Shown piece by piece: positions 1-64,000 of a stretch of 64,000 nt of DNA; positions within the stretch are counted from its first letter, which is position 1; every line of letters begins with the position of its first letter. The stretch comes from an uncultured Lacinutrix sp. (GTDB lineage Bacteria; Bacteroidota; Bacteroidia; Flavobacteriales; Flavobacteriaceae). The DNA lies in the NCBI GenBank assembly GCA_937129145.1, contig CAKZMU010000045.1:1-64000 (forward strand), in the 5' to 3' direction. A program made the translations under genes and the position numbers. The notes under the pieces were generated by a model. It was not told the DNA's origin. It did not search any database and saw nothing but the letters and a program-made list of their open reading frames with translations.

Positions 1-1073
1 AAAAATAGCATGCCTGTTAATACACCAATTAAAATAACCAATACGGCTATATAACCTTTAATTCTTGGAGTAAGTTTAAACTTAGTTTTGCTTTCAATGT
101 TTTCTTCACTTGCATAACGAATTAAACCTCTTGGAAGGTTAATACTATCCATAATATGGTCGCACTCATCAATACAAGCGGTACAATTAACACACTCCAA
201 TTGGGTACCGTTTCTAATGTCTATTCCTGTAGGGCAGACGTGTACACATTGCATACAGTCTATACAATCACCATGTCCAAGAGCTTCTCGGTCTTCGTTT
301 TTTCTGAATTTTTTCCTACCATTTTCACCTTCTCCGCGTTTATGGTCGTATGCAACCACAATGGACTTTGTGTCCAGTAATACACCTTGAAGTCTTCCGT
401 AAGGACAAGCAATAACACATACTTGCTCTCTAAACCAAGCAAACACAAAATAAAATACACCTGTAAATATGATTAAGGATATAAGTGTGTTTAAATGAGC
501 CGAAGGGCCATCAACGATGTATTGAATAAGCTTGTCGCTACCTATTAAATATGCTAAAAAGACATTGGCAATTAAAAACGAAATAATTAAAAATACGATT
601 AGTTTTAATCCCTTTTTTTTAATTTTTTCCTTTGTCCAAGGCTGTTTGCTCAATCGCTTTTGTTTTCCTCTATCGCCTTCAATCCAAAACTCAATACGCC
701 TAAAAACCATTTCCATAAATATGGTTTGAGGGCAAATCCATCCACAAAAAATACGACCAAAAACAACTGTAAAAAGTGTGATGAACACCACGCCAATTAT
801 CATGGAAATGACGAACAAATGAAAATCTTGCGGCCAGAATGGGAATCCAAAAATATTGAAACGTCTTTCTACAACGTTAAACATTAAGAATTGATTCCCA
901 TTAATTTTTATAAATGGTGCCGAAAACAAAAAGAGCAATAAGAAATAACTAACGTACTTACGATAATTATAAAAACGGCCACTTGGTTTTTTTGGAAATA
1001 CCCAAGCGCGTTTACCATCTTTTGTGACGGTACCTATTGAGTCTCTAAAACTTTCGTTTTTGGGTGCTTCCAA
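1..1073 (-). CDS. ccoG: Cytochrome c oxidase accessory protein CcoG (partial, C-terminus off window)
   Basis: CcoG (FixG/RdxA) is a membrane iron-sulfur protein needed for copper delivery during cbb3 oxidase assembly. The reading frame runs off the left edge after about 357 codons, so the family's C-terminal Ig-like domain is not visible. Visible features are N-terminal membrane segments, a CGWICP motif near residue 110, a CVIACP motif further on, and two 4Fe-4S ferredoxin clusters: CIDCMQCVHVCP near residue 269 and CVNCTACIDEC near residue 292. The chosen start is TTG at 1073, giving MEAPKNESFRDS. An in-frame TAA lies three codons upstream and no ATG precedes the conserved FRDSIGT segment. 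It is the last visible gene of the ccoS-NO-Q-P-G operon, 26 bases after the ccoP stop. The family is certain; the TTG start is inferred. Confidence 0.93.
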   Translation of the reverse strand, partial: MEAPKNESFRDSIGTVTKDGKRAWVFPKKPSGRFYNYRKYVSYFLLLFLFSAPFIKINGNQFLMFNVVERRFNIFGFPFWPQDFHLFVISMIIGVVFITLFTVVFGRIFCGWICPQTIFMEMVFRRIEFWIEGDRGKQKRLSKQPWTKEKIKKKGLKLIVFLIISFLIANVFLAYLIGSDKLIQYIVDGPSAHLNTLISLIIFTGVFYFVFAWFREQVCVIACPYGRLQGVLLDTKSIVVAYDHKRGEGENGRKKFRKNEDREALGHGDCIDCMQCVHVCPTGIDIRNGTQLECVNCTACIDECDHIMDSINLPRGLIRYASEENIESKTKFKLTPRIKGYIAVLVILIGVLTGMLF

Positions 1074-1099
1074 TGTAACTTATTTTTATTGTTTTCTAT

Positions 1100-2008
1100 T
1101 TAATTTTCAGTACTAGTCTTTTCAGCAGGCGCACTTTCGTCAACCCAAATATCACCCTCTGGGTCTTTTCCAACAGCTGGTGTAGTGCCTTGTAGTGTAA
1201 GTACATAACTTGCTACTTGTGCCATCTCCAGAGGTTTTAATTGCGCTTTCCATTGAATCATACCTTTACCATCTCGTCCACCTTCAGATATGGTTTGAAA
1301 CACATTTTTAATACCACCACCAAGAATCCAGTTTTCATCGGTTAGGTTAGGTCCAATACTCCCACCACCGTCTGCTAAATGGCACGCTACACAGTTAGCA
1401 TCCCAAATGGCTTTTCCAGCTTTTAAATCGGCAACATCTGTAAGCATTGTTACAGTGTTAACATCCACTAAATTTTTAGCTGTTTTTTTGTATTCTTCAA
1501 CATCAATTTTTGCTTGAACCATTGTAGCTTCAAATTCTTCTATTTGTGTTGGGCCATCAAATACATGATATCGTAATAAATACACTACTGAGAATATTAT
1601 AGATATGTAAAATGAATATACCCACCAAGGTGGTAAGGAGTTGTCCAACTCTTTTATACCATCGTAATTATGGTCAAGGATAATTTCGCCTTCTTCTTCA
1701 ATTGGCTTGCTATCGAGTAGTTTTTTATAGGTTTTCTTTATCCAAGTAAATTCATAAGCTTTATTCTTTTCTTCCAAAAATTGTGCTTTAGCTTCTTTAT
1801 CCATTTTATGAAGCATCACGTTTTCTAAAGCGCCAACAATTGCTTCAATAGCAATTAAAATAAGTAGCACTAAGACTAAGAAAAGTGATACCGCTGGATA
1901 TTCGATAAATGCTGGTTTTTCACCTGAATCTACCATGTATTCTACAATTCCAAAAATTATAAAGAATATAATAGGAATTCTTATGTATGAAGGAATTAGA
2001 TGTCTCAT
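1100..2008 (-). CDS. ccoP: cbb3-type cytochrome c oxidase subunit III CcoP
   Basis: Membrane-anchored cytochrome c subunit that passes electrons to the CcoNO core. There are two N-terminal membrane stretches (about residues 10-65), then the typical CcoP signature DNSLPPWWVYSF, a further membrane helix, and one cytochrome c domain with CVACH near residue 204. Distal Met ligand candidates lie in the GKGMIQW segment. Only one CxxCH is present, whereas proteobacterial CcoP usually carries two haems. The start ATG overlaps the ccoQ stop by four bases, indicating translational coupling. Confidence 0.94.
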   Translation of the reverse strand: MRHLIPSYIRIPIIFFIIFGIVEYMVDSGEKPAFIEYPAVSLFLVLVLLILIAIEAIVGALENVMLHKMDKEAKAQFLEEKNKAYEFTWIKKTYKKLLDSKPIEEEGEIILDHNYDGIKELDNSLPPWWVYSFYISIIFSVVYLLRYHVFDGPTQIEEFEATMVQAKIDVEEYKKTAKNLVDVNTVTMLTDVADLKAGKAIWDANCVACHLADGGGSIGPNLTDENWILGGGIKNVFQTISEGGRDGKGMIQWKAQLKPLEMAQVASYVLTLQGTTPAVGKDPEGDIWVDESAPAEKTSTEN

Positions 2009-2190
2009 AATATTGTGTTGTTTTGGTTGTCTAATGGAATATTACTAACGTTTTTTATGTACTCTTTTTTAGCAGATATTACCCACCAAAAAAGGACTAC
2101 AAAAAAGATAAAAAATATGAGTAGCGAGATAATAGGATATATTTCTATACCTGTGATGCTCTCCATATGTTCTTTTATATATTTTAACAT
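2005..2190 (-). CDS. ccoQ: CcoQ/FixQ-like small subunit of cbb3 oxidase
   Basis: A 61-residue protein with one strongly hydrophobic helix (about residues 18-40) followed by a basic then polar tail. Size and position between ccoNO and ccoP match CcoQ, the small accessory subunit that stabilises the oxidase. It begins 13 bases after the ccoNO stop and overlaps ccoP by four bases. Sequence conservation in this family is low, so the call rests mainly on position, length and topology. Confidence 0.85.
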   Translation of the reverse strand: MLKYIKEHMESITGIEIYPIISLLIFFIFFVVLFWWVISAKKEYIKNVSNIPLDNQNNTIL

Positions 2191-2203
2191 GGTTCTTGTT
2201 TTA

Positions 2204-4399
2204 TTATTCTTGGTTAGTATCTACTTTAATATCGGTTCCTAATCGTTGCAAGTATGCAATAAGTGCTACTATTTCTCTATTATGAACTTCAATAAATTCG
2301 TCTCCTTTATTTGCTCTATCATTACTAAATGACGTTGCTAAATCTGAATCGGTTAATAAATTCTGTTCTATCAATTTACCTTGCTCTAGCATACTTTCTT
2401 GTGCATTAGCAATATCCTCTTCGGTATATGGTACACCTAGCGTTACCATAACTTCCATTTTCTTTTCAGTAAGTGATTTGTCAAGTTCATCTCTTGTAAG
2501 CCATTGATATCGTGGCATAATTGAACCAGACGAGGTGCTTTGTGGGTCGTACATGTGCTTAAAGTGCCAAGAATCTGGTCTTCCACCAATAGTTTTTGCT
2601 CCAACTCCCTCTCTGGCTAAGTCAGGTCCTGTACGTTTACTTCCCCAAAGGAAAGGATGGTCGTAAACAAATTCGCCAGCTTTAGAGTATTCGCCATAGC
2701 GTTCTACTTCACTTCTAAAAGGCCTAATCATTTGTGAGTGACAGGTGTTACAGCCTTCACGTATATAAATATCCCTACCTTCCAGTTCAAGAGGCGTGTA
2801 TGGTTTTACACTACTTATAGTTGGTATATTGGACTTTACCATAATAGTTGGTATAATTTGTATAATACCACCAATTAATATAGTTATGGTAGCCAATATG
2901 GTTAATTGCACTGGACGACGTTCTAACCAAGTATGCCATCCTTCGCCAGCAGTACGTTTTTTGGTAACTCTAGTTAAAGCAGGCGCTTCTGCTAATTCGT
3001 CTTCAACTTTATTACCGGAACGCCCTACGGTTACTACTATATTACACACTAAAATTAATGCACCAACTAAATATAACGTACCACCAATAGCACGCATCCA
3101 ATACATAGGCATAATTTCGGTTACTGTTTCCAAGAAGTTACCGTATACTAATCTTCCATCTGGCGTAAACTGTTTCCACATACTTGCTTGGGTAAACCCT
3201 GCCACATACATTGGTAATGCATAAATAATAATACCAAGCGTACCTAACCAAAAGTGTAGATTTGCTAAACCTGTAGAGAATAGCTTTGTTTTAAATAATC
3301 TTGGAATCAAGTAATAAATAATACCAAATGCCATAAAACCGTTCCAAGCTAAAGCACCAACGTGTACGTGAGCGATAATCCAATCGGTATAATGCGCAAT
3401 GGCATTTACATTTTTAAGTGATAGTGTTGGGCCTTCAAAGGTAGCCATACCATAACCAGTAATGGCTACAACCAAAAACTTTAAAACAGGGTCTGTACGC
3501 ACTTTATCCCAAGCACCACGCAAGGTTAAAAGTCCGTTTATCATACCACCCCAAGAAGGCATTAAAAGCATCACAGAGAATACAACCCCTAAGTTTTGAG
3601 CCCATTCTGGTAAGGCTGTGTATAATAAGTGGTGAGGACCTGCCCATATATATAAAAATATTAATGACCAGAAGTGCACAATAGATAGTCTATACGAATA
3701 CACAGGTCTGTTTGCTGCTTTAGGCACAAAATAATACATTAACCCTAAGAAAGGCGTTGTTAAGAAAAATGCCACGGCATTATGTCCATACCACCATTGT
3801 ACTAACGCATCTTGCACACCTGCGTATACCGAATAACTTTTCATTGCAGATACAGGTAATTCCAAGCTATTAAAAATATGAAGTACCGCAACAGTAACAA
3901 AGGTAGCTAGGTAGAACCAAATAGCAACGTATAGGTGACGTTGTCGCCTTTTTAAGATGGTCCAAATCATATTTATACCAAAAATCACCCAAACTATGGC
4001 AATGGCAATATCTATTGGCCATTCAAGTTCGGCATATTCTTTTGATGTGGTTAAACCCATTGGTAATGTTATTGCAGCAGCTACAATTATTAATTGCCAA
4101 CCCCAAAAGTTAATGTTGCTCAATAGGTCACTAGCCATACGTGCTTTTAATAAACGCTGAAGCGAGTAATAAATACCAGCAAACATAGCATTACCTACAA
4201 AGGCAAAAATTACTGCATTTGTATGTAACGGACGTAAACGACCAAAGCTTAGCCATGAGACTCCGCTAGTTAGGTTTGGGAATAAAAACAAGAAAGCTAG
4301 TAGTAGTCCTACAAGCATTCCAACAATTCCAAATACTATTGTAGCATAAAGGAATTTAGTAACGATTTTATTATCGTAATGAAACTGTTGCATTTCCAT
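2204..4399 (-). CDS. ccoNO: Fused cbb3 cytochrome oxidase subunits I and II (CcoNO)
   Basis: Catalytic core of the high-affinity oxygen reductase. About the first 475 residues are the multi-spanning haem-copper subunit I, with the family's histidine-bearing helices (for example LHTNAVIFAF, WWYGHNAVAFFL, AHYTDWIIAHVHVGALAW). A linker and one more membrane helix lead to the subunit II (CcoO) cytochrome domain with CNTCH near residue 548, followed by the CcoO-type SQMIRPFRSEVERYGEYSKAGEF. In proteobacteria these are two genes; the in-frame fusion is common in Bacteroidota. The 731 residues fit the fused form. It lies 30 bases downstream of ccoS. Confidence 0.96.
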   Translation of the reverse strand: MEMQQFHYDNKIVTKFLYATIVFGIVGMLVGLLLAFLFLFPNLTSGVSWLSFGRLRPLHTNAVIFAFVGNAMFAGIYYSLQRLLKARMASDLLSNINFWGWQLIIVAAAITLPMGLTTSKEYAELEWPIDIAIAIVWVIFGINMIWTILKRRQRHLYVAIWFYLATFVTVAVLHIFNSLELPVSAMKSYSVYAGVQDALVQWWYGHNAVAFFLTTPFLGLMYYFVPKAANRPVYSYRLSIVHFWSLIFLYIWAGPHHLLYTALPEWAQNLGVVFSVMLLMPSWGGMINGLLTLRGAWDKVRTDPVLKFLVVAITGYGMATFEGPTLSLKNVNAIAHYTDWIIAHVHVGALAWNGFMAFGIIYYLIPRLFKTKLFSTGLANLHFWLGTLGIIIYALPMYVAGFTQASMWKQFTPDGRLVYGNFLETVTEIMPMYWMRAIGGTLYLVGALILVCNIVVTVGRSGNKVEDELAEAPALTRVTKKRTAGEGWHTWLERRPVQLTILATITILIGGIIQIIPTIMVKSNIPTISSVKPYTPLELEGRDIYIREGCNTCHSQMIRPFRSEVERYGEYSKAGEFVYDHPFLWGSKRTGPDLAREGVGAKTIGGRPDSWHFKHMYDPQSTSSGSIMPRYQWLTRDELDKSLTEKKMEVMVTLGVPYTEEDIANAQESMLEQGKLIEQNLLTDSDLATSFSNDRANKGDEFIEVHNREIVALIAYLQRLGTDIKVDTNQE

Positions 4400-4429
4400 A
4401 ATTAAATTGTGTTATTCAATTGGTTAGTA

Positions 4430-4594
4430 TTATTTTTTGGATTTTTCTTTAATAATTTCGTCTTCAAACAACATTCTTACTGAATGTGTATACGAGTCGT
4501 CATACTGCCCTTTTCTTACTGCTACAATAAAAGCAATAAAAAAAATCACAGCTACAAGAATACTAATAGCTAGTAAAACGTAAATCACACTCAT
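4430..4594 (-). CDS. ccoS: cbb3 oxidase assembly protein CcoS
   Basis: A 54-residue reading frame starting MSVIYVLLAISILVAVIFF, with one membrane helix followed by a short charged tail (RKGQYDDSYTHSVRMLFEDE). This matches CcoS, which is needed to insert cofactors into cbb3 oxidase; the GQYDD segment after the helix is typical. It is the first gene of the operon that continues into ccoNO. Its promoter region carries an FNR-type palindrome at 4645-4658 and a TATTTTTG box at 4615-4622. Confidence 0.92.
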   Translation of the reverse strand: MSVIYVLLAISILVAVIFFIAFIVAVRKGQYDDSYTHSVRMLFEDEIIKEKSKK

Positions 4595-4614
4595 ACCTGT
4601 TTGAGTTTAAGGTT

Positions 4615-4622
4615 CAAAAATA
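4615..4622 (-). promoter_or_regulatory. -7 box of the ccoS-NO-Q-P-G promoter
   Basis: Minus-strand TATTTTTG matches the Bacteroidota -7 consensus TAnnTTTG. It lies about 20 bases before the ccoS ATG. No good -33 TTG is visible, as expected for a promoter activated by a bound regulator. The centre of the upstream palindrome is 36.5 bases from the last G of the box. Confidence 0.5.
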
Positions 4623-4640
4623 AGGTCATGAGCGTCTCTA

Positions 4641-4662
4641 AAATATGACTTTTGTCATGTTT
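4641..4662 (-). promoter_or_regulatory. FNR/CRP-type operator upstream of ccoS
   Basis: Core ATGAC-TTTT-GTCAT (4645-4658) is a perfect palindrome with the TGA-N6-TCA geometry of FNR and CRP sites, extended by AAA and TTT on the outside. Nineteen of 22 bases match the second copy at 7095-7116. Its position upstream of a -7 box suits a class II activator site. Confidence 0.72.
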
Positions 4663-4667
4663 CATTT

Positions 4668-7043
4668 TTATAATAATTTTCTTCCCATAATGTTGGTCGC
4701 TACAGTTGTAAAAACGACGATACTAATAGAACTTAATGGCATTAATATAGCTGCCACAACTGGTGCTAACTGTCCAGTTACAGCAAAATACAATCCTATA
4801 ATATTATAGAAAAATGATAGCACAAAACTCCATTTTATAATTTTTACAGCACCTTTTGAAGTCTTTATATATTTGAATAGTTGATTAAATTTTGTAGCAT
4901 CGAGAATAGCATCACAAGCTGGAGAAAATACATTTACATTTTCTGAAATGGCTATACCAACATCACTTTGTGCCAAAGCTCCTGCATCGTTTAAACCATC
5001 TCCAACCATGAGTACTTTGGCTCCTTCACTTTGGTGATACTTTATGTACTCCAGTTTATCGTCTGGTTTTTGGTTGAACAATAATTTGGTTTTTGTTGGA
5101 AGCAGTTTGGTTAAATTATCTTTTTCACCTTCGTTATCTCCAGAGATGACTGCGAGGTTATAGTCGGTTTTTAAGTTGTTAAACAGCTTAGAAAGTCCTT
5201 TTCTATAAGCGTTATAAAAGGTAAATTTCCCTTTGTAAATATTGTTTGTACTAACGTGAACAGCCGTATTTACTGATGCTGCATCGTTTGTGTAGCCTAC
5301 AAAAGGCGCAGACCCAACTTTAATTTGCTGCGTGTCTAGTTTGGCTTCAATCCCTTTACCTAAATGCTCTTTGTAATCGTCTAAAGTAATTATTTCGTGC
5401 TCATCTAAAACTCCGTACAACGCTCTGCTTAGAGGATGATTGGAACCTCTAAGTGTATTTTTTAGTAGGCTTTCTTCTTCGTTCGAAAATTGCTCACCTT
5501 CATACGTTATTTTAGAGCTTTTATTGGCAGTAATGGTACCTGTTTTATCAAAAATAATAGTATTTATTTTTGCCAATTGTTCAATAACATTCGCATTTTT
5601 TAAATAGAATTTTTTCTTACCTAAAATCCGTAATAAATTGCCTAAAGTGAATGGTGCAGAAAGTGCAATAGCACACGGACACGCAATAATTAATACTGCT
5701 GTAAATACATTTAATGCTTTGCTTGCATCGTAAAATAGCCAAAATGATGTGGCTAAAATTGCAATGGATATGATTGTAATTGTGAAATGCTTGCTTATTT
5801 TATTGGTAAGGGTTGTAAATGCAGCTTCTTTATTGGTTTTAAAGACATCGTTGCTCCATAATTGCGTTAAATAACTTTGCTCTACAGATTTTAAAACTTC
5901 AACTTCTATACTGCCATTTAATTGTTTTCCACCAGCAAAGAGTTTATCTCCAGATGTTTTTGAAACAGCTTCAGATTCGCCAGTTACAAAGCTGTAATCT
6001 ATTCTTGCATTACCTTTCATTAAGATGCAATCTACAGGAATGAGTTCTTCATTTCGTATTAGTAATCTGTTTCCTTTTTTTATGTCATAGACTTGGATGG
6101 AAGATTCTTCACCATTTGATGATATTTTAGTAATTCCAATTGGGAAATACGATTTATAATCTCGTTCAAACGATAAAAATGCATACGTTTTTTGTTGAAA
6201 AAACTTACCAAGCAATAAAAAGAACACAAGTCCAGTTAGGCTATCAAAAAAACCTGTACCAATGTCTAAAACTATTTCGGCAGTACTTCTTATAAATAGC
6301 ACAGAAATTCCTAATGCTATAGGGACATCAATGTTTAAAATATTTGACCGTAAACCTTTATATGCCGAAATAAAATAATCTTGTGCTGCATAAAAAACAA
6401 CTGGTAATGTAAATGTAAACATGAGCCATCTAAACACATGCTTGTATTTTTCCAACCAAATGCCTTCAACTTGCAAATATTCAGGAAAGGATAGAAACAT
6501 AACATACCCAAAAGCAAAACCAGCTAATCCAAGTTTGTAGATTAACGAGCGGTCGACCTTCTTTTTCTTGGACTCATAATTTTCAAGACTTATGTAGGGT
6601 TCGTACCCAATTCTAGATAAAAGATTCACTAAGTCTTTAAGGGATAATTTATTGCCATTAAAAGTAATGCGCACTGTTTTTTCGCCAAAATTGACTAACG
6701 AACTACTTACTTGTGGTAATAATTTATTTAAATTTTCAAGAACCCAAATACAGGAGCTGCAATGTATGTGCGGAATATACAACGATATAATACGTAGGTC
6801 GCCATCGTTAAATTCAAACAGCTTTTCTGCAATTTTTTCATTATCTAGAAAATCGTATTTGCCTTCAATATCTTTTGGTGTTGCACCTGGAGCATCCTGT
6901 AAATCGTAATAACAACTCAGGTCGTTCACCGAAAAAATTTCGTAAACAGTCTTACAGCCATTACAACAAAATGGTTTATCATCGAATGTAATTCCAGATT
7001 TAGAAGCCTCTAAACCACAGTGGAAACAAGAAACCTTGTCCAT
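4668..7043 (-). CDS. ccoI: Copper-transporting P-type ATPase CcoI/FixI
   Basis: P1B-type ATPase that exports copper across the inner membrane for cbb3 oxidase maturation. The order is: an N-terminal cysteine-rich metal-binding region (CFHCG, CCNGC) typical of the FixI subgroup; an HMA domain with CSSC near residue 95; membrane helices; the ion-binding CPCAIAL near residue 454; the phosphorylation motif DKTGT near residue 499; an HP nucleotide-binding motif (SNHPLSRAL); and the hinge GDGLNDAGAL near residue 677. The 791 residues are usual for the subgroup. It stops 73 bases before ccoS and has its own FNR-type site upstream, so it is probably a separate but co-regulated transcript. Confidence 0.95.
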   Translation of the reverse strand: MDKVSCFHCGLEASKSGITFDDKPFCCNGCKTVYEIFSVNDLSCYYDLQDAPGATPKDIEGKYDFLDNEKIAEKLFEFNDGDLRIISLYIPHIHCSSCIWVLENLNKLLPQVSSSLVNFGEKTVRITFNGNKLSLKDLVNLLSRIGYEPYISLENYESKKKKVDRSLIYKLGLAGFAFGYVMFLSFPEYLQVEGIWLEKYKHVFRWLMFTFTLPVVFYAAQDYFISAYKGLRSNILNIDVPIALGISVLFIRSTAEIVLDIGTGFFDSLTGLVFFLLLGKFFQQKTYAFLSFERDYKSYFPIGITKISSNGEESSIQVYDIKKGNRLLIRNEELIPVDCILMKGNARIDYSFVTGESEAVSKTSGDKLFAGGKQLNGSIEVEVLKSVEQSYLTQLWSNDVFKTNKEAAFTTLTNKISKHFTITIISIAILATSFWLFYDASKALNVFTAVLIIACPCAIALSAPFTLGNLLRILGKKKFYLKNANVIEQLAKINTIIFDKTGTITANKSSKITYEGEQFSNEEESLLKNTLRGSNHPLSRALYGVLDEHEIITLDDYKEHLGKGIEAKLDTQQIKVGSAPFVGYTNDAASVNTAVHVSTNNIYKGKFTFYNAYRKGLSKLFNNLKTDYNLAVISGDNEGEKDNLTKLLPTKTKLLFNQKPDDKLEYIKYHQSEGAKVLMVGDGLNDAGALAQSDVGIAISENVNVFSPACDAILDATKFNQLFKYIKTSKGAVKIIKWSFVLSFFYNIIGLYFAVTGQLAPVVAAILMPLSSISIVVFTTVATNIMGRKLL

Positions 7044-7068
7044 ATTATTTGCTCATTTATACCTATTA

Positions 7069-7078
7069 CAAAATTCTA
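7069..7078 (-). promoter_or_regulatory. Probable -7 box of ccoI
   Basis: Minus-strand TAGAATTTTG, an imperfect TAnnTTTG-like box. Its last G lies 36.5 bases from the centre of the palindrome at 7095-7116, the same spacing as at the ccoS promoter. That equality is the main support. Confidence 0.4.
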
Positions 7079-7094
7079 AAAACAAGAGTGTTTA

Positions 7095-7116
7095 AAATAT
7101 GATATATGTCATGTTT
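7095..7116. promoter_or_regulatory. FNR/CRP-type operator in the ccoI-fnr divergent region
   Basis: Core ATGAT-ATAT-GTCAT (7099-7112), an imperfect palindrome nearly identical to the ccoS site. It stands 52 bases before the ccoI ATG and 32 bases before the regulator ATG. Relative to the regulator's own TATTTTTG box (7121-7128) it is very close, overlapping where a -33 element would be. I infer activation of ccoI and negative autoregulation. Confidence 0.68.
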
Positions 7117-7120
7117 TTTC

Positions 7121-7128
7121 TATTTTTG
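7121..7128 (+). promoter_or_regulatory. -7 box of the CRP/FNR regulator gene
   Basis: TATTTTTG matches TAnnTTTG and lies 20 bases before the ATG. The FNR-type palindrome ends only about five to nine bases upstream of it. Confidence 0.45.
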
Positions 7129-7148
7129 TTAAACATTGATTTTAAGGT

Positions 7149-7832
7149 ATGAGTATGAGTAAATGTGAACAATGTATTATAAAACAATTTAATTCTCTTA
7201 AGGCTTTGACCAGAGATGAATTAATGAGGATTTCTGCTTGTAAAACTTCCAAAACTATAAAAAAAGGTGACGTAATTTTTGAAGAAGGGGAGTCACTTAA
7301 TGGTATATTCTGTATAAAAGATGGCGTTTGTAAGCTTACAAAATTAAGTGCCAATGGCAAGGACCAAATAATAAAGCTGGTTGAAAAAGGACAAATACTT
7401 GGTCAGCGGTCTTTAATTAGTGACGAACGTACCAACCTGAGGGCGACTGCTATTAATGACATGGAATTATGTTTTATTCCTAAATCTGAAATTATGAATG
7501 ATTTACAAAAGAATAATAATTTCACAATGGATATGTTGAAGGACATGGCTGACGATTTAAAAGAAGCGGATGATATTATTGTAAACATGGCGCAAAAATC
7601 CGTTAGGCAACGTTTGGCTGAAGCTTTATTGGATATTAACGATAACTTCGGAACAAACCCTGATGGAACATTAAGCGTACTTTTATCTCGTGAAGATTTT
7701 GCTAGTATTGTTGGTACTGCAACCGAATCTGCAATTAGAGTGTTATCTCAATTTAAAAAGGAAGGACTTATTTCCACCAAAGGAAAGCATATTAAGATTG
7801 AAGATATTGAAGGTTTAAAACGTATTGAATAA
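7149..7832 (+). CDS. CRP/FNR-family transcriptional regulator
   Basis: The N-terminal half is a cyclic-nucleotide-binding-type jelly roll (about residues 35-140), followed by a dimerisation helix and a winged helix-turn-helix. The recognition helix reads GTATESAIR, with Glu193 and Arg197 in the positions that contact the TGA core in FNR and CRP. This agrees with the ATGAC-type palindromes next door. Cysteines at 6, 9 and 31 (CEQC, SACK) recall the N-terminal FNR cluster ligands, with further cysteines inside the jelly roll, so an Fe-S oxygen sensor is possible but not proven. The gene faces away from ccoI and shares its control region. It ends at a strong bidirectional terminator. The ATG at 7149 is used; another ATG sits two codons later. 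Confidence 0.9.
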   Translation: MSMSKCEQCIIKQFNSLKALTRDELMRISACKTSKTIKKGDVIFEEGESLNGIFCIKDGVCKLTKLSANGKDQIIKLVEKGQILGQRSLISDERTNLRATAINDMELCFIPKSEIMNDLQKNNNFTMDMLKDMADDLKEADDIIVNMAQKSVRQRLAEALLDINDNFGTNPDGTLSVLLSREDFASIVGTATESAIRVLSQFKKEGLISTKGKHIKIEDIEGLKRIE

Positions 7833-7854
7833 TTACCTCTCACTATAAAAACAT

Positions 7855-7888
7855 AAAAAACGCTCTGAAAATTTTCAGAGCGTTTTTT
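7855..7888. terminator. Bidirectional intrinsic terminator
   Basis: A perfect 34-base inverted repeat with half AAAAAACGCTCTGAAAA. It is A-rich on one side and T-rich on the other, and lies between the converging regulator gene and the VPS10-like gene. Confidence 0.92.
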
Positions 7889-7910
7889 GTTTCAGTAAAC
7901 TACTATTAAA

Positions 7911-10900
7911 TTAATCTAGTTTAAAGTTTTTAATATCCTCTTTAAAAGGTGATAAACTTAAACCTTGCATTGATGCTTTGTAAGGTTTCCATTCTTCGTT
8001 AAGGAAGGTATTAGTTTTCTCTAACGCATCATTTAAAGCATTTTTGGCGTTTTTCATTAACGTACGCTCTGTTGAAGTAATACCACTTTTTCTTGACCTA
8101 ACATAAGACGCAGCACCAAAAACACGTTGCATAACATTAACATTAGGGTCACTTGTAATACCTTGTCTTCTATCAACTTTTCCAAAATAGAGTTCTAGTA
8201 CTTTATCAATACTCTTTACAATATCTTTAGACGCCTTAATATTATCTTTATGAGCTTTTTTATCAAGTTTTGCTAGCATTTTACTATACTCAGATGCTAT
8301 ATTTTTGCTTTCCACCAATTGCTTAACAGCATCGGCAGCTATTTGCGTAATGCCTTCTATTTCTTTTGAAGCATTATATACTTCATTAATAGAATTCATA
8401 TCCACATTCAATCTAGGGTCTGACGCCACTGTAATACTAGTTTCAGATGTTTGGTCACCAAAACTCATAACAACCTTGTAAGTTCCTGGTTTTACACCAA
8501 CACCTCCTGGTTCACCACGACGTGGACGAATAACTCGAGATGGTCTATCGCCACCTTTTTCTCTCATTCCCCAAGTCCATTTATGCAAGCCACTTTCTTT
8601 TGGAGCTTTACGTTTTAATGTTCTAATCAAGCGGTCACCATCATAAATATTCATGTGTATAGAATCCCATTTTACTTTGTTTTCAGCTTTTTCAGTTGGT
8701 TGTTCTGCAACTTCAGTTTTTGCTTTCTTACTTTTTTTCTTTTTCTTAGAATCATCAGCTTTTGGCATGTCTTTTTTCTTGTCATCAATTTTTATAAAAT
8801 ATGACATAATTGCGCCACCACTTCTGTTATCACCTTGATACATAGCATCTGCACCAAATCGGCTTCCAGTAGGTTGCTGATAAGCTGCTTGATAGGCTGT
8901 TGGAGGATTAAATAAAGTAAGTTTGTTGTTTAAAACTGCTTTGCTTCTAGCAATTTCACGTAACGGACGAATATCATCAAGTACCCAAGCTGCTCTACCA
9001 AATGTACCAATAACCAAATCGTGCTCACGAGGATGAATTACCAAGTCTTTTACTGAGGTTGTTGGAAATCCTTCGGTCCATTTTGTCCATTTGTTTCCAG
9101 CATCTATTGATATATATAAACCATCATCAGTTCCTAAAAACATAAGGTTTGGTTCTTCTAAATCTTCAACAATGGCAAGTGCATAGCTTTCCACATCATT
9201 GTCATCTACAATTCTTGTCCAAGTTTTTCCATAATCTTTGGTTCTATATACATAAGCCTCGTAATTAAAACGTCTGTAGTCATTTGCTACTAAAAGGGCT
9301 TCACCTTTATTTTTATTGGATGCTTTAATTTGTGGAATCCAGCTTCCAGTAGGTAGGCCTTTTATATTTTGAGATACATCAGTCCAAGTTTGACCTCCGT
9401 TTTGTGTAAAATGTACACGACCATCATCTGTACCAACCCAAAGCATGTCTTTTTCTACAGGCGAGGGCTCAATAACAAGAATGGTTGTATGGTTTTCGGC
9501 ACCAGTTGCATCCATTGACAAACCACCACTTTCGTGCTGTTTTTGTTTCTCAGGGTCGTTGGTTGTTAAATCTGGTGAAATAGCAGTCCATGTTAAACCT
9601 TTATCAGTTGACTTGTGTACAAACTGACTTCCAAAATAAATAGTGCTATTGTTGAAAGGGTCAATATTTATAGCTGAATTCCAGTTAAATCTTAACTTCA
9701 CATCTGGGTCTGGATGCGTTGGTCTAATACTATAATTATTGCCAGTTTGCCAATCGTAACGACTAACAGACCCTTGTTGACTCATGGTAAACCCAAAGCG
9801 AGCATCATCTCTATCTGGTACGACATCAAACCCATCACCAAACGATATTTCTTGCCAATAAGAGTTACGTATGCCTTGTGCTTTCCATACATAGGCTGGA
9901 CCTCTCCAAGAGCCATTGTCTTGCATCCCTCCGTAAACATTATATGGGAACTCATTATCAACATTTATATGGTAAAATTGAGCTACAGGTAAGTTGCCAA
10001 TAAAGCGCCATGTTTTCCCGCCATCTCTTGTAATATTTAACCCACCATCGTTTCCGTCCATCATAAAGCTACCATCTATAGGGTGAACCCACCAAGCATG
10101 ATGGTCTGGATGTACACCATTATTTACACCATATGCAGGCATTAATGATGAGAAACTCTTACCACCATCTTGACTTACATTAACATAGGTGTAAATTGAA
10201 AATACGCGATTTTCGTTTTCTGGGTCTACATAAATTTCTGAATAATAAAAAGGTCTGTTTCCAATATCATTTCCATCATTTACTTTTCTCCATTTAAAAC
10301 CTCCATCGGTACTTTTATACAAAGCATTCTTTTTTGACTCTATGAGTGCATACACAATGTTTGTTTTATTTGCTGCAATAGCGACACCTATTCTTCCTAA
10401 ATTACCTTTTGGCAACCCATCTTCAGACGATAATTTTTTCCAAGTATTTCCTCCATCATGAGTGATGTGTAATCCAGAACCTTCACCACCAGAATTAAAA
10501 AACCATGGCTCACGTTTGTGTTCCCACATGGCAGCAATTAATTTGTTTGGATTTGTTGGGTCCATTATTAAATCGGCAACTCCAGTTTTATTATTTGCAA
10601 ATAGAATTTTATTCCAAGTTTTACCACCATCGGTTGTTTTAAAAACGCCACGTTCTGGATGTTCTCCCCAAGGCGACCCAATGGCACCAACATAAACTAC
10701 ATCAGGATTTGTTGGGTCAATAATAACACGATGAATGTGTCGTGTTTTTTGTAACCCCATGGCTTTCCAGCTTTTACCACCATCGAGCGATTTATAAACT
10801 CCATAACCACCATTTAAGCTATTACGAGGGTTTCCCTCACCAGTTCCAACCCAAATAACACTAGGGTTAGATTGTTGGATAGCGACAGCACCAATAGAAG

Positions 10901-11153
10901 CTGTTACCTCGTTGTCGAAAACAGGTTTCCATGTAATACCAGCTGAAGTAGATTTCCATAAACCACCTGAGGCTGTACCTACATACATTACATCTGGATT
11001 GCTTGTCACAACATCAATAGCAGTTACACGACCAGACATACCTCCAGGACCAATGTTTCGAGGTTTCATGTTTTTTACTAAGTCCATTGAAAATTCCTGA
11101 GCGGAAAGTAGGGTAACGCATAGAAGCATTACCAGAGAAAAGAATTTTTTCAT
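7911..11153 (-). CDS. Secreted VPS10/BNR beta-propeller protein
   Basis: A 1080-residue protein with a signal peptide (MKKFFSLVMLLCVTLLSAQ) and many Asp-box repeats of the DGGKTW type, spread over the first two thirds. This fits the sortilin/VPS10-like beta-propeller family, often annotated loosely as glycosyl hydrolase in Bacteroidota. A lysine-rich linker (around residues 795-830, runs of K with EQPTEKAE) separates the propeller from a C-terminal part that includes a beta-sandwich-like segment (PGTYKVVMSFGDQTSETSI) and helices. No catalytic residues can be named, and the role is unknown. It probably acts in the periplasm or at the cell surface. No T9SS sorting domain is visible. Confidence 0.85.
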   Translation of the reverse strand: MKKFFSLVMLLCVTLLSAQEFSMDLVKNMKPRNIGPGGMSGRVTAIDVVTSNPDVMYVGTASGGLWKSTSAGITWKPVFDNEVTASIGAVAIQQSNPSVIWVGTGEGNPRNSLNGGYGVYKSLDGGKSWKAMGLQKTRHIHRVIIDPTNPDVVYVGAIGSPWGEHPERGVFKTTDGGKTWNKILFANNKTGVADLIMDPTNPNKLIAAMWEHKREPWFFNSGGEGSGLHITHDGGNTWKKLSSEDGLPKGNLGRIGVAIAANKTNIVYALIESKKNALYKSTDGGFKWRKVNDGNDIGNRPFYYSEIYVDPENENRVFSIYTYVNVSQDGGKSFSSLMPAYGVNNGVHPDHHAWWVHPIDGSFMMDGNDGGLNITRDGGKTWRFIGNLPVAQFYHINVDNEFPYNVYGGMQDNGSWRGPAYVWKAQGIRNSYWQEISFGDGFDVVPDRDDARFGFTMSQQGSVSRYDWQTGNNYSIRPTHPDPDVKLRFNWNSAINIDPFNNSTIYFGSQFVHKSTDKGLTWTAISPDLTTNDPEKQKQHESGGLSMDATGAENHTTILVIEPSPVEKDMLWVGTDDGRVHFTQNGGQTWTDVSQNIKGLPTGSWIPQIKASNKNKGEALLVANDYRRFNYEAYVYRTKDYGKTWTRIVDDNDVESYALAIVEDLEEPNLMFLGTDDGLYISIDAGNKWTKWTEGFPTTSVKDLVIHPREHDLVIGTFGRAAWVLDDIRPLREIARSKAVLNNKLTLFNPPTAYQAAYQQPTGSRFGADAMYQGDNRSGGAIMSYFIKIDDKKKDMPKADDSKKKKKSKKAKTEVAEQPTEKAENKVKWDSIHMNIYDGDRLIRTLKRKAPKESGLHKWTWGMREKGGDRPSRVIRPRRGEPGGVGVKPGTYKVVMSFGDQTSETSITVASDPRLNVDMNSINEVYNASKEIEGITQIAADAVKQLVESKNIASEYSKMLAKLDKKAHKDNIKASKDIVKSIDKVLELYFGKVDRRQGITSDPNVNVMQRVFGAASYVRSRKSGITSTERTLMKNAKNALNDALEKTNTFLNEEWKPYKASMQGLSLSPFKEDIKNFKLD

Positions 11154-11220
11154 TTTAATTATTGGTTAGATTGTAAGCCTTAAAGTTAAGAAAATCTAAT
11201 GGATTTTTCTTAAAGGGATG

Positions 11221-11781
11221 TTAAGGCTTTTTGCGTTTTAAGGCTTTAATTTGTTTAGGACGTAACCACATAATAAAACCACTGATTGATAATAGTATTA
11301 ATCCTAACGACGTGATTGTAGAGTAGAGGAGTTTTGTGTATTCTGATTCTGACTTGAACAAATAATCTACAATACTTCCATCGTGAATCATCTCAATAAC
11401 ATCGGCAGTTCGTTGTTTGGTAGAAATGATGTCTCCCGTATAGCAGTTTATTTGCAGTTCGGTAAAATGATGTTCAAAGCGCACTTTTGCAATACCTTTT
11501 GATGGTCTGTAATCTATACGATTTATAGTATTATCAATATTTAAAGAATCAGAATAGCTTAAAGCAATATCTTCAATAACTTGCAGCCCAATAAGATGTT
11601 GTTGTTGCGAGATGTTTTGAGAAGGAGGGTTTAGCTGTAATTCATCTTTCCATGTAAGTAATAAGCCAGTAACACCCACTAAAAACAAGAAAGTCACCAA
11701 CGGAATAGCTACCGTTTTATGTAAACGCCTGTACCATCGTGTTTCTTTTGCTAGTGCTCTAGTTTTTTTACTCAAAGACAA
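11221..11781 (-). CDS. PepSY-associated membrane protein
   Basis: A 186-residue protein with an N-terminal basic region (WYRRLHKTVAIPL), a membrane helix, a roughly 90-residue extracytoplasmic domain, and a second membrane helix ending in basic residues. This is the short PepSY-TM form, related to the membrane units of iron-uptake reductases but lacking their extra helices and haem ligands beyond the N-terminal HK region. It is separated from its neighbours by about 70 bases on each side, so it may be transcribed alone. Function unknown. Confidence 0.78.
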   Translation of the reverse strand: MSLSKKTRALAKETRWYRRLHKTVAIPLVTFLFLVGVTGLLLTWKDELQLNPPSQNISQQQHLIGLQVIEDIALSYSDSLNIDNTINRIDYRPSKGIAKVRFEHHFTELQINCYTGDIISTKQRTADVIEMIHDGSIVDYLFKSESEYTKLLYSTITSLGLILLSISGFIMWLRPKQIKALKRKKP

Positions 11782-11856
11782 AATTTTTAAAAGTCGAAAA
11801 TATGAAATTTAGGTGAAATTATTCTTAAAGACTTGTTAATAGCAAATGTGATGTTG

Positions 11857-13236
11857 TTATAATATTTTGGTCTTTTTAACCTTAAAGTTTTCGAACTCAC
11901 TTATTGCAACGGTATATACACTATTTGAGGGAATAATTTCTCTTAAATTGTTGGTTGTAAATCCACCGAAAAGGTAAAGCTTATCATTATGCAAAAACAG
12001 TTTTGGAGCATGAATGTCTAGTTTGGTTTTATATTCGTTTAGTCTTTTTGTTTGTGTGTTGTATGTGAAAAATATTCCGTTATTGAAAATGTATACCATA
12101 TTCTCAACTGCTAGCATACCAGGATTAGCCATACTTTGAAATAGCTCACCTTCTTTTACCCATCTGCCAGTTTTTAAGTTAAATGTTTCAATATTTTTGG
12201 TGGGGTCATTATTATAGCCACCTATTAGATAAATGGTATCATCAATTAATACGCCTTGAGTTTCTTTAGGGATTGGCATATTTCCAATAGTGTACCAAAG
12301 TCCAGTTTCAAGGTTAAGAGCATGTACTTTGTCTGTAAAAGTTTTTGTACCTCCAGTTGTTGATTTAATGGAGCCGCCCATAAAAATTAAATTGTCTTTG
12401 TAAAGAAAAGAAGCAAAATTGACAGCTTTGTGAGCATTAACCTTATCGATAATTTTACTGTTTTTTTCTAAATCAATTATTTCAATCCTGTTTTCTAGAT
12501 ACTCTTTTCCTTTGAGGTTAGATACACGTTTCCCACCAATTATATATAGTTTATCATCATAAATATGGCTGTTATGGAAAGCTCTTTTGATAATTTTTTT
12601 ATTAACCTCGTTCCAGCTTTTTTGATTAAAATCAAATGAAAAAGCTTTAAAACTATAAGTTTTCCAATAATTACTAATTGTATTGATTTGAAGCATGTCT
12701 TCCATTGTATACCCAAACTCATTTACTCTGTCTTTGGCTAAAATTTCTTCAAAACCATTAGATACAACTGATTTTTCTCCACCTGTGATTATAACTTTTC
12801 CATCTTTTTGTGAAGCTCCAAAAGCAAATAGTCCTTTTGGCATTGTTGATGCTTTTCTAAACTTAATAAGTTGTTCTCTACGACGTATTCTTTTCTTTTT
12901 ACCAGTCACAACAACTTCATCTAGAGCTGCTGTGTTTTTTAAAAGATGAATAGTATAATTGAGTGCTTTTAGTTTTTTAAAAGTGATATGTTCTGTGTAA
13001 TAATTAATGTGTGAAATTGTAAAGGTGTCTGAATCTTGTATGTTGTCACTACGTTTTATGGTGAACTTGCCATAAGGGTTTGTAGCAAAGCCTTTGGTGT
13101 TTTTGTTGACTTTAATATTGACATCAGAAATGGGTTGTTTACTATCGCTATCTAAAATGGAAACTGTAATATTCTGTTGTGCTTGAAGGGCAAAGGATAC
13201 TAAAAAAACTAAAATTGAAGTGTAATATTTAAGCAT
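11857..13236 (-). CDS. Secreted kelch-repeat protein with N-terminal CarboxypepD_reg-like domain
   Basis: A signal peptide is followed by a carboxypeptidase regulatory-like (CarbopepD_reg_2) domain at about residues 22-105 (ITVSILDSDSKQPISDVNIKVNKNTKGFATNPYG-type strand pattern). From about residue 140 come kelch-type beta-propeller blades (repeated DDTIYLIGG, DKLYLFGG and NLIFMGG motifs). The N-terminal domain is the one usually found in front of TonB-dependent receptors; here it is coupled to a propeller instead. It starts 39 bases after the YdeI-like gene and may be the tail of that operon. Function unknown; surface or periplasmic binding is an inference. Confidence 0.82.
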   Translation of the reverse strand: MLKYYTSILVFLVSFALQAQQNITVSILDSDSKQPISDVNIKVNKNTKGFATNPYGKFTIKRSDNIQDSDTFTISHINYYTEHITFKKLKALNYTIHLLKNTAALDEVVVTGKKKRIRRREQLIKFRKASTMPKGLFAFGASQKDGKVIITGGEKSVVSNGFEEILAKDRVNEFGYTMEDMLQINTISNYWKTYSFKAFSFDFNQKSWNEVNKKIIKRAFHNSHIYDDKLYIIGGKRVSNLKGKEYLENRIEIIDLEKNSKIIDKVNAHKAVNFASFLYKDNLIFMGGSIKSTTGGTKTFTDKVHALNLETGLWYTIGNMPIPKETQGVLIDDTIYLIGGYNNDPTKNIETFNLKTGRWVKEGELFQSMANPGMLAVENMVYIFNNGIFFTYNTQTKRLNEYKTKLDIHAPKLFLHNDKLYLFGGFTTNNLREIIPSNSVYTVAISEFENFKVKKTKIL

Positions 13237-13275
13237 GTTGGTTGGGTTTTTATTTTTAGCATCAAAAATTATACC

Positions 13276-13842
13276 TTACTCTCTCGATTTCTTATTCTGT
13301 TCACAAAATTCAATAATTTTTTCAATTCTGCTTTGTCTTGTAGCTTCTCGTTTGGCTTGTTTTAACCAATACAGATAGGATTTACGGTAACTAGGAGCAA
13401 AGTTTTGGTAATTTGTAAATGCCAAGGTGTTTGCATTAAAAGCCTTTTGTAAATCGTTTGGGATTATTAAGTTTTCAACATCGTCCAGAAATGTCCACAT
13501 CCCATTTTGTTTGGCAATGTCAATTTTTTCGTAACCACTTGGTTGGATTAAATTATCGTTTTTAAGCTCTGTAACATAACGCTTGTTTAAAGCACTCCAA
13601 ACACTTTTAGAGTTTCTTTTGGTAAAATATTGTCTGCGTTTTCCATTGCCTAAACTTTTAACGGTTGAATCTATCCAACCAAAACACAAAGCGACTTTTA
13701 CTGCTTCTTCCCAGCGCATGGTTGGAACGTTCATTTCTAATTTGTAAAAAATGAGATATACGCCATTGGCAGTTTCATGATTTTGCAATAGCCAATCGTA
13801 CCAATCTACATCGCGCTCAAAATACAGTTCTAGGTATTCCAC
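13276..13842 (-). CDS. YdeI/OmpD-associated family protein
   Basis: A 188-residue soluble protein whose pattern matches the YdeI/OmpD-associated family: WYDWLLQNHETANGVYL near the start, then VKVALCFGWIDSTVK, KRNSKSVWSALNKRYV, and a helical C-terminal part LYWLKQAKREATRQSRIEKI. Members are sometimes linked to resistance to antimicrobial peptides, but the biochemical role is not established. There is no signal peptide, so it is probably cytoplasmic. It begins five bases after the M1 peptidase stop, so it is co-transcribed with that gene. Confidence 0.85.
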   Translation of the reverse strand: MEYLELYFERDVDWYDWLLQNHETANGVYLIFYKLEMNVPTMRWEEAVKVALCFGWIDSTVKSLGNGKRRQYFTKRNSKSVWSALNKRYVTELKNDNLIQPSGYEKIDIAKQNGMWTFLDDVENLIIPNDLQKAFNANTLAFTNYQNFAPSYRKSYLYWLKQAKREATRQSRIEKIIEFCEQNKKSRE

Positions 13843-13847
13843 AAAAA

Positions 13848-15485
13848 TTATAGCTTTTTTGAATACACTAAAAAGTTCTCATCAATTGTTATGTCATCAC
13901 CAGTTATGCTCATGGTTTTCCACTCTGCTTTTGGGAACAACCATTGCTGACTTCCATTTATGTTTACTCGTATAGGCATATCAAAGTTTTCAATTATATT
14001 GGTATATCTAAATTTTAGGTTGCCATTTTTTACTTCATATTCTAAGGTTGGAATGCGAACATCACGTAAATACTGATTAAAAAACTCGGTTAAATCTATA
14101 CCAGTTGCTTTGCTTAAATAGTCTTCTATTTGCTTGGTAGTAACGGTTTGATGATAAAACTCTTTGTTCAATCCTCGTAAAATCATTCGCCATTTTTTGT
14201 CATCTTCAATAAGTTGCCGCAAGGTATGAATCATGTATGCACCTTTGTTGTACATATCGCCAGAACCCTCTTTGTTCACATTGTAATAACCAATGATTGG
14301 TCTGTCGTTATTGATAGCTTTTCCCTTGCCAACCGTATATTCGTCGCCGGCTTTTTTGCCATAATGATATTCAACATACAATCCTTCGGAATAGGCTGTA
14401 AACCCTTCGTGAATCCACATATCAGCAATATCTTTGTAAGTGATGTTATTTGCAAACCATTCGTGTCCAGCTTCGTGAATGATAATAAAATCAAACTTTA
14501 AACCCCAACCTGTATTAGATAAATCTCTACCTAAATACCCTTTCATATACTTATTACCATAGGTGATTGAGCTTTGATGTTCCATTCCTAGATAAGGCAC
14601 TTCTACGAGTTTAAAACCATCTTCATAAAACGGATAAGGGCCAAACCAATGCTCAAAAGCTTTCATCATTTTTGGTGTGTCTTTAAAATGTTCTTTGGCT
14701 TTTTCTAAATTATCACGAAGTACAAAATAATCCAAATCTAAATCACCATTTTCGCCTTTAAATACTTCTGAAAAATGCACATAATCGCCTATGTTTACAT
14801 TCACACCATAATTGTTTATAGGATTATTTACAAACCAATGTGATGTTACTGTATTATTATCATGTTTTTCAATACTTCTAAGTCGTCCGTTTGAAACATT
14901 TGATAAGCCTTTTGGGACATTTACACTAATGAGCATGCTATCTACTTCGTCATACATATGGTCTTTATTTGGCCACCAAACACTTGCGCCTAAACCTTGA
15001 CATGAGGTAGCTACAAAATGTTTCCCGTTATCATCCTTTTTCCATGAAAAACCCCCATCCCAAGGCGCGTTTTTTGCTTCTTGGGGTTTTCCTTTGTAAT
15101 GTACCACGAGTGAGTTAACGTCACCAACAACCTGTTTTTTATTTAATGTTATAAAATGTGCATTACCATTGCCCTTTACGTTTAATTCTTTACCATTTTG
15201 GGTGACTTTGGTGATTTCTAAAGGATTTTGCAAATCAATTTGTAATACATTATGAGGTTTTAGTACTTTATATTGCACTAAGTTTTTTCCAGAAATATAT
15301 TTATCATCAGGATTTACTTTCACATCTAAATGATAGTAAGTTACGTCCCACCATGCTCTCTCTGGAGTAATCGACCCACGAAGTGTGTCTTGTTTAGTAA
15401 AGTTATTTGTTTCTTGTGACCATTGTGCTTCAATAGTAATTGAAGATATTAGTAATAGTATAATGATTAAATAACGAGTTTTCAT
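13848..15485 (-). CDS. Secreted M1-family zinc metallopeptidase
   Basis: A signal peptide (KTRYLIIILLLISSITIEAQ) precedes a gluzincin aminopeptidase fold. The exopeptidase-type motif appears as LGMEHQS near residue 298. The zinc motif HEAGHEW lies near residue 335 and the third ligand glutamate in WIHEGFTAYSE near residue 359. At 545 residues it is much shorter than aminopeptidase N, as in the short bacterial M1 group that ends soon after the catalytic domain. It probably trims peptides in the periplasm or outside the cell. It follows the TraB-like lipoprotein gene by three bases. Confidence 0.92.
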   Translation of the reverse strand: MKTRYLIIILLLISSITIEAQWSQETNNFTKQDTLRGSITPERAWWDVTYYHLDVKVNPDDKYISGKNLVQYKVLKPHNVLQIDLQNPLEITKVTQNGKELNVKGNGNAHFITLNKKQVVGDVNSLVVHYKGKPQEAKNAPWDGGFSWKKDDNGKHFVATSCQGLGASVWWPNKDHMYDEVDSMLISVNVPKGLSNVSNGRLRSIEKHDNNTVTSHWFVNNPINNYGVNVNIGDYVHFSEVFKGENGDLDLDYFVLRDNLEKAKEHFKDTPKMMKAFEHWFGPYPFYEDGFKLVEVPYLGMEHQSSITYGNKYMKGYLGRDLSNTGWGLKFDFIIIHEAGHEWFANNITYKDIADMWIHEGFTAYSEGLYVEYHYGKKAGDEYTVGKGKAINNDRPIIGYYNVNKEGSGDMYNKGAYMIHTLRQLIEDDKKWRMILRGLNKEFYHQTVTTKQIEDYLSKATGIDLTEFFNQYLRDVRIPTLEYEVKNGNLKFRYTNIIENFDMPIRVNINGSQQWLFPKAEWKTMSITGDDITIDENFLVYSKKL

Positions 15486-15488
15486 GTA

Positions 15489-16259
15489 TTAAAAATTTAA
15501 TTTGTCTAAGAATGGTTGTAATTCTAATAGTTTAATATCGTCTCTTTTTCGAAGTTCGTTTAAAAACCACACTTTATGTCCAGCACCATACGTGATGAGA
15601 ATTCGTTTGCCCTGGTTTTTATATTTCTGAAGTGCTTTTTCGATATTCCAATAGTGAGCAATATTTATATTATCCCAACCACCCAAACCAAGTTCTTCGT
15701 TAAAAAGTTTGTTGTAAGTGCTTAATCTAATATTATAAATACTGTCATACGTGTTTGTATGAATAAACGCAGGGTCGTTTCTTCTACCTGTTGCATTCAT
15801 TAAAGAATCTGTTAGTTTATTCGCAGCAGTATATTCGTTCCAATCGTCAATTCTTGTGGAATCTTTACTAATGGCTCGTAGTTTTTTCGACCGTTCACTT
15901 GCCATGATAGCTGTCCATCCAGCGGTTGGGATGATTTCAAAACCCATAGTTTTTGATAGCGGAAAAATAACATCAGTATATTCAGGAAATCGCATTACAC
16001 GAGGTTCCGAAATACTATCATCTTTTTTAAATCCTTCCATGGCAGCATCAAAACGGTTGGGAGGAATTTCCGTTAGAATAATATCTGGGCTAATTTCATT
16101 AATTATTGCCGTAAGCTTTTCAATATTAAAGACTTCTTCAGTTAAATGCCCACCATGAATGGTACCCAATACAAGCACCTCATTTTTAGTGTCTTTTTGG
16201 CAACTAAAAAACAAGCATATAATAACTGAAAGAATACCAGTTTTTTTGAATAACCTCAT
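15489..16259 (-). CDS. TraB/TIKI-like lipoprotein (DUF5694-type)
   Basis: A lipoprotein signal (LFFSCQK) precedes a domain resembling the TraB/TIKI hydrolase-like superfamily: VLVLGTIHGGHL near residue 33, DIILTEIPPNRFD near residue 60, and a C-terminal ITYGAGHKVWFLNELRK near residue 229. The conserved histidines and acidic residues suggest a metal-dependent protease-like fold, but the activity of this branch is not known. It lies directly between two secreted peptidases, M28 ending at 16260 and M1 starting at 15485, with almost no gap, so a shared role in peptide processing is plausible. Confidence 0.7.
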   Translation of the reverse strand: MRLFKKTGILSVIICLFFSCQKDTKNEVLVLGTIHGGHLTEEVFNIEKLTAIINEISPDIILTEIPPNRFDAAMEGFKKDDSISEPRVMRFPEYTDVIFPLSKTMGFEIIPTAGWTAIMASERSKKLRAISKDSTRIDDWNEYTAANKLTDSLMNATGRRNDPAFIHTNTYDSIYNIRLSTYNKLFNEELGLGGWDNINIAHYWNIEKALQKYKNQGKRILITYGAGHKVWFLNELRKRDDIKLLELQPFLDKLNF

Positions 16260-17591
16260 TTATCTAAATGTCTTACTAGGAAAAACCACTGGGCTTTCAT
16301 AGCCATCTTTTCCAACGGAAGCGACTCCAAAAAAGTAGTTATCAATCACTATGCCATCCAAAGTAAATTCTGATACATCACCAACATAGCGACTGTGGTC
16401 CCAGGTAGGAGAGGTGGTGTCTCGCCAATAAATTTTGTAACCAACCGCACCATCAACTTTTTCCCATTTAAATTTAGCCGAAGGTTGTACAATACCACCA
16501 ATTGCCACATTTTTAGGCGCTGGAGGTGCACTTGCTAAACTCGCTAAATTTATCGCATTTACAGCGGTGAGTTTTTTTGCATACGGAAAGTTTACATGCT
16601 CAAACGTATCGCCATAATTAATACCATTTTCAGTACGAATATCTTGATGTTGTTGTGTGTAGTTTTCATGAGCTTCCATAATCCTAATACCAGCAAAACC
16701 TAAATCGTTAAACGGACGATGATGACCACCACGACCAAAACGGTCTAAACGATATACCATCATTGGGTTCATTTCTGGCATATAGGTTTTTACATTTTTA
16801 TGTACATATCTTGCTAACTGACGTGAAATACCATCCACTTCGCCACCATAAAAACGTCTTGCACGACGTTGTTGCTCGGTTTCGGTTGGAGGAACAGGTT
16901 CAGAGAAAATTCTAAAGGTTCTATTATCAATCACACCATCCACACCTTTAATATTTCCAATCATGTCGTTGTTAAGAATACCAATAATATCCCAACCTTG
17001 TTCTTTGGCATATTTTGCTAATCCAGCACCACCAAATAAGCCTTGTTCTTCACCAGATAACCCAACATAAATAATACTATTTTCAAATTGATAGTTGCTC
17101 AATACTCTAGCAGCTTCAATGGTTCCAGCCATTCCTGAAGCATTATCGTTAGCACCTGGAGCGTCGATTGTGAAATTCATAGTATTACTAGAACGCGAGT
17201 CGATATCGCCACTCATAATAATGTAACGATTTGGGTACTTCGTGCCTTTTTGTACAGCAACGACATTTACTATCCAAGCATCATGTGGTACACGACGATT
17301 GCCTTCTTTGGTTACTAAATCTTTTTGATAAAAGACATCCAAACAGTTGCTACATTCTTTTGAAATGGATTCAAATTCCGATTTAATCCAGCGTCTAGCA
17401 GCGCCAATACCTCTAGTATCAGAGATTGTGTCGCTAAACGTATTTCGTGTACCAAAATCAACTAGTTTTTTTACATCTGTCTTAATGCGTTCGGCAGATA
17501 CAGCATCAATGATATCGTAGATTTTTTGGTCGGTTTGCGCTTGATTTAAAAAGAATGTAAGGCTTAATGTGAGGGTTAGTAAATATTTCAT
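16260..17591 (-). CDS. Secreted M28-family peptidase with C-terminal FN3-like domain
   Basis: A signal peptide is followed by an M28 di-zinc aminopeptidase domain. Candidate metal residues are APGANDNASG near residue 142, SGEEQGLFGG near residue 180, LNNDMIG near residue 206 and a histidine in MEAHENYTQQHQD near residue 304. In most family members the first zinc ligand is in a GHxDS motif. Here the segment reads SGDIDSR near residue 127, with Asp in place of His. A C-terminal fibronectin-III-like domain (about residues 355-443, AKFKWEKVDGAVGYKIYW) follows. It abuts the TraB-like gene and follows the TMEM175-like gene by 23 bases. Confidence 0.9.
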   Translation of the reverse strand: MKYLLTLTLSLTFFLNQAQTDQKIYDIIDAVSAERIKTDVKKLVDFGTRNTFSDTISDTRGIGAARRWIKSEFESISKECSNCLDVFYQKDLVTKEGNRRVPHDAWIVNVVAVQKGTKYPNRYIIMSGDIDSRSSNTMNFTIDAPGANDNASGMAGTIEAARVLSNYQFENSIIYVGLSGEEQGLFGGAGLAKYAKEQGWDIIGILNNDMIGNIKGVDGVIDNRTFRIFSEPVPPTETEQQRRARRFYGGEVDGISRQLARYVHKNVKTYMPEMNPMMVYRLDRFGRGGHHRPFNDLGFAGIRIMEAHENYTQQHQDIRTENGINYGDTFEHVNFPYAKKLTAVNAINLASLASAPPAPKNVAIGGIVQPSAKFKWEKVDGAVGYKIYWRDTTSPTWDHSRYVGDVSEFTLDGIVIDNYFFGVASVGKDGYESPVVFPSKTFR

Positions 17592-17614
17592 GTGATTAAT
17601 TAATTTAATGAGTT

Positions 17615-18235
17615 TTATAATGAGTTTGGGTATTTTTTACGAAAATGAATCACGTTTAAGTAACAAAAAATGCCTAAAAGTGTATATATAAATCCAGGAA
17701 AACCATAAGCAATTCCAACTTTTAAATAAGCTAATAGTACAGATACGAGCCCAATGACAGTAAATATAGAGAAATGCCTAGTATAGAATAACAACTTTAA
17801 GTTTTTTTTGTTTACAGTATCTTTTTTGTAAGCTCTGTAGTATAAAAATGTAAAGCAACTAAAAATAAGTGTGAACCCAAACCCGTAGAGAATAAATAAT
17901 TGTGATAAACCATCGTAACCAAGAAAAGTTTTTTGGGTAACAGAGTTAATTAAAGATTTTAGCGGGAACAAATAGAATAGTACTGTAAAAAGCAATAAAA
18001 CATTCGCAAAAATAACCCAATTGTCAACATATTTTGTGCGTTGAAAAAAATTGTAATGTGATTTCCAAAGTAGCATCATCACAAAAAAGGCAATGCCAAA
18101 GCTAATGAAACTAGTTAGTTGAGTGTCTAAATTTTTGAAGTCGATAGTGGTGCCTATATCAACAACCATAAGTGTCGCAGCAAATGCAAATACACCATCA
18201 CTAAGCGACGTAACTCTACTTTTAGAATGTTTCAT
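17615..18235 (-). CDS. TMEM175-family (DUF1211) putative potassium channel
   Basis: A 206-residue membrane protein with about six helices. Helix 1 carries the family motif in the form TSLSDGVFAFAATLMVV, corresponding to the FSDG pore-lining motif of TMEM175 channels. Bacterial members have one six-helix repeat and work as tetramers, so the length fits. It starts two bases after the DUF6265 gene stop, so the two are probably co-transcribed. A link between an ion channel and the neighbouring peptidases is not obvious. Confidence 0.85.
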   Translation of the reverse strand: MKHSKSRVTSLSDGVFAFAATLMVVDIGTTIDFKNLDTQLTSFISFGIAFFVMMLLWKSHYNFFQRTKYVDNWVIFANVLLLFTVLFYLFPLKSLINSVTQKTFLGYDGLSQLFILYGFGFTLIFSCFTFLYYRAYKKDTVNKKNLKLLFYTRHFSIFTVIGLVSVLLAYLKVGIAYGFPGFIYTLLGIFCYLNVIHFRKKYPNSL

Positions 18236-18237
18236 TA

Positions 18238-18705
18238 CTATTGTTTAATATAATTAAATTTTACGGTTTCTACAGTTCCGTTTTCTTCAATATCTACATA
18301 GATATTCATTTCGTTATCGTTAATTTTTTCAAAAGCCATACCTTCAAACACGACTTTGTTTGGTGTAATTTCTATAAGCGGAAAATCTACCGTTTCATCT
18401 TTCGTTTCCCAACCTTTTAAATCTGGACCAAAATGTTTTAGCTGTAAAACGAGTGAATTTTCTACTTCACGAATAATTTCTATTTCATAAAAGGTCACTT
18501 TACCATCGTTTATGAGTTTAAAGGTTGCCATCATGGAACCTGCTGAAGGCTCACTCCAAATTTCTTCGGTTTTCCCTCCAAAGGCTTCACCGTGCCAAGT
18601 TCCAGAAATCCAAGCAATGTTTTCTAGTTTGGGCTCTAGTTTTGTGTCTGTTTGGGCTTTGCAGGAAAAGCTGAGCGCTATTAATAGGATTAGTATAATT
18701 CTCAT
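18238..18705 (-). CDS. DUF6265-family secreted protein
   Basis: A 155-residue protein with an N-terminal hydrophobic signal and a lipobox-like SFSC. It is followed by the DUF6265 pattern: IAWISGTWHGEAFGGKTEEIWSEP, then SMMATFKLINDGKVTFYEIE and HFGPDLKGWE. The fold is probably a small beta-barrel, but no activity is known. It appears to be the first gene of the run TMEM175-M28-TraB-like-M1-YdeI, because 140 bases of non-coding DNA lie upstream. Confidence 0.83.
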   Translation of the reverse strand: MRIILILLIALSFSCKAQTDTKLEPKLENIAWISGTWHGEAFGGKTEEIWSEPSAGSMMATFKLINDGKVTFYEIEIIREVENSLVLQLKHFGPDLKGWETKDETVDFPLIEITPNKVVFEGMAFEKINDNEMNIYVDIEENGTVETVKFNYIKQ

Positions 18706-18789
18706 AGAAGCTTTTTATGTGGTTGGTTGCATGGTTAAGCTACTAATTTACAAAAATGGAATGAAGCGTGAGGAAATTTAGAGAGTTTT

Positions 18790-18845
18790 CAATCTAGGCA
18801 ATTACACAAGTAATTATTATACACGTTGTTGTATGCCGTATTTTT
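18790..18845. repeat. Cassette-like junction sequence J3
   Basis: Includes GTAATTATTATAC (18810-18822) followed by ACGTTGTTG, closely resembling the arm GTAATTAATTTTATAC-GGTGTTGG in junction J2. It also contains a small palindrome AATTAC-ACAA-GTAATT (18800-18815). It lies immediately 3' of the minus-strand gene ending at 18846, as J2 lies 3' of the gene ending at 19980. Confidence 0.5.
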
Positions 18846-19817
18846 TTAATGCCATCTAGTTTCTTGATGACGTCCATAATCATTATAAGTTAATTCTTTT
18901 AATTTTTTTACAAGTCTTAAATTGTCAGATTTTTTATAAAGATATCTTGTCTTTTTAGAATGCTTGACTTTAATAAAATCAGATAATTCTTCGGGCTTTC
19001 CTTTTTCTTCTTCTAAGGTATAATATATTTCAAATTCTCCAAAGTTATTATATGGCTCATTAAGCATTTTAAATCGCAAGTAGATATATTCCGAATCTCC
19101 ATTTCGTTCTGGTCGCAAATAATTAAAATCTGTCGAGTCAATTTTCGCAGAGTTTATAAGCTCAAATAATTCAGATAGGACTGGTTTTATGTCTAATTTG
19201 TCTAACTTTTGCTTATCTCCTGAAACAGCGTAATATCCATAACTATCTCCAAACTCATTTTTCTTAAATCCGCTACCATACCATATTCTAAACCAATTTA
19301 TCGAATTATAGTCAATTTTATGTTTGGTTAAATGTGGTTCTGAATGTTCCGGTTCTATGATTCTTCTACCAAAAGGATAATCTCCAATATCCAATCCGTA
19401 AAGTTGATTTTCTGAAGTGATAATATTTATAAATTTTGTAGAATTTTTTTCGTTTGCAAAAGGAAAACTCAATTTAGCAAAAGTCTGTTTTTTGCCTTCT
19501 AAAATATTGATAGTATTTGAAATTTGAACAAGACTATCAGAAGGGAATTTTGATTCAGAAATTGCTATTTGTCCTTTATTAATTATATCTCTCCAAATAC
19601 TGTTTGTTGCGGTAGTAATTATTTTTTCTGGAAACATTGACTTTAAGCTATCCAATTGATTTTGTCTAATAAACTCAATCGCCTTTTTAGCTGTTAATAA
19701 CTCTGAATCATTTTTGAATTCCGTGTTTCTTAATTCATTAATTGCTTTAGAATAAGGATTCCCACAACTCAATATTGTGATTGAAAAAAGTAAAAAAGCC
19801 AAATGTTTATAATTCAT
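18846..19817 (-). CDS. Lipoprotein of unknown function
   Basis: The start is set at the ATG giving MNYKHLAFLLFSITILSCG, a classic lipoprotein signal with SCG lipobox; a longer in-frame start eight codons upstream would spoil the signal. The mature part is about 300 residues, rich in charged residues and aromatic strands (ISESKFPSDSL, YGLDIGDYPFGRRI, WYGSGFKKNEFGDSYGYYAV). I do not recognise the family. It is a single-gene unit framed by repeated junction sequences on both sides (18790-18845 and 19830-19978), suggesting it arrived as a cassette. Confidence 0.75.
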   Translation of the reverse strand: MNYKHLAFLLFSITILSCGNPYSKAINELRNTEFKNDSELLTAKKAIEFIRQNQLDSLKSMFPEKIITTATNSIWRDIINKGQIAISESKFPSDSLVQISNTINILEGKKQTFAKLSFPFANEKNSTKFINIITSENQLYGLDIGDYPFGRRIIEPEHSEPHLTKHKIDYNSINWFRIWYGSGFKKNEFGDSYGYYAVSGDKQKLDKLDIKPVLSELFELINSAKIDSTDFNYLRPERNGDSEYIYLRFKMLNEPYNNFGEFEIYYTLEEEKGKPEELSDFIKVKHSKKTRYLYKKSDNLRLVKKLKELTYNDYGRHQETRWH

Positions 19818-19829
19818 TTTCTTGATTAG

Positions 19830-19978
19830 GTTATATGGCATATAACGGATTTGTATAAGATTAGTTACGTTGGTTAAGTACTAAATTTAGCAAATACAAA
19901 TCAAATAGAAAACCTGCGAGAATTTTCGTAAGTAAGCTTGTGCTAGTAATTAATTTTATACGGTGTTGGCATTAGTAT
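19830..19978. repeat. Cassette-like junction sequence J2 with imperfect terminal arms
   Basis: Inverted arms GTATAAGATTAGTTAC (19853-19868) and GTAATTAATTTTATAC (19946-19961) match at 14 of 16 positions when one is reversed. They enclose about 77 bases including CCTGCGAGAATTTTCGTAAG. GGCATATAACGG on one outer side and CGGTGTTGGCA on the other are near-complementary. It fills the whole gap between two single-gene units. Confidence 0.6.
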
Positions 19979-19979
19979 T

Positions 19980-20402
19980 TTACAATTCCTTTTTAATAAT
20001 TACAATTCTTTCATTTTTCAAATCACCAGCTCTTGTTGGTGAAAGATAAATTCTATTGGTCTCGCCCAAGCCCTTGCAGAATAATCTTTCAGATTCAATT
20101 CCTCTTTTTATTAATTCTAATTTTATTAATTCTGACCTTTTCTGTGTTTTCTTAAGATTAAATTCAGATTTCCCTCTCATTGAGGAGTGAGATTCAATAT
20201 AATATTCAAATTCATTAAGCTTCAAAAAATCTGAGATTGAATCTAAAACAATAAAAGAATTCTGTTCAAGTTTAGTAGATTCAGATTTCGTAAATTTTAT
20301 TTTTCCTGTTAGTTTTTTTAATTCTTCAGCATTGTTCTGTGCACAAGATTCTCCGAAAATAAGTGTTAATAATATTAATAAAATATTTCTTGCGTTTTTC
20401 AT
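19980..20402 (-). CDS. Small OmpA-domain-like lipoprotein
   Basis: A 140-residue protein with a signal ending LIFGESCAQ (lipobox-like). The remainder resembles the C-terminal OmpA/MotB peptidoglycan-binding fold: FEYYIESHSSMRGKSEFNLKKTQKRSELIKLELIKRG, then GLGETNRIY and NERIVIIKK at the end. In canonical members an Asp and an Arg bind diaminopimelate. Here the NERIVI arginine is present, while the usual TD motif is replaced by IESHS, so peptidoglycan binding is uncertain. It is framed by junctions J1 and J2. Confidence 0.72.
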   Translation of the reverse strand: MKNARNILLILLTLIFGESCAQNNAEELKKLTGKIKFTKSESTKLEQNSFIVLDSISDFLKLNEFEYYIESHSSMRGKSEFNLKKTQKRSELIKLELIKRGIESERLFCKGLGETNRIYLSPTRAGDLKNERIVIIKKEL

Positions 20403-20440
20403 TCTTATATTAATGCCTAACTACTGTATAAAAGTAACTC
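20403..20440. repeat. Cassette-like junction J1 (5' edge)
   Basis: Read on the minus strand, TTATACAGTAGTTAGGCATT precedes the OmpA-like gene. It parallels the TTATACAAATCCGTTATATG that precedes the 19817 gene inside J2. It is shorter than J2 and overlaps the 3' end of the gene stopping at 20421, so only the boundary is repeated. Confidence 0.35.
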
Positions 20441-22019
20441 TCTTAATCAAATCGTTCTCAACCTCATAAATTGCTACTGCATAAAAAACTCGCCCGTTAA
20501 CGGTCACCTTTTCTTTATCAATAACTTTGTTGCCTAAGACAATCCTGTTCACGATTTCGGCATTTAAATCTGGTACGCTTTCAAAAAACGAAGCATATTG
20601 TCGTTTAAGTGCAGCACGTCCTTGAGTTGTTGCAGCGTTAGGAAATGTATATAATTTAATATCGACACTATAGGTGTTAACAAAACCATCAATGTCTCTA
20701 TTGTTATAAACCTCGAGTTGTTTGTTTACAATGGCTTCAGGGTTAGATGTGGTTTTAGAATTGCTTAAAAAGGTCATTGAGTTAATATCTTGTGCATCAG
20801 TTTCATAAATTGTTACTTGCCTGTTTGTGGTATTGTTTAGGGTTACTAACTCTTCATCAATAACCATATTTTTTAGTGTGATTCGGTTTATAACTTTGAC
20901 GTTCGATTTTTTATTCTCCCTAAAAAACTGCGCGTAGTTCTCCTTTAAGGTATTACGACCAGAATACATTTTATCATTTGGGAATCTGTTCACGACAACA
21001 TTTTCATCAAACGCATTTGCGAATTCATTAAGCTGTCTGTTATTAAAGGGCTCGATATGTTTTTGCACAACTTCGGCAGCTTTTTCCTCACTTATAGTTG
21101 AAGTGTTGGTGTTAGTGTTTGTATTGCCATCGTTGGTATCAACAGTATTTGTTTTATTAGCATTAATATCTCCAGCAATGAGGAGCATAGTCGCTTCTGG
21201 ATTGGTCGCTAAACGCGTTATTTTTGAAATCCCTTTGGAGTTTAAATCAGCTACTTTTTTCCAATTATTATCCTTTCGTAAGGTTAATTTATATAGCACG
21301 CTTTCTTTCCCAGAAAGAATGGTTCTACTATTTAACCAGCAAATATCTTCAACATCACTCATAGTGTTAGCAATGAGTCTCGTAGCTCCAGAGTTTGGGT
21401 TTATCGATTTAATTTGCCAAACATCATTCTCTTTAGAAATATAACTTACAAGATTGGAGTTTGGAATTTTATGAAACGAGCGACCGACGTTGGTAGCGTA
21501 TTTTCTGCTCCAACCTTCAGATAAGTTGACAGCGTATAAGTTTAAATTGCTTTCTTCGATGACTGCACCTACAATAGTATGTTCGTCATGCCAAGTATAA
21601 TAGGCAAAGACAAGGTCTTGAACAAGCTCAGTCGATTCGCCATTTCGTAAATCATAGGTGTATAAACGTTGTTTTCCATCTTTGTCTAAACGAACGGCTG
21701 AAACCGCATTTTTACCTGGAATTTTTAAAGGCGAATATTCGCCGCCTTCAGTATGGTTAATAAAAATTTTTGAGTCGTAATTGATATTATATTTTACAAT
21801 ATCGGTTTGACCGTTTCTAGTTCCTGCGTACAAAACCGTGTTACTATCAAGAAATGATGGTTGGTTATCATACCCTTCGTTGGATGAAATATTTCTGTTA
21901 TTTAATAGCTCTACAGAGTTGTATGTGGCTTTTAAATCGAACAGAAAAACGTCGGTATTTGGTTGAGAATAGCTTAATAAAATAGTAAAGAATAAGAGAG
22001 TAGCAAACAATTTACGCAT
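20421..22019 (-). CDS. Secreted beta-propeller protein with two C-terminal NTF2/SnoaL-like domains
   Basis: After the signal peptide, residues about 25-285 form a TolB/WD40-like propeller (PSFLDSNTVLYAGTRNGQTDIVKYN, RLYTYDLRNGES, ILSGKESVLYKL). A Thr/Asn-rich linker (TNTVDTNDGNTNTNTNTST) around residues 288-308 leads to two tandem NTF2/SnoaL-like domains of about 105 residues. The second repeats the first: EPFNNRQLNEFANAFDENV against EVYNNRDIDGFVNTYSVDI, and IVNRIVLGNKVIDKEKVTV against VINRITLKNMVIDEELVTL. It is divergent from the AraC-type regulator. Function unknown. Confidence 0.82.
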   Translation of the reverse strand: MRKLFATLLFFTILLSYSQPNTDVFLFDLKATYNSVELLNNRNISSNEGYDNQPSFLDSNTVLYAGTRNGQTDIVKYNINYDSKIFINHTEGGEYSPLKIPGKNAVSAVRLDKDGKQRLYTYDLRNGESTELVQDLVFAYYTWHDEHTIVGAVIEESNLNLYAVNLSEGWSRKYATNVGRSFHKIPNSNLVSYISKENDVWQIKSINPNSGATRLIANTMSDVEDICWLNSRTILSGKESVLYKLTLRKDNNWKKVADLNSKGISKITRLATNPEATMLLIAGDINANKTNTVDTNDGNTNTNTNTSTISEEKAAEVVQKHIEPFNNRQLNEFANAFDENVVVNRFPNDKMYSGRNTLKENYAQFFRENKKSNVKVINRITLKNMVIDEELVTLNNTTNRQVTIYETDAQDINSMTFLSNSKTTSNPEAIVNKQLEVYNNRDIDGFVNTYSVDIKLYTFPNAATTQGRAALKRQYASFFESVPDLNAEIVNRIVLGNKVIDKEKVTVNGRVFYAVAIYEVENDLIKRVTFIQ

Positions 22020-22110
22020 GGTGATATTTTTAATTTTTCTCTAAAGTAATAAAAAAGCGTATTGATGTTAATTGTTTTATAATAAAAGAATACTATTATT
22101 TTTAACTTTA

Positions 22111-22118
22111 TATATTTG
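22111..22118 (+). promoter_or_regulatory. Probable -7 box upstream of the AraC-type gene
   Basis: TATATTTG matches TAnnTTTG exactly and lies 25 bases before the proposed TTG start. No TTG lies at the usual 17-23 base distance upstream. Confidence 0.35.
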
Positions 22119-22143
22119 AAAACAAGTAATAATATTTTTTAGT

Positions 22144-23190
22144 TTGGCCAATCAAGTTTTGTTTTTCTTTTGTGCTTTAGGAGTCTTTAATGGTTTTTTG
22201 GTGAGTTTATACTTATTGTTTTTTGCCAAACAGAAAAGAGTCCAAAATTTGTTTTTTGGACTGCTAGTTTTAATGCTATCTATACGAATTGGAAAATCGT
22301 TATATACCATTTTCACGTTAAAAGAAGATAGAGATTTAGTAATACTTCAAATTGGATTATCTGCTTGCTTTTTAATAGGTGTTTCTTTGTTCTATTATTT
22401 AAAATCATCGGTAGAAAACACTAAGGTAATTCCTAAAATATGGAAAATACACTTTATAGTGTTATTGCTGTTTGTGACTATAGTTGGTTTTTTAAAACCA
22501 TACCCAACAAATAATGAATTCTGGACAACCTTTTTCGTTCAGTTTATATATTCGGTTTGGGGAATTTACATTTTAGCTTCAGGATATATTTTAAGAGATA
22601 TTCTAAAAAAGATTTTTAAAAAGAACAAAAAATGCACAACCGCAGAGCTTTGGTTATTTAATGTTTTTGTAGCTAATGCACTTATTTTTATAGCTTATAT
22701 TATTGGTTACTTTTATCTTTATTATGTTGGTACACTTACTTTTTCTTTTGTGTTTTACGGGTTACTTATTTTTTTATTATTTAAAAACCATAGAGACAAT
22801 ATTTTTAAAGATATACCAGAAAAATATGCTTCAAAAAAGATTGAAGATGAAGAGGCCGTTTTAATATTAGAAAAGCTAAAAGCGGTAATGGAGCAAAAAG
22901 AATTATACAAAAACTCTAATGTGGGCTTAAATAGTGTTGCCAAAGAGTTGCATATTTCTAAACATAGACTGTCACAACTTTTAAATGACAATTTAGGAAA
23001 GAGTTTTGCACAGTATATTAATGAAAGTAGGATTAAAGAAGCAAAAAACCTTATAGCTAATAATAGCGATTATACGTTTGAAGCTATAGGTTACGAAGCT
23101 GGTTTCTCCTCACGTTCTGCATTTTATGCTACATTTAAAAAACTTACGGGAATGACGCCTGCAGCTTTTAGAGACTCTCTCTCACAATAG
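22144..23190 (+). CDS. Membrane-anchored AraC-family transcriptional regulator
   Basis: The N-terminal half has about seven hydrophobic helices (from ANQVLFFFCALGVFNGFLVS to SFVFYGLLIFLLF). It is followed by a C-terminal AraC DNA-binding domain: SVAKELHISKHRLSQLLND as the first helix-turn-helix and AIGYEAGFSSRSAFYATFKKLTGMTP as the second. This 7TM-HTH_18 layout is frequent in Flavobacteriia. The proposed start is TTG at 22144, because the frame opens after a TGA at 22117 and holds no ATG before the first helix. It is divergent from the propeller/NTF2 gene and upstream of the NTF2-DUF5916-NTF2 run, so it probably controls one or both. Confidence 0.88.
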   Translation: MANQVLFFFCALGVFNGFLVSLYLLFFAKQKRVQNLFFGLLVLMLSIRIGKSLYTIFTLKEDRDLVILQIGLSACFLIGVSLFYYLKSSVENTKVIPKIWKIHFIVLLLFVTIVGFLKPYPTNNEFWTTFFVQFIYSVWGIYILASGYILRDILKKIFKKNKKCTTAELWLFNVFVANALIFIAYIIGYFYLYYVGTLTFSFVFYGLLIFLLFKNHRDNIFKDIPEKYASKKIEDEEAVLILEKLKAVMEQKELYKNSNVGLNSVAKELHISKHRLSQLLNDNLGKSFAQYINESRIKEAKNLIANNSDYTFEAIGYEAGFSSRSAFYATFKKLTGMTPAAFRDSLSQ

Positions 23191-23287
23191 CGTCCAAAAT
23201 TATAATTCAGGACACCTAATTTATAACTCATAATACATTCTTTATTTCATTTTTGCAGTTTTGAGAGATATTTAAAACTTTATAAAA

Positions 23288-23719
23288 ATGAAACACAAAA
23301 TTATTATAGCCTTAGCACTACTTGTCTCTCAGTTTTCAATTGCTCAATCTGAAACTTCTTTAATCGAGAAAACTCTTCAAAAATATATGGAAGGAAGTTC
23401 CTATGTCAAGTTAGATATGCTTGAAAGCGCTTTTACAGATGATGCTACGTTGTATTTAACAACAAGAGATGGGTTATTTAAAAGATATACTCCAAAAGAA
23501 TATACCGGTTTTTTTAGAAATGCCGAAAGGGGAACATTTAATGGACGTGATGCAAAAGTGTTAGCGATAGAAGCTGTAAAAGATATTGCAACTGCGAAAG
23601 TTGAAATTGCAGGACCTGACAGAAAATGGGTTTATATCGATTTGTTCTTGTTAAAGAAATTTGGTGATCAATGGAAAATAATTAGTAAAACTGCAACTAG
23701 AGTAGATGATAATAATTAG
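23288..23719 (+). CDS. Secreted NTF2-like (lumazine-binding-like) protein
   Basis: A signal peptide (MKHKIIIALALLVSQFSIAQS) is followed by a single NTF2/SnoaL cone-fold domain of the lumazine-binding-like type (EKTLQKYMEGSSYVKLDMLESAFTDDATLYL, VEIAGPDRKWVYIDLFLLKKFGDQWKIISKT). The protein at 25911 is a clear paralogue, sharing PDR, the LLK-G-WKII-K ending and the spacing. One base separates its stop from the DUF5916 gene start. Binding of a small molecule is an inference from the fold; no ligand can be named. Confidence 0.83.
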   Translation: MKHKIIIALALLVSQFSIAQSETSLIEKTLQKYMEGSSYVKLDMLESAFTDDATLYLTTRDGLFKRYTPKEYTGFFRNAERGTFNGRDAKVLAIEAVKDIATAKVEIAGPDRKWVYIDLFLLKKFGDQWKIISKTATRVDDNN

Positions 23720-23720
23720 T

Positions 23721-25880
23721 ATGAAATCTACTTTTAGCTTTTTACTGTTATTCAGTTTTATAAGTGCATATGCTCAAAAACCTACTGTCAAGTTTGTAGA
23801 TACTAATATTTCTATAGATGGAAAATTTGATGAAGCAGTTTGGCAAGAACTACCAGAGTACACCAATTTTTATAATTATTTACCAACAGATGTAGGCTTA
23901 GCAAAAAACCAAACTTCGGTAAAAATATTTCACAACGGAGAATATTTATATGTGAGTGCAACTTATTTTGATACAACAGAAAAAACGCAAGTAAGTACTT
24001 TAAAGAGGGATACTTCAATTTTTCTGAGTGATTCTTTTATAATGATTTTAGACACACAAAATCAAGAACAAAACGGTTATTTCTTTGCGGTTAACTCTTT
24101 AGGAAATCAAACAGATGGTTTAGTTAGTAGGGTAAGTGATAGTTATAATTTAAGTTTTAGTTGGAATACTATTTGGCAATCTAAAGCTTTTTTAAGTGGT
24201 AATAAAAAACAATATGAAATTGCAATTCCTTTAAAATCATTAAATTTTAATAAAGAGAATAATGTATTTGGTATTCAGTTTTATGTTAGAGATATAAAAA
24301 ATAATTCGTGGACTATTTTAAAAAATGTAAAGCGTAATTATGCCAATTTAGATTTGCGTTTTACTGAAAAATTTTTGGTAGAAAACCTACCAGATAAATC
24401 AAATACAAGGTTTACAGCAACACCTTCTATCACAACTAACTATCAAAAAGATGTTGCAAATAGCACTGATGATACTTCTTTTAAACCTAGTCTAGATGTA
24501 CAATACAATCTTACGTCATCTTTAAAATTGGATGCCACCATTAATCCAGATTTCTCGCAAATAGATGTTGACCAACAAGTAACAAACTTAACAAGATTCT
24601 CTGTTTTTTTTCCTGAGCAGCGGAACTTCTTTCTCGAGAATTCCGATTTATTTTCAAACCTAGGTGTAGATGGAGTAAACCCATTTTATTCAAGAAGAGT
24701 AGGAGCAAATAGTGATATACAATTTGGGTTAAAACTGTCTGGTAACATAACACCAAAAACAAGAATAGGTGTATTAAATGTTCAAACGAACGAGGAAGAA
24801 CTAGAATCATCTCAAAATTTTGGTACTCTAGTGGCAGAACACCAATTATCTAAAAACTTTACAACCACGGCGTTTTTTATTAATCGTCAACAAACAGATA
24901 ATTTTGATTTTGTAGGCGATTATAATCGTGTCACAGGAATTAATCTAAATTACAAATCGGATAATAATAAATGGATTGGTTTAGTCAATTATGGTAAAAG
25001 CTTAAACGATGGCATTTCTGGAGATAATAATTTTTATAATGCTGGAGTTTGGTTTAATAAAAGAGGATTAGAATGGAATGCTTCTATTAAAAGTGTTGGT
25101 AAAAACTATATTACAGATGTTGGTTTTACACCACGTTTGTATAATTATGATGCTATTAATAATATTATTATTAGAGAGGGTTATACGCAAACTACCACAG
25201 GAGTAGAGTATCAAAAATTTTATGAAAATTCTAAAACTTTAAACAATGTACGTTATTTAAACTATAATAATAACACTTATTTTGATGAAACTGGAAAGTT
25301 AAACCACTCATCACATTTTTTAAATTCTGCAATATTTTTTAAAGATTTATCGGCTATATATTATGTGATAAACTATGATTATGTAGATTTAAAATATGGC
25401 TTTGACCCTTTAAGAAATGGTAATCCACTTGCCCTAGGTGAGTATCGTTTTGGTATTTTGAAAATAGGCTATAACTCTGCAAATAACCAAAAATTTAGAT
25501 ACCGTTTTAATTTGCAAAAAGGAACTTACTACAATGGGAAGAGATTTGCAGCTGGTGCTTATGTAAATTATCAATTATTACCTTTTGCTAGTTTTGAAGC
25601 ATCTTATGATATTAATGAGATAAATTTGAATGAACTAGGTAAAAAAACATTTCATTTAACACGTTTTACAAAAGAAATATTCTTTAATAATAGATTGAAT
25701 TGGACGACTTATGTTCAATACAATACACAACGAGATAATTTTAATGTGAACAGTAGATTGCAGTGGGAATATAAACCATTGTCTTATATTTATCTAGTGG
25801 TTTCAGATAATTATAATCAAGACATTATAAGAAAAGATTGGGGAGTTGCATTTAAAATGAATTATCGGTTAGATTTTTAA
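23721..25880 (+). CDS. CBM9-like / DUF5916 outer-membrane protein
   Basis: The start is ATG 23721 (MKSTFSFLLLFSFISAYAQ), giving a clean signal peptide; an upstream in-frame ATG at 23706 overlaps the preceding gene. Residues about 25-215 resemble a family 9 carbohydrate-binding module (ISIDGKFDEAVWQELPEYTNF, VKIFHNGEYLYVSATYFD). The rest is DUF5916, a long series of amphipathic strands ending in aromatic RLDF, the typical end of an outer-membrane barrel. The motif LDATINPDFSQIDVDQQVTNLTRF and FFPEQRNFFLENSDLF are family hallmarks. Its role is unknown. It is sandwiched between two secreted NTF2-like paralogues. Confidence 0.87.
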   Translation: MKSTFSFLLLFSFISAYAQKPTVKFVDTNISIDGKFDEAVWQELPEYTNFYNYLPTDVGLAKNQTSVKIFHNGEYLYVSATYFDTTEKTQVSTLKRDTSIFLSDSFIMILDTQNQEQNGYFFAVNSLGNQTDGLVSRVSDSYNLSFSWNTIWQSKAFLSGNKKQYEIAIPLKSLNFNKENNVFGIQFYVRDIKNNSWTILKNVKRNYANLDLRFTEKFLVENLPDKSNTRFTATPSITTNYQKDVANSTDDTSFKPSLDVQYNLTSSLKLDATINPDFSQIDVDQQVTNLTRFSVFFPEQRNFFLENSDLFSNLGVDGVNPFYSRRVGANSDIQFGLKLSGNITPKTRIGVLNVQTNEEELESSQNFGTLVAEHQLSKNFTTTAFFINRQQTDNFDFVGDYNRVTGINLNYKSDNNKWIGLVNYGKSLNDGISGDNNFYNAGVWFNKRGLEWNASIKSVGKNYITDVGFTPRLYNYDAINNIIIREGYTQTTTGVEYQKFYENSKTLNNVRYLNYNNNTYFDETGKLNHSSHFLNSAIFFKDLSAIYYVINYDYVDLKYGFDPLRNGNPLALGEYRFGILKIGYNSANNQKFRYRFNLQKGTYYNGKRFAAGAYVNYQLLPFASFEASYDINEINLNELGKKTFHLTRFTKEIFFNNRLNWTTYVQYNTQRDNFNVNSRLQWEYKPLSYIYLVVSDNYNQDIIRKDWGVAFKMNYRLDF

Positions 25881-25910
25881 TAACTTTAAAGAAAATTAAA
25901 CATCAATCAA

Positions 25911-26324
25911 ATGAAAAAAATAGCTTTAATACTCACACTTTTTTTAGGAGCAATATCTATTAATGCTCAAACTGAAATTGAAGAAATTCACAAGCCTTTA
26001 ATGGACTATATTGAAGGAACAGCCAATGGAGAGCCAGATAGACTTAAGAGAGCGTTTCATCCTGACTTTAATTTATATTTTGTAAAGAATGACTCTGTTA
26101 ATGCTTGGTCTGGAAAAGGTTATATCTCTAATGTTAAAAAAGGAAGAAAAAGTAACCGTATTGGAAAAATTGTATCTGTAGATTTTGTAAACGATGCAGC
26201 AATCGCAAAAATTGAAATTGATATGCCAGATAGAAATCGTCTATATACAGATTATTTAATGCTCTTGAAAGTGAAAGGAGAGTGGAAGATTATTCATAAA
26301 TCGTTTACGTTTGTTGAATACTAA
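25911..26324 (+). CDS. Secreted NTF2-like (lumazine-binding-like) protein, paralogue
   Basis: A 137-residue protein with a signal peptide (MKKIALILTLFLGAISINAQ) and one NTF2-like domain (HKPLMDYIEGTANGEPDRLKRAFHPDFNLYF, IEIDMPDRNRLYTDYLMLLKVKGEWKIIHKSF). It is homologous to the protein at 23288 along its whole length. It follows DUF5916 by 30 bases and ends just before a strong terminator, so the transcription unit is NTF2-DUF5916-NTF2. Confidence 0.83.
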   Translation: MKKIALILTLFLGAISINAQTEIEEIHKPLMDYIEGTANGEPDRLKRAFHPDFNLYFVKNDSVNAWSGKGYISNVKKGRKSNRIGKIVSVDFVNDAAIAKIEIDMPDRNRLYTDYLMLLKVKGEWKIIHKSFTFVEY

Positions 26325-26331
26325 ACAATAA

Positions 26332-26363
26332 AAAAAACGCCTCATATTATTGAGGCGTTTTTT
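26332..26363. terminator. Bidirectional intrinsic terminator
   Basis: Stem AAAAAACGCCTCA with loop TATTAT and its exact reverse complement. It lies between the converging NTF2-like and acyl-CoA dehydrogenase genes. Confidence 0.92.
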
Positions 26364-26381
26364 ATCCAACCAACCAAAAGT

Positions 26382-28184
26382 CTAAAAACAATACTTGTTC
26401 TCAGCTTTTACTTTCTCAGCGATTTCATTACGTAAATCCACAATGTCTGGATAGTTTGTGTATTTAGTAAATCGCTTTAATCCCATAAGTAACATGCGTT
26501 GTTCGTCACCTTCAGCAAATGAGATAATACTTTCTTTTCCTTTTTCTTCAATGATGTCAACTGCATGATATAAATAAAGTTTAGCCATTGCTATTTGTAC
26601 AGATTGTTCTTCTTCACCAAAACGTTTTGCATTTTTTTCAGTTCTTAAAATAGCAGATTCAGCCATATATATTTCAATTAAAATGTCTGCTGCTGCAATC
26701 AATAATTGTTGATGAGATTCTAAATCTGGCCCAAATTTTTGAACAGCACCACCAGCAACCATTAAGAATGTTTTCTTCAGTTTCTTAATCATTTCTTTTT
26801 CTTCCGAAAATAACTCAGAATAATCTGGTGTATCAAAAGAAGGAATTCCCATAAGTTCTTCTTGAACAGCTTGTGCAGGACCTAATAAGTCTACATGACC
26901 CTTCATTGCTTTTTTAACAAGCATTCCAACACTTAGCATTCTATTAATTTCGTTGGTTCCTTCATAGATACGTGCAATACGTGCATCTCTCCAAGCAGAT
27001 TCCATTGGTGTTTCTTCAGAGAATCCCATACCACCGTAAATTTGAATCCCCTCATCTGCACAATTTTGTACATCTTCAGAAACAGCAACTTTAAGGATAG
27101 AGCATTCAATAGCATACTCTTCAACGCCTTTTAATTCTGCTTCTTGATGTGAGTTGCCTGCTACTTCACGTAAAGCTATTCTATCTTCAATATTTTTAGC
27201 TGCCCTGTATGTTGCTGATTCACCTGCATAAGCACTTGTAGCCATTTCAGCTAATTTTACTTTAATGGCACCAAAGTCAGATATCGGAGTTTTAAATTGT
27301 TTACGTTCGTTAGCATATTGTACACCTAATGACATAATACGTCTTTGAGAATCTAAACATGCAGCGGCCAATTTAATTCGGCCTACGTTTAAGGCATTCA
27401 TGGCGATTTTGAAACCATTTCCTCGTTCAGATAGCATGTTTTCAACAGGAACAACTGTATCATTGAAAAACACTTGTCTCGTTGATGATGCGCGAATTCC
27501 TAGTTTATGTTCTTCTTCACCAAGCGTTACGCCATTAGGATTGTCTTTATCATATTCAACAATAAATCCTGTGATATTTTTATCATCTTCAATTCTAGCA
27601 AAAACAATCATTAAACGACAGAATCCAGCATTTGAAATCCACATTTTCTGACCATTAATTTTATACGATTTTCCATCGTCAGAAAGAGTCGCAGTAGTTT
27701 TACCTGAATTAGCATCACTTCCTGCTCCTGGTTCTGTTAAACAATAAGCTCCAAACCATTCTCCAGTTGCTAGTTTTGGCACATATTTTTGTTTTTGTTC
27801 CTCCGTTCCGTATAACGTAATTGGCATTGTTCCAATTCCAGTATGTGCCCCAAAAGCAGTACTGAAAGAGCCAGTTCCAGAAGAAATATAATCACAAGTT
27901 AAACATGTAGACACAAAACCCATTCCGAGTCCACCATAAGCTTCAGGAACCGCAACGCCTAGAAAACCAAGTTCTCCAGCTTTTTGCATACATTCTTCAG
28001 TAAGTGCGTAATCTTTTGCTTCAAAGCGCGCTTTATGTGGAATAATTTCACGGTCGTTAAATTCCATAACCGCTTCTTTCATCATTTTTTGTTCTTCTGA
28101 AAAATCTTCAGGAGTAAAAACATCTTCACAGTTTGTTTCTTTTACTAGAAACTGTCCGCCTCTTAATAGTTCTTTTTCTTCCAT
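26382..28184 (-). CDS. Acyl-CoA dehydrogenase (fatty acid beta-oxidation)
   Basis: FAD enzyme for the first oxidation step of acyl-CoA breakdown. It has the usual N-terminal helical, middle beta and C-terminal helical domains: YCLTEPGAGSDANSGKTTA and MWISNAGFC form the flavin and substrate region near residues 150-190, and QIYGGMGFSEETPMESAWRDARIARIYEGTNEINR is the classic C-terminal signature. An extra roughly 170-residue helical tail makes it 600 residues, as in the long form found in Bacteroidota. It is the last gene of the MarR-FadB-thiolase-dehydrogenase operon, 22 bases after the thiolase. Confidence 0.94.
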   Translation of the reverse strand: MEEKELLRGGQFLVKETNCEDVFTPEDFSEEQKMMKEAVMEFNDREIIPHKARFEAKDYALTEECMQKAGELGFLGVAVPEAYGGLGMGFVSTCLTCDYISSGTGSFSTAFGAHTGIGTMPITLYGTEEQKQKYVPKLATGEWFGAYCLTEPGAGSDANSGKTTATLSDDGKSYKINGQKMWISNAGFCRLMIVFARIEDDKNITGFIVEYDKDNPNGVTLGEEEHKLGIRASSTRQVFFNDTVVPVENMLSERGNGFKIAMNALNVGRIKLAAACLDSQRRIMSLGVQYANERKQFKTPISDFGAIKVKLAEMATSAYAGESATYRAAKNIEDRIALREVAGNSHQEAELKGVEEYAIECSILKVAVSEDVQNCADEGIQIYGGMGFSEETPMESAWRDARIARIYEGTNEINRMLSVGMLVKKAMKGHVDLLGPAQAVQEELMGIPSFDTPDYSELFSEEKEMIKKLKKTFLMVAGGAVQKFGPDLESHQQLLIAAADILIEIYMAESAILRTEKNAKRFGEEEQSVQIAMAKLYLYHAVDIIEEKGKESIISFAEGDEQRMLLMGLKRFTKYTNYPDIVDLRNEIAEKVKAENKYCF

Positions 28185-28206
28185 TACTTTATCGTTTGGG
28201 TATTTT

Positions 28207-29397
28207 TTAATTTAAAAATTCGAATATTCCGCAAGCACCTTGACCTGTACCTACACACATTGTAACTGCACCATATTTACCTTGCATATTTTGCTTGCGC
28301 ATTTCGTCAAATAGCTGCACAGATAATTTTGCTCCAGTACATCCAAGTGGATGACCTAAGGCAATCGCTCCTCCATTTACATTGATTATGTCAGGGTTTA
28401 AATTTAATTCTCTTATAACTGCTAAAGATTGAGAGGCAAAAGCCTCATTTAATTCAATTAATTCTAAATCTTCTTGTTTCAATCCAGCTAGTTTTAATGC
28501 TTTCGGAATTGCTTTTACAGGTCCAATTCCCATAATACGAGGCTCAACACCTGCAGCAGCATAATTAACTAAACGTGCAATTGGTTCAAGGTTTAGCTCC
28601 TTAACCATATCTTCGCTCATTACCATTACAAAGGCAGCGCCATCACTCATTTGAGACGAATTTCCAGCGGTAACACTTCCACCTTGAGCAAATACAGCTC
28701 TAAGTTTAGCTAGTGTTTCTTTATTCGTTCCTTTTCTAGGACCTTCATCTTTAGTAACAGTATATGATTTTGTTGCCTTTTTTCCGTTAGCATCAATATA
28801 TGTTTGGTCAACAGTTATCGGAACGATTTGATCCTGAAAACGATTTTCTGCTTGAGCTCTTAATGCTTTCATATGTGAATTATATGCAAATTCATCTTGA
28901 TCTTCTCGAGATACTTTAAACTGATTTGCAACAGCTTCGGCAGTATTTCCCATGCCCCAATAATAATCTTCATGACCAGAATTAATCACATCATAATTTA
29001 ACTCAGGTTTAAAACCTGTCATTGGTACTGCACTCATGCTCTCTGCACCTCCAGCTATAATACAATCTGCCATTCCAGCTTGAATTTTGGCTGCAGCAAT
29101 AGCAATAGTTTCTACGCCTGAAGAGCAAAACCGATTTACAGTTACTCCTGGAACATCAACAATATCTAATCCCATTAATGAGATTAATCGTGCCATATTT
29201 AGACCTTGAGAACCTTCTGGCATTGCGTTACCTACAATTACATCGTCAATTCTTTTTTTGTCTAATTCTGGCAGTTCAGTCATCATATACTGAATGGTTT
29301 CAGCAGCTAACTCATCGGTTCTTTTAAAACGGAAGACACCTTTTGGTGCTTTACCTACGGCAGTTCGATATGCTTTTACTATATATGCTTGTTTCAT
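28207..29397 (-). CDS. fadA: Acetyl-CoA C-acyltransferase (thiolase)
   Basis: Catalyses the thiolytic step of beta-oxidation. The acyl-accepting cysteine is in NRFCSSGVET near residue 91. The catalytic histidine lies in GGAIALGHPLGCTGAK near residue 347, and the second cysteine in CVGTGQGACGIFE near the C-terminus. The 396 residues are standard. It begins four bases after the FadB-like gene stop, matching the multienzyme pairing of FadA with FadB. Confidence 0.94.
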   Translation of the reverse strand: MKQAYIVKAYRTAVGKAPKGVFRFKRTDELAAETIQYMMTELPELDKKRIDDVIVGNAMPEGSQGLNMARLISLMGLDIVDVPGVTVNRFCSSGVETIAIAAAKIQAGMADCIIAGGAESMSAVPMTGFKPELNYDVINSGHEDYYWGMGNTAEAVANQFKVSREDQDEFAYNSHMKALRAQAENRFQDQIVPITVDQTYIDANGKKATKSYTVTKDEGPRKGTNKETLAKLRAVFAQGGSVTAGNSSQMSDGAAFVMVMSEDMVKELNLEPIARLVNYAAAGVEPRIMGIGPVKAIPKALKLAGLKQEDLELIELNEAFASQSLAVIRELNLNPDIINVNGGAIALGHPLGCTGAKLSVQLFDEMRKQNMQGKYGAVTMCVGTGQGACGIFEFLN

Positions 29398-29401
29398 TTT
29401 T

Positions 29402-31810
29402 CTAGTTTCTTAAAGGTTTACCAGTTTTTAACATATGTTGGATACGTTCTAATGTTTTTCTTTCAGTACAAAGAGAAAGAAATGCTTCACGCTCTATATC
29501 TAATAAGTATTGTTCACTTACCAAAGTAGGCTCAGATAAATCTCCTCCAGCCATCACATAAGCTAGTTTATTAGCAATTTTATGATCATGTTCACTAATG
29601 TATTTAGCAGCTTCCATAGAATCGGTCCCAACTAAAAACATTCCTAAAGCTTGTTTCCCAAGAACTTTAATATCATTGCGTTTTACAGGTTGCGTATATC
29701 CTGCATCTGCCATTAACCTAGCATGAGCCTTTGCAGTTGCTATTTGTCGGTCTTTATTAACAACAACTACATCTTTTCCTTTTTGTAAAACTCCCATATC
29801 AAAAGCTTCATAAGCTGAAGTTGCAACTTTAGCCATTCCAATGGTTAAGAAATATTCTTGTAATATATTTAACTTTACATCGCCTTTTCTAAAGGTATCT
29901 GATGCTCTTAAAGCCATTTCTTTAGAACCTCCACCACCAGGAATCACACCAACACCAAATTCTACAAGTCCGATATATGTTTCGGCTGCTGCCACTACTT
30001 TGTCTGCATGCATTGATAATTCACATCCACCACCTAATGACATTCCGTGAGGCGCAGCAATAGTTGGAATAGAGGAGTAGCGCATACGCATCATGGTATC
30101 TTGGAAATACTTGATAGCCATGTTCAATTCATCATACTCTTGCTCTACAGCCATCATGAAAATCATTCCAATATTGGCACCAACCGAAAAGTTAGCTCCT
30201 TGATTTCCTATAACCAATCCTGCAAAATCTTTTTCGGCTAAATCAACTGCTTTGTTTAAACCTGCTAAAACATCGCCACCAATAGTGTTCATTTTAGATT
30301 GGAATTCGCAGTTTAGAATACCATCGCCTAAATCTTCGATGACAACACCAGAATTTTTAAATACTTCATTGGATTTTCTAATATTATCCAAAATGATAAA
30401 GGCATCTTGTCCAGGAATTTTTTCTTGTGATTTCTTAGGAATATCGTAAGCATAAGTCGCTCCATCTTTTACAGTATAAAATGAATTACTACCAGATGCT
30501 AACATATCACTTACCCAAGCTGCTGGTTTATTACCTTCAGCTTCCATGATTTTAATTCCTTTTTCAACACCAATAGCATCCCAAATTTGAAAAGGCCCAT
30601 GTTCCCATCCAAATCCAGCTTTCATGGCATCGTCAATCTTGTATAATTCGTCTGTGATTTCTGGAATTCTGTTTGATACATATTCAAACATGGCTGCGAA
30701 ATTCTTTCTGTAGAATTCCCCAGCTTTGTCTTTTCCAGATGCCAGAATAGGGAAGCGGTCAATGACTTTATCAACTGTTTTTGTTAACTCTAATGTTGCA
30801 AATGAAGCTCTTTTTTTAGAACGATATTCTAAAGTGTTTAAATCTAAAGATAGAATTTCACTTTTACCGTTATCGCCTTTTATTTTTTTATAAAACCCTT
30901 GTCCGGTTTTACTTCCTAACCATTTGTTCTCCATCATGGTATTGATGAAATCTGGTAATTTGAAGAGTTCGTGAGCTTCATCATCTGGACAGTTATCATA
31001 AATTCCGTTAGCAACATGTACTAAGGTATCTAAACCAACCACATCAACCGTTCTAAAGGTTGCGGATTTTGGTCTACCAATTACTGATCCTGTCAACTTA
31101 TCAACTTCTTCAACAGTCAATCCCAATTCTTTTACTTGGTGGAATAAAGATTGAATTCCAAAAATCCCTATTCTATTTCCAATAAATGCAGGTGTGTCTT
31201 TTGCAATAACCGAGGTTTTTCCTAGGAATTTTTCACCATATTCATTTAGGAAATCCAAAACATCCTGAGAGGTTTTTGGACCTGGAATAATTTCGAATAA
31301 TTTTAAGTATCGAGCAGGGTTAAAAAAGTGTGTTCCGCAGAAATGTTTCTGGAAATCATCACTTCGTCCTTCGCTCATAAACTTGATCGGAATTCCAGAG
31401 GTGTTCGAAGTAATTAAAGTTCCTGGAGTTCGGTGTTTATCCAAGTTTTCAAAAACTTGCTTTTTAATATCCAATCGTTCTACAACCACCTCGACAATCC
31501 AATTGACATCTTTTACTTTTGCAATATCATCTTCTAGGTTTCCTGTTGTGATTCTATCGGCAAATTTTTGGTGGTAAATTGGCGAAGGTTTAGACTTTAA
31601 AGCAGATTTTAACGAATCGTTTACTAAGCGATTTCTAACTACTTTATCTTCAAGTGTTAATCCTTTTGATTTTTCTACATCTGTAAGTTCTCTTGGAACA
31701 ATATCCAATAGTAACACTTCTACACCAATATTTGCAAAATGACAAGCAATTCCGCTTCCCATAATTCCTGAACCAATGACAGCTACCTTTTTTATTCTAC
31801 GTTTACTCAT
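29402..31810 (-). CDS. Bifunctional 3-hydroxyacyl-CoA dehydrogenase / enoyl-CoA hydratase
   Basis: Domain order is dehydrogenase first, hydratase last, the reverse of E. coli FadB. The NAD-binding motif GSGIMGSGIACHFANIG lies near residue 12, and the 3HCDH region includes CGTHFFNPARYLKLFEIIP near residue 157 and KDTPAFIGNRIG near residue 205. The crotonase domain starts near residue 480, with GLVIGNQGANFSVGANI and HGMSLGGGCELSMHAD, which carry the oxyanion-hole pattern. This 802-residue layout is the common Bacteroidota form. The gene overlaps the MarR gene by four bases, so the repressor is translationally coupled to the operon it controls. Confidence 0.93.
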   Translation of the reverse strand: MSKRRIKKVAVIGSGIMGSGIACHFANIGVEVLLLDIVPRELTDVEKSKGLTLEDKVVRNRLVNDSLKSALKSKPSPIYHQKFADRITTGNLEDDIAKVKDVNWIVEVVVERLDIKKQVFENLDKHRTPGTLITSNTSGIPIKFMSEGRSDDFQKHFCGTHFFNPARYLKLFEIIPGPKTSQDVLDFLNEYGEKFLGKTSVIAKDTPAFIGNRIGIFGIQSLFHQVKELGLTVEEVDKLTGSVIGRPKSATFRTVDVVGLDTLVHVANGIYDNCPDDEAHELFKLPDFINTMMENKWLGSKTGQGFYKKIKGDNGKSEILSLDLNTLEYRSKKRASFATLELTKTVDKVIDRFPILASGKDKAGEFYRKNFAAMFEYVSNRIPEITDELYKIDDAMKAGFGWEHGPFQIWDAIGVEKGIKIMEAEGNKPAAWVSDMLASGSNSFYTVKDGATYAYDIPKKSQEKIPGQDAFIILDNIRKSNEVFKNSGVVIEDLGDGILNCEFQSKMNTIGGDVLAGLNKAVDLAEKDFAGLVIGNQGANFSVGANIGMIFMMAVEQEYDELNMAIKYFQDTMMRMRYSSIPTIAAPHGMSLGGGCELSMHADKVVAAAETYIGLVEFGVGVIPGGGGSKEMALRASDTFRKGDVKLNILQEYFLTIGMAKVATSAYEAFDMGVLQKGKDVVVVNKDRQIATAKAHARLMADAGYTQPVKRNDIKVLGKQALGMFLVGTDSMEAAKYISEHDHKIANKLAYVMAGGDLSEPTLVSEQYLLDIEREAFLSLCTERKTLERIQHMLKTGKPLRN

Positions 31811-32262
31811 TTTAGGGTATCTTCTTTTTGATTATATATTTTTTTACTTGAAATCATATCGTTTATAATTTCAGCGACTTCATAAAAATGATTCATTTTT
31901 TCTTCTGATACTTTATTTCTAATAGCATCATTAAACGTTAGGACACGTTCTCTAGAAAACTCTCTTTTTTCGCGCCCAAAATCCGTTAAATGTATAAGGA
32001 CACCACGACCATCTTGAGGATTTGGTTTACGCTCAATAACGCCACGTTCTTCCATGTTTTTTAATATTCGTGAAAGGCTTGTGGCTTCCATTCCCATTTT
32101 AGGACCTAAAGACGTTGAGGGTGTGCCATCAACTGGGTCGATGCTTAACAATGTAAGTGCCACAGCCATAGTGGCATCAAACTTTGCAGCTTCTTCATTG
32201 TACATTTTTTGTACTGCTAACCAAGTGGTTCTCAATACATAGTCTATGGTTTTTTCTTTCAT
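31807..32262 (-). CDS. MarR-family repressor of the beta-oxidation operon
   Basis: The start is set at ATG 32262 (MKEKTIDYVLRTTW); a TTG-initiated extension is possible. It is a winged helix-turn-helix protein with the MarR pattern: LLSIDPVDGTPSTSLGPKMGMEATSLSRILKNMEERGVIERKPNPQDGRGVLIHLTDFGR, covering the recognition helix and the DxRxxxxxLT wing. It is the first gene of the operon and overlaps the FadB-like gene. Two matching palindromes lie directly upstream, so autorepression with release by an acyl-CoA is likely, by analogy to other lipid-responsive regulators. The ligand is inferred. Confidence 0.9.
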   Translation of the reverse strand: MKEKTIDYVLRTTWLAVQKMYNEEAAKFDATMAVALTLLSIDPVDGTPSTSLGPKMGMEATSLSRILKNMEERGVIERKPNPQDGRGVLIHLTDFGREKREFSRERVLTFNDAIRNKVSEEKMNHFYEVAEIINDMISSKKIYNQKEDTLK

Positions 32263-32277
32263 ATTCAAAGTAAAACC

Positions 32278-32285
32278 CAAAGATA
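32278..32285 (-). promoter_or_regulatory. -7 box of the MarR-fad operon
   Basis: Minus-strand TATCTTTG matches TAnnTTTG. It lies 16 bases before the ATG, implying a very short leader. The palindrome at 32294-32311 begins nine bases upstream of it. Confidence 0.45.
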
Positions 32286-32293
32286 ATAAAAAA

Positions 32294-32311
32294 TACTATG
32301 CATGCATAGTA
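32294..32311. promoter_or_regulatory. MarR operator 1 (perfect palindrome)
   Basis: TACTATGCATGCATAGTA is a perfect 18-base palindrome, located where the -33 region of the operon promoter would be. Confidence 0.78.
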
Positions 32312-32321
32312 AATTGTAAAA

Positions 32322-32339
32322 AATTATGCGTGCATAGTA
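32322..32339. promoter_or_regulatory. MarR operator 2 (imperfect copy)
   Basis: AATTATGCGTGCATAGTA matches operator 1 at 15 of 18 positions. The repeat period is 28 bases, just under three helical turns. Confidence 0.68.
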
Positions 32340-32370
32340 AAATTATTTTGTGGACTATTAATTTAAAAGA

Positions 32371-32400
32371 AAAAGCTCCTTTGGAAGAAGAAGCTTTTTA
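32371..32400 (-). terminator. Intrinsic terminator of the acyl-CoA ligase gene
   Basis: Arms AAAAGCTCCTT and AAGAAGCTTTT pair at 10 of 11 positions around a six-base loop, and lie just past the stop at 32404. Confidence 0.75.
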
Positions 32401-32403
32401 AAA

Positions 32404-34176
32404 TCAGGAACGATATATTTTCTCGATTAAGTCTTTATATTTTTCTTTAATAACCTTACGTTTCATTTTCATGGTAGGCGTGAGGTGACCTTCATCAATG
32501 GACCAAATGTTTGGTGTAAGTTCAAACTTTTTAATTTGTTCCCATTTTCCAAATTTGGTATTGGCATAGTCAATTTCTTCTTGAATTCTTTCTCGCAGTT
32601 GTTGATTGGCAGCAACCTCTTCTTTTGATTTAAAAGTGATATCATGTCGTTTTGCCCACTCTTCAATAAATTCAAAATTTGGTTGAATTAAAGCTGCTGG
32701 CATTCTTTCGCCTTCGCCAATGACCATGATTTGTTCTATAAATCGTGATTGTTTAAACTGATTTTCCAAAAGGGCAGGAGCAACATATTTTCCACCTGAG
32801 GTTTTAAACATTTCTTTTTTGCGGTCGGTGATTTTTAAGAAACCTTCTTTACAAATTTCACCAATATCTCCAGTATGGAAATAGTTGCCAGACATTACCT
32901 CGTTGGTTTTTTCAGAGCCCTTATAATACCCTTGCATGACATTTGGTCCTTTGACTAGGATTTCGCCATCCTCAGCAATTTTAACTTCTACATTATCAAT
33001 TACCCTTCCAACAGTACCAATTCTAAAACCTCCGTCACGTTGGTCGTTTACCGAAATGACAGGAGAGGTTTCGGTTAAACCGTAGCCTTCCATAATTGGC
33101 ATTTCGGCTGCTGCAAAAATTCTTGTTAATCTAGGTTGTAGTGCAGCACTACCAGAAACCATTAAGTCTAATTGACCTCCTAAACCTTCTTTCCATTTAC
33201 TGAAAATGAGTTTTCTTGCAAGCGCTAATTTTTTTTCATACAACCAACCGTTAGCTCCATAGGGTTCATATTTTAATCCGATTTTTACAGCCCAAAAGAA
33301 TAGTGCTTTTTTTATACCAGATAAGTCGGTTCCTTTGACAATAATTTTGTCATAAACTTTTTCGTAAAGCCTAGGGACCGCAGTCATGACATTGGGTTTT
33401 ATCTCTTTCAAGTTGTCACTCATTTGCTCAATGGATTCGGCAAAATAAATTTCCACACCACAGTATTGATATAAATACAATATCATGCGCTCAAACACAT
33501 GGCAAACAGGAAGGAAACTCAATGATTTTGATTTGCCATATTCAAAAGGTACTCGTTTTTTACTATCAATAACATTAGACACTAAGTTGTTGTGAGATAG
33601 CATGACACCTTTTGGTTTTCCAGTAGTTCCTGATGTATAAATAAGCGTTGCTAAATCGCTAGATTTTACGTTGTTTTTTCGGTCTTCGACTACATCTTGA
33701 TTGCTTGTGTCTTTTCCTAGTTCTAGAACATCTTTCCAACTTTTTTCGCCTTTGATATCATTAAAAGTGAACACCTCTTTTAGTTTCGTGTTTCCTTTAA
33801 TGACATTTAACTTCTCAATAATTTCTTCATCTGAAGCAAAGCAGTAAATGGCTTCAGAGTGGTTTAAAATATATTCATAATCTTCTTTACATATAGTTGG
33901 GTAAATAGGCACATTTTGCGCACCGACTTGTAAAATTCCTATATCCACAATATTCCATTCGGTTCTGTTAGTACTGGAAATGACTGCAATTTTATCGTTA
34001 GGTTGTACACCTAATTTTAGTAAACCTCTACTAATGGTATTTGCTAAGTCAATGTATTCTTGTGTTGAGGTCGATTTCCATTCGCCATCATATTTAGTAG
34101 TTAATGCTCTTTCTAAATTATAAGTTTCTAATTGATAATATGGAAAATCGAAAATTCTTGAAATTTGTATTGACAT
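32404..34176 (-). CDS. Long-chain fatty-acid--CoA ligase (AMP-binding)
   Basis: Activates fatty acids to acyl-CoA for the neighbouring beta-oxidation operon. The adenylate-forming P-loop LIYTSGTTGKPKGVMLSH lies near residue 180. The A5 motif is GYGLTETSPVISVN near residue 380, and ITDRKKEMFKTSGGKYVAP in the C-terminal domain carries the catalytic lysine region. At 590 residues it matches the FadD15-like long-chain group. It is transcribed separately from the MarR operon. A possible minus-strand -7 box (TATCTTTG) lies at 34246-34253, about 70 bases upstream. Confidence 0.93.
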   Translation of the reverse strand: MSIQISRIFDFPYYQLETYNLERALTTKYDGEWKSTSTQEYIDLANTISRGLLKLGVQPNDKIAVISSTNRTEWNIVDIGILQVGAQNVPIYPTICKEDYEYILNHSEAIYCFASDEEIIEKLNVIKGNTKLKEVFTFNDIKGEKSWKDVLELGKDTSNQDVVEDRKNNVKSSDLATLIYTSGTTGKPKGVMLSHNNLVSNVIDSKKRVPFEYGKSKSLSFLPVCHVFERMILYLYQYCGVEIYFAESIEQMSDNLKEIKPNVMTAVPRLYEKVYDKIIVKGTDLSGIKKALFFWAVKIGLKYEPYGANGWLYEKKLALARKLIFSKWKEGLGGQLDLMVSGSAALQPRLTRIFAAAEMPIMEGYGLTETSPVISVNDQRDGGFRIGTVGRVIDNVEVKIAEDGEILVKGPNVMQGYYKGSEKTNEVMSGNYFHTGDIGEICKEGFLKITDRKKEMFKTSGGKYVAPALLENQFKQSRFIEQIMVIGEGERMPAALIQPNFEFIEEWAKRHDITFKSKEEVAANQQLRERIQEEIDYANTKFGKWEQIKKFELTPNIWSIDEGHLTPTMKMKRKVIKEKYKDLIEKIYRS

Positions 34177-34245
34177 GCTCTTAAAAAGTTAGAAGAATGG
34201 AAAAGTATAAAATTTAAATTAGACTTTCAAATAGTGAATAAAAAA

Positions 34246-34253
34246 CAAAGATA
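34246..34253 (-). promoter_or_regulatory. Possible -7 box of the acyl-CoA ligase gene
   Basis: Minus-strand TATCTTTG, identical to the box of the MarR-fad operon. No convincing -33 element is seen. The remaining non-coding bases between 34177 and 34453 show nothing further. Confidence 0.33.
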
Positions 34254-34453
34254 ACTCAATAATCTTCTAAGTGATTATAATATTGGTTGTTTCGAAGTAA
34301 TTATGAAATTCAAATTTATAAATTAAATTGGTTATTTTAGTGTGGTTATAACTTCTATAAATGTGATTACGCATGAGCAGTTTTTTATTTTAAGAATGTG
34401 TTAAAAAGTTAACCGAAATAAGAACAAATAACCTAGAAATTAAATTTTGACTA

Positions 34454-36046
34454 ATGAAAATAAAGAACCTTGCACTTTACTTATTATTGCTATTTTTTTT
34501 AAATACTAGCTGTAAAAACGGTAAAAAAAATGATGACATAAAAGAAAGACCAAATATAATTTTCATTATGAGTGACGATCATGCTTATCAAGCCATTAGT
34601 GCTTATTGCAAAGATTTAAACAACACACCAAATATTGATCGTTTAGCAACAGAAGGTGCAATTTTTAATCGTGGGTTTGTAACAAATTCCATTTGTGCTC
34701 CCAGTAGAGCCGTAATGCTTACAGGAAAGCATAGTCATATAAATGGAAAGGTCGACAATATTCAGCCTTTTAACTGGAACCAAAATAATTTCGCTAAATC
34801 ACTACAAGTTGCAGGTTACCAAACTGCTTTGGTGGGTAAAATTCATTTAAGTGGTTTGCCGCAAGGTTTTGATTATTCAAACGTATTACCTGGACAGGGA
34901 GAATATTACAATCCTGATTTTATCGAAAATGGGCAGAAAAAAAATTATAAAGGCTATGTGACTTCGGTTACTACAGATATTGCTTTAGATTGGTTGGAAA
35001 ACAAACGAGAAAAAGATACACCTTTTTTATTGCTGTACCACCAAAAAGCACCACATAGAACATGGATGCCAGAGAAAAAGCATTTTAATCTGTTTGATGA
35101 TGTTGATTTTGAATTACCAGACAATTTTTTCGATGATTATAAAAACAGACCAGCAGCATCACAACACGAAATGGGAGTTTTTGAGGATTTAGATGTGGTT
35201 TACGATTTAAAAATGTTAGATAAGGAAGGCGCTATAAAAACAAGATATCGAAAAGCATTCCAAAGACAATATAATCGTATGGATGCTGTTCAAAAAGCAA
35301 CTTGGGATGCATATTACAATCCTATTATTGAGGATTTTAAAGCAAAAGGTTTAGAGGGGGAAGAGCTAGCAAAATGGAAGTATAATAGGTACATGAAAGA
35401 TTATTTAAGATCAATTCAATCTGTAGATGATGGCGTTGGACAAATTTTAGATTATTTAGATGCAAACAATTTAAGTGATAATACTATTGTGGTTTACACC
35501 TCAGATCAGGGCTTTTATTTAGGCGAACATGGATGGTTTGATAAGCGTTTTATGTATGAAGAATCTTTTAGAACACCTTTGTTGATTAAATACCCCAAAG
35601 AAATAAAAGCCGGAACCGTTGTTAATGAAATGGTTCAGAATTTAGATTTCGCACCTACTTTTTTAGATTACGCGAATGCTCCTATTTCTGAAGAAATACA
35701 AGGCGAATCTTTTCGAAATCTGGTTAAAGAAGGTGATGCCCAATGGAGAGACGCTATTTATTACAATTACTATGAGTTTCCAGGTGAGCATCATGTTAAA
35801 AGACATTATGGCATAAGAACAGACCGTTATAAGCTCATACATTTCTATTACGACATAGATCATTGGGAGTTATATGATTTGGAGAAGGACCCTACGGAAA
35901 TGCTTAATGTTTACAATGATGAAGCCTATACTAAAATTAGAGCTCAGATGCATAAAAAACTAGATGAGGTTAGGCTTAAATATGGAGATAGCGATTCACT
36001 AAATCAAGCAAATCTCCAGCGATATTTAAAGGCTAGGGGAATTTGA
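34454..36046 (+). CDS. Lipoprotein S1-type sulfatase
   Basis: A lipoprotein signal (LFFLNTSCKNG) precedes a sulfatase domain. The metal-binding start is PNIIFIMSDDHAYQAISAY. The catalytic cysteine, converted to formylglycine, sits in CAPSRAVMLTGKHSHINGK near residue 80. Later metal and substrate residues appear in TSDQGFYLGEHGWFDKRFMYEESFRTPLL. The closest general type is the N-sulfoglucosamine or N-acetylgalactosamine-6-sulfatase-like group, probably acting on an algal or animal sulfated glycan. No polysaccharide-utilisation genes (SusC/SusD) or glycoside hydrolases are adjacent, so it is an orphan. No maturase is in the window. Confidence 0.93.
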   Translation: MKIKNLALYLLLLFFLNTSCKNGKKNDDIKERPNIIFIMSDDHAYQAISAYCKDLNNTPNIDRLATEGAIFNRGFVTNSICAPSRAVMLTGKHSHINGKVDNIQPFNWNQNNFAKSLQVAGYQTALVGKIHLSGLPQGFDYSNVLPGQGEYYNPDFIENGQKKNYKGYVTSVTTDIALDWLENKREKDTPFLLLYHQKAPHRTWMPEKKHFNLFDDVDFELPDNFFDDYKNRPAASQHEMGVFEDLDVVYDLKMLDKEGAIKTRYRKAFQRQYNRMDAVQKATWDAYYNPIIEDFKAKGLEGEELAKWKYNRYMKDYLRSIQSVDDGVGQILDYLDANNLSDNTIVVYTSDQGFYLGEHGWFDKRFMYEESFRTPLLIKYPKEIKAGTVVNEMVQNLDFAPTFLDYANAPISEEIQGESFRNLVKEGDAQWRDAIYYNYYEFPGEHHVKRHYGIRTDRYKLIHFYYDIDHWELYDLEKDPTEMLNVYNDEAYTKIRAQMHKKLDEVRLKYGDSDSLNQANLQRYLKARGI

Positions 36047-36136
36047 AGATTGTAAGTGGTTATTCTTATTAATTAAGAATGGAGCTTTTTTAAATAAACG
36101 TTCCAGTTTTATATTTGTAAGCATTAATGTTTTACG

Positions 36137-37195
36137 TTATTTTTTCACGAGTCTGTAGTTTTGATTTTTTCCACCATGAGCCACTTCAATAACATAAACA
36201 CCTGATGTTAAAAACGTTAAGCTCAATTGCTTAAATCCATTTTTTAATTGGTGTCCTAGAACGAGATCGCCCAATATGGAGTTTAATTAAAAACTAACAT
36301 TAGAGAGATGTGCTCTAAAAAACAGATTGCGATTAGTTGGATTTGGATGAATTTGTACGAGTAGCTGATTTGAAGCTTCAACATTAAGCGTACTTTGAGT
36401 CTCATAAGCGCCATATCAATAAGGTCATTAATGATTCTCGTATCGCCTTTGATATTGAGATTCGGTATTAACTATTATCTCCAGCATCAATAAGAATGTT
36501 TCCTGATGTAGGAATGAGACCATCGTCTTGAGTGCCTCAAAGGTTGTAAGGGCCAATTGGGTTTGCTATATTTTGAAAATTAGTACTTGAAGGGTTATTG
36601 TAATTATTTATTAAAGTGAAATCAGTGATTAAAGTAGGGTTAGGTAAGCAGAATGAAAAATCAATTTCAGTATTTCCATAAATTACGTTGTTGGCAGCTA
36701 AACTTTGAAGGTTTCCATTGTTGAAATCATCAAAAGAGCGTATAGCTGAATGTCCAACATTGTTAATGACATTGCAATTTATAAGGCTTATAATATGGAG
36801 TGTTTAACTAGAAACCTCATGGGGTAAATATGCAGCACTTCCGAAAAAATATTTAAAGGACATCAAAGGCATCATAATTTCCAACTACGTTACTGGTAAA
36901 AATGCTCCTTACAATCTGTAAGTTTGCGTTGCTACCAAAATGCATTGACTCTAAAGATCTATATAGGCCACCGCCTCGAAATGAATTGTTTACTAAAAAC
37001 ACACAATTTCTTATAGAATGTGTATTAGTAATGATACCATCACTAGATTTTAAGAATACTCCACCACCCAGTCCAGAAATTGTATTTGTTGAATTTCCTG
37101 ATATAACTGAATTTTCTATAGTAATATTTTCGCCATTAATGTATATTCCATCACCTCTATCTTCAGAATAATTGTTTTGATATACCAAAGTAACT
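36137..37195 (-). pseudogene. Decayed T9SS-exported right-handed beta-helix (choice-of-anchor Q-like) protein
   Basis: Fills most of the 36047-37293 gap. An intact stretch (36853-37188) reads ENITIENSVISGNSTN and RNCVFLVNNSFRGGG, typical of parallel beta-helix rungs. Downstream pieces continue in shifted frames: AANNVIYGNTEIDFSFC, GTQDDGLIPTSGNILIDAGD, then a T9SS type A sorting domain with IHPNPTNRN and GVYVIEVAHGG ending RLVKK at 36140. In-frame stops include 36287-36289, 36468-36470 and 36537-36539. A one-base loss near 36410 breaks what would read IDMGAYETQS. The 5' part is missing, with a stop just before 37190. The gene is clearly dead. Confidence 0.88.
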
Positions 37196-37293
37196 TATTA
37201 AAAACACTTGACATTATATAGTTTGATATTAATTTGAAACGTTTTATACTAAAGTAAATTTGTTTAGTTTTGAATTAAATATAAACTAATGTT

Positions 37294-39003
37294 TTGTCAC
37301 TGAATTCAAAATCGTACTTGTTAATATTATTATTGAACTTTTTATTGGTTGGATGTAGTACAGACAGTAAAGATTTTAAAAGGATTGAACTATACCAGAA
37401 TCAATTAAAAGAAATTACTAAGACTATTGATGATGGAATTTCCTATAAGGCAGCTGATGATGATTTATTTAATAAATACTTTGAAGGCTTAGAATTAATT
37501 AACAAAGAACCTCAAATTAACGATTCTATTCAATTAGAATTTTATTCTATTCTTTCAGTATTATTTGTTCAAAAAAAATTCCCAAACGAAACCATTAAAG
37601 TTTCAAAAAAAGGGATTGAAAAAGCAAAAAATATAAATCATTATGAAATGGTGGCAAGATTATACTCTACTTCCGCTTCAAATCATTTAAGACTTCACCA
37701 ATCAGACAGTGCTTTAAGAGTTTATCGAGAAGCAATACGTTATATAAAAAAAAAGCCACCTAATATTTTTGCGTTATCTGTCCATAACAATTTAGGAGTG
37801 CTTTTTCAAAAAAAAATGCATCAACTTGATTCTGCATTATACCATTTCAACAAATTATATAAATATCCCGATTCAATTATTCAAAATCCAAATGATCAAT
37901 ATTTTCAAAATAATATCAAAGATAATATTGCACTGGTACATATGGAGAGAAAATCCTATGAATTAGCACGCCCATTATTCGAAGAAAATTACCAAGCGTA
38001 TAAAATGGCAAGCTATGAAAATGTTAAGTTTATTGAAAGATGGATTCGAGCTGGATTGCAATTGGCAGAAGCGGATATTTTATTAGGAAATAAAAAACAG
38101 TCCCTTTCATTAATTTCTGAAATAGAATCTCACTTAGATTCTTTAGGAAACTTTGGAATCGATAAACCTATAACCGATTTGCTATTTTATAAAGTAAAGT
38201 CTCTTTATTTTGAACATACTGGCGATTTTGAATTAGCTCATCAATTTGCTGAAAAAAGGCAGTTATTACTTCAAAAACAAGAGGAAAATAAGCTATATGA
38301 ATTACAAAAAAGCCAGCATTATTATAGAAATTTAAATATTGAAATTTCGAAACAACACCTTTTAGATGAAAAAAAACTAAGAATAGAAGAACGTAAGTGG
38401 GCAAATGCCCAACTATGGATTTTAGTAATTTCTAGTGTTTCAGTATTAATAATTGGCTTGTTGTTGATTTCTAGGTATCGTCAACGATTAGTAAAAACAG
38501 AGTTAGAACGAAAATTAAATGCTGAAAAATATAAAAGCGAGCAAGTAAAAAAAGAATTGTTAGAACAAGCAATAACCTTTAAAAAACGGGACCTTTCTAA
38601 TCTTTCTTTAAACATTATTAAAAATAAAGAATGGCTTGAAGAGCTTCAACGAAGACTACAAGAAGCAGATGAACTTAAAGGAAGGTCTAAGGGAAAGCAC
38701 ATGAAAAATATCATTAGAGATATTAAAAAGCGCTTAAAAAATGTAGAGCTTACAGGTGAAATGCAAATGCAAGTAGATACTTTGAATGCCGAATTCTATG
38801 AAAAATTATTAATAAATTTTCCAGCTCTTAGTAAAACTGAGCTTAAATTATGTTCTCTTATACGCCTCAAAATTGATAATAATGATATTGCTAGCTTGCA
38901 AAATATTGCAGTAGAATCGGTATATAAAAGTAGAACGCGACTTCGAAAAAAGCTAAATCTTACAAGCAATACAGATTTAGAGTCTTTTTTAATTGAAATT
39001 TAA
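37294..39003 (+). CDS. TPR sensor with transmembrane helix and LuxR-like DNA-binding domain
   Basis: The start is TTG 37294 (MSLNSKSYLLILLLNFLLVGC), because the only nearby ATG, at 37289, is out of frame and hits a stop. An exported TPR region spans about residues 30-340 (VARLYSTSASNHLRLHQSDSALRVY, NNLGVLFQKKMHQLDSALYHF). One membrane helix lies near residues 370-390 (WILVISSVSVLIIGLLLI), followed by a coiled coil and a LuxR-type helix-turn-helix at the end (LSKTELKLCSLIRLKIDNNDIASLQNIAVESVYKSRTRLRKKL). This layout is a common one-component regulator in Flavobacteriia. It lies directly upstream of the surface-protein genes and probably controls them. Confidence 0.87.
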   Translation: MSLNSKSYLLILLLNFLLVGCSTDSKDFKRIELYQNQLKEITKTIDDGISYKAADDDLFNKYFEGLELINKEPQINDSIQLEFYSILSVLFVQKKFPNETIKVSKKGIEKAKNINHYEMVARLYSTSASNHLRLHQSDSALRVYREAIRYIKKKPPNIFALSVHNNLGVLFQKKMHQLDSALYHFNKLYKYPDSIIQNPNDQYFQNNIKDNIALVHMERKSYELARPLFEENYQAYKMASYENVKFIERWIRAGLQLAEADILLGNKKQSLSLISEIESHLDSLGNFGIDKPITDLLFYKVKSLYFEHTGDFELAHQFAEKRQLLLQKQEENKLYELQKSQHYYRNLNIEISKQHLLDEKKLRIEERKWANAQLWILVISSVSVLIIGLLLISRYRQRLVKTELERKLNAEKYKSEQVKKELLEQAITFKKRDLSNLSLNIIKNKEWLEELQRRLQEADELKGRSKGKHMKNIIRDIKKRLKNVELTGEMQMQVDTLNAEFYEKLLINFPALSKTELKLCSLIRLKIDNNDIASLQNIAVESVYKSRTRLRKKLNLTSNTDLESFLIEI

Positions 39004-39014
39004 CCACACCTTAT

Positions 39015-39040
39015 AAACTCTTGTAAAATAAGAGTTTTCT
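39015..39040 (+). terminator. Weak intrinsic terminator after the TPR-LuxR gene
   Basis: AAACTCTT and AAGAGTTT pair around a seven-base loop, followed by T-rich sequence. An eight-base AT-rich stem, so partial read-through is possible. Confidence 0.45.
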
Positions 39041-39161
39041 CAATTTTATCTTTATTCTGTCCCATATTTGTCCCAATGACTTTTTATTGAGAATTCATTC
39101 AAGGAATATATTTTTGTCAAAATAAATAATAATAATTGGCATGGATTGCCAATTAATATAA

Positions 39162-39338
39162 ATGCAAATGAAACTGTTTTTAAGATTATTAAAAATGTTT
39201 GACAAGAATGATGATTCAAATCAGGGGCTAACTAAGTCTTGGTCTCAAATTAGTACAGATAATAAAAAATTGGAATTACAATTAAAAAGCTTAGAAAAAT
39301 TAGAATCTAAACTTAATGCATCGCATAAAAAATATTAA
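39162..39338 (+). CDS. Small hypothetical protein with coiled-coil tendency
   Basis: A 58-codon frame: MQMKLFLRLLKMFDKNDDSN at the start, then a heptad-like tail KKLELQLKSLEKLESKLNAS. It ends 25 bases before the chosen start of the large repeat protein and could be its first operon gene. No homologue is recognised. Support comes from the complete frame, an amphipathic N-terminal helix and codon use that looks like the neighbours. Confidence 0.48.
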   Translation: MQMKLFLRLLKMFDKNDDSNQGLTKSWSQISTDNKKLELQLKSLEKLESKLNASHKKY

Positions 39339-39363
39339 AGAAGCTCGATATATAATTAATACT

Positions 39364-42300
39364 ATGAAAAACTTAAAATACATTTACCTACTTGCAATGC
39401 TTTTTATTAGCAATGCAATATTTGCCCAATCCCCAGAAGGCTTCAATTATCAAGCGGTTATTCGCGATGCGTCTAACCAGATATTAAGTAGCCAAAATGT
39501 TGGTATACAATTTCGTTTATTACAAGGTTCGCCTTCTGGAACAGTTACTTATACTGAAACACATACAGCCACAACAGATGCTTATGGTTTAGTTGCTTTA
39601 CAAATAGGTACAGGAACCACAAGTGATGTTTTTGGAAACATCAATTGGGGAAACGGACCATATTTTCTAGAAATTGCAGCCGATGTTTCTGGAGGAACAA
39701 CCTACAGTATTTTAGGAACCCAACAGTTAATGAGTGTCCCTTATGCTTTATATGCAAAAAGTAGTGGAGATAGTAGTCCGTTAGAAATAGATAATGATGT
39801 GCTTAGAGGTGATGCTAATAGTGTAAACCATGCAACTACAGATTTTGTTTTCGGGTCTACGCAATTAGATCATGATGCTAATGCTGATCATTATCAAAGA
39901 ATGTTTTTTGATAAGTCTAAAGCGGCATTTAGAGTAGGTGAGGTGACTGGCGATTTTTGGGATGAAGCTAACAGAGGTGTAAACTCTTTTGCCAATGGAT
40001 TTAACACAAAAGCCAATGAGACTGCGGCAACCGCAATGGGTTATCAAACAACCGCAAGTGGATTTGCTTCCACTGCAATGGGAATTAGAGCAACCGCAAG
40101 TGGGCGTGGTTCAGTTGTAATAGGTGAAAAAGTAAACGCAACTTCGGAAAATGCAATAGCCATAGGTTCTAATGCAAATGCAAATGGATATGCTTCAATT
40201 GCAATAGGAGCATCTTTGAGATCAGAATCTGCTTACGAAACTGCAATAGGACATTATGATACCTCATACACTCCAAATAGTACGACGGCTTGGGATACAG
40301 ACGACCGATTGTTTACTATAGGAAATGGAATAAATAATAGCAATCGTTCAGATGCCATGGTGATATTAAAAAACGGAAACACAACAATAAACGGCGATTT
40401 TAACGCTACAGGTGTTATTTCTGGAGATGGCTCTGGATTAACTAATTTACCTGTTGGATCTTCAATTTTTGAAAAATCTGGAAACCTTATTTTGCCAGAT
40501 GCAAATACTGTTGATATTGGCAATGATGATTTTGTTTTTGGCTCAACGCAATTAGATAGAGATAGTGATGCAGACCATCAAAACCGAATGTTCTTTGATA
40601 AAAGTAAAGGGGCTTTTAGAGTTGGGACAACAATAGGCACTAGTTGGGATGCTTCTAATGTAGGAAATAATTCTTTTGCTACAGGTAATAGTACAACTGC
40701 AAGTGGTAATAGTTCATTTGCAGCGGGACAGGCTACAACTGCAAGTGGTGCATATTCAACTGCCTTTGGATTTAGTTCTATTGCAAGTGGAGATCATTCA
40801 ACTGCTCTTGGCTTAACTACAATATCTCAATCTTTTGCTGAAATAACTATTGGTATGTATAATACGGGTTATACCCCTAATAGTGCAACTGGTTGGGATA
40901 GCGAAGACCGCTTGTTTACGATTGGAAATGGACAATCTTTCGGCAATTATTCAGATGCTTTAATTGTTTACAAAAGCGGTAATACAAGTATTAACGGAGA
41001 TTTTAACGCCACAGGTGTTATTTCGGGCGATGGCTCTGGCTTAACTAATTTGCCAGGCGGAACTGCAGACCATATTGCAGATGCCGATGGCGACACCAAA
41101 ATACAGGTAGAAGAAACTGCTAATGAGGATATTATTCGTTTTGACGCCGGAGGAACACAAGTAGGGAGCGTAAATAGTGATGGGGTTTGGAATATGGTTG
41201 CTAGTAATCATAACTTACTTATTGGTAATGGTAACACAGGTACTGGAGGCTCGGAAAATACTGCTATAGGTTCTTTAGCTTTAAGAAGTAATATAGCCGG
41301 AGTACATAATACGGCTATTGGATACAGAGCAGGGCACAACAGTACTGGATCCGGAAACCTTTTTATTGGTGCAAATGCTGGGTTGAATGAAACGGGAAAT
41401 AACACCTTACATATAAAAAACAGTTCTGATTTTATTTCAGGACCATTAATATACGGAGAGTTTGATAACGATTTGGTACGTGTTAATGGAGATTTTGAAA
41501 CTACAGGAGACATAGATGTTACAGGTGTTATTTCTGGTGATGGTTCTGGATTAACCAATTTACCTATTTCTTCAGGGTCGTATATGCAAGATACAGACGG
41601 AGACACCAAAATACAAGTAGAAGAAACTGCGGATGAAGACATTATACGTTTTGATGTAGCAGGTCTAGAGGTTGGTAATGTGAATAGCGATGGTGTATGG
41701 GATATGGTACCAGATACTAGTACGGGTAATTTACTAATTGGAGGTGGTAATAGCGGCACAGGAGGTAGACTAAATGTTTTTATTGGGGGAAATGCAGGTA
41801 GAATTTATAATGAAACTTTACAAGATACATATAATACAGCACTTGGTACTAATGCTATGTTTAGTCTGGAAACAGGTGTATCTAATACCGCTATTGGTTA
41901 TGGTTCATTATTTAATAATACAGCCAGCTCACAAAACACCACTTTAGGGTTTGAAACAGGGTATAACAACATTAGTGGTTCAGGAAATGTGTTTATTGGC
42001 TATCGAGCTGCAAAAAATGAAACAGGAAGCAACAAGCTATATATAGAAAATTCGTCTTCAACAAGCCCACTAATTTATGGTGAGTTTGATACCGATTTGG
42101 TGCGTATCAATGGCGATTTAGAAGTTACAGGGGTTAGTGATGTAAATACTGTTTTAGCTAGTAACATTGGGATTGGCTTGCCTTCAGCGCCTTCCCAAAA
42201 ATTAAGCGTTGCAGGTAACTTTAAATTGGGTACCAATGGTTCTACGCTTACCAATATTATTAAAGTAGATGTAGCTAAAAATATTGGCAATATTTCTAGT

Positions 42301-42510
42301 GATGATCATCTAGATGTTACGTTTAGCGTTCCTGGCTCTCTTGTAGGTTCTAGTGTTATGGTGTCACCAAGTGCAGATTTACCTAATCAAGTAATTCTTG
42401 GTCAAGCCAGAGTTTCTGCAAATGGTACAGTGAGGGTTCGTTTTCATAATGAATCAAACAGTGGTAAAGATCCAGCCAACATGACTTTTTATATCACAGT
42501 AATTAAGTAA
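39364..42510 (+). CDS. Large secreted protein with YadA-head-like repeats
   Basis: The start is ATG 39364 (MKNLKYIYLLAMLFISNAIFAQ), the only start giving a clean signal peptide; the frame stays open 48 bases further upstream. After a roughly 110-residue N-terminal domain (SPEGFNYQAVIRDASNQIL) come two homologous modules of the VFGSTQLDHDAN and MFFDKSKAAFRVG type. Each is followed by YadA/Hia head repeats (ATAMGYQTTASGFASTAMG, SFAAGQATTASGAYSTAFG). The phrase ATGVISGDGSGLTNLP occurs three times and GDTKIQVEETA twice. The C-terminal about 80 residues are beta-rich, and no trimeric autotransporter barrel or T9SS domain is visible. It is followed immediately by a small T9SS-sorted protein. Confidence 0.85.
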   Translation: MKNLKYIYLLAMLFISNAIFAQSPEGFNYQAVIRDASNQILSSQNVGIQFRLLQGSPSGTVTYTETHTATTDAYGLVALQIGTGTTSDVFGNINWGNGPYFLEIAADVSGGTTYSILGTQQLMSVPYALYAKSSGDSSPLEIDNDVLRGDANSVNHATTDFVFGSTQLDHDANADHYQRMFFDKSKAAFRVGEVTGDFWDEANRGVNSFANGFNTKANETAATAMGYQTTASGFASTAMGIRATASGRGSVVIGEKVNATSENAIAIGSNANANGYASIAIGASLRSESAYETAIGHYDTSYTPNSTTAWDTDDRLFTIGNGINNSNRSDAMVILKNGNTTINGDFNATGVISGDGSGLTNLPVGSSIFEKSGNLILPDANTVDIGNDDFVFGSTQLDRDSDADHQNRMFFDKSKGAFRVGTTIGTSWDASNVGNNSFATGNSTTASGNSSFAAGQATTASGAYSTAFGFSSIASGDHSTALGLTTISQSFAEITIGMYNTGYTPNSATGWDSEDRLFTIGNGQSFGNYSDALIVYKSGNTSINGDFNATGVISGDGSGLTNLPGGTADHIADADGDTKIQVEETANEDIIRFDAGGTQVGSVNSDGVWNMVASNHNLLIGNGNTGTGGSENTAIGSLALRSNIAGVHNTAIGYRAGHNSTGSGNLFIGANAGLNETGNNTLHIKNSSDFISGPLIYGEFDNDLVRVNGDFETTGDIDVTGVISGDGSGLTNLPISSGSYMQDTDGDTKIQVEETADEDIIRFDVAGLEVGNVNSDGVWDMVPDTSTGNLLIGGGNSGTGGRLNVFIGGNAGRIYNETLQDTYNTALGTNAMFSLETGVSNTAIGYGSLFNNTASSQNTTLGFETGYNNISGSGNVFIGYRAAKNETGSNKLYIENSSSTSPLIYGEFDTDLVRINGDLEVTGVSDVNTVLASNIGIGLPSAPSQKLSVAGNFKLGTNGSTLTNIIKVDVAKNIGNISSDDHLDVTFSVPGSLVGSSVMVSPSADLPNQVILGQARVSANGTVRVRFHNESNSGKDPANMTFYITVIK
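40391..41563 (+). repeat. Dispersed intragenic repeats in the YadA-head-like gene
   Basis: A block of about 60 bases encoding FNATGVISGDGSGLTNLP recurs at 40391-40452 and 40993-41054, with a shorter copy at 41521-41563. Further pairs are FVFGSTQLD...FDKSKGAFRVG (39841-39935 and 40528-40626) and GDTKIQVEETA near 41090 and 41600. The copies differ mainly at third codon positions, so the repeats are old and under protein-level selection. Confidence 0.8.
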
Positions 42511-42986
42511 TGATGAGAAAAGCAAACATATATATGACTGTATTGCTGAGTTTATGTACTCATGCGCTGCTCGCGCAATCTATAGAACGACAAGTGATAG
42601 GTAGTACTGGTGCTACTTTAAGTAATGGCTCAACGACTATGAGCTTTACTATTGGAGAGGTTGCTACAACCTCATTAAATGACGGAACATATACATTTAA
42701 TCAAGGGTTTCAGCAAGGAGAACCATCGGGAACATTGCATATAAAAACTGAAAATAGATTAAATGTTACATTGTATCCAAATCCAACAAAAAACGCATTT
42801 TATATTAACGGTTTATTAAAAAAAGGAACTCTTAATATTTATGATGTAGCTGGGAAAAAGGTATTGCAAAAACAAAATATTAATGACAACCAAGCTATTA
42901 ATATTAGCGAATTATCTGCTGGAGTTTATTTAATACACATTAAAACAGATGATGGTTCTAACATTAAAAGGTTAGTGGTTGAGTAA
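42510..42986 (+). CDS. Small secreted protein with T9SS type A sorting domain
   Basis: A 158-residue protein: signal peptide (SLCTHALLAQS), a short beta-rich middle (ERQVIGSTGATLSNGSTTMSFTIGEVATTSL with FNQGFQQG), then a complete T9SS C-terminal sorting domain (VTLYPNPTKNAFYING, GTLNIYDVAGKKVLQKQNI, LSAGVYLIHIKTDDG, KRLVVE). It shares one base with the stop of the repeat protein gene and is therefore co-translated. I infer that it is exported by T9SS and may help present or anchor the larger protein, which lacks a sorting domain. Confidence 0.88.
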   Translation: MMRKANIYMTVLLSLCTHALLAQSIERQVIGSTGATLSNGSTTMSFTIGEVATTSLNDGTYTFNQGFQQGEPSGTLHIKTENRLNVTLYPNPTKNAFYINGLLKKGTLNIYDVAGKKVLQKQNINDNQAINISELSAGVYLIHIKTDDGSNIKRLVVE

Positions 42987-43007
42987 GAAGTATTAATAAT
43001 TACTAAT

Positions 43008-43045
43008 AAAAAATCCCGTTACAAACTTTGTAGCAGGATTTTTTT
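43008..43045. terminator. Bidirectional intrinsic terminator
   Basis: Left arm AAAAAATCCCGTTACAAA (43008-43025) pairs with 43027-43044 through G-U-tolerant pairing. It lies between the converging T9SS-protein gene and purL. Confidence 0.85.
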
Positions 43046-43063
43046 GTATTTAGATGAATTACT

Positions 43064-46000
43064 TTATTTCTTCTCAATCCAATTACGCGCATTCACAAAC
43101 GCTTCCAACCAAGGTGATACTTCATCCTTTCTGCCTTCTGGATAATGTGCCCAATTCCACTGGAATGTTGAACGCTCAATATGTGGCATGGTTACTAAAT
43201 GACGACCAGTTGTATCGCACATCATGGCTGTGTTAAAATTGGAGCCATTTGGGTTGTGAGGATAACCTTCGTAACTGTATTTTGCACAGATGTTATATTT
43301 GTCTTCAGCATAAGGTAAACTAAACTTTCCTTCACCATGAGAAATCCAAACTCCTAACGTTGTTCCAGCAAGGGTAGATAACATGACTGAATTATTCTTT
43401 TGAATTTTTACTGATGTAAATGCGCTCTCGTGTTTTCCAGAATCGTTATAAGTTAATTTTCCATGAACTTCGTGTTCTGGGTTAACAAGATCTAACTCCA
43501 TCCATAATTGAGCACCATTACAAATACCAACAGATAATGTGTCTTCTCTTTTAAAGAATTTCTTTAAAGCGGTATTTGCTTTTTCGTTGTATTTGAAAGC
43601 ACCTGCCCAACCTTTTGCGGAACCTAAAACGTCAGAGTTTGAAAATCCTCCAACAGCACCAATAAACTGAATATCTTCAAGGGTTTCACGACCAGAGATT
43701 AAGTCGGTCATGTGAACATCTTTAACATCAAAACCAGCTAAATACATGGCATTAGCCATTTCACGTTCGGAGTTTGAACCTTTTTCTCTAAGTATAGCTG
43801 CTTTTGGACGTTTTTTGTCATTACGAGGAGCTTGCGACGTGGTAATCTTTTTATTTAGAACAGATTGCTTCGTTTCACTCGCAATGACGTCAGCTAGTTT
43901 TCCTGTAAAATGCTTTGGAAAAACGTACTGTAATGGTTGATTTTTATAATTGTTGAATCTGTTCTCAGCTAAGCCATTGGCTGTTTGTTTTTGGTCGAGT
44001 AGGTATGAGGTTTTGTACCAAACATCTCTTAATCTTGAAACCGTTAACGTAAATACTTCGGCTTGATTAATAATACTTAAAACATTACTTTCTGTTACTT
44101 TACCAATGTTGAAGAATTCAATATTTGCTTCAGATAGCGTGGATTCAATAGAAGCATCTTTTGCTTGAAATACAATGCCTGAATTTTCAGCAAATAACAC
44201 TTTAAATGAGTCTTTTTCATTCAATGCAGTGATATCTAATTCTGCACCAAGGTTATTATCTGCAAAGCACATTTCTAATAAAGTCGTAATCAATCCGCCA
44301 GAAGCTACATCGTGTCCAGCAACAATTTTCTCATCTTTAATTAATTTCTGAATGGTATCGAAAACCGTTTTCACGTAGTTTGCATTGGCTACATTTGGAG
44401 CATCATTTCCTATCTTATTAAGAATTTGAGCAAACGAACTGCCACCTAATTTAAAGTCATCTTGAGATAAGTTGATGTAGTATATATCGCCAGAATTCTT
44501 TTGAAAAACTGGCTCAACGACTTTAGAAATATCATTACAATTTGCAGCAGCAGAAATAACAACTGTTCCTGGAGCAATAACCTCCTCGTTAGGATATTTT
44601 TGCTTCATAGACAAGGAATCTTTACCTGTTGGGACGTTAATCCCTAAATCAATAGCAAATTCTGAAATGGCTTGAACAGCCTCGTATAAACGTGCATCTT
44701 CACCTTCATTTTTACATGGCCACATCCAGTTTGCTGATAAAGACACCGATTTCAATCCATCTTTTAAAGGTGCCCAAATAATGTTTGTTAAGGCTTCAGT
44801 AATACTATTTCTACTTCCAGCGATTGGATTAATTAATCCAGAAATTGGTGAGTGCCCAATAGAGGTTGCAATGCCTTCTTTTCCTTTATAATCCAGAGCC
44901 ATGACACCAACATTATTTAGTGGTAATTGTAAAGGTCCAGCGCATTGTTGTTTTGCAACTTTACCACCAACACATCTATCAACTTTGTTAGTTAGCCAAT
45001 CTTTACACGCTACAGCTTCTAGCTGCAATATTTGATCTAAATACTCGTAGAAATTATCCGAGGTGTACGTAATATCTTCATAGTTTCTTTTAACAGTTTT
45101 GTCGGTCATAACTGTTTTTGGAGAACTTCCGAACATGTCTTCCATAGCCAAATCCATAGGTTTGTTGCCTTTGGTTTTAGATTGGAATGTAAAACGGTCG
45201 TCTCCTGTAACATCGCCAACGGTGTACATTGGCGAACGCTCACGTTCAGCAATTTTATTAAGAGTATCAATATGTTCTTCGGCAATCACTAATCCCATAC
45301 GTTCTTGAGATTCGTTACCTATTATTTCTTTGTCAGACAATGTTGGGTCACCAACAGGTAATTTATCTAAATCAATCTTTCCACCTGTATCCTCAACTAA
45401 TTCAGATAAACAGTTTAAGTGACCACCAGCGCCATGGTCGTGAATTGATACGATGAAGTTCTCATCACTTTCAACCATCCCACGAATGGCATTGGCTGCC
45501 CGTTTTTGCATTTCTGGGTTGGAACGTTGTACCGCATTTAACTCGATACCTGATTCAAACTCTCCAGTATCTGCTGATGATACAGCAGCGCCACCCATTC
45601 CGATGCGATAATTTTCACCACCAAGAATCACAATTTTATCACCTTTTGTGGGTGTGTCTTTTATTGCTTGATTCACTTTGCCATATCCAATGCCTCCAGC
45701 TTGCATGATAACTTTGTCGAAGCCTAGTTTTCTGGCGTTTTCTTTATGTTCGAAAGTCAATACTGAACCACAAATAAGAGGTTGTCCAAATTTGTTTCCA
45801 AAATCTGAAGCACCATTGGATGCTTTTATTAAAATATCTATTGGTGTTTGATATAACCATTCACGAGCTTCAAATTTTTGCTCCCAAGGTCTATCTTTTT
45901 CTAATCTAGAATAAGATGTCATGTACACTGCAGTTCCTGCTAATGGCAACGATCCTTTTCCTCCAGCTAATCTATCTCTAATTTCTCCACCAGATCCAGT

Positions 46001-46786
46001 TGCTGCACCATTAAAAGGCTCAACGGTTGTTGGGAAGTTATGAGTTTCTGCTTTCAAGGAAATTACAGAATCAAATTCTTCTGTTGCGTAATAATCTGGA
46101 ACATCAGCACGTTTTGGAGCAAATTGCTCCACTTTTGGGCCTTTAATAAAGGCGACATTATCTTTATAAGCAGATACAATATCGTTAGGATGTTGTTTGG
46201 AAGTTTCTTTAATGAGTTTAAACAATGAGGTTGGCTTTTCTTCGCCATCAATAACGAATGTACCATTAAAAATCTTGTGGCGACAGTGTTCTGAATTTAC
46301 TTGTGAGAACCCAAATACTTCAGAATCAGTTAATGCTCGTCCTATTTTTTTACTAACATCATTTAAGTATTCAACCTCTTCGTCACTAAGCGCTAAACCT
46401 TCCTGCTGATTGTAAGTTGCAATGTCTTCAATGTCTAAAATTGGTTCTGGTTGAACATCAATTGTGAATGACTCTTGATTTAACCCATTAAATTTTTCAG
46501 AAATCATAGGGTCGTAGTCCTTAAAATCTTCGGTAACGGCTTTAAACTCTTCAATCCGGATGATGCCATCAATTCCCATATTTTGAGTAATTTCAACTGC
46601 GTTGGTGCTCCAAGGTGTAATCATGGCAGCACGTGGACCAACAAAAAAAGCATCTAAGGATGCTTGTTCTATTTTTGGTTGGTTGCCAAATAACCATACG
46701 AGTTTAGTGATGGTTTCAGTTGATAATTCTTTTGTTGCTTGAACAGCAAATACGTTGCTGTTTTGGTTTCCGAAGAAATGAATCAT
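43064..46786 (-). CDS. purL: Phosphoribosylformylglycinamidine synthase (large type)
   Basis: Fourth step of purine synthesis, converting FGAR to FGAM with glutamine and ATP. It has the single-chain layout: an N-terminal PurS-like region, a linker, two AIR-synthase units (SVISLKAETHNFPTTVEPFNGAATGSGGEIRD, then VPTGKDSLSMKQKY), and a C-terminal class I glutaminase with nucleophile Cys near residue 1087 (VGICNGAQLWMEL) and HGEGKF near the end. An unusual 24-codon insert (Val967-Asp990) between synthase and glutaminase corresponds exactly to a palindromic element at 43817-43888. A minus-strand -7 box TAAATTTG (46818-46825) lies upstream. Confidence 0.95.
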   Translation of the reverse strand: MIHFFGNQNSNVFAVQATKELSTETITKLVWLFGNQPKIEQASLDAFFVGPRAAMITPWSTNAVEITQNMGIDGIIRIEEFKAVTEDFKDYDPMISEKFNGLNQESFTIDVQPEPILDIEDIATYNQQEGLALSDEEVEYLNDVSKKIGRALTDSEVFGFSQVNSEHCRHKIFNGTFVIDGEEKPTSLFKLIKETSKQHPNDIVSAYKDNVAFIKGPKVEQFAPKRADVPDYYATEEFDSVISLKAETHNFPTTVEPFNGAATGSGGEIRDRLAGGKGSLPLAGTAVYMTSYSRLEKDRPWEQKFEAREWLYQTPIDILIKASNGASDFGNKFGQPLICGSVLTFEHKENARKLGFDKVIMQAGGIGYGKVNQAIKDTPTKGDKIVILGGENYRIGMGGAAVSSADTGEFESGIELNAVQRSNPEMQKRAANAIRGMVESDENFIVSIHDHGAGGHLNCLSELVEDTGGKIDLDKLPVGDPTLSDKEIIGNESQERMGLVIAEEHIDTLNKIAERERSPMYTVGDVTGDDRFTFQSKTKGNKPMDLAMEDMFGSSPKTVMTDKTVKRNYEDITYTSDNFYEYLDQILQLEAVACKDWLTNKVDRCVGGKVAKQQCAGPLQLPLNNVGVMALDYKGKEGIATSIGHSPISGLINPIAGSRNSITEALTNIIWAPLKDGLKSVSLSANWMWPCKNEGEDARLYEAVQAISEFAIDLGINVPTGKDSLSMKQKYPNEEVIAPGTVVISAAANCNDISKVVEPVFQKNSGDIYYINLSQDDFKLGGSSFAQILNKIGNDAPNVANANYVKTVFDTIQKLIKDEKIVAGHDVASGGLITTLLEMCFADNNLGAELDITALNEKDSFKVLFAENSGIVFQAKDASIESTLSEANIEFFNIGKVTESNVLSIINQAEVFTLTVSRLRDVWYKTSYLLDQKQTANGLAENRFNNYKNQPLQYVFPKHFTGKLADVIASETKQSVLNKKITTSQAPRNDKKRPKAAILREKGSNSEREMANAMYLAGFDVKDVHMTDLISGRETLEDIQFIGAVGGFSNSDVLGSAKGWAGAFKYNEKANTALKKFFKREDTLSVGICNGAQLWMELDLVNPEHEVHGKLTYNDSGKHESAFTSVKIQKNNSVMLSTLAGTTLGVWISHGEGKFSLPYAEDKYNICAKYSYEGYPHNPNGSNFNTAMMCDTTGRHLVTMPHIERSTFQWNWAHYPEGRKDEVSPWLEAFVNARNWIEKK
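43817..43888. mobile_element. Palindromic MITE/REP-like element inserted in frame in purL
   Basis: The 72-base element starts GTCATTACGAGGAGCTTGCG and ends CGTTTCACTCGCAATGAC. The ends are inverted repeats: AATGAC termini, CTCG(C/T)AATGAC, and AGATTGC/AGATTAC inner arms around a short AT-rich loop. The pattern cattgcgag...gaagcaatct is recalled as a dispersed repeat in many bacteria. It fills exactly 24 codons in frame. Confidence 0.8.
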
Positions 46787-46817
46787 TATATGTTAGTTTG
46801 TGTTGTTTTTTAAAGTG

Positions 46818-46825
46818 CAAATTTA
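46818..46825 (-). promoter_or_regulatory. -7 box of purL
   Basis: Minus-strand TAAATTTG followed by CAC, identical to the boxes before rpmE2 and mtaB. No TTG is seen at the usual -33 distance. Confidence 0.45.
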
Positions 46826-46895
46826 ATTTTTTTAGTTGTATTTGTTTGCTAAAAATCAATCTTAATTTGATAGTTATTCACGAGGTTTTGAACAT

Positions 46896-46926
46896 AAAAA
46901 AAGCGACCGTTTATGGTCGCTTTAAA
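46896..46926 (-). terminator. Intrinsic terminator after the endonuclease gene
   Basis: AAAGCGACC (46900-46908) and GGTCGCTTT (46915-46923) form a nine-base stem with a six-base loop. It lies just beyond the stop codon at 46936. Confidence 0.82.
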
Positions 46927-46935
46927 ATATAAGCT

Positions 46936-48801
46936 TTATTGCCTTATGAGTTTTTTGGTAGTGCTTTGATTGTCACTAGAAATTCTAACCAGATAAACGC
47001 CTTTATTAATATTTGAGATATCAATATAATCATTATTGTTATTTATTGATTTTGACATAACCAGTTTTCCGAGTACGTCATATATTTTAATATTTAAGTG
47101 TTTGTTTGTATTGAAATAAATAGTATTTCCTTTTGCCGGATTTGGATATAGTTTTAATTCATTTAAAGAATGGTCGTTTATGCTTAAAACAGAACTATGT
47201 TGCCCTAAATCACTATAAGTTGTTAAAGAATAAGAATCCCATTCTGCAACTTCATTAAAGGTCGTGTTTGGAGAAGTTACAGTGTTTTTTCTTCTTAAAA
47301 CAACATCTTTCGCAAAGTTTGAGCTTCCATTATTAAATACTCCAATTATGTCAATAAGCACATTGTTTTTAAATAATCCAACAGGATCATTTCCGTTAAA
47401 GTTAATTGGCTCTCCATTATTTGTTGAAGAATTGTTCGGATGAATTAAATCGGCTTCATCTATTAGTTTTTGTGCATCAGCATCTCCATTAATCACGACA
47501 AAAACATCACCAGCTGCAATCGAACCAGACAAATTTAAAGGTGACGACCAAGACGATCCGCCATTTCCATTTCTCTTAATACTATAACTGCTCAAACTAA
47601 CTGCAGAGCCACTAATATTAGCTATTTCTAATGCTTTGTTATTGCCTGAGCTTTCGATATATTCTGAAAAGAATAAGTCAATGCCTCCGCTTGAACCATT
47701 ATTGGTTGTCATTTCACAGGCTTGATTACTTACTGTTGATGTATTACCAGTCGCATCTTTTGCATATACTGTGAAGCAATAGTTTGTGGCTGCCGATAAA
47801 CCTGTTGCAGTAAAAGAGTTTGTAGTACTGTTATATGTATTAACGCCTCCAACATATATATCATAAGATGCAACGCCTACATTATCAGTAGATGCATTCC
47901 AAGTTAAATCGATAGTATTATCTGTTGGGTTTGAAGTAACTAATCCTGTTGGCGGAGTTGGTGCTTCAGTATCTGGAGCAGCATTCCAAATCATATTTAC
48001 AAATTCAGGATGATCAACAAAAGGATTCGCATTTCCTTGAAAGTTGTAAGCGGCATTATTTCTATCTATTTCAGCCTGAACAACTGGGTCGTTTGCATGC
48101 CAATCAAGTAATAAATCAATATACCAATCTTCATAAAATTGCCCACTAGTTCCATTAAGCGGATTGTTGGTGGCAGTATGTGGATCCCATCCTGAATCAT
48201 TCCAGTTGTTTTCATATCTCACAGCAAAATACAATAGAGCTCTTGCAATATCTCCTTTAAACTCATCAATAGGTTCAAATACAGTTCCATTATAGCTTCC
48301 AAAAGTATTGGGTCCAACTTTTGAACCGTTATTAGATGTCCATGTGGGACTACTTACTTCGCCAAATTGGTAGTTGCTTCGTCTATTGTTAACATATCCA
48401 TCAGATGGTATAACATGGTGAACATCTGACCTCATTGGATAGTTCTTATCAAAAAAGCCTTGAGGGAATAAATGTTCACGGTTATAGCAATCGTTTTCTG
48501 AATCGTAAGAACCACATTGCCTATTGCCATGTGTATAGAAATAAGAATCAGTTCCAGATGGATTTTCAGAATAGAAATCTAAGACAGAATCATCATCCTC
48601 GTAATAATCGTCATTGTGTGTAGTTTGATAAGCTGTATAAAGAGCTCCATATCCTTGATCAACATGACCATTAGACACAATGTTGTGTAGTTGTGTTTTT
48701 AATGTATAGCCAGTTCCAGTTGCTGTATCGTAATAATTTGAAGGAACTTGAGCTTGTAATAACGCAGTAAAGAATAAAAAGTATAAGTAAATATGCTTCA
48801 T
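46936..48801 (-). CDS. Secreted endonuclease I with FN3, lamin-tail and T9SS sorting domains
   Basis: Domains in order: signal peptide (YFLFFTALLQAQ); an EndA-type nuclease at about residues 20-265 (CYNREHLFPQGFF, DVHHVIPSDGYVNNRRSNYQFGEV) with the conserved histidines and Asn of the beta-beta-alpha metal fold; a fibronectin III domain near 275-365 (PTGLVTSNPTDNTIDLTWNA); a lamin-tail domain near 375-520 (DLFFSEYIESSGNNKALEIAN); and a T9SS type A sorting domain (LYPNPAKGNTIYF, KGVYLVRISSDNQ, KLIRQ). It probably degrades external DNA at the cell surface for phosphate or nucleotides. It is a single-gene unit, six bases from the RsmB-like gene stop. Confidence 0.92.
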   Translation of the reverse strand: MKHIYLYFLFFTALLQAQVPSNYYDTATGTGYTLKTQLHNIVSNGHVDQGYGALYTAYQTTHNDDYYEDDDSVLDFYSENPSGTDSYFYTHGNRQCGSYDSENDCYNREHLFPQGFFDKNYPMRSDVHHVIPSDGYVNNRRSNYQFGEVSSPTWTSNNGSKVGPNTFGSYNGTVFEPIDEFKGDIARALLYFAVRYENNWNDSGWDPHTATNNPLNGTSGQFYEDWYIDLLLDWHANDPVVQAEIDRNNAAYNFQGNANPFVDHPEFVNMIWNAAPDTEAPTPPTGLVTSNPTDNTIDLTWNASTDNVGVASYDIYVGGVNTYNSTTNSFTATGLSAATNYCFTVYAKDATGNTSTVSNQACEMTTNNGSSGGIDLFFSEYIESSGNNKALEIANISGSAVSLSSYSIKRNGNGGSSWSSPLNLSGSIAAGDVFVVINGDADAQKLIDEADLIHPNNSSTNNGEPINFNGNDPVGLFKNNVLIDIIGVFNNGSSNFAKDVVLRRKNTVTSPNTTFNEVAEWDSYSLTTYSDLGQHSSVLSINDHSLNELKLYPNPAKGNTIYFNTNKHLNIKIYDVLGKLVMSKSINNNNDYIDISNINKGVYLVRISSDNQSTTKKLIRQ

Positions 48802-48806
48802 AAATA

Positions 48807-50021
48807 TTATTTTTTCTTTTCTAATAATGCCATGTAGAATCCATCGTAACCAGATTCGTGAGCTAACACTTTGTTGTCTTTTACAAATGTAAACTCTTTT
48901 CCTGACTCAGAGGCTAAAAAATCGTCAACCTGATTTTGATTTTCAGATGGTAATACCGAACAGGTTGCATATACCATTTTCCCTCCAGGTTTCAGCATTC
49001 TAGAATATTGCTGTAATACTTGTTGTTGTGTTTGCTTGATATTATCAATAAACTCAGGTTCTAATTTCCATTTGGCATCAGGGTTTCTACGTAAAACTCC
49101 TAATCCTGAACAAGGCGCATCAATTAAAATTCTATCGGCTTTATTATATAGTTTTTTGATGGGTTTTGTTGAGTCTATCACTCGCATATCTACATTATGA
49201 ACACCATTACGTCTAGCCCTAATTTTTAGCTTCTTTAATTTGCTTTCGTAAATATCCATGGCAATAATTTGCCCTTTATTTTCCATTAAAGAGGCTAAAT
49301 GAAGTGTTTTTCCACCAGCTCCTGCACAGGTGTCTACAACTTTCATTCCTGGTTTTACATCAAGAAAATCTGCCACTAGTTGCGACGATGCGTCTTGCAC
49401 CTCGAACCATCCATTTTTAAAGGCTTCTGTTTTGAATACATTAGCGCGTTCAACTAATTTTAATGCTGAAGGATGATTAGGCAAAAACTCGGTTTCTATA
49501 TCTTCCGATTGTAGTTTAAGTTGTAAATCTTTTTTATTGGTTTTAAGTGTGTTGACACGTAAAATGACTTCAGCTTGCTGGTTTTGTGCAGCCAACTCTT
49601 TAGTCCATTTTTCTTTTCCTAATTCTTTTAAACCTAGTTCGTCCATCCAATCTGGAACAGATTCTCTAAATTTTCTAATTTTTGAAAGCTCATCAAAACG
49701 TCCTTTGATTTTTCGGGTAGGTGTGTTTTCAAAGTATTTCCAATCAGGTAGTTTTATGCCTTTTAAAGTTGCCCAAACAGCAAATAAACGCCATGCATCA
49801 TCACGACTAAAAGGCTCTTTTACGTCAGCAATTTCAGCATATAGGCGTTTCCAACGTACAATTTCGTACGTAGTTTCTGCAACAAAACCACGGTCACGAC
49901 TTCCCCAACGCTTGTCACGTTTTAAAAGTTGCTGTACAACCTTATCTGCATAAGCACCTTCGTTGAAGATTTGTATAAGTCCATCAATAACTGCAAAACA
50001 TAAATTTCTGTGTAAACGCAT
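48807..50021 (-). CDS. RsmB/NOP-family RNA cytosine-C5 methyltransferase
   Basis: SAM-dependent enzyme that makes 5-methylcytosine in rRNA or tRNA. Motif I is VVDTCAGAGGKTLHLAS near residue 230; motif IV is ILIDAPCSGLGVLRRNPDAKW near 302, with one catalytic cysteine; motif VI is VYATCSVLPSENQNQV near 352, with the second cysteine. The roughly 150-residue N-terminal part is helical but not an obvious NusB domain, so the exact target (16S position or tRNA) cannot be assigned. A TACCTTTG -7 box lies at 50040-50047 on the minus strand. Confidence 0.91.
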   Translation of the reverse strand: MRLHRNLCFAVIDGLIQIFNEGAYADKVVQQLLKRDKRWGSRDRGFVAETTYEIVRWKRLYAEIADVKEPFSRDDAWRLFAVWATLKGIKLPDWKYFENTPTRKIKGRFDELSKIRKFRESVPDWMDELGLKELGKEKWTKELAAQNQQAEVILRVNTLKTNKKDLQLKLQSEDIETEFLPNHPSALKLVERANVFKTEAFKNGWFEVQDASSQLVADFLDVKPGMKVVDTCAGAGGKTLHLASLMENKGQIIAMDIYESKLKKLKIRARRNGVHNVDMRVIDSTKPIKKLYNKADRILIDAPCSGLGVLRRNPDAKWKLEPEFIDNIKQTQQQVLQQYSRMLKPGGKMVYATCSVLPSENQNQVDDFLASESGKEFTFVKDNKVLAHESGYDGFYMALLEKKK

Positions 50022-50039
50022 CTCAATAATTTAAGCATG

Positions 50040-50047
50040 CAAAGGTA
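50040..50047 (-). promoter_or_regulatory. -7 box of the RsmB-like gene
   Basis: Minus-strand TACCTTTG fits TAnnTTTG and is followed by CATG. It lies 18 bases before the ATG. Confidence 0.42.
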
Positions 50048-50122
50048 GTTTAAAAAGTTTATTTGTTGAATGGTTTGCTCGTTTATTCAATGAGTTTCCT
50101 ATTTTTATAAAAAGTTTAAAAA

Positions 50123-51160
50123 ATGAAACACTTAATAATTACATGTTTGTTAATCTCTTTGTTTTCTTGCAAAACTGAAGAAAAATTTATTCCAAGGGAT
50201 TTTAATACTGTTGAAGTAGAAACCATTTTAGAAGATTCACTTTTAAGTATTAGAGCCATTGATATTTTAGATGATGAAGGTTTGTCTTTTGCTGCAAATA
50301 ACAATTCGTTTGGTTTGTACGACCCAGCAACAAAGACTTGGAACATCTCTAAGCAAAAACAAGATACGCTTAAGTTCAGCTTTAGGTCTGTAGCACATAC
50401 AAGTACCGATTTTTTTATGCTAACCGTTGCTAATCCTGCATTGCTTTATAAAACGACTGATTCTGGAATGCAATTAGTGTATCGAGAAGAACATGATAAT
50501 GTATTTTATGATGCCATGACCTTTTGGAATGATAAGGAAGGCATTGCTATTGGCGATAGTATAGATGGCTGTTTGTCTATTATCATTACGAGAGATGGAG
50601 GTACTACGTGGACTAAATTATCTTGTGACCAATTGCCTTCAGCAGAAGATGGCGAAGGCGCATTTGCAGCCAGTAATACTAATATAGCTGTTATAGGAGA
50701 CAAAACTTGGGTAGGCACTACTGCAGGAAGAATTTATTATTCTGAAGATAGAGGAATGACTTGGGAAGTGATAGATACGCCTATAATTAGTAAAAAAGAC
50801 ACGGAAGGGATTTACTCTGTAGATTTTTACGACGAGCTAAATGGTTTTGCTATTGGTGGCGATTACACAAAGCCAGATGGAAACAACGCAAATAAAATTA
50901 AAACTACTGACGGCGGAAAAACGTGGCAACTAGTTGCAGATGGACAAGCACCAAATTACAGAAGTTGTGTGCAATACATACCAAATCGAAACGGACAAGA
51001 ATTAGTAGTAGTTGGATTTAAAGGAATTGATTACAGTAATGATGGAGGTAGAACATGGAAAACCTTAAGCGGTGAAGGTTTTTTTACGATTAGGTTTATT
51101 GATGGCACAACTGCTTATGCAGCTGGAAGTGGACGTATTAGCAAAATAACATTGAAATAA
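50123..51160 (+). CDS. YCF48/BNR-like beta-propeller lipoprotein
   Basis: A lipoprotein signal (LISLFSCKTEE) is followed by a single propeller with Asp-box motifs (ITRDGGTTWTKL, YSEDRGMTWEVI, TTDGGKTWQLV, YSNDGGRTWKTL). This resembles the photosystem II assembly protein YCF48 and its many non-photosynthetic bacterial relatives. At 345 residues it is a complete propeller with little else. No catalytic site is evident, so a binding or scaffolding role at the outer membrane is likely. It is convergent with the ECF operon across a shared terminator. Confidence 0.86.
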   Translation: MKHLIITCLLISLFSCKTEEKFIPRDFNTVEVETILEDSLLSIRAIDILDDEGLSFAANNNSFGLYDPATKTWNISKQKQDTLKFSFRSVAHTSTDFFMLTVANPALLYKTTDSGMQLVYREEHDNVFYDAMTFWNDKEGIAIGDSIDGCLSIIITRDGGTTWTKLSCDQLPSAEDGEGAFAASNTNIAVIGDKTWVGTTAGRIYYSEDRGMTWEVIDTPIISKKDTEGIYSVDFYDELNGFAIGGDYTKPDGNNANKIKTTDGGKTWQLVADGQAPNYRSCVQYIPNRNGQELVVVGFKGIDYSNDGGRTWKTLSGEGFFTIRFIDGTTAYAAGSGRISKITLK

Positions 51161-51162
51161 AA

Positions 51163-51188
51163 AAAAGAGAAGCATTTGCTTCTCTTTT
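51163..51188. terminator. Bidirectional intrinsic terminator
   Basis: AAAAGAGAAGC and GCTTCTCTTTT around an ATTT loop. It lies between the converging YCF48-like gene and the Spy-like gene. Confidence 0.85.
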
Positions 51189-51193
51189 GGGTT

Positions 51194-51655
51194 TTAGGGT
51201 CTGTTCTTTTTCATCCGCTGTTCACGCCTTTTTCTGTAAGACTCCATGAGTTTTCTATTAAAAGCATCTTCAGCAATTTTTAATTTAATAATTTTTTGAG
51301 GAGGGATAACATTTCCAAGGTCTTTAATTAATTGTTGTTTGGCATTGTGCTTTTTATCTTCAATGGCTAAATATTTATTTAAAGCATCTTGCGCTTCTTT
51401 CTCAGTGAGATTATCTTTTCTCATAACACCTCTCAAGGCTCTTTCATCATTATAGCGTATTTGATTTATTTTATCTTCAAACGTATTGTATATAGGCCAA
51501 AATTCTTGAGCCTCTTTAGGGGTTAAACTTAATTCTTCGGTAATGAAAGCAATTTTTTGTGCTTTTATTTGTTGTCGCCAGTCTTTACCTCTCGATTGTG
51601 CAAAACTCGAGAAACATAAGACAAATAGCAATAAGGGAGTTATTATTCGTTTCAT
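51194..51655 (-). CDS. Spy/CpxP-like periplasmic protein linked to an ECF sigma factor
   Basis: A signal peptide (PLLLFVLCFSSFAQS) is followed by a helical domain with repeated LTPKEAQEFWPIYNTFEDKINQIR and LTEKEAQDALNKYLAIEDKKHNAKQQLIKDLG segments. This resembles the Spy/CpxP fold built around LTxxQ-type motifs. Flavobacterial homologues are commonly labelled sensor of ECF-type sigma factor. It starts ten bases after the putative anti-sigma gene stop. The basic C-terminal tail (RKRREQRMKKN) is typical. Confidence 0.83.
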   Translation of the reverse strand: MKRIITPLLLFVLCFSSFAQSRGKDWRQQIKAQKIAFITEELSLTPKEAQEFWPIYNTFEDKINQIRYNDERALRGVMRKDNLTEKEAQDALNKYLAIEDKKHNAKQQLIKDLGNVIPPQKIIKLKIAEDAFNRKLMESYRKRREQRMKKNRP

Positions 51656-51665
51656 TTTTTTGTTG

Positions 51666-52175
51666 TTATTGGTCGATGAAGTCTTCTAAATCAACATTCT
51701 CTAAAAGATAATCTTCTAGGGAATCATCATTAAAAGTATCATCAAAAAGTTCTATGTCTAGGTTTATGTCGTTGTCTTCGGTTAATAATGACGCAATTTC
51801 ATAAGTATTTATACCTTGCTCAATAAAATAATTTTCTACAAGCTCGGTATCAATGCTATCTAGAGAGGTTTCCGACTCATTAAAAACTACAGCAAACATA
51901 ATGAGTATAGCAGCTGCTACACCTGAGATATAAATGAACGATTGCTTGTTAAACAACGAAACAACTTTAGGTTTTTTCTTAGAATTGACTTTAGCCAATA
52001 CAACATTTTCCAAAGTGTCAAAATACCCTTCAGGTGTTTTAAAACCAGAGTCATCAACGTTTTGAAGCGTCTCATTTAGCTTGATGTTGCCCATGATTTG
52101 TTCTTCCAAATTCTGGAAATAATCTTTTGGAACTTTAAAGCCAGTGTTTTTTATGTCGTTTAACTTGTTGTTCAT
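51666..52175 (-). CDS. Putative anti-sigma factor, single-pass membrane protein
   Basis: The start is set at the ATG giving MNNKLNDIKNTGFKVPKDYF; an upstream TTG in frame adds six residues. The cytoplasmic part holds a repeated motif (NTGFKVPKDYFQNLEEQIM, then DSGFKTPEGYFDTLENVVL). A single membrane helix follows near residues 85-105 (SFIYISGVAAAILIMFAVV), then an acidic C-terminal domain. Position between an ECF sigma gene and the Spy-like gene makes it the likely anti-sigma factor, though no classical zinc anti-sigma motif is present. Confidence 0.75.
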   Translation of the reverse strand: MNNKLNDIKNTGFKVPKDYFQNLEEQIMGNIKLNETLQNVDDSGFKTPEGYFDTLENVVLAKVNSKKKPKVVSLFNKQSFIYISGVAAAILIMFAVVFNESETSLDSIDTELVENYFIEQGINTYEIASLLTEDNDINLDIELFDDTFNDDSLEDYLLENVDLEDFIDQ

Positions 52176-52208
52176 GTTATTAGTTAGACTCAAATTTCAT
52201 TAAAAGGT

Positions 52209-52751
52209 TTAATCTGAAGTTAAATATGCTTCAATTTTTTTTACTGCTAAGTGATAGGATGCTTTTAAAGCGCCTTCACTGGTTTCTAAAATATGCGACA
52301 TATCTTTATATTTTACATCTTCAAAATACTTCATATTAAAAACCAACTGCTGTTTTTGTGGCAATGTTGCAATGGCTTTTTGAAGTTTTAACTGAATCTC
52401 ATTACCATCAAAATACACATCGGAGGTTAAATTATTAACTGCTTGGTTTTGTACTTCTTCATTGTTTGTTTGTAATCGCTTTGCACTTTTATTTATAAAG
52501 GTAATGGCCTCGTTGGTTGCTATACGATACATCCAAGAGAACAGTTTGCTATCGCCTTTAAACTTATCGATACTCCTAAACACTTTTATAAAAGTGTTTT
52601 GTAGTACATCGTCGGTATCATCATGAGAAATCACAATTTTACGTATGTGCCAATATAGCCGCTCTTTGTAGAGCGTGATTAATTCCCTAAAAGCTTTTTC
52701 TCTAGTAGATGGTGACTTGAGTTGTGATAATAAAAGTTCTTCGTTATTCAA
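52209..52751 (-). CDS. ECF-family RNA polymerase sigma factor
   Basis: A 180-residue sigma-70 of the ECF group. Region 2 is LYWHIRKIVISHDDTDDVLQNTFIKVFRSIDKFKGDSKLFSWMYRIATNEAITF. Region 4 is LPQKQQLVFNMKYFEDVKYKDMSHILETSEGALKASYHLAVKKIEAYL. It heads the three-gene operon sigma, membrane protein, Spy-like protein. This suggests an envelope-stress response in which the membrane protein holds the sigma factor. Confidence 0.93.
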   Translation of the reverse strand: MNNEELLLSQLKSPSTREKAFRELITLYKERLYWHIRKIVISHDDTDDVLQNTFIKVFRSIDKFKGDSKLFSWMYRIATNEAITFINKSAKRLQTNNEEVQNQAVNNLTSDVYFDGNEIQLKLQKAIATLPQKQQLVFNMKYFEDVKYKDMSHILETSEGALKASYHLAVKKIEAYLTSD

Positions 52752-52988
52752 AAAAACTGTTTTCTTCTTAGACTTCTAAAGTTATAAAAAGTTTAATGAG
52801 CAAAAAGTTATTTTTTTTGATTTATTTAAATATTTGATAAACAATACTTTAAATTACAAAATATCGATAAAGTGTAAATTAATATCGATTAAATGCATCT
52901 TTTTCTTGGTCAGAACTAAAATATGTTATATGTTTACACCGTCTTAGCCTACTAAGTATTACCATTTCCCCCAAGATTGGTAATAAAG

Positions 52989-53022
52989 AGAAAAGGATGT
53001 TACCCAAATTACATCCTTTTCT
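52989..53022 (-). terminator. Intrinsic terminator of the ABC exporter gene
   Basis: AGAAAAGGATGT and its exact complement ACATCCTTTTCT around a ten-base loop, about 30 bases after the stop at 53051. The rest of the 52752-53050 gap shows no gene or RNA that I can support. Confidence 0.82.
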
Positions 53023-53050
53023 TATTTTTATATGTTTCCTAATTATATAT

Positions 53051-54874
53051 TTATTGGAAGGATTGCATCGCAATTAAGTTGCTGTAAACACCTTTTTTAT
53101 CAAGTAATTCTTGGTGTTTCCCTTGCTCAACGATTTCACCTTTTTGCATCACGATTATTTCATCGGCATTTTGAATGGTAGATAAACGATGCGCAATAAC
53201 GATTGATGTTCTGTTTTTCATCATATTCTCCAAAGCGACTTGTACCAAGCGTTCGCTTTCGGTGTCTAAAGCTGAAGTTGCTTCGTCCAAAATCATAATT
53301 GGAGGGTTTTTTAAAACAGCTCTAGCAATGCTTAAACGCTGTTTTTGTCCGCCAGATAATTTGTTTCCAGAGTCACCAATATTGGTATTAATCCCTTCAG
53401 GAAGGTCTTTAACAAACTCCCATGCATTGGCAATTTTTAATGCTTCAATTACTTGTTTTTCGGAAGCGGTTTCATCGCCCAATAAAATGTTATTTTTAAC
53501 CGAATCATTAAATAAAATTGAGTCTTGCGTTACCAAACCAATGAGGTTTCGTAATGAATGTTTCGTGATGTCCCTAATATCTATATCATCAATGGTTATT
53601 TTACCGTTGGTGACATCATAAAAGCGTGTGACTAAGTTAGCAATGGTGCTTTTTCCACTTCCAGACTGACCAACCAATGCGACTGTTTTTCCTTTGGGCA
53701 CATTGATTGAAAAGTTCTTTAAAACTAAGTCATCTTCGTATTTAAATGATACATTTTCTAGTTTGATGCCATCATTAAAATCTTGTTTTACTGAAGCGTT
53801 TGGTTTATCTTGTAATATAGATTCAGTATTTAATATTTCAAGAACTCTTTCGGCAGCTGCGTTTCCTTTTTTAACTTTATAGCTCGCTTTGCTAATGGCT
53901 TTTGCAGGTGTTAAAATATTATATGCAAGTCCCATATATACCAAAAATAATCCTGGGTCTAACGATTTGTCGTTTAATACCATTTGACCTCCATACCAAA
54001 GCAATACAGCAATTACAGCAATGCCTAAAAACTCACTTGTAGGTCCAGCTAAATTTTGTCTGTTTAATAAAGAATTAGAAAACTTATAAAAACGACTTGT
54101 GGACTCTTTAAACTTATTACCAAATATTTTTTCACCATTAAACCCTTTAATCACTTTTAAGCCAGATAATGTTTCATCGACAATAGATAAAAAGTAACCT
54201 TGCTCTTTTTGAACTTTGTTAGATTTTCGCTTTAACGATTTTCCAATTAATGAGATTAAAAACCCAGAAATTGGGATGAAAATAAATACAAATATGGTGA
54301 GTTTCGAGCTTATTAAAAACATCGTTATTATCGTAAACAATATCATTAATGGTTCTCTTACAATAAGCTCTAATATGGATAAAAACGAATGTTGAATTTC
54401 TAAAACATCAGTAGAAATTCTAGACATGGTATCTCCTTTTCGTTTTTCAGAATAAAATGAAATAGGTAACGAAGTGACTTTGTCGTAAAGCTCATTTCTC
54501 ATGTCTTTTAATACGCCATTTCGTAAAAAAGTAATGAAATACATTGCCAAATAGCTAAATATATTTTTAAGTAAAAAGGTACTCACCACCAATAGTACCA
54601 TAAAAATTAAAACATCTTCATTGCCAGCAGCTTTCTTTTGAGTGACAAAGTAATTAAGATAATTTTCACCATAAGAAGTAAGTTTTCTAATGCCTTCCCA
54701 AGTAGGCTCAACATGTAGTGGTTTGGTATCGCCAAATAGTACTTTTAGCATGGGAAACAACGATATCATAGATAAAGTTCCAAACAATGCATAAAATACA
54801 TTGGAGATAATATTTAAAACAGCATAAAATTTATACGGTTTTGCAAATCGTAGTATTTGCTTAAAGTAATTCAT
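53051..54874 (-). CDS. MsbA-like ABC exporter (permease and ATPase fused)
   Basis: A half-transporter with six N-terminal helices (about residues 15-330) and a nucleotide-binding domain: Walker A VGQSGSGKST near residue 401, signature LSGGQKQRLSIARA near 506, and Walker B with PPIMILDEATSALD near 527, ending in the H-loop IVIAHRLST. Such proteins flip lipids or export hydrophobic compounds; MsbA-type lipid A transport is possible but not proven. It shares one base with the phosphosugar mutase gene, so the two are co-expressed. Confidence 0.92.
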   Translation of the reverse strand: MNYFKQILRFAKPYKFYAVLNIISNVFYALFGTLSMISLFPMLKVLFGDTKPLHVEPTWEGIRKLTSYGENYLNYFVTQKKAAGNEDVLIFMVLLVVSTFLLKNIFSYLAMYFITFLRNGVLKDMRNELYDKVTSLPISFYSEKRKGDTMSRISTDVLEIQHSFLSILELIVREPLMILFTIITMFLISSKLTIFVFIFIPISGFLISLIGKSLKRKSNKVQKEQGYFLSIVDETLSGLKVIKGFNGEKIFGNKFKESTSRFYKFSNSLLNRQNLAGPTSEFLGIAVIAVLLWYGGQMVLNDKSLDPGLFLVYMGLAYNILTPAKAISKASYKVKKGNAAAERVLEILNTESILQDKPNASVKQDFNDGIKLENVSFKYEDDLVLKNFSINVPKGKTVALVGQSGSGKSTIANLVTRFYDVTNGKITIDDIDIRDITKHSLRNLIGLVTQDSILFNDSVKNNILLGDETASEKQVIEALKIANAWEFVKDLPEGINTNIGDSGNKLSGGQKQRLSIARAVLKNPPIMILDEATSALDTESERLVQVALENMMKNRTSIVIAHRLSTIQNADEIIVMQKGEIVEQGKHQELLDKKGVYSNLIAMQSFQ

Positions 54875-56604
54875 TAATTGAGTTTCATATCTTTAATTAT
54901 GGCGTCAATCTTAGCTTCCAAATGTTGTTCCGTTGTTTTAAATGCTGCCACATTGTCTAATGCAGTGTTCACACTAATATAAAACTTTATTTTTGGTTCG
55001 GTACCGCTTGGGCGTAGCGCAATTTTACTACCATCTTCTGTATGATAAATGAGTACGTTTGATTTTGGAATAGCAATGGTGGTTTCTTCGCCAGAAATGA
55101 TGTTTTTTGAAATAGATAATTGATAATCATCAATTTTTACAACAGCACTATCATTTACTTGTGTTAGTGGGTTTTCTCTAGCATCAACCATCATTTGCTT
55201 GATTTCTTTAGCACCTTCAATCCCTTTTTTTGTGATAGAAATTAAACGCTCTTTATAAAACCCATGAGTGCTATATAATTCAATGAGTTCTTTAAAAAAT
55301 GAACTTCCTTTAGCTTTTGCTTGGGCTGCAATTTCGCATGCTAAAAGGGCAGAAGTTACTGCATCTTTATCTCTTACAAAATCACCAACCATGAAGCCAA
55401 AACTTTCTTCGCCACCACCAATAAAATCAAGCTCAGGAAAATCTTTAATCATTTTGGCAATCCATTTAAAACCTGTAAGTCCAATTTTGCATTCCACATT
55501 GTAATGTGATGCTAAATTCTCCATCATTGGTGTAGAAACTATAGTTGAGCCAATAAATTCTTTTCCTTGAATTTTATTTTGGTTTTTCCATTGTTTTAAT
55601 AAAAATTCAGTCATGACAACCATGGTTTGGTTACCATTGAGCAAAGTCATATATCCATTTAAATCCCTTACTGCAATACCAACCCTGTCGCTATCTGGGT
55701 CTGTGCCAATAACAATATCACCATTGACTTTTTCGGCCAATTCCAAAGCCATTTTTAAGGCTGCAGGTTCTTCAGGATTTGGAGACTCAACCGTTGGAAA
55801 ATCACCATCAGGAACTTCTTGTTCTTTAACAATGTGCACGTTTGAATAACCAGCTCTTTTCAATGTTTCAGGAATGGTAACAATAGATGTTCCGTGTAAG
55901 GACGTAAACACAACATTTAAGTTGTTTCTAGCATTTTCAGAAGTGTTAAAACTTCCGTTTTTTACTGAAGCATTAATAAAAACATCATCTATATCTTTTC
56001 CAATATACTGTATGAGTGATTCTTTTGCATCAAAATTAATTTCAGAATATTCTAACGAATTAATTTCAGCAATAATGTTAGCATCCTGTGGTGGCACAAT
56101 TTGTCCGCCATCTTGCCAATACACCTTATAGCCATTGTATTCTGGCGGATTGTGAGAAGCTGTCAAAACAATACCACAATGGCAATCTAAATGTTTTAAA
56201 GCAAAAGATAATTCTGGTGTTGGGCGTAAATCTTCAAACAAATAAGCTTTAATATTATTAGCAGAAAACACATCAGCTACAATTTTTGCAAACGTTTTAC
56301 TATTATGCCTGCAATCGTAAGCAATAGCTACTTTTAATGGCTCGTTAGGAAACGATTGTTGCAAATAATTACTTAAACCTTGGGTGTTTTTACCAATGGT
56401 GTATTTGTTCATTCGGTTGGTACCAACTCCCATAACACCACGCATTCCGCCAGTTCCGAATTCTAAATCTTTATAAAAACTTTCTGTTAGCTCCTTTGGG
56501 TTTGAAGCGATGAGTTTTTTAATTTCTTGTTGTGTATCTGTATCAAAAGTAGGCGTTAACCACGCATTTACTTTGTCTAGAATTTGAGGTTCTATATGAA
56601 TCAT
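54874..56604 (-). CDS. Phosphoglucomutase/phosphomannomutase-family phosphosugar mutase
   Basis: Interconverts hexose 1- and 6-phosphates. The catalytic serine loop is [17 protein letters not shown] near residue 148, and the metal-binding loop is [14 protein letters not shown] near residue 300. The sugar-binding [13 protein letters not shown] lies near 400, and the phosphate-binding loop [14 protein letters not shown] near the end. The 576 residues suit the PGM2-like alpha-D-phosphohexomutase subgroup. It probably feeds cell-envelope sugars together with the neighbouring GT2. Confidence 0.93.
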
Positions 56605-56671
56605 TCATTAAAATTTATATGCAAAAATAGCGAATTAACTTAGGTATAGATGTTGTAGTAACGTTAACAAC

Positions 56672-57619
56672 TTATAAATTCATTTTTTCATCAATTTTGT
56701 AGCGTTCTTTATCATCTTTACTACGTAAAATAATTTCGCCTAAAAAACCAGCTACAAAAAACTGGGTGCCAATAATCATTGTGACCAAAGCAATGTAAAA
56801 CTGTGGTCTTTGGGTAATTAAGCGACCAGTTGGGTTTATAAAAAGCTTATCGATACCTAAATACAAGGAAAAACAAAATCCTATAAAAAACATTAAAGCA
56901 CCAAGAGCACCAAAAAAGTGCATTGGTCGTTTCCCGAATTTGGATAAAAACCAAATACTAATCAAATCTAAAAAACCATTAATAAATCGTTCCATACCAA
57001 ATTTTGTTTTTCCGTATTTACGTGCTTGATGTTGCACCACTTTTTCACCAATATTACTGAAACCTTCGTTTTTCGCCAACACAGGAATATAGCGATGCAT
57101 TTCGCCATACACATTTATGTTTTTTACAACCTCTTTGTTGTAAGCTTTTAGTCCGCAATTAAAATCGTTGAGTTTGACACCTGAGGTTTTTCTAGCTGCC
57201 CAATTAAACAATTTAGATGGTAAATTTTTAGCAATTACGGAGTCGTAGCGTTTCTTTTTCCATCCAGAAACCAAATCGAAACCTTCTTTAACAATCATGT
57301 TGTAGAGGTCTGGAATTTCTTCAGGGTTGTCCTGTAAATCGGCATCCATCGTGATAATAACATCACCTTTGGTTTCTAAAAAACCTGCATGAAGTGCTTG
57401 TGATTTTCCGTAGTTTTTTAAAAATTTAATCCCTTTTACAGCCTTATTTTTTTGTGAGAGTGCTTGAATCGTTTCCCATGAACCATCAGTACTACCATCG
57501 TCAATAAAAATAATCTCATACGAAAAATGATTGGACTGCATAACATTTGCAATCCAATCATGTAATTCGTTTAATGAGTCTTTCTCGTTAAGTAGTGGAA
57601 TAACTACTGATATGTTCAT
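56672..57619 (-). CDS. Family 2 glycosyltransferase with two C-terminal membrane helices
   Basis: GT-A fold: VVIPLLNEKDSLNELHDWI at the start, EIIFIDDGSTDGSWE near residue 38, and the DxD-like MDADLQDNPEEIPDLY near residue 91. This is the DPM1/GtrB/ArnC group, which transfers sugars to polyprenyl phosphate. Two helices near residues 230-290 anchor it in the membrane. It sits 44 bases downstream of the DUF4199 gene, a conserved pairing in Flavobacteriaceae. Confidence 0.92.
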   Translation of the reverse strand: MNISVVIPLLNEKDSLNELHDWIANVMQSNHFSYEIIFIDDGSTDGSWETIQALSQKNKAVKGIKFLKNYGKSQALHAGFLETKGDVIITMDADLQDNPEEIPDLYNMIVKEGFDLVSGWKKKRYDSVIAKNLPSKLFNWAARKTSGVKLNDFNCGLKAYNKEVVKNINVYGEMHRYIPVLAKNEGFSNIGEKVVQHQARKYGKTKFGMERFINGFLDLISIWFLSKFGKRPMHFFGALGALMFFIGFCFSLYLGIDKLFINPTGRLITQRPQFYIALVTMIIGTQFFVAGFLGEIILRSKDDKERYKIDEKMNL

Positions 57620-57663
57620 TTTTAAGTAATTTCTTAATTCTTTGTCAAAAATAAAGAAATTAT

Positions 57664-58191
57664 TTAAGCATCTGGGTTAGATTTTTTCATAATTAATGCA
57701 ACAATCAATCCAATTATGGCTTGAAATAAACAAGACCAAGCTAACCCTTTTAGAGTGTTAACAATACTATATTGGTTTTCACTTTCAATTTTTTCAACAG
57801 CTTCAGCAACTGCTTCAGATGGTGCTCCAAAGCCTTCCATCATAGTAATAGTTCTCTCAACAGTAATTTGTTGTATTTCTTTAGCAGCATCTGGATCAAC
57901 AAAATTAAAAAGTATCATGCTTACCAATAAGCTAATCGCAATTCCAATAGCAGTGGTAAAGAAGTAAGAAGAAAAGGCTTCCTTAAAAGTCAAAAAGCCG
58001 CCTTGTATACTTTTAGATTTAGCTGTTGAAACGACACCAAAAGCTATTATAGCTAATAATAAGCCTATACCAAGCCACATGTTAGCCATTAAGTTAATAT
58101 CTATGAACCAAATAGCTATAGTTATTAATGATAAAGCACCACCTAAGTAAAGGCCATAATTTATTGCACTAGATTTAATTGATTTTTCCAT
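57664..58191 (-). CDS. DUF4199 membrane protein
   Basis: A 175-residue protein with four hydrophobic segments: N-terminal NYGLYLGGALSLITIAIWF, WLGIGLLLAIIAFGVV, TTAIGIAISLLVSMILFNFV and LAWSCLFQAIIGLIVALIM. Between the third and fourth is an acidic amphipathic loop (QQITVERTITMMEGFGAPSEAVAEAVEKIE). This is the DUF4199 pattern typical of Bacteroidota. Function unknown. It is the first gene of the DUF4199-GT2 pair. Confidence 0.87.
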   Translation of the reverse strand: MEKSIKSSAINYGLYLGGALSLITIAIWFIDINLMANMWLGIGLLLAIIAFGVVSTAKSKSIQGGFLTFKEAFSSYFFTTAIGIAISLLVSMILFNFVDPDAAKEIQQITVERTITMMEGFGAPSEAVAEAVEKIESENQYSIVNTLKGLAWSCLFQAIIGLIVALIMKKSNPDA

Positions 58192-58283
58192 GAATGTTAT
58201 TTTTGGTTAATAATTAGTTGTTAGTATATGAAAAGTAAAAAATGTTACAACAAAAATAGACGAATAAAAAAATAAATAATATG

Positions 58284-58313
58284 TTGTTGTTTTATTAAAA
58301 TTTCTTAAATTTG
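58284..58313 (+). promoter_or_regulatory. Complete flavobacterial promoter of rpmE2
   Basis: A TTG at 58284-58286 stands 19 bases before TAAATTTG (58306-58313). This matches the Flavobacterium consensus TTG-N17-23-TAnnTTTG. The ATG of L31 is 37 bases further on. Confidence 0.72.
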
Positions 58314-58350
58314 CACCTCGAAAAAACAAACGATTTTTAAAGTTTAAGTG

Positions 58351-58602
58351 ATGAAAAAAGGTATACATCCAGAAAATTATAGATTAGTAGCATTTAAAGA
58401 TATGTCTAACGATGATGTGTTTTTAACAAAATCTACAGCAGATACTAACGAAACAATTGAAGTTGATGGTGTTGAATATCCATTAGTTAAAATGGAAATT
58501 TCAAGAACATCTCACCCTTATTATACAGGTAAGTCTAAATTAGTAGATACTGCTGGACGTATCGATAAGTTTAAAAACAAATACGCAAAATTCAAGAAGT
58601 AA
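58351..58602 (+). CDS. rpmE2: 50S ribosomal protein L31 type B
   Basis: Starts [21 protein letters not shown] and continues with [31 protein letters not shown], the L31 signature. It lacks the CxxC zinc ligands, so it is the zinc-independent type B form. The ATG at 58351 is chosen over the preceding in-frame GTG. It is single, with its own promoter and terminator. Confidence 0.95.
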
Positions 58603-58622
58603 TTTTTGCAACTATAATATTT

Positions 58623-58653
58623 AAAGCCTTTCAATTATTGAAAGGCTTTTTTA
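58623..58653 (+). terminator. Intrinsic terminator of rpmE2
   Basis: AAAGCCTTTCAAT and ATTGAAAGGCTTT form a long stem followed by T residues. Confidence 0.9.
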
Positions 58654-58705
58654 TTTAGTATTAATTTTTAAATGTAACTTTGAGTAATCAATACACAAAA
58701 CAAAC

Positions 58706-59881
58706 ATGAACTACATTCTTTTTGATGGACCTTCACGAAATAAACTACTACCATTTACATACACACGTCCTGTAGCAGATATTAGAGTAGGTATTTTAAC
58801 CATTCGTGAAAAATGGGAAAAGTATCTAGGCTTTACCACTTCTACGGTTACCGAAGAATATTTAACTGAGAAATTCCCAATGGTGGAGCTAGAAGAAAAC
58901 GTTATGATTAACGGTTCTTATTTGCCTAATGGAGAGCTTGTGGAGTTAATAAAATCTTTAAAAGAAAAACAAGCTATTTTTAAAGATGAAGATGTTATTG
59001 CGTTTCATACAACAGAAGACCAGGAAGAAGTAAATTTTGATGAATATGAAGCTATTGAATTTGAAAGGGATATTTTATGCGTAGAGCATACTTGGGATAT
59101 TTTTTCAAAAAATGGTAAAGCTATTCAGAATGATTTTGAATTATTAACTCATGAGCGAAAATCACAACCTATTCCTAAAAGCGTCAATGTTATCAATCCT
59201 GAAAATATTTTTATTGAAGAAGGCGCAAAGCTCGAATTTGCAACCTTAAATGCGAGTTCAGGACCAATTTATATTGGTAAGGATGCCGAAATTATGGAAG
59301 GCAGCATTATTCGTGGCCCTTTTGCTTTATGTGATAATGCCACCGTTAAGTTGGGAGCAAAAATTTATGGCCCAACTACTGTGGGACCACATAGTAAAGT
59401 AGGAGGTGAGGTAAATAACTCGGTGTTGTTTGGCTATTCCAATAAAGGTCACGATGGGTTTTTAGGAAACTCCGTACTAGGTGAATGGTGTAATTTAGGT
59501 GCAGACACCAATAATTCTAATTTAAAAAATAATTATGCCGAAGTAAGACTTTGGGATTACGAAACTGAAGGTTTTGCCAAAACTGGCTTGCAGTTTTGTG
59601 GACTAATGATGGGCGACCACAGCAAATGTGGTATTAATACCATGTTTAACACAGGAACGGTTGTTGGTGTAAGCGCTAATATTTTTGGTAGCGGATTTCC
59701 ACGAAACTTTGTACCAAGTTTTAGTTGGGGAGGAAGTAATGGCTTCACTACCTATTTAACCAAAAAAGCTTTTGAAGTGGCTCAAGTTGTTATATCTAGA
59801 AGACATATAGAGTTTACCGAGCAAGATGCTGCTATTTTAGAACATGTATTTGAAGATACCAAAAAGTACAGAAGACAATAA
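58706..59881 (+). CDS. GlmU-like protein with nucleotidyltransferase-like and left-handed beta-helix domains
   Basis: A 391-residue protein. The N-terminal half (about 1-190) resembles a degenerate sugar nucleotidyltransferase (MNYILFDGPSRNKLLPFTYTRPVADIRVGILTIREKWEKYL). The C-terminal half is a hexapeptide left-handed helix (GPIYIGKDAEIMEGSIIRGPFALCDNATVKLGAKIYGPTTVGPHSKVGGEVNNSV). Bacteroidota have many such GlmU-family proteins of unproven substrate. The usual GxGxRM nucleotide loop is not seen; RNKLLPFTYTRP is in that place. It is followed by a small membrane protein after 21 bases. Confidence 0.88.
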   Translation: MNYILFDGPSRNKLLPFTYTRPVADIRVGILTIREKWEKYLGFTTSTVTEEYLTEKFPMVELEENVMINGSYLPNGELVELIKSLKEKQAIFKDEDVIAFHTTEDQEEVNFDEYEAIEFERDILCVEHTWDIFSKNGKAIQNDFELLTHERKSQPIPKSVNVINPENIFIEEGAKLEFATLNASSGPIYIGKDAEIMEGSIIRGPFALCDNATVKLGAKIYGPTTVGPHSKVGGEVNNSVLFGYSNKGHDGFLGNSVLGEWCNLGADTNNSNLKNNYAEVRLWDYETEGFAKTGLQFCGLMMGDHSKCGINTMFNTGTVVGVSANIFGSGFPRNFVPSFSWGGSNGFTTYLTKKAFEVAQVVISRRHIEFTEQDAAILEHVFEDTKKYRRQ

Positions 59882-59902
59882 TTTTAAACCCAAATCTATT
59901 TT

Positions 59903-60250
59903 ATGCTAAGCATTTTACTCATATTTTTTATTGGAAAATATTTTTACGAATTAGCACAAGATTATTATAAGCATCGTTGGCTTTATGGTGTTTTAGGAAT
60001 TGTTGTGTATTACTTTGGAACAATGATAGGCGGCTTTATTGTTGCAATTTTAAGCGAGCTTTTAGGTTGGAATATGAATTTTGAAAGCTCATTAACATTA
60101 ACAGCTATTGCTATACCTTCAGGGTTGATTTTTGCAGTCGTGTTTTACTTTCTATTACAACGAAATTGGAAAAATGCTAAAGTTGAAGTAAAAGATGAAA
60201 TTCAAGATATTGGAAAGCAAAAAGAAAATGATTTAGAAGAGAGCAATTAA
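59903..60250 (+). CDS. Small membrane protein of unknown function
   Basis: A 115-residue protein with an N-terminal hydrophobic segment, a tyrosine-rich loop (YEYELAQDYYKHRWLYG-like), two clear helices (GVLGIVVYYFGTMIGGFIVAIL and LTLTAIAIPSGLIFAVVFYFLL), and a charged C-terminal tail (KVEVKDEIQDIGKQKEND). No family is recognised. It is co-transcribed with the GlmU-like gene. Its stop overlaps the stop of the convergent peptide-binding protein gene. Confidence 0.75.
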   Translation: MLSILLIFFIGKYFYELAQDYYKHRWLYGVLGIVVYYFGTMIGGFIVAILSELLGWNMNFESSLTLTAIAIPSGLIFAVVFYFLLQRNWKNAKVEVKDEIQDIGKQKENDLEESN

Positions 60251-61875
60251 TCTTTCTTCACTCTTTTTAATTCCAATAAGTTAATAGGATTAATGCCTAA
60301 GCCATTAATTTCTTTTCTTGTAAAACGCACCACTTCATCATAAAACATATTGACCACAGGCGTTTTGCTCATTACTAAAGAATCCATTTTAGTATATAAC
60401 TGTTCACGTTTTTTAGTATCTGTTTCGGTAAATGCTTGCTCATACCATGCATCAAATTGAGCATTGCTAAAATGAGTGTAATTAGGCCCATTGGGTGCAA
60501 AATTCTTACTGTAATAGAGTGACAAGTAATTTTCGGCATCTGGATAATCGGCAATCCAACTAGCTCTAAACATATCCAATTTTCCGTTGGCTTTTGCTTC
60601 TTTTAGGGTTGAAGGCGGAATCACATCAACATTCACCCTAAGTCCATGCTTTTGTAATTCACGTTGTATATATTCACAAAAACTCAAATAATTACTGGTT
60701 GTAGTGATGGTTATTTCAGGGTTTTGATTACCCGTTTCTTCAATATATTGTGTAATTAATGCTTTGGCTTTTTCTGGTTGGTAATTAAAACCAATGGTAT
60801 TATTAAAACCTGGTAAACCTTTGGGAATAAAACCACCATAAGCAGGAATACCAATACCATTTCGTAAATAGGTCATCATTTTTTGTCTGTCGAATCCGTA
60901 ATTAACAGCTTTTCTCAGTAATTCAGATTGTATTTCAGGCACATTGGAATCCATAAAAAATGCTAGATATTCAGTATTCAAATAAGGACCTCGAATCATA
61001 TTTACATCACCTGCATAAAACTCTCGTAATTCTCCCTTTGCAGTTAGTATTTCGTCTTTATATGAGGCATCCAATCCAGACACAAAGTCAACGTTTCCTT
61101 GTGCAAACTGTAAAAATTCACTTTGTTTATCTGGTAAAAATGTAATGGCAACTGCTTCCAAATAAGGCAAAGAGTTTCCTTGGGCATCGGTTTCAAAATA
61201 GTTGTGATTTTTTCTAAATACCAATTTTAAATTTTCTTCCCAACGTTTAAATTTAAAAGGGCCTGTACCAATTGGGTTTGACCTGAAATCGCTATCATAA
61301 TGTTCCACAATTTCTTTTGGAACCACGGAGCAATACTTCATAGTCAATAACCCTAAAAACGCAGGAAAAGGTTGATTCAATTGTATGTTAAATGTACTGT
61401 CATTAACTGCTCTAAAACTTTCAACTTTACCTAACACCCAACTTCCTGGAGATGCTACTTGTTTATCTTTTAATCGGTTAAAACTATACTCAAAATCTTT
61501 AGCAGTCACTATTCTTGTGGAGTCTTTTCCAAATAAGTTATGTTTATGAAAATACACATCATTTCTTAACGTAAATGAATATGACAGCGCGTCTTCAGAA
61601 ATTGTCCAATGCTTCGCAATACTTGGTTGTACGTTTAAGCTGTCGTCCATTTGCACCAAACCATTAAATAATTGGTTGGCTGCCCAAATATCAGATAAAT
61701 CCTTAGCAAACGCTGGGTCTAAAGAGCCAATGTTTTTGTGCTCGTTATACTTAAATACCTGAGAATCGTTGTTGCTGTTCTTGTTAGATGTGCAAGAAGT
61801 CATGATAATTGAAGTACAAAAAAGCAATACAAATAATTTTAAAGGCTTTAATGTGAGGGCAATTGGTTTTATCAT
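60247..61875 (-). CDS. ABC transporter substrate-binding lipoprotein, OppA/DppA family
   Basis: A lipoprotein signal (TSIIMTSCTSNKN) precedes a family 5 extracellular solute-binding domain: KNIGSLDPAFAKDLSDIWAANQLFNGLVQ at the start, YSFTLRNDVYFHKHNLFG, FEYSFNRL, GTGPFKFKRWEENLKLVFRKN, and AVNYGFDRQKMM. The 542 residues are standard for peptide-binding proteins. No permease or ATPase genes are next to it. It is divergent from mtaB with a 45-base shared control region. Confidence 0.91.
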   Translation of the reverse strand: MIKPIALTLKPLKLFVLLFCTSIIMTSCTSNKNSNNDSQVFKYNEHKNIGSLDPAFAKDLSDIWAANQLFNGLVQMDDSLNVQPSIAKHWTISEDALSYSFTLRNDVYFHKHNLFGKDSTRIVTAKDFEYSFNRLKDKQVASPGSWVLGKVESFRAVNDSTFNIQLNQPFPAFLGLLTMKYCSVVPKEIVEHYDSDFRSNPIGTGPFKFKRWEENLKLVFRKNHNYFETDAQGNSLPYLEAVAITFLPDKQSEFLQFAQGNVDFVSGLDASYKDEILTAKGELREFYAGDVNMIRGPYLNTEYLAFFMDSNVPEIQSELLRKAVNYGFDRQKMMTYLRNGIGIPAYGGFIPKGLPGFNNTIGFNYQPEKAKALITQYIEETGNQNPEITITTTSNYLSFCEYIQRELQKHGLRVNVDVIPPSTLKEAKANGKLDMFRASWIADYPDAENYLSLYYSKNFAPNGPNYTHFSNAQFDAWYEQAFTETDTKKREQLYTKMDSLVMSKTPVVNMFYDEVVRFTRKEINGLGINPINLLELKRVKKD

Positions 61876-61890
61876 TTGGCTTATATATTG

Positions 61891-61898
61891 TAAATTTG
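61891..61898 (+). promoter_or_regulatory. -7 box of mtaB
   Basis: TAAATTTG followed by CACG, the same ten-base TAAATTTGCA box as at rpmE2. It lies 22 bases before the ATG. Confidence 0.5.
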
Positions 61899-61920
61899 CA
61901 CGCTTGGTAAAAATACAAGA

Positions 61921-63258
61921 ATGAACGCTAGAAAAAAAGTCGCATTTTATACACTTGGTTGTAAACTTAATTTCTCCGAAACTTCCACAATAGCAAGAAG
62001 TTTTGATAGTGAAGGGTTTGACCGTGTTGATTTTTCAGAGAGAGCAGATATTTATGTCATTAATACATGTTCTGTTACTGAAAATGCCGATAAGCGTTTT
62101 AAAACCATTGTAAAACAAGCGCAAAAAGCAAATCCAGAGGCTTTTGTGGCTGCTATTGGTTGCTATGCACAGTTAAAACCAGAAGCATTAGCAGATGTGA
62201 ACGGTGTGGATTTAGTGCTTGGAGCGACCGAAAAATTTAAAATAACCGACTATCTAAACGACTTAACAAAAAATGATTTTGGTGAAGTACATTCCTGTGA
62301 AATTGAAGATGCCGATTTTTATGTAGGAAGTTATTCTATTGGTGATCGTACACGTGCCTTTTTGAAAGTGCAAGATGGTTGCGATTATAAATGTACCTAT
62401 TGCACGATACCTTTGGCTAGAGGGATTTCTAGAAGTGATACTTTAGACAATGTTTTAAAGAATGCCAAAGAAATTTCGGAGCAAAATATTAAAGAAATTG
62501 TGCTTACAGGTGTTAATATTGGCGATTATGGTAAAGGCGAATTTGGCAATAAAAAGCATGAGCATACATTTTACGAACTAGTTCAGGCCTTAGATGAAGT
62601 TGAAGGGATTGAGCGATTGCGAATTTCGTCTATTGAACCAAATTTGCTAAAAAATAAAACTATAGATTTTGTTTCAAGTAGTAAAACCTTTGTGCCGCAT
62701 TTTCATATTCCATTACAAAGCGGAAGTAATGACTTGCTTAAATTAATGCGTCGTCGTTATTTACGTGAGTTGTATGTTGACCGTGTGAATAAAATAAAAC
62801 AAGTCATGCCTCATGCATGCATTGGCGTGGACGTAATTGTTGGGTTTCCTGGTGAAACGGACGAACATTTTCTAGAAACCTATAATTTTTTAACGGAATT
62901 GGATATTTCATATTTACATGTCTTTACCTATTCTGAAAGGGATAATACACTAGCTGCCGAAATGGAAGGTGTTGTTTCTAAAAATGTACGTTCTAAGCGC
63001 AGTAAAATGCTACGAGGCTTATCTGTTAAAAAGCGTCGTGCCTTTTATGAAAGCCAAATAGGAACTACAAGAAAGGTATTGTTTGAAGGTGAAAACAAAG
63101 AAGGCTACATACATGGTTTTACCGAAAATTATGTAAAAGTAAAATCACCTTGGAACCCAGAGTTGGTCAACACATTACATAAAGTTGAACTCACTACTAT
63201 TGATGAAGGTGGCTTAGTGAGATTTGAGTTTGTAAAGAAAACAGCAGATATTTTATAA
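61921..63258 (+). CDS. mtaB: tRNA (N6-L-threonylcarbamoyladenosine(37)-C2)-methylthiotransferase MtaB
   Basis: Radical-SAM methylthiotransferase that turns t6A37 into ms2t6A37. The N-terminal MTTase domain has YTLGCKLNFSE near residue 11, NTCSVTENADKR near 47 and GCYAQ near 80, giving the three cysteines of the auxiliary cluster. The radical-SAM motif CDYKCTYC lies near residue 154. The C-terminal TRAM region is present. The KLNFSE form and length 445 point to MtaB rather than MiaB or RimO. It ends at a bidirectional terminator. Confidence 0.93.
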   Translation: MNARKKVAFYTLGCKLNFSETSTIARSFDSEGFDRVDFSERADIYVINTCSVTENADKRFKTIVKQAQKANPEAFVAAIGCYAQLKPEALADVNGVDLVLGATEKFKITDYLNDLTKNDFGEVHSCEIEDADFYVGSYSIGDRTRAFLKVQDGCDYKCTYCTIPLARGISRSDTLDNVLKNAKEISEQNIKEIVLTGVNIGDYGKGEFGNKKHEHTFYELVQALDEVEGIERLRISSIEPNLLKNKTIDFVSSSKTFVPHFHIPLQSGSNDLLKLMRRRYLRELYVDRVNKIKQVMPHACIGVDVIVGFPGETDEHFLETYNFLTELDISYLHVFTYSERDNTLAAEMEGVVSKNVRSKRSKMLRGLSVKKRRAFYESQIGTTRKVLFEGENKEGYIHGFTENYVKVKSPWNPELVNTLHKVELTTIDEGGLVRFEFVKKTADIL

Positions 63259-63261
63259 AAT

Positions 63262-63289
63262 AAAAAAGTGACTCGAAAGTCACTTTTTT
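63262..63289. terminator. Bidirectional intrinsic terminator
   Basis: AAAAAAGTGACT and AGTCACTTTTTT around a CGAA tetraloop. It lies between the converging mtaB and GNAT-like genes. Confidence 0.93.
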
Positions 63290-63290
63290 A

Positions 63291-63587
63291 TTAAATTCTT
63301 ACGCCTACAGGAAGCATACTTTTGTAGCGCCTGTTACGACGGATAAATTTAGCAATAGGTGGGCTTGTAGGCACCACACTTATGTTTCTTTCTTGAATAT
63401 TAGCCATCACGAGCTTTAAAAAATCTTCAACAAAGGTCTCATCTGTAGCACATTCAGGTACAGTAAGTTTTGTTAAAAAAATCTTTCGGTCTTGGAGGGA
63501 ATACTCAATAGTTGCTAAATTACCTTCAACGTCAAGTTGAAATTGTCTTAAAAAGGTATTGTCAATAAGTTCAGCTGCATCTATCAT
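63291..63587 (-). CDS. Small GNAT-like protein (YjdJ/Acetyltransf_CG type), degenerate cofactor loop
   Basis: A 98-residue protein resembling the short GNAT family: NTFLRQFQLDVEGNLATIEYSL, IFLTKLTVPE, then the closing ISVVPTSPPIAKFIRRNRRYKSMLP, a close match to the family ending VVPxCxxxxxxIRRHPEY. The pyrophosphate loop, normally RGxG between the strand and helix, reads CATDETFVEDFLKLV here. Acetyl-CoA binding is therefore doubtful. A minus-strand TACCTTTG box lies at 63641-63648, about 54 bases upstream. Confidence 0.72.
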   Translation of the reverse strand: MIDAAELIDNTFLRQFQLDVEGNLATIEYSLQDRKIFLTKLTVPECATDETFVEDFLKLVMANIQERNISVVPTSPPIAKFIRRNRRYKSMLPVGVRI

Positions 63588-63640
63588 AATTAGTCTATTT
63601 ATTCAATGGAGAAAGAACTATTTTATATAGTTTTGTCGTG

Positions 63641-63648
63641 CAAAGGTA
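63641..63648 (-). promoter_or_regulatory. -7 box of the GNAT-like gene
   Basis: Minus-strand TACCTTTG matches TAnnTTTG. A TTTG lies 15 bases upstream (63664-63667), closer than the usual spacing. Confidence 0.42.
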
Positions 63649-63693
63649 CTAAAAAAATCATTACAAACCTTATAAACAGTGACTTAATTACCT

Positions 63694-64000
63694 ATGAACC
63701 AAGAGTTAATACATATTTACTTAATGCCAGGAATGGCAGCAAACCCATCTATTTTTGATAATATAGACTTGCCAAAAGAGAAATTTAAAGTTCATTTGTT
63801 AGAATGGTTTATCCCAGAATCAAAGGAAACTATTCAACAATATGCTAAATGTATGTCAAATAAAATTGAGCATGAAAACGTGGTGTTATTGGGTGTTTCG
63901 TTTGGTGGTGTATTGATTCAAGAAATGAGCAGGTTTTTAAATTTAAGAAAACTCATTATCGTTTCAAGTGTAAAAAATATGCACGAATTACCTAAAAGAA
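63694..64000 (+). CDS. Alpha/beta hydrolase (partial, 3' end off window)
   Basis: Starts MNQELIHIYLMPGMAANPSIF with the oxyanion-hole-type LMPGM. The nucleophile elbow GVSFGGVLIQEM lies near residue 68. About 102 residues are visible before the right edge. It looks like a small alpha/beta hydrolase with esterase-like features. Substrate unknown. Confidence 0.82.
   Translation, partial: MNQELIHIYLMPGMAANPSIFDNIDLPKEKFKVHLLEWFIPESKETIQQYAKCMSNKIEHENVVLLGVSFGGVLIQEMSRFLNLRKLIIVSSVKNMHELPKR

Follow-up and report, generated by a model that had tools for sequence, protein, structure and literature searches.

Gene order at the locus

The window (the whole stretch of DNA that was analysed, 64,000 nucleotides) carries, in minus-strand order, a SnoaL-domain gene, an OmpA-family lipoprotein gene, the spacer J2, an unknown lipoprotein gene, the junction J3 and a DUF6265 gene. 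The original prediction had singled out the two lipoprotein genes as units of one gene plus a folded 3' site, set head to tail in the manner of integron cassettes. This arrangement is supported by our analysis, in which such sites recur between mostly single accessory genes. The features are as follows.

20421..22019, minus strand: resident gene with SnoaL-like domains (Pfam SnoaL_2), followed in congeners by DUF6265 without cassettes
19846..20420, minus strand: putative cassette 1 (TTAGGCATTAATAT ... G), a unit bounded by G^TT
19980..20402, minus strand: OmpA-family lipoprotein gene of cassette 1 (Pfam OmpA, 9.3e-10)
19840..19971, minus strand: attC-like site J2, between cassettes 1 and 2 (covariance model R1, 130.9 bits, E 1.6e-24; J2 is one of the 12 R1 seeds)
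~18711..19845, minus strand: putative cassette 2 (TTATATGCC ...), from its start/end match, by eye
18846..19841, minus strand: unknown lipoprotein gene (ORFan) of cassette 2, an open reading frame whose real start is likely 19817 by eye
18703..18837, minus strand: attC-like site J3, decayed, at the end of cassette 2 (R1 38.2 bits, E 2.2e-4; not an R1 seed)
18238..18705, minus strand: resident DUF6265 gene, right flank of the insertion (Pfam DUF6265, 1.3e-40)

The junction sequences quoted in the original prediction were all found in their places, and J2 does occupy all of the space between the two genes. Comparing its arm GTATAAAATTAATTAC with the reverse complement of GTAACTAATCTTATAC confirms the claimed 14 matches in 16 positions, and the two arms constitute the L stem; the remaining parts are R'' (GCCAAC, 19965-19970) and R' (G^TT, 19844-19846). 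The stem is 16 bp long with two A.C positions, and it is these two, nearly invariant across the site family, that account for the two arm mismatches. Cassette 2 likewise ends in a similar sequence, as had been proposed for J3, but the supposed short motif is in fact a site of almost full length that has decayed (18703-18836, E 2.2e-4). Because its R' is decayed, the right boundary of cassette 2 is uncertain by one or two bases. In cassette 1, the start GTTAGGCATTAATAT matches by eye the reverse complement of the unit's own end, GTTGGCATTAGTAT, bar one gap and an A/G difference that is usual in such units; the same match can also be written, again by eye, as GTTAGGCATTAATAT with GTT-GGCATTAGTAT. 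The start of cassette 2, GTTATATGCCATAT, agrees with the reverse complement of its end, GTTGTATGCCGTAT, at 12 of 14 positions with the same A/G difference (by eye). The cassette 2 lipoprotein has no Pfam match over cut-off, and this protein was present in only one of 60 genomes, namely its own.

The insertion locus in relatives

Four congeners (G001-G004) have a comparable gene end, and in all of them the DUF6265 gene comes directly after the SnoaL gene, with neither cassette gene present; the gap is 6 bases in G002, G003 and G004 and 83 in G001. Compared with these congeners, the window locus contains an extra 1.7 kb beginning at TAG^TTAGGC, in which the G is the last base of the SnoaL-domain gene's stop codon TAG. 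DUF6265 adjoins a SnoaL-family match in the stretches from eight of nine relatives, following a shorter SnoaL-family match in G005, G010, G013 and G018, and is absent from the stretch examined in G006; the search for the cassette 1 protein covered the relatives' stretches around the locus. The cassettes are therefore not a conserved part of this neighbourhood, since none of the examined relatives has them at the orthologous position.

The same comparison modifies one part of the original prediction, namely that both units begin in junction sequence. This is true of TTAGGC..., but the TTATACAGTAG part of the first junction, J1, is resident sequence from the end of the SnoaL gene, which congeners possess without the cassettes. 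In its place the cassette-free congeners have TTTTATACAATAG (G004), TTTTATTCAATAA (G002, G003) and TTTTATCCAATAA (G001). Given the similarity of the target, TTTTATACAGTAG^TT, to the L'-R' half of a site, the simplest explanation is that the same recombinase inserted the pair at a secondary site. This site would be double-stranded and located at the end of the resident gene, at a distance from the array.

A widespread family of sites

J2 belongs to a family of sites of ~133 nt and is neither a chance likeness nor unique to this place, since copies exist in its own genome as well as in others. As a DNA query, it detected 13 further places at E<1e-5 in its own genome, while R1, built from 12 aligned sites including J2, yielded 46 matches at E<=2.2e-4, of which 12 are the seeds themselves. 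Eleven R1 matches are located between 66 and 83 kb on contig C78, all on one strand. A further strong site (88737-88870, E 1.2e-17) is found on the window's own contig, ~25 kb beyond the window.

When 60 genomes including the source genome were scanned, R1 matches at E<=0.01 occurred in at least 42, comprising at least 35 of 37 sampled family members and at least 7 of 23 genomes from the rest of the order, and a phylum sample gave matches at E<=1e-6 in at least 39 of 296; with 55 candidates scored per genome in the first scan and 11 in the second, these counts are all lower bounds. Another 12 genomes, six of them Bacteroidota, were reached via named recombinase loci. At E<=0.001, Winogradskyella ursingii has 37 sites, Seonamhaeicola aphaedonensis and Zunongwangia mangrovi 27 each, Mesonia aestuariivivens 18 and Algoriphagus ornithinivorans one, and none is found at this threshold in Flavobacterium aciduliphilum, in which the recombinase is present. 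The six non-Bacteroidota genomes, which include Xanthomonas pisi, Geobacter and an Acidobacterium, likewise yielded no R1 match at E<=0.001.

The largest number was observed in G019, a single-contig genome, where the stretches around two arrays contain 112 R1 matches at E<0.5. Of these, 107 share one strand, in agreement with the single orientation that the original prediction had proposed to look for, and the five on the opposite strand have E-values of 0.007-0.49. A site from the C78 array, used as a DNA query, matched three plasmid records, two from Tenacibaculum finnmarkense (CP116298.1, CP116296.1) and one from Flammeovirga. Draft contigs often break within or beside sites, or just past the recombinase described below (C44, C66 and C107 of the source genome, C5 of G004, C3 of G033), and draft genomes will therefore under-report arrays.

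Structure and strand preference of the sites

The sites exhibit the layout of attC, i.e. an imperfect inverted repeat with R''-L'' and L'-R' arms and a crossover point at G^TT. Among 131 unique sites, in an alignment that was fitted to the R1 model's structure, 13 L-stem pairs are 97% Watson-Crick (1655/1699), with two to four pair types at many positions. The 16-pair L stem contains two nearly fixed exceptions: columns 22/322 hold A in 108 and C in 108 of 111 sites, and columns 27/314 hold A in 111 and C in 110 of the 111. Both are A.C mismatches on the top strand and T.G wobbles on the bottom strand. No well-filled bulge column, as would accommodate extrahelical bases, was found in the L stem of the 111 sites, the nearest being one column filled in nine of them. 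The R box consensus of classical attC is GTTRRRY / RYYYAAC. In the present sites it is not kept beyond GTT[A/G], the next base being a purine in 41 of 111, and the earlier remark that the cores are not classical attC was thus correct.

Folding was used to compare the two strands in 69 distinct sites of the circle form, obtained from 99 cassettes after long sites, sites without CGTT and repeats were left out. The bottom strand was stabler than the top in 67 of the 69 circle sites and in 65 of the 69 in-array sites. Relative to shuffled sequences, z values below -2 were obtained for the top strand in 57 and the bottom strand in 58 of the 60 circle sites for which z was computed. For J2 alone, neither strand is stabler than its shuffled versions (z 0.20 and -0.18; -8.9 bottom, -7.9 top), and the only three other sites folded in the same way, all hand-picked, gave bottom-strand z values of -3.84, -4.22 and -4.56. 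Wobble bias on the top strand was mixed, with A.C outnumbering G.T in the L stem (21 vs 6) and G.T outnumbering A.C in the inner hairpin (66 vs 7). For this reason, the strand preference rests upon the two fixed positions and the folding comparison. The recombination substrate is presumably single-stranded, the sites most likely acting as hairpins of the bottom (non-coding) strand.

A tyrosine recombinase linked to polarised arrays

No integrase had been noticed by the original prediction, and none adjoins the window pair, but the same genome encodes a tyrosine recombinase of 277 residues on another contig (C78:84421-85251; L031:14422-15255), directly beside the 11-site array. It scores 217.1 bits with the XerA model NF040815 (cut-off 220) and 213.6 bits with the integron integrase model TIGR02249 (cut-off 265), and that of L079 reaches 234.9 bits with NF040815. 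This model also takes in the true XerD L091 (229.6) and hence does not separate XerA from XerD. The predicted fold (mean pLDDT 85.2, pTM 0.61) has its best Foldseek E-values with XerA (5hxy) and an integron integrase (2a3v), at modest TM-scores of 0.56 to XerA and 0.62 to IntI4, and of 0.69 to the Tn1549 integrase. The IntI-specific insert I2, ~42 residues in length, is missing, such that IntI4 residues 183-243 align opposite residues 183-200. The spacing between the KxxR and HxLRH motifs reflects this: 64-65 in the 13 recombinases of alignment A4 and 64-67 in the 11 measured of 12 named array-linked ones, as compared with 73 in nine XerD-type proteins and 106-107 in five IntI over the TIGR02249 cut-off. 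TIGR02249 alignments are mostly split in two, with a gap at about 180-238. The five true IntI score 380-487 with TIGR02249 (cut-off 265). They group together in a starred clade, separate from the array-linked rows, in a quick tree of 65 rows that has long branches and a backbone support of 79-93. A further protein, L231, had been considered as an IntI due to its motif spacing of 108, and with 161 bits against the same cut-off it was left out of the IntI count.

In each of 12 family genomes searched (of 37), at least one homologue of the recombinase was detected at E<1e-45; most of the 12 additionally contain Xer-type genes with weaker scores (about 1e-29 and 1e-22). L091 passes the XerD cut-off, whereas the four array-linked recombinases scanned do not. 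It would appear that the array-linked recombinase is not the chromosomal XerC/XerD of its own genome, the XerC/XerD labels other than that of L091 being our own reading. The source genome also encodes two more IntI-like paralogues of ~265-272 residues (C82:1169-1912 and C18:131-910), and a weak site is located near the one on C82.

Linkage was assessed over up to 10 kb on each side of 15 IntI-like genes (13 strong, plus the two weaker paralogues of the source genome) and 20 Xer-type genes. Sites at E<=0.05 are present in 13 of the 15 IntI-like loci vs 1 of the 20 Xer-type loci, the two IntI-like exceptions being L115, which ends 225 bp past the recombinase, and the C18 paralogue (L119). All cassettes point away from the recombinase but for a single cut-off match (E 0.017) that lies at the distal edge of L116. 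Of the strong loci, 12 have sites: four of these, with recombinases of 277-355 residues, carry the array 5' of the recombinase, and the other eight, with recombinases of 370-402 residues, carry it 3'. A further 80 named loci, reached via alignment A4, include 12 with sites at E<=0.1, all reading away from the recombinase and 11 of them on its 3' side, one of the 12 (L168) being very likely the same record as L108, with the same recombinase. The other 68 had no R1 match, many of them being short, distant or not Bacteroidota. A test that used no site model and searched only for chained cassettes with matching ends detected its signature in 18 of 95 IntI-like loci, in none of the 20 Xer-type loci and nowhere in reversed sequence. 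Seventeen of these 18 are also R1-positive, the remaining one being L165 (Cyclobacterium), and the chain is absent from eight R1-positive loci, which include the C78 locus itself (L120).

To locate candidate attI sites, the end of the first site was matched to the region before it, allowing for one inserted base. A candidate agreeing at 12-13 of 14 bases was located 27-684 bp from the recombinase in nine of 12 loci (L106-L111, L113, L117, L120). In L111, at 684 bp, the predicted start of the first cassette lies behind what looks like another site. L112 has a weak candidate at 11/14, and L114 and L116 gave no clear place by this method, the model-free chain in L114 starting at 9510. In L108, L110 and L112, a palindrome such as AAACACACTAGTGTGTTT immediately precedes, followed by a few bases and G^TT, much as might be expected of a double-stranded recombinase site. 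These candidates could well represent the points of cassette entry, and an insertion point next to the recombinase would correspond to a characteristic feature of integrons. Presumably, it is the linked recombinase that acts upon the cassettes: encoded elsewhere in the genome beside an attI-like site and an array, it would cut and join at G^TT in R'.

The most serious competing explanation is that these are classical cassettes moved by a true IntI, with I2, from elsewhere, and that the linked recombinase is a bystander. It derives some support from a Polaribacter phage, P12002L, for which excerpts of PMC9892861 describe two attC sites, at least one of which recombined with attI1 and is recombinable by IntI1; as regards membership of those phage sites in the present family, the C78-array query had no match in the phage collection. 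We regard this explanation as improbable, because TIGR02249 exceeded its cut-off in none of the 60 genomes, the linked recombinase adjoins an array and a candidate attI with fixed polarity across genera, and the sites are devoid of the extrahelical bases of classical attC.

Cassette units, their boundaries and their content

The units themselves are most clearly delimited in G019, where GTT plus 11 bases was compared with the reverse complement of the unit's own end for the 102 neighbouring site pairs (of 107) that lie <4 kb apart. The cassette ends agree at a mean of 9.13 of 11 positions, as opposed to 4.45 for pairing within a site. Shuffled pairing of the ends gave 4.17 (sd 0.17), the highest of 2000 shuffles being 4.79. 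The match spans ~14 bases with one regular difference, an A at the start and a G in the complement of the end. As the ends match across the gene, gene and 3' site are kept together as one unit, which opens at G^TT and closes with the following G.

Duplicated cassettes in different neighbourhoods of G019 provide a second view of the boundaries. There are 32 same-start pairs of like length, 22 of which are >=98.6% identical inside (ungapped; 557 to 1677 bp); the other 10, with low ungapped identity, differ by 1-2 bases in length and were retained in the boundary counts. Beyond the closing G, the shared sequence on the right amounts to exactly two bases (TT) in 20 of the 32 pairs and to two to six in 31; ahead of the opening G, on the left, the pairs share a median of one base. 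One pair has 60 common bases on the left and shares the same upstream neighbour. Identity thus stops at the predicted crossover, a pattern produced by cutting and joining at G^TT.

These boundaries also bear upon the remaining alternatives. Ordinary intergenic repeats (REP- or MITE-like sequences, terminators or RNA elements) that do not move genes would likewise be structured and lie between genes, and several draft contigs do end in or near sites; the lack of any Rfam match at the gathering score in the window (the best near the site being chance matches with E 3.5 and 4) is neutral in this respect. However, the ends match across the gene and not across the site, whole units of gene plus site recur with sharp boundaries, and the arrays are polarised from one type of recombinase, which leaves this explanation only a very slight chance. 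Least credible of all is transposition, with every gene forming a small transposon that has terminal inverted repeats and is mobilised by a transposase: the inverted ends of ~14 bp that each unit does possess are unit-specific rather than family-specific, the conserved part is the spacer site, and the units follow one another head to tail, all in the same orientation and next to a tyrosine recombinase, with identity breaking at G^TT.

With the site included, the median cassette length in G019 is 878 bp (104 cassettes). ORFs of 50 codons or more are present in 86 of them; the longest one lies on the array strand in 82, and a second ORF of at least 80 codons occurs in 20. Twelve of the 104 have no ORF of 50 codons, and six cross the ends of the stretches. 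The arrays on contig C1 of this genome include 12 or 13 cassettes of ~558 bp that start GTTATGTACAAGTTCCC (e.g. 2790413-2790970, L070); given the 12 lacking such an ORF, some of these may be non-coding. Among 79 distinct cassette proteins, 80 Pfam families were identified at E<=0.001, 14 of which recur in two or three proteins, the others occurring in a single protein each, and the PADLOC models matched include, among the first 25 listed, HerA, HamB, PtuA and type II methyltransferases. Accordingly, the arrays look like stores of accessory genes, some of them defence-like. A 426-residue tyrosine-recombinase-like protein is encoded inside a G019 array in cassette-like fashion (L069:5495-6772). 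The interior of the C78 array contains a reverse-transcriptase gene (Pfam RVT_1; L031:9779-11353) on the strand opposite to the cassettes and, by eye, an IS3-type transposase pair (L031:11489-12741).

Interpretation and relation to known systems

Our reading is that the two units in the window are gene cassettes of an integron lineage of Bacteroidota, moved by an IntI/XerA-related tyrosine recombinase at G^TT, and we consider this very probable. With high confidence, the system works like an integron. What speaks for it is read from sequence: the unit boundaries, the matching ends, cassette copies in new neighbourhoods, a recombinase beside an array of fixed polarity, and empty sites in relatives. 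Cassette recombination itself is deduced from these patterns, and the system may be active now.

A more far-reaching proposal, to which we would give an even chance, is that these systems embody a second solution to cassette recombination, in which an I2-less integrase is combined with hairpin sites that lack extrahelical bases and carry two fixed bottom-strand T.G wobbles (A.C mismatches on the top strand) as the mark of the strand. They could represent either an ancestral, pre-I2 state of the integron or an independent origin, spread through the Bacteroidota. In classical attC, bulged extrahelical bases help mark the bottom strand (excerpts of PMC2727003), and it is the I2 helix of IntI that docks them, a helix that PMC7790495 calls necessary for cassette capture and absent from other proteins. 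Apparently, a recombinase without this supposedly essential insert runs a large family of Bacteroidota integrons. A cassette system without I2 also makes the origin of single-strand recombination directly testable.

The breadth of the family, with at least 35 of the 37 sampled family members possessing one site type and up to 107 sites per genome, is to be set against the few integrons known from Bacteroidetes. The IntegronFinder 2.0 paper (PMC9024848) mentions only In0 elements in Bacteroidetes before and one complete integron since then (Salinibacter ruber), and Bacteroidota are named among the integron-bearing phyla, with no detail in the excerpts concerned (PMC8618304, PMC9668308). Among the open-literature matches listed, judged by title and start of abstract and with preprints and most subscription journals outside the scope, no report of Flavobacteriaceae integrons was found, which is weak evidence that none exists. 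Probably, the sites and arrays have escaped notice since the usual models would capture neither the enzyme nor the sites.

Several known systems are comparable. The recombinase resembles those of the XerA, XerC/XerD and XerH systems in scoring highest with NF040815 XerA and in having no I2, but it is linked to cassette arrays and is distinct from XerD and the other Xer-type genes in the same genomes. Like a CALIN, an attC cluster lacking an integron integrase, the window pair has no adjoining integrase; unlike a CALIN, its genome contains a linked recombinase with an array elsewhere, and its sites are of another type. The closest likeness is to the sedentary chromosomal integrons, of which the Vibrio superintegron is the type. 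With these are shared a recombinase gene, an attI candidate, a long one-way array of genes with attC sites, crossover at G^TT, mostly single genes and insertion at secondary sites. The differences are that the integrase lacks the I2 insert, that the sites have no bulged bases but a pair of nearly invariant T.G wobbles instead, that the R boxes are not GTTRRRY, and that the array is 3' of the integrase in eight of the 12 strong loci. As layout, site and crossover agree while I2, the R box and the extrahelical bases do not, the system is best described as an integron variant rather than a member of the IntI-defined family.
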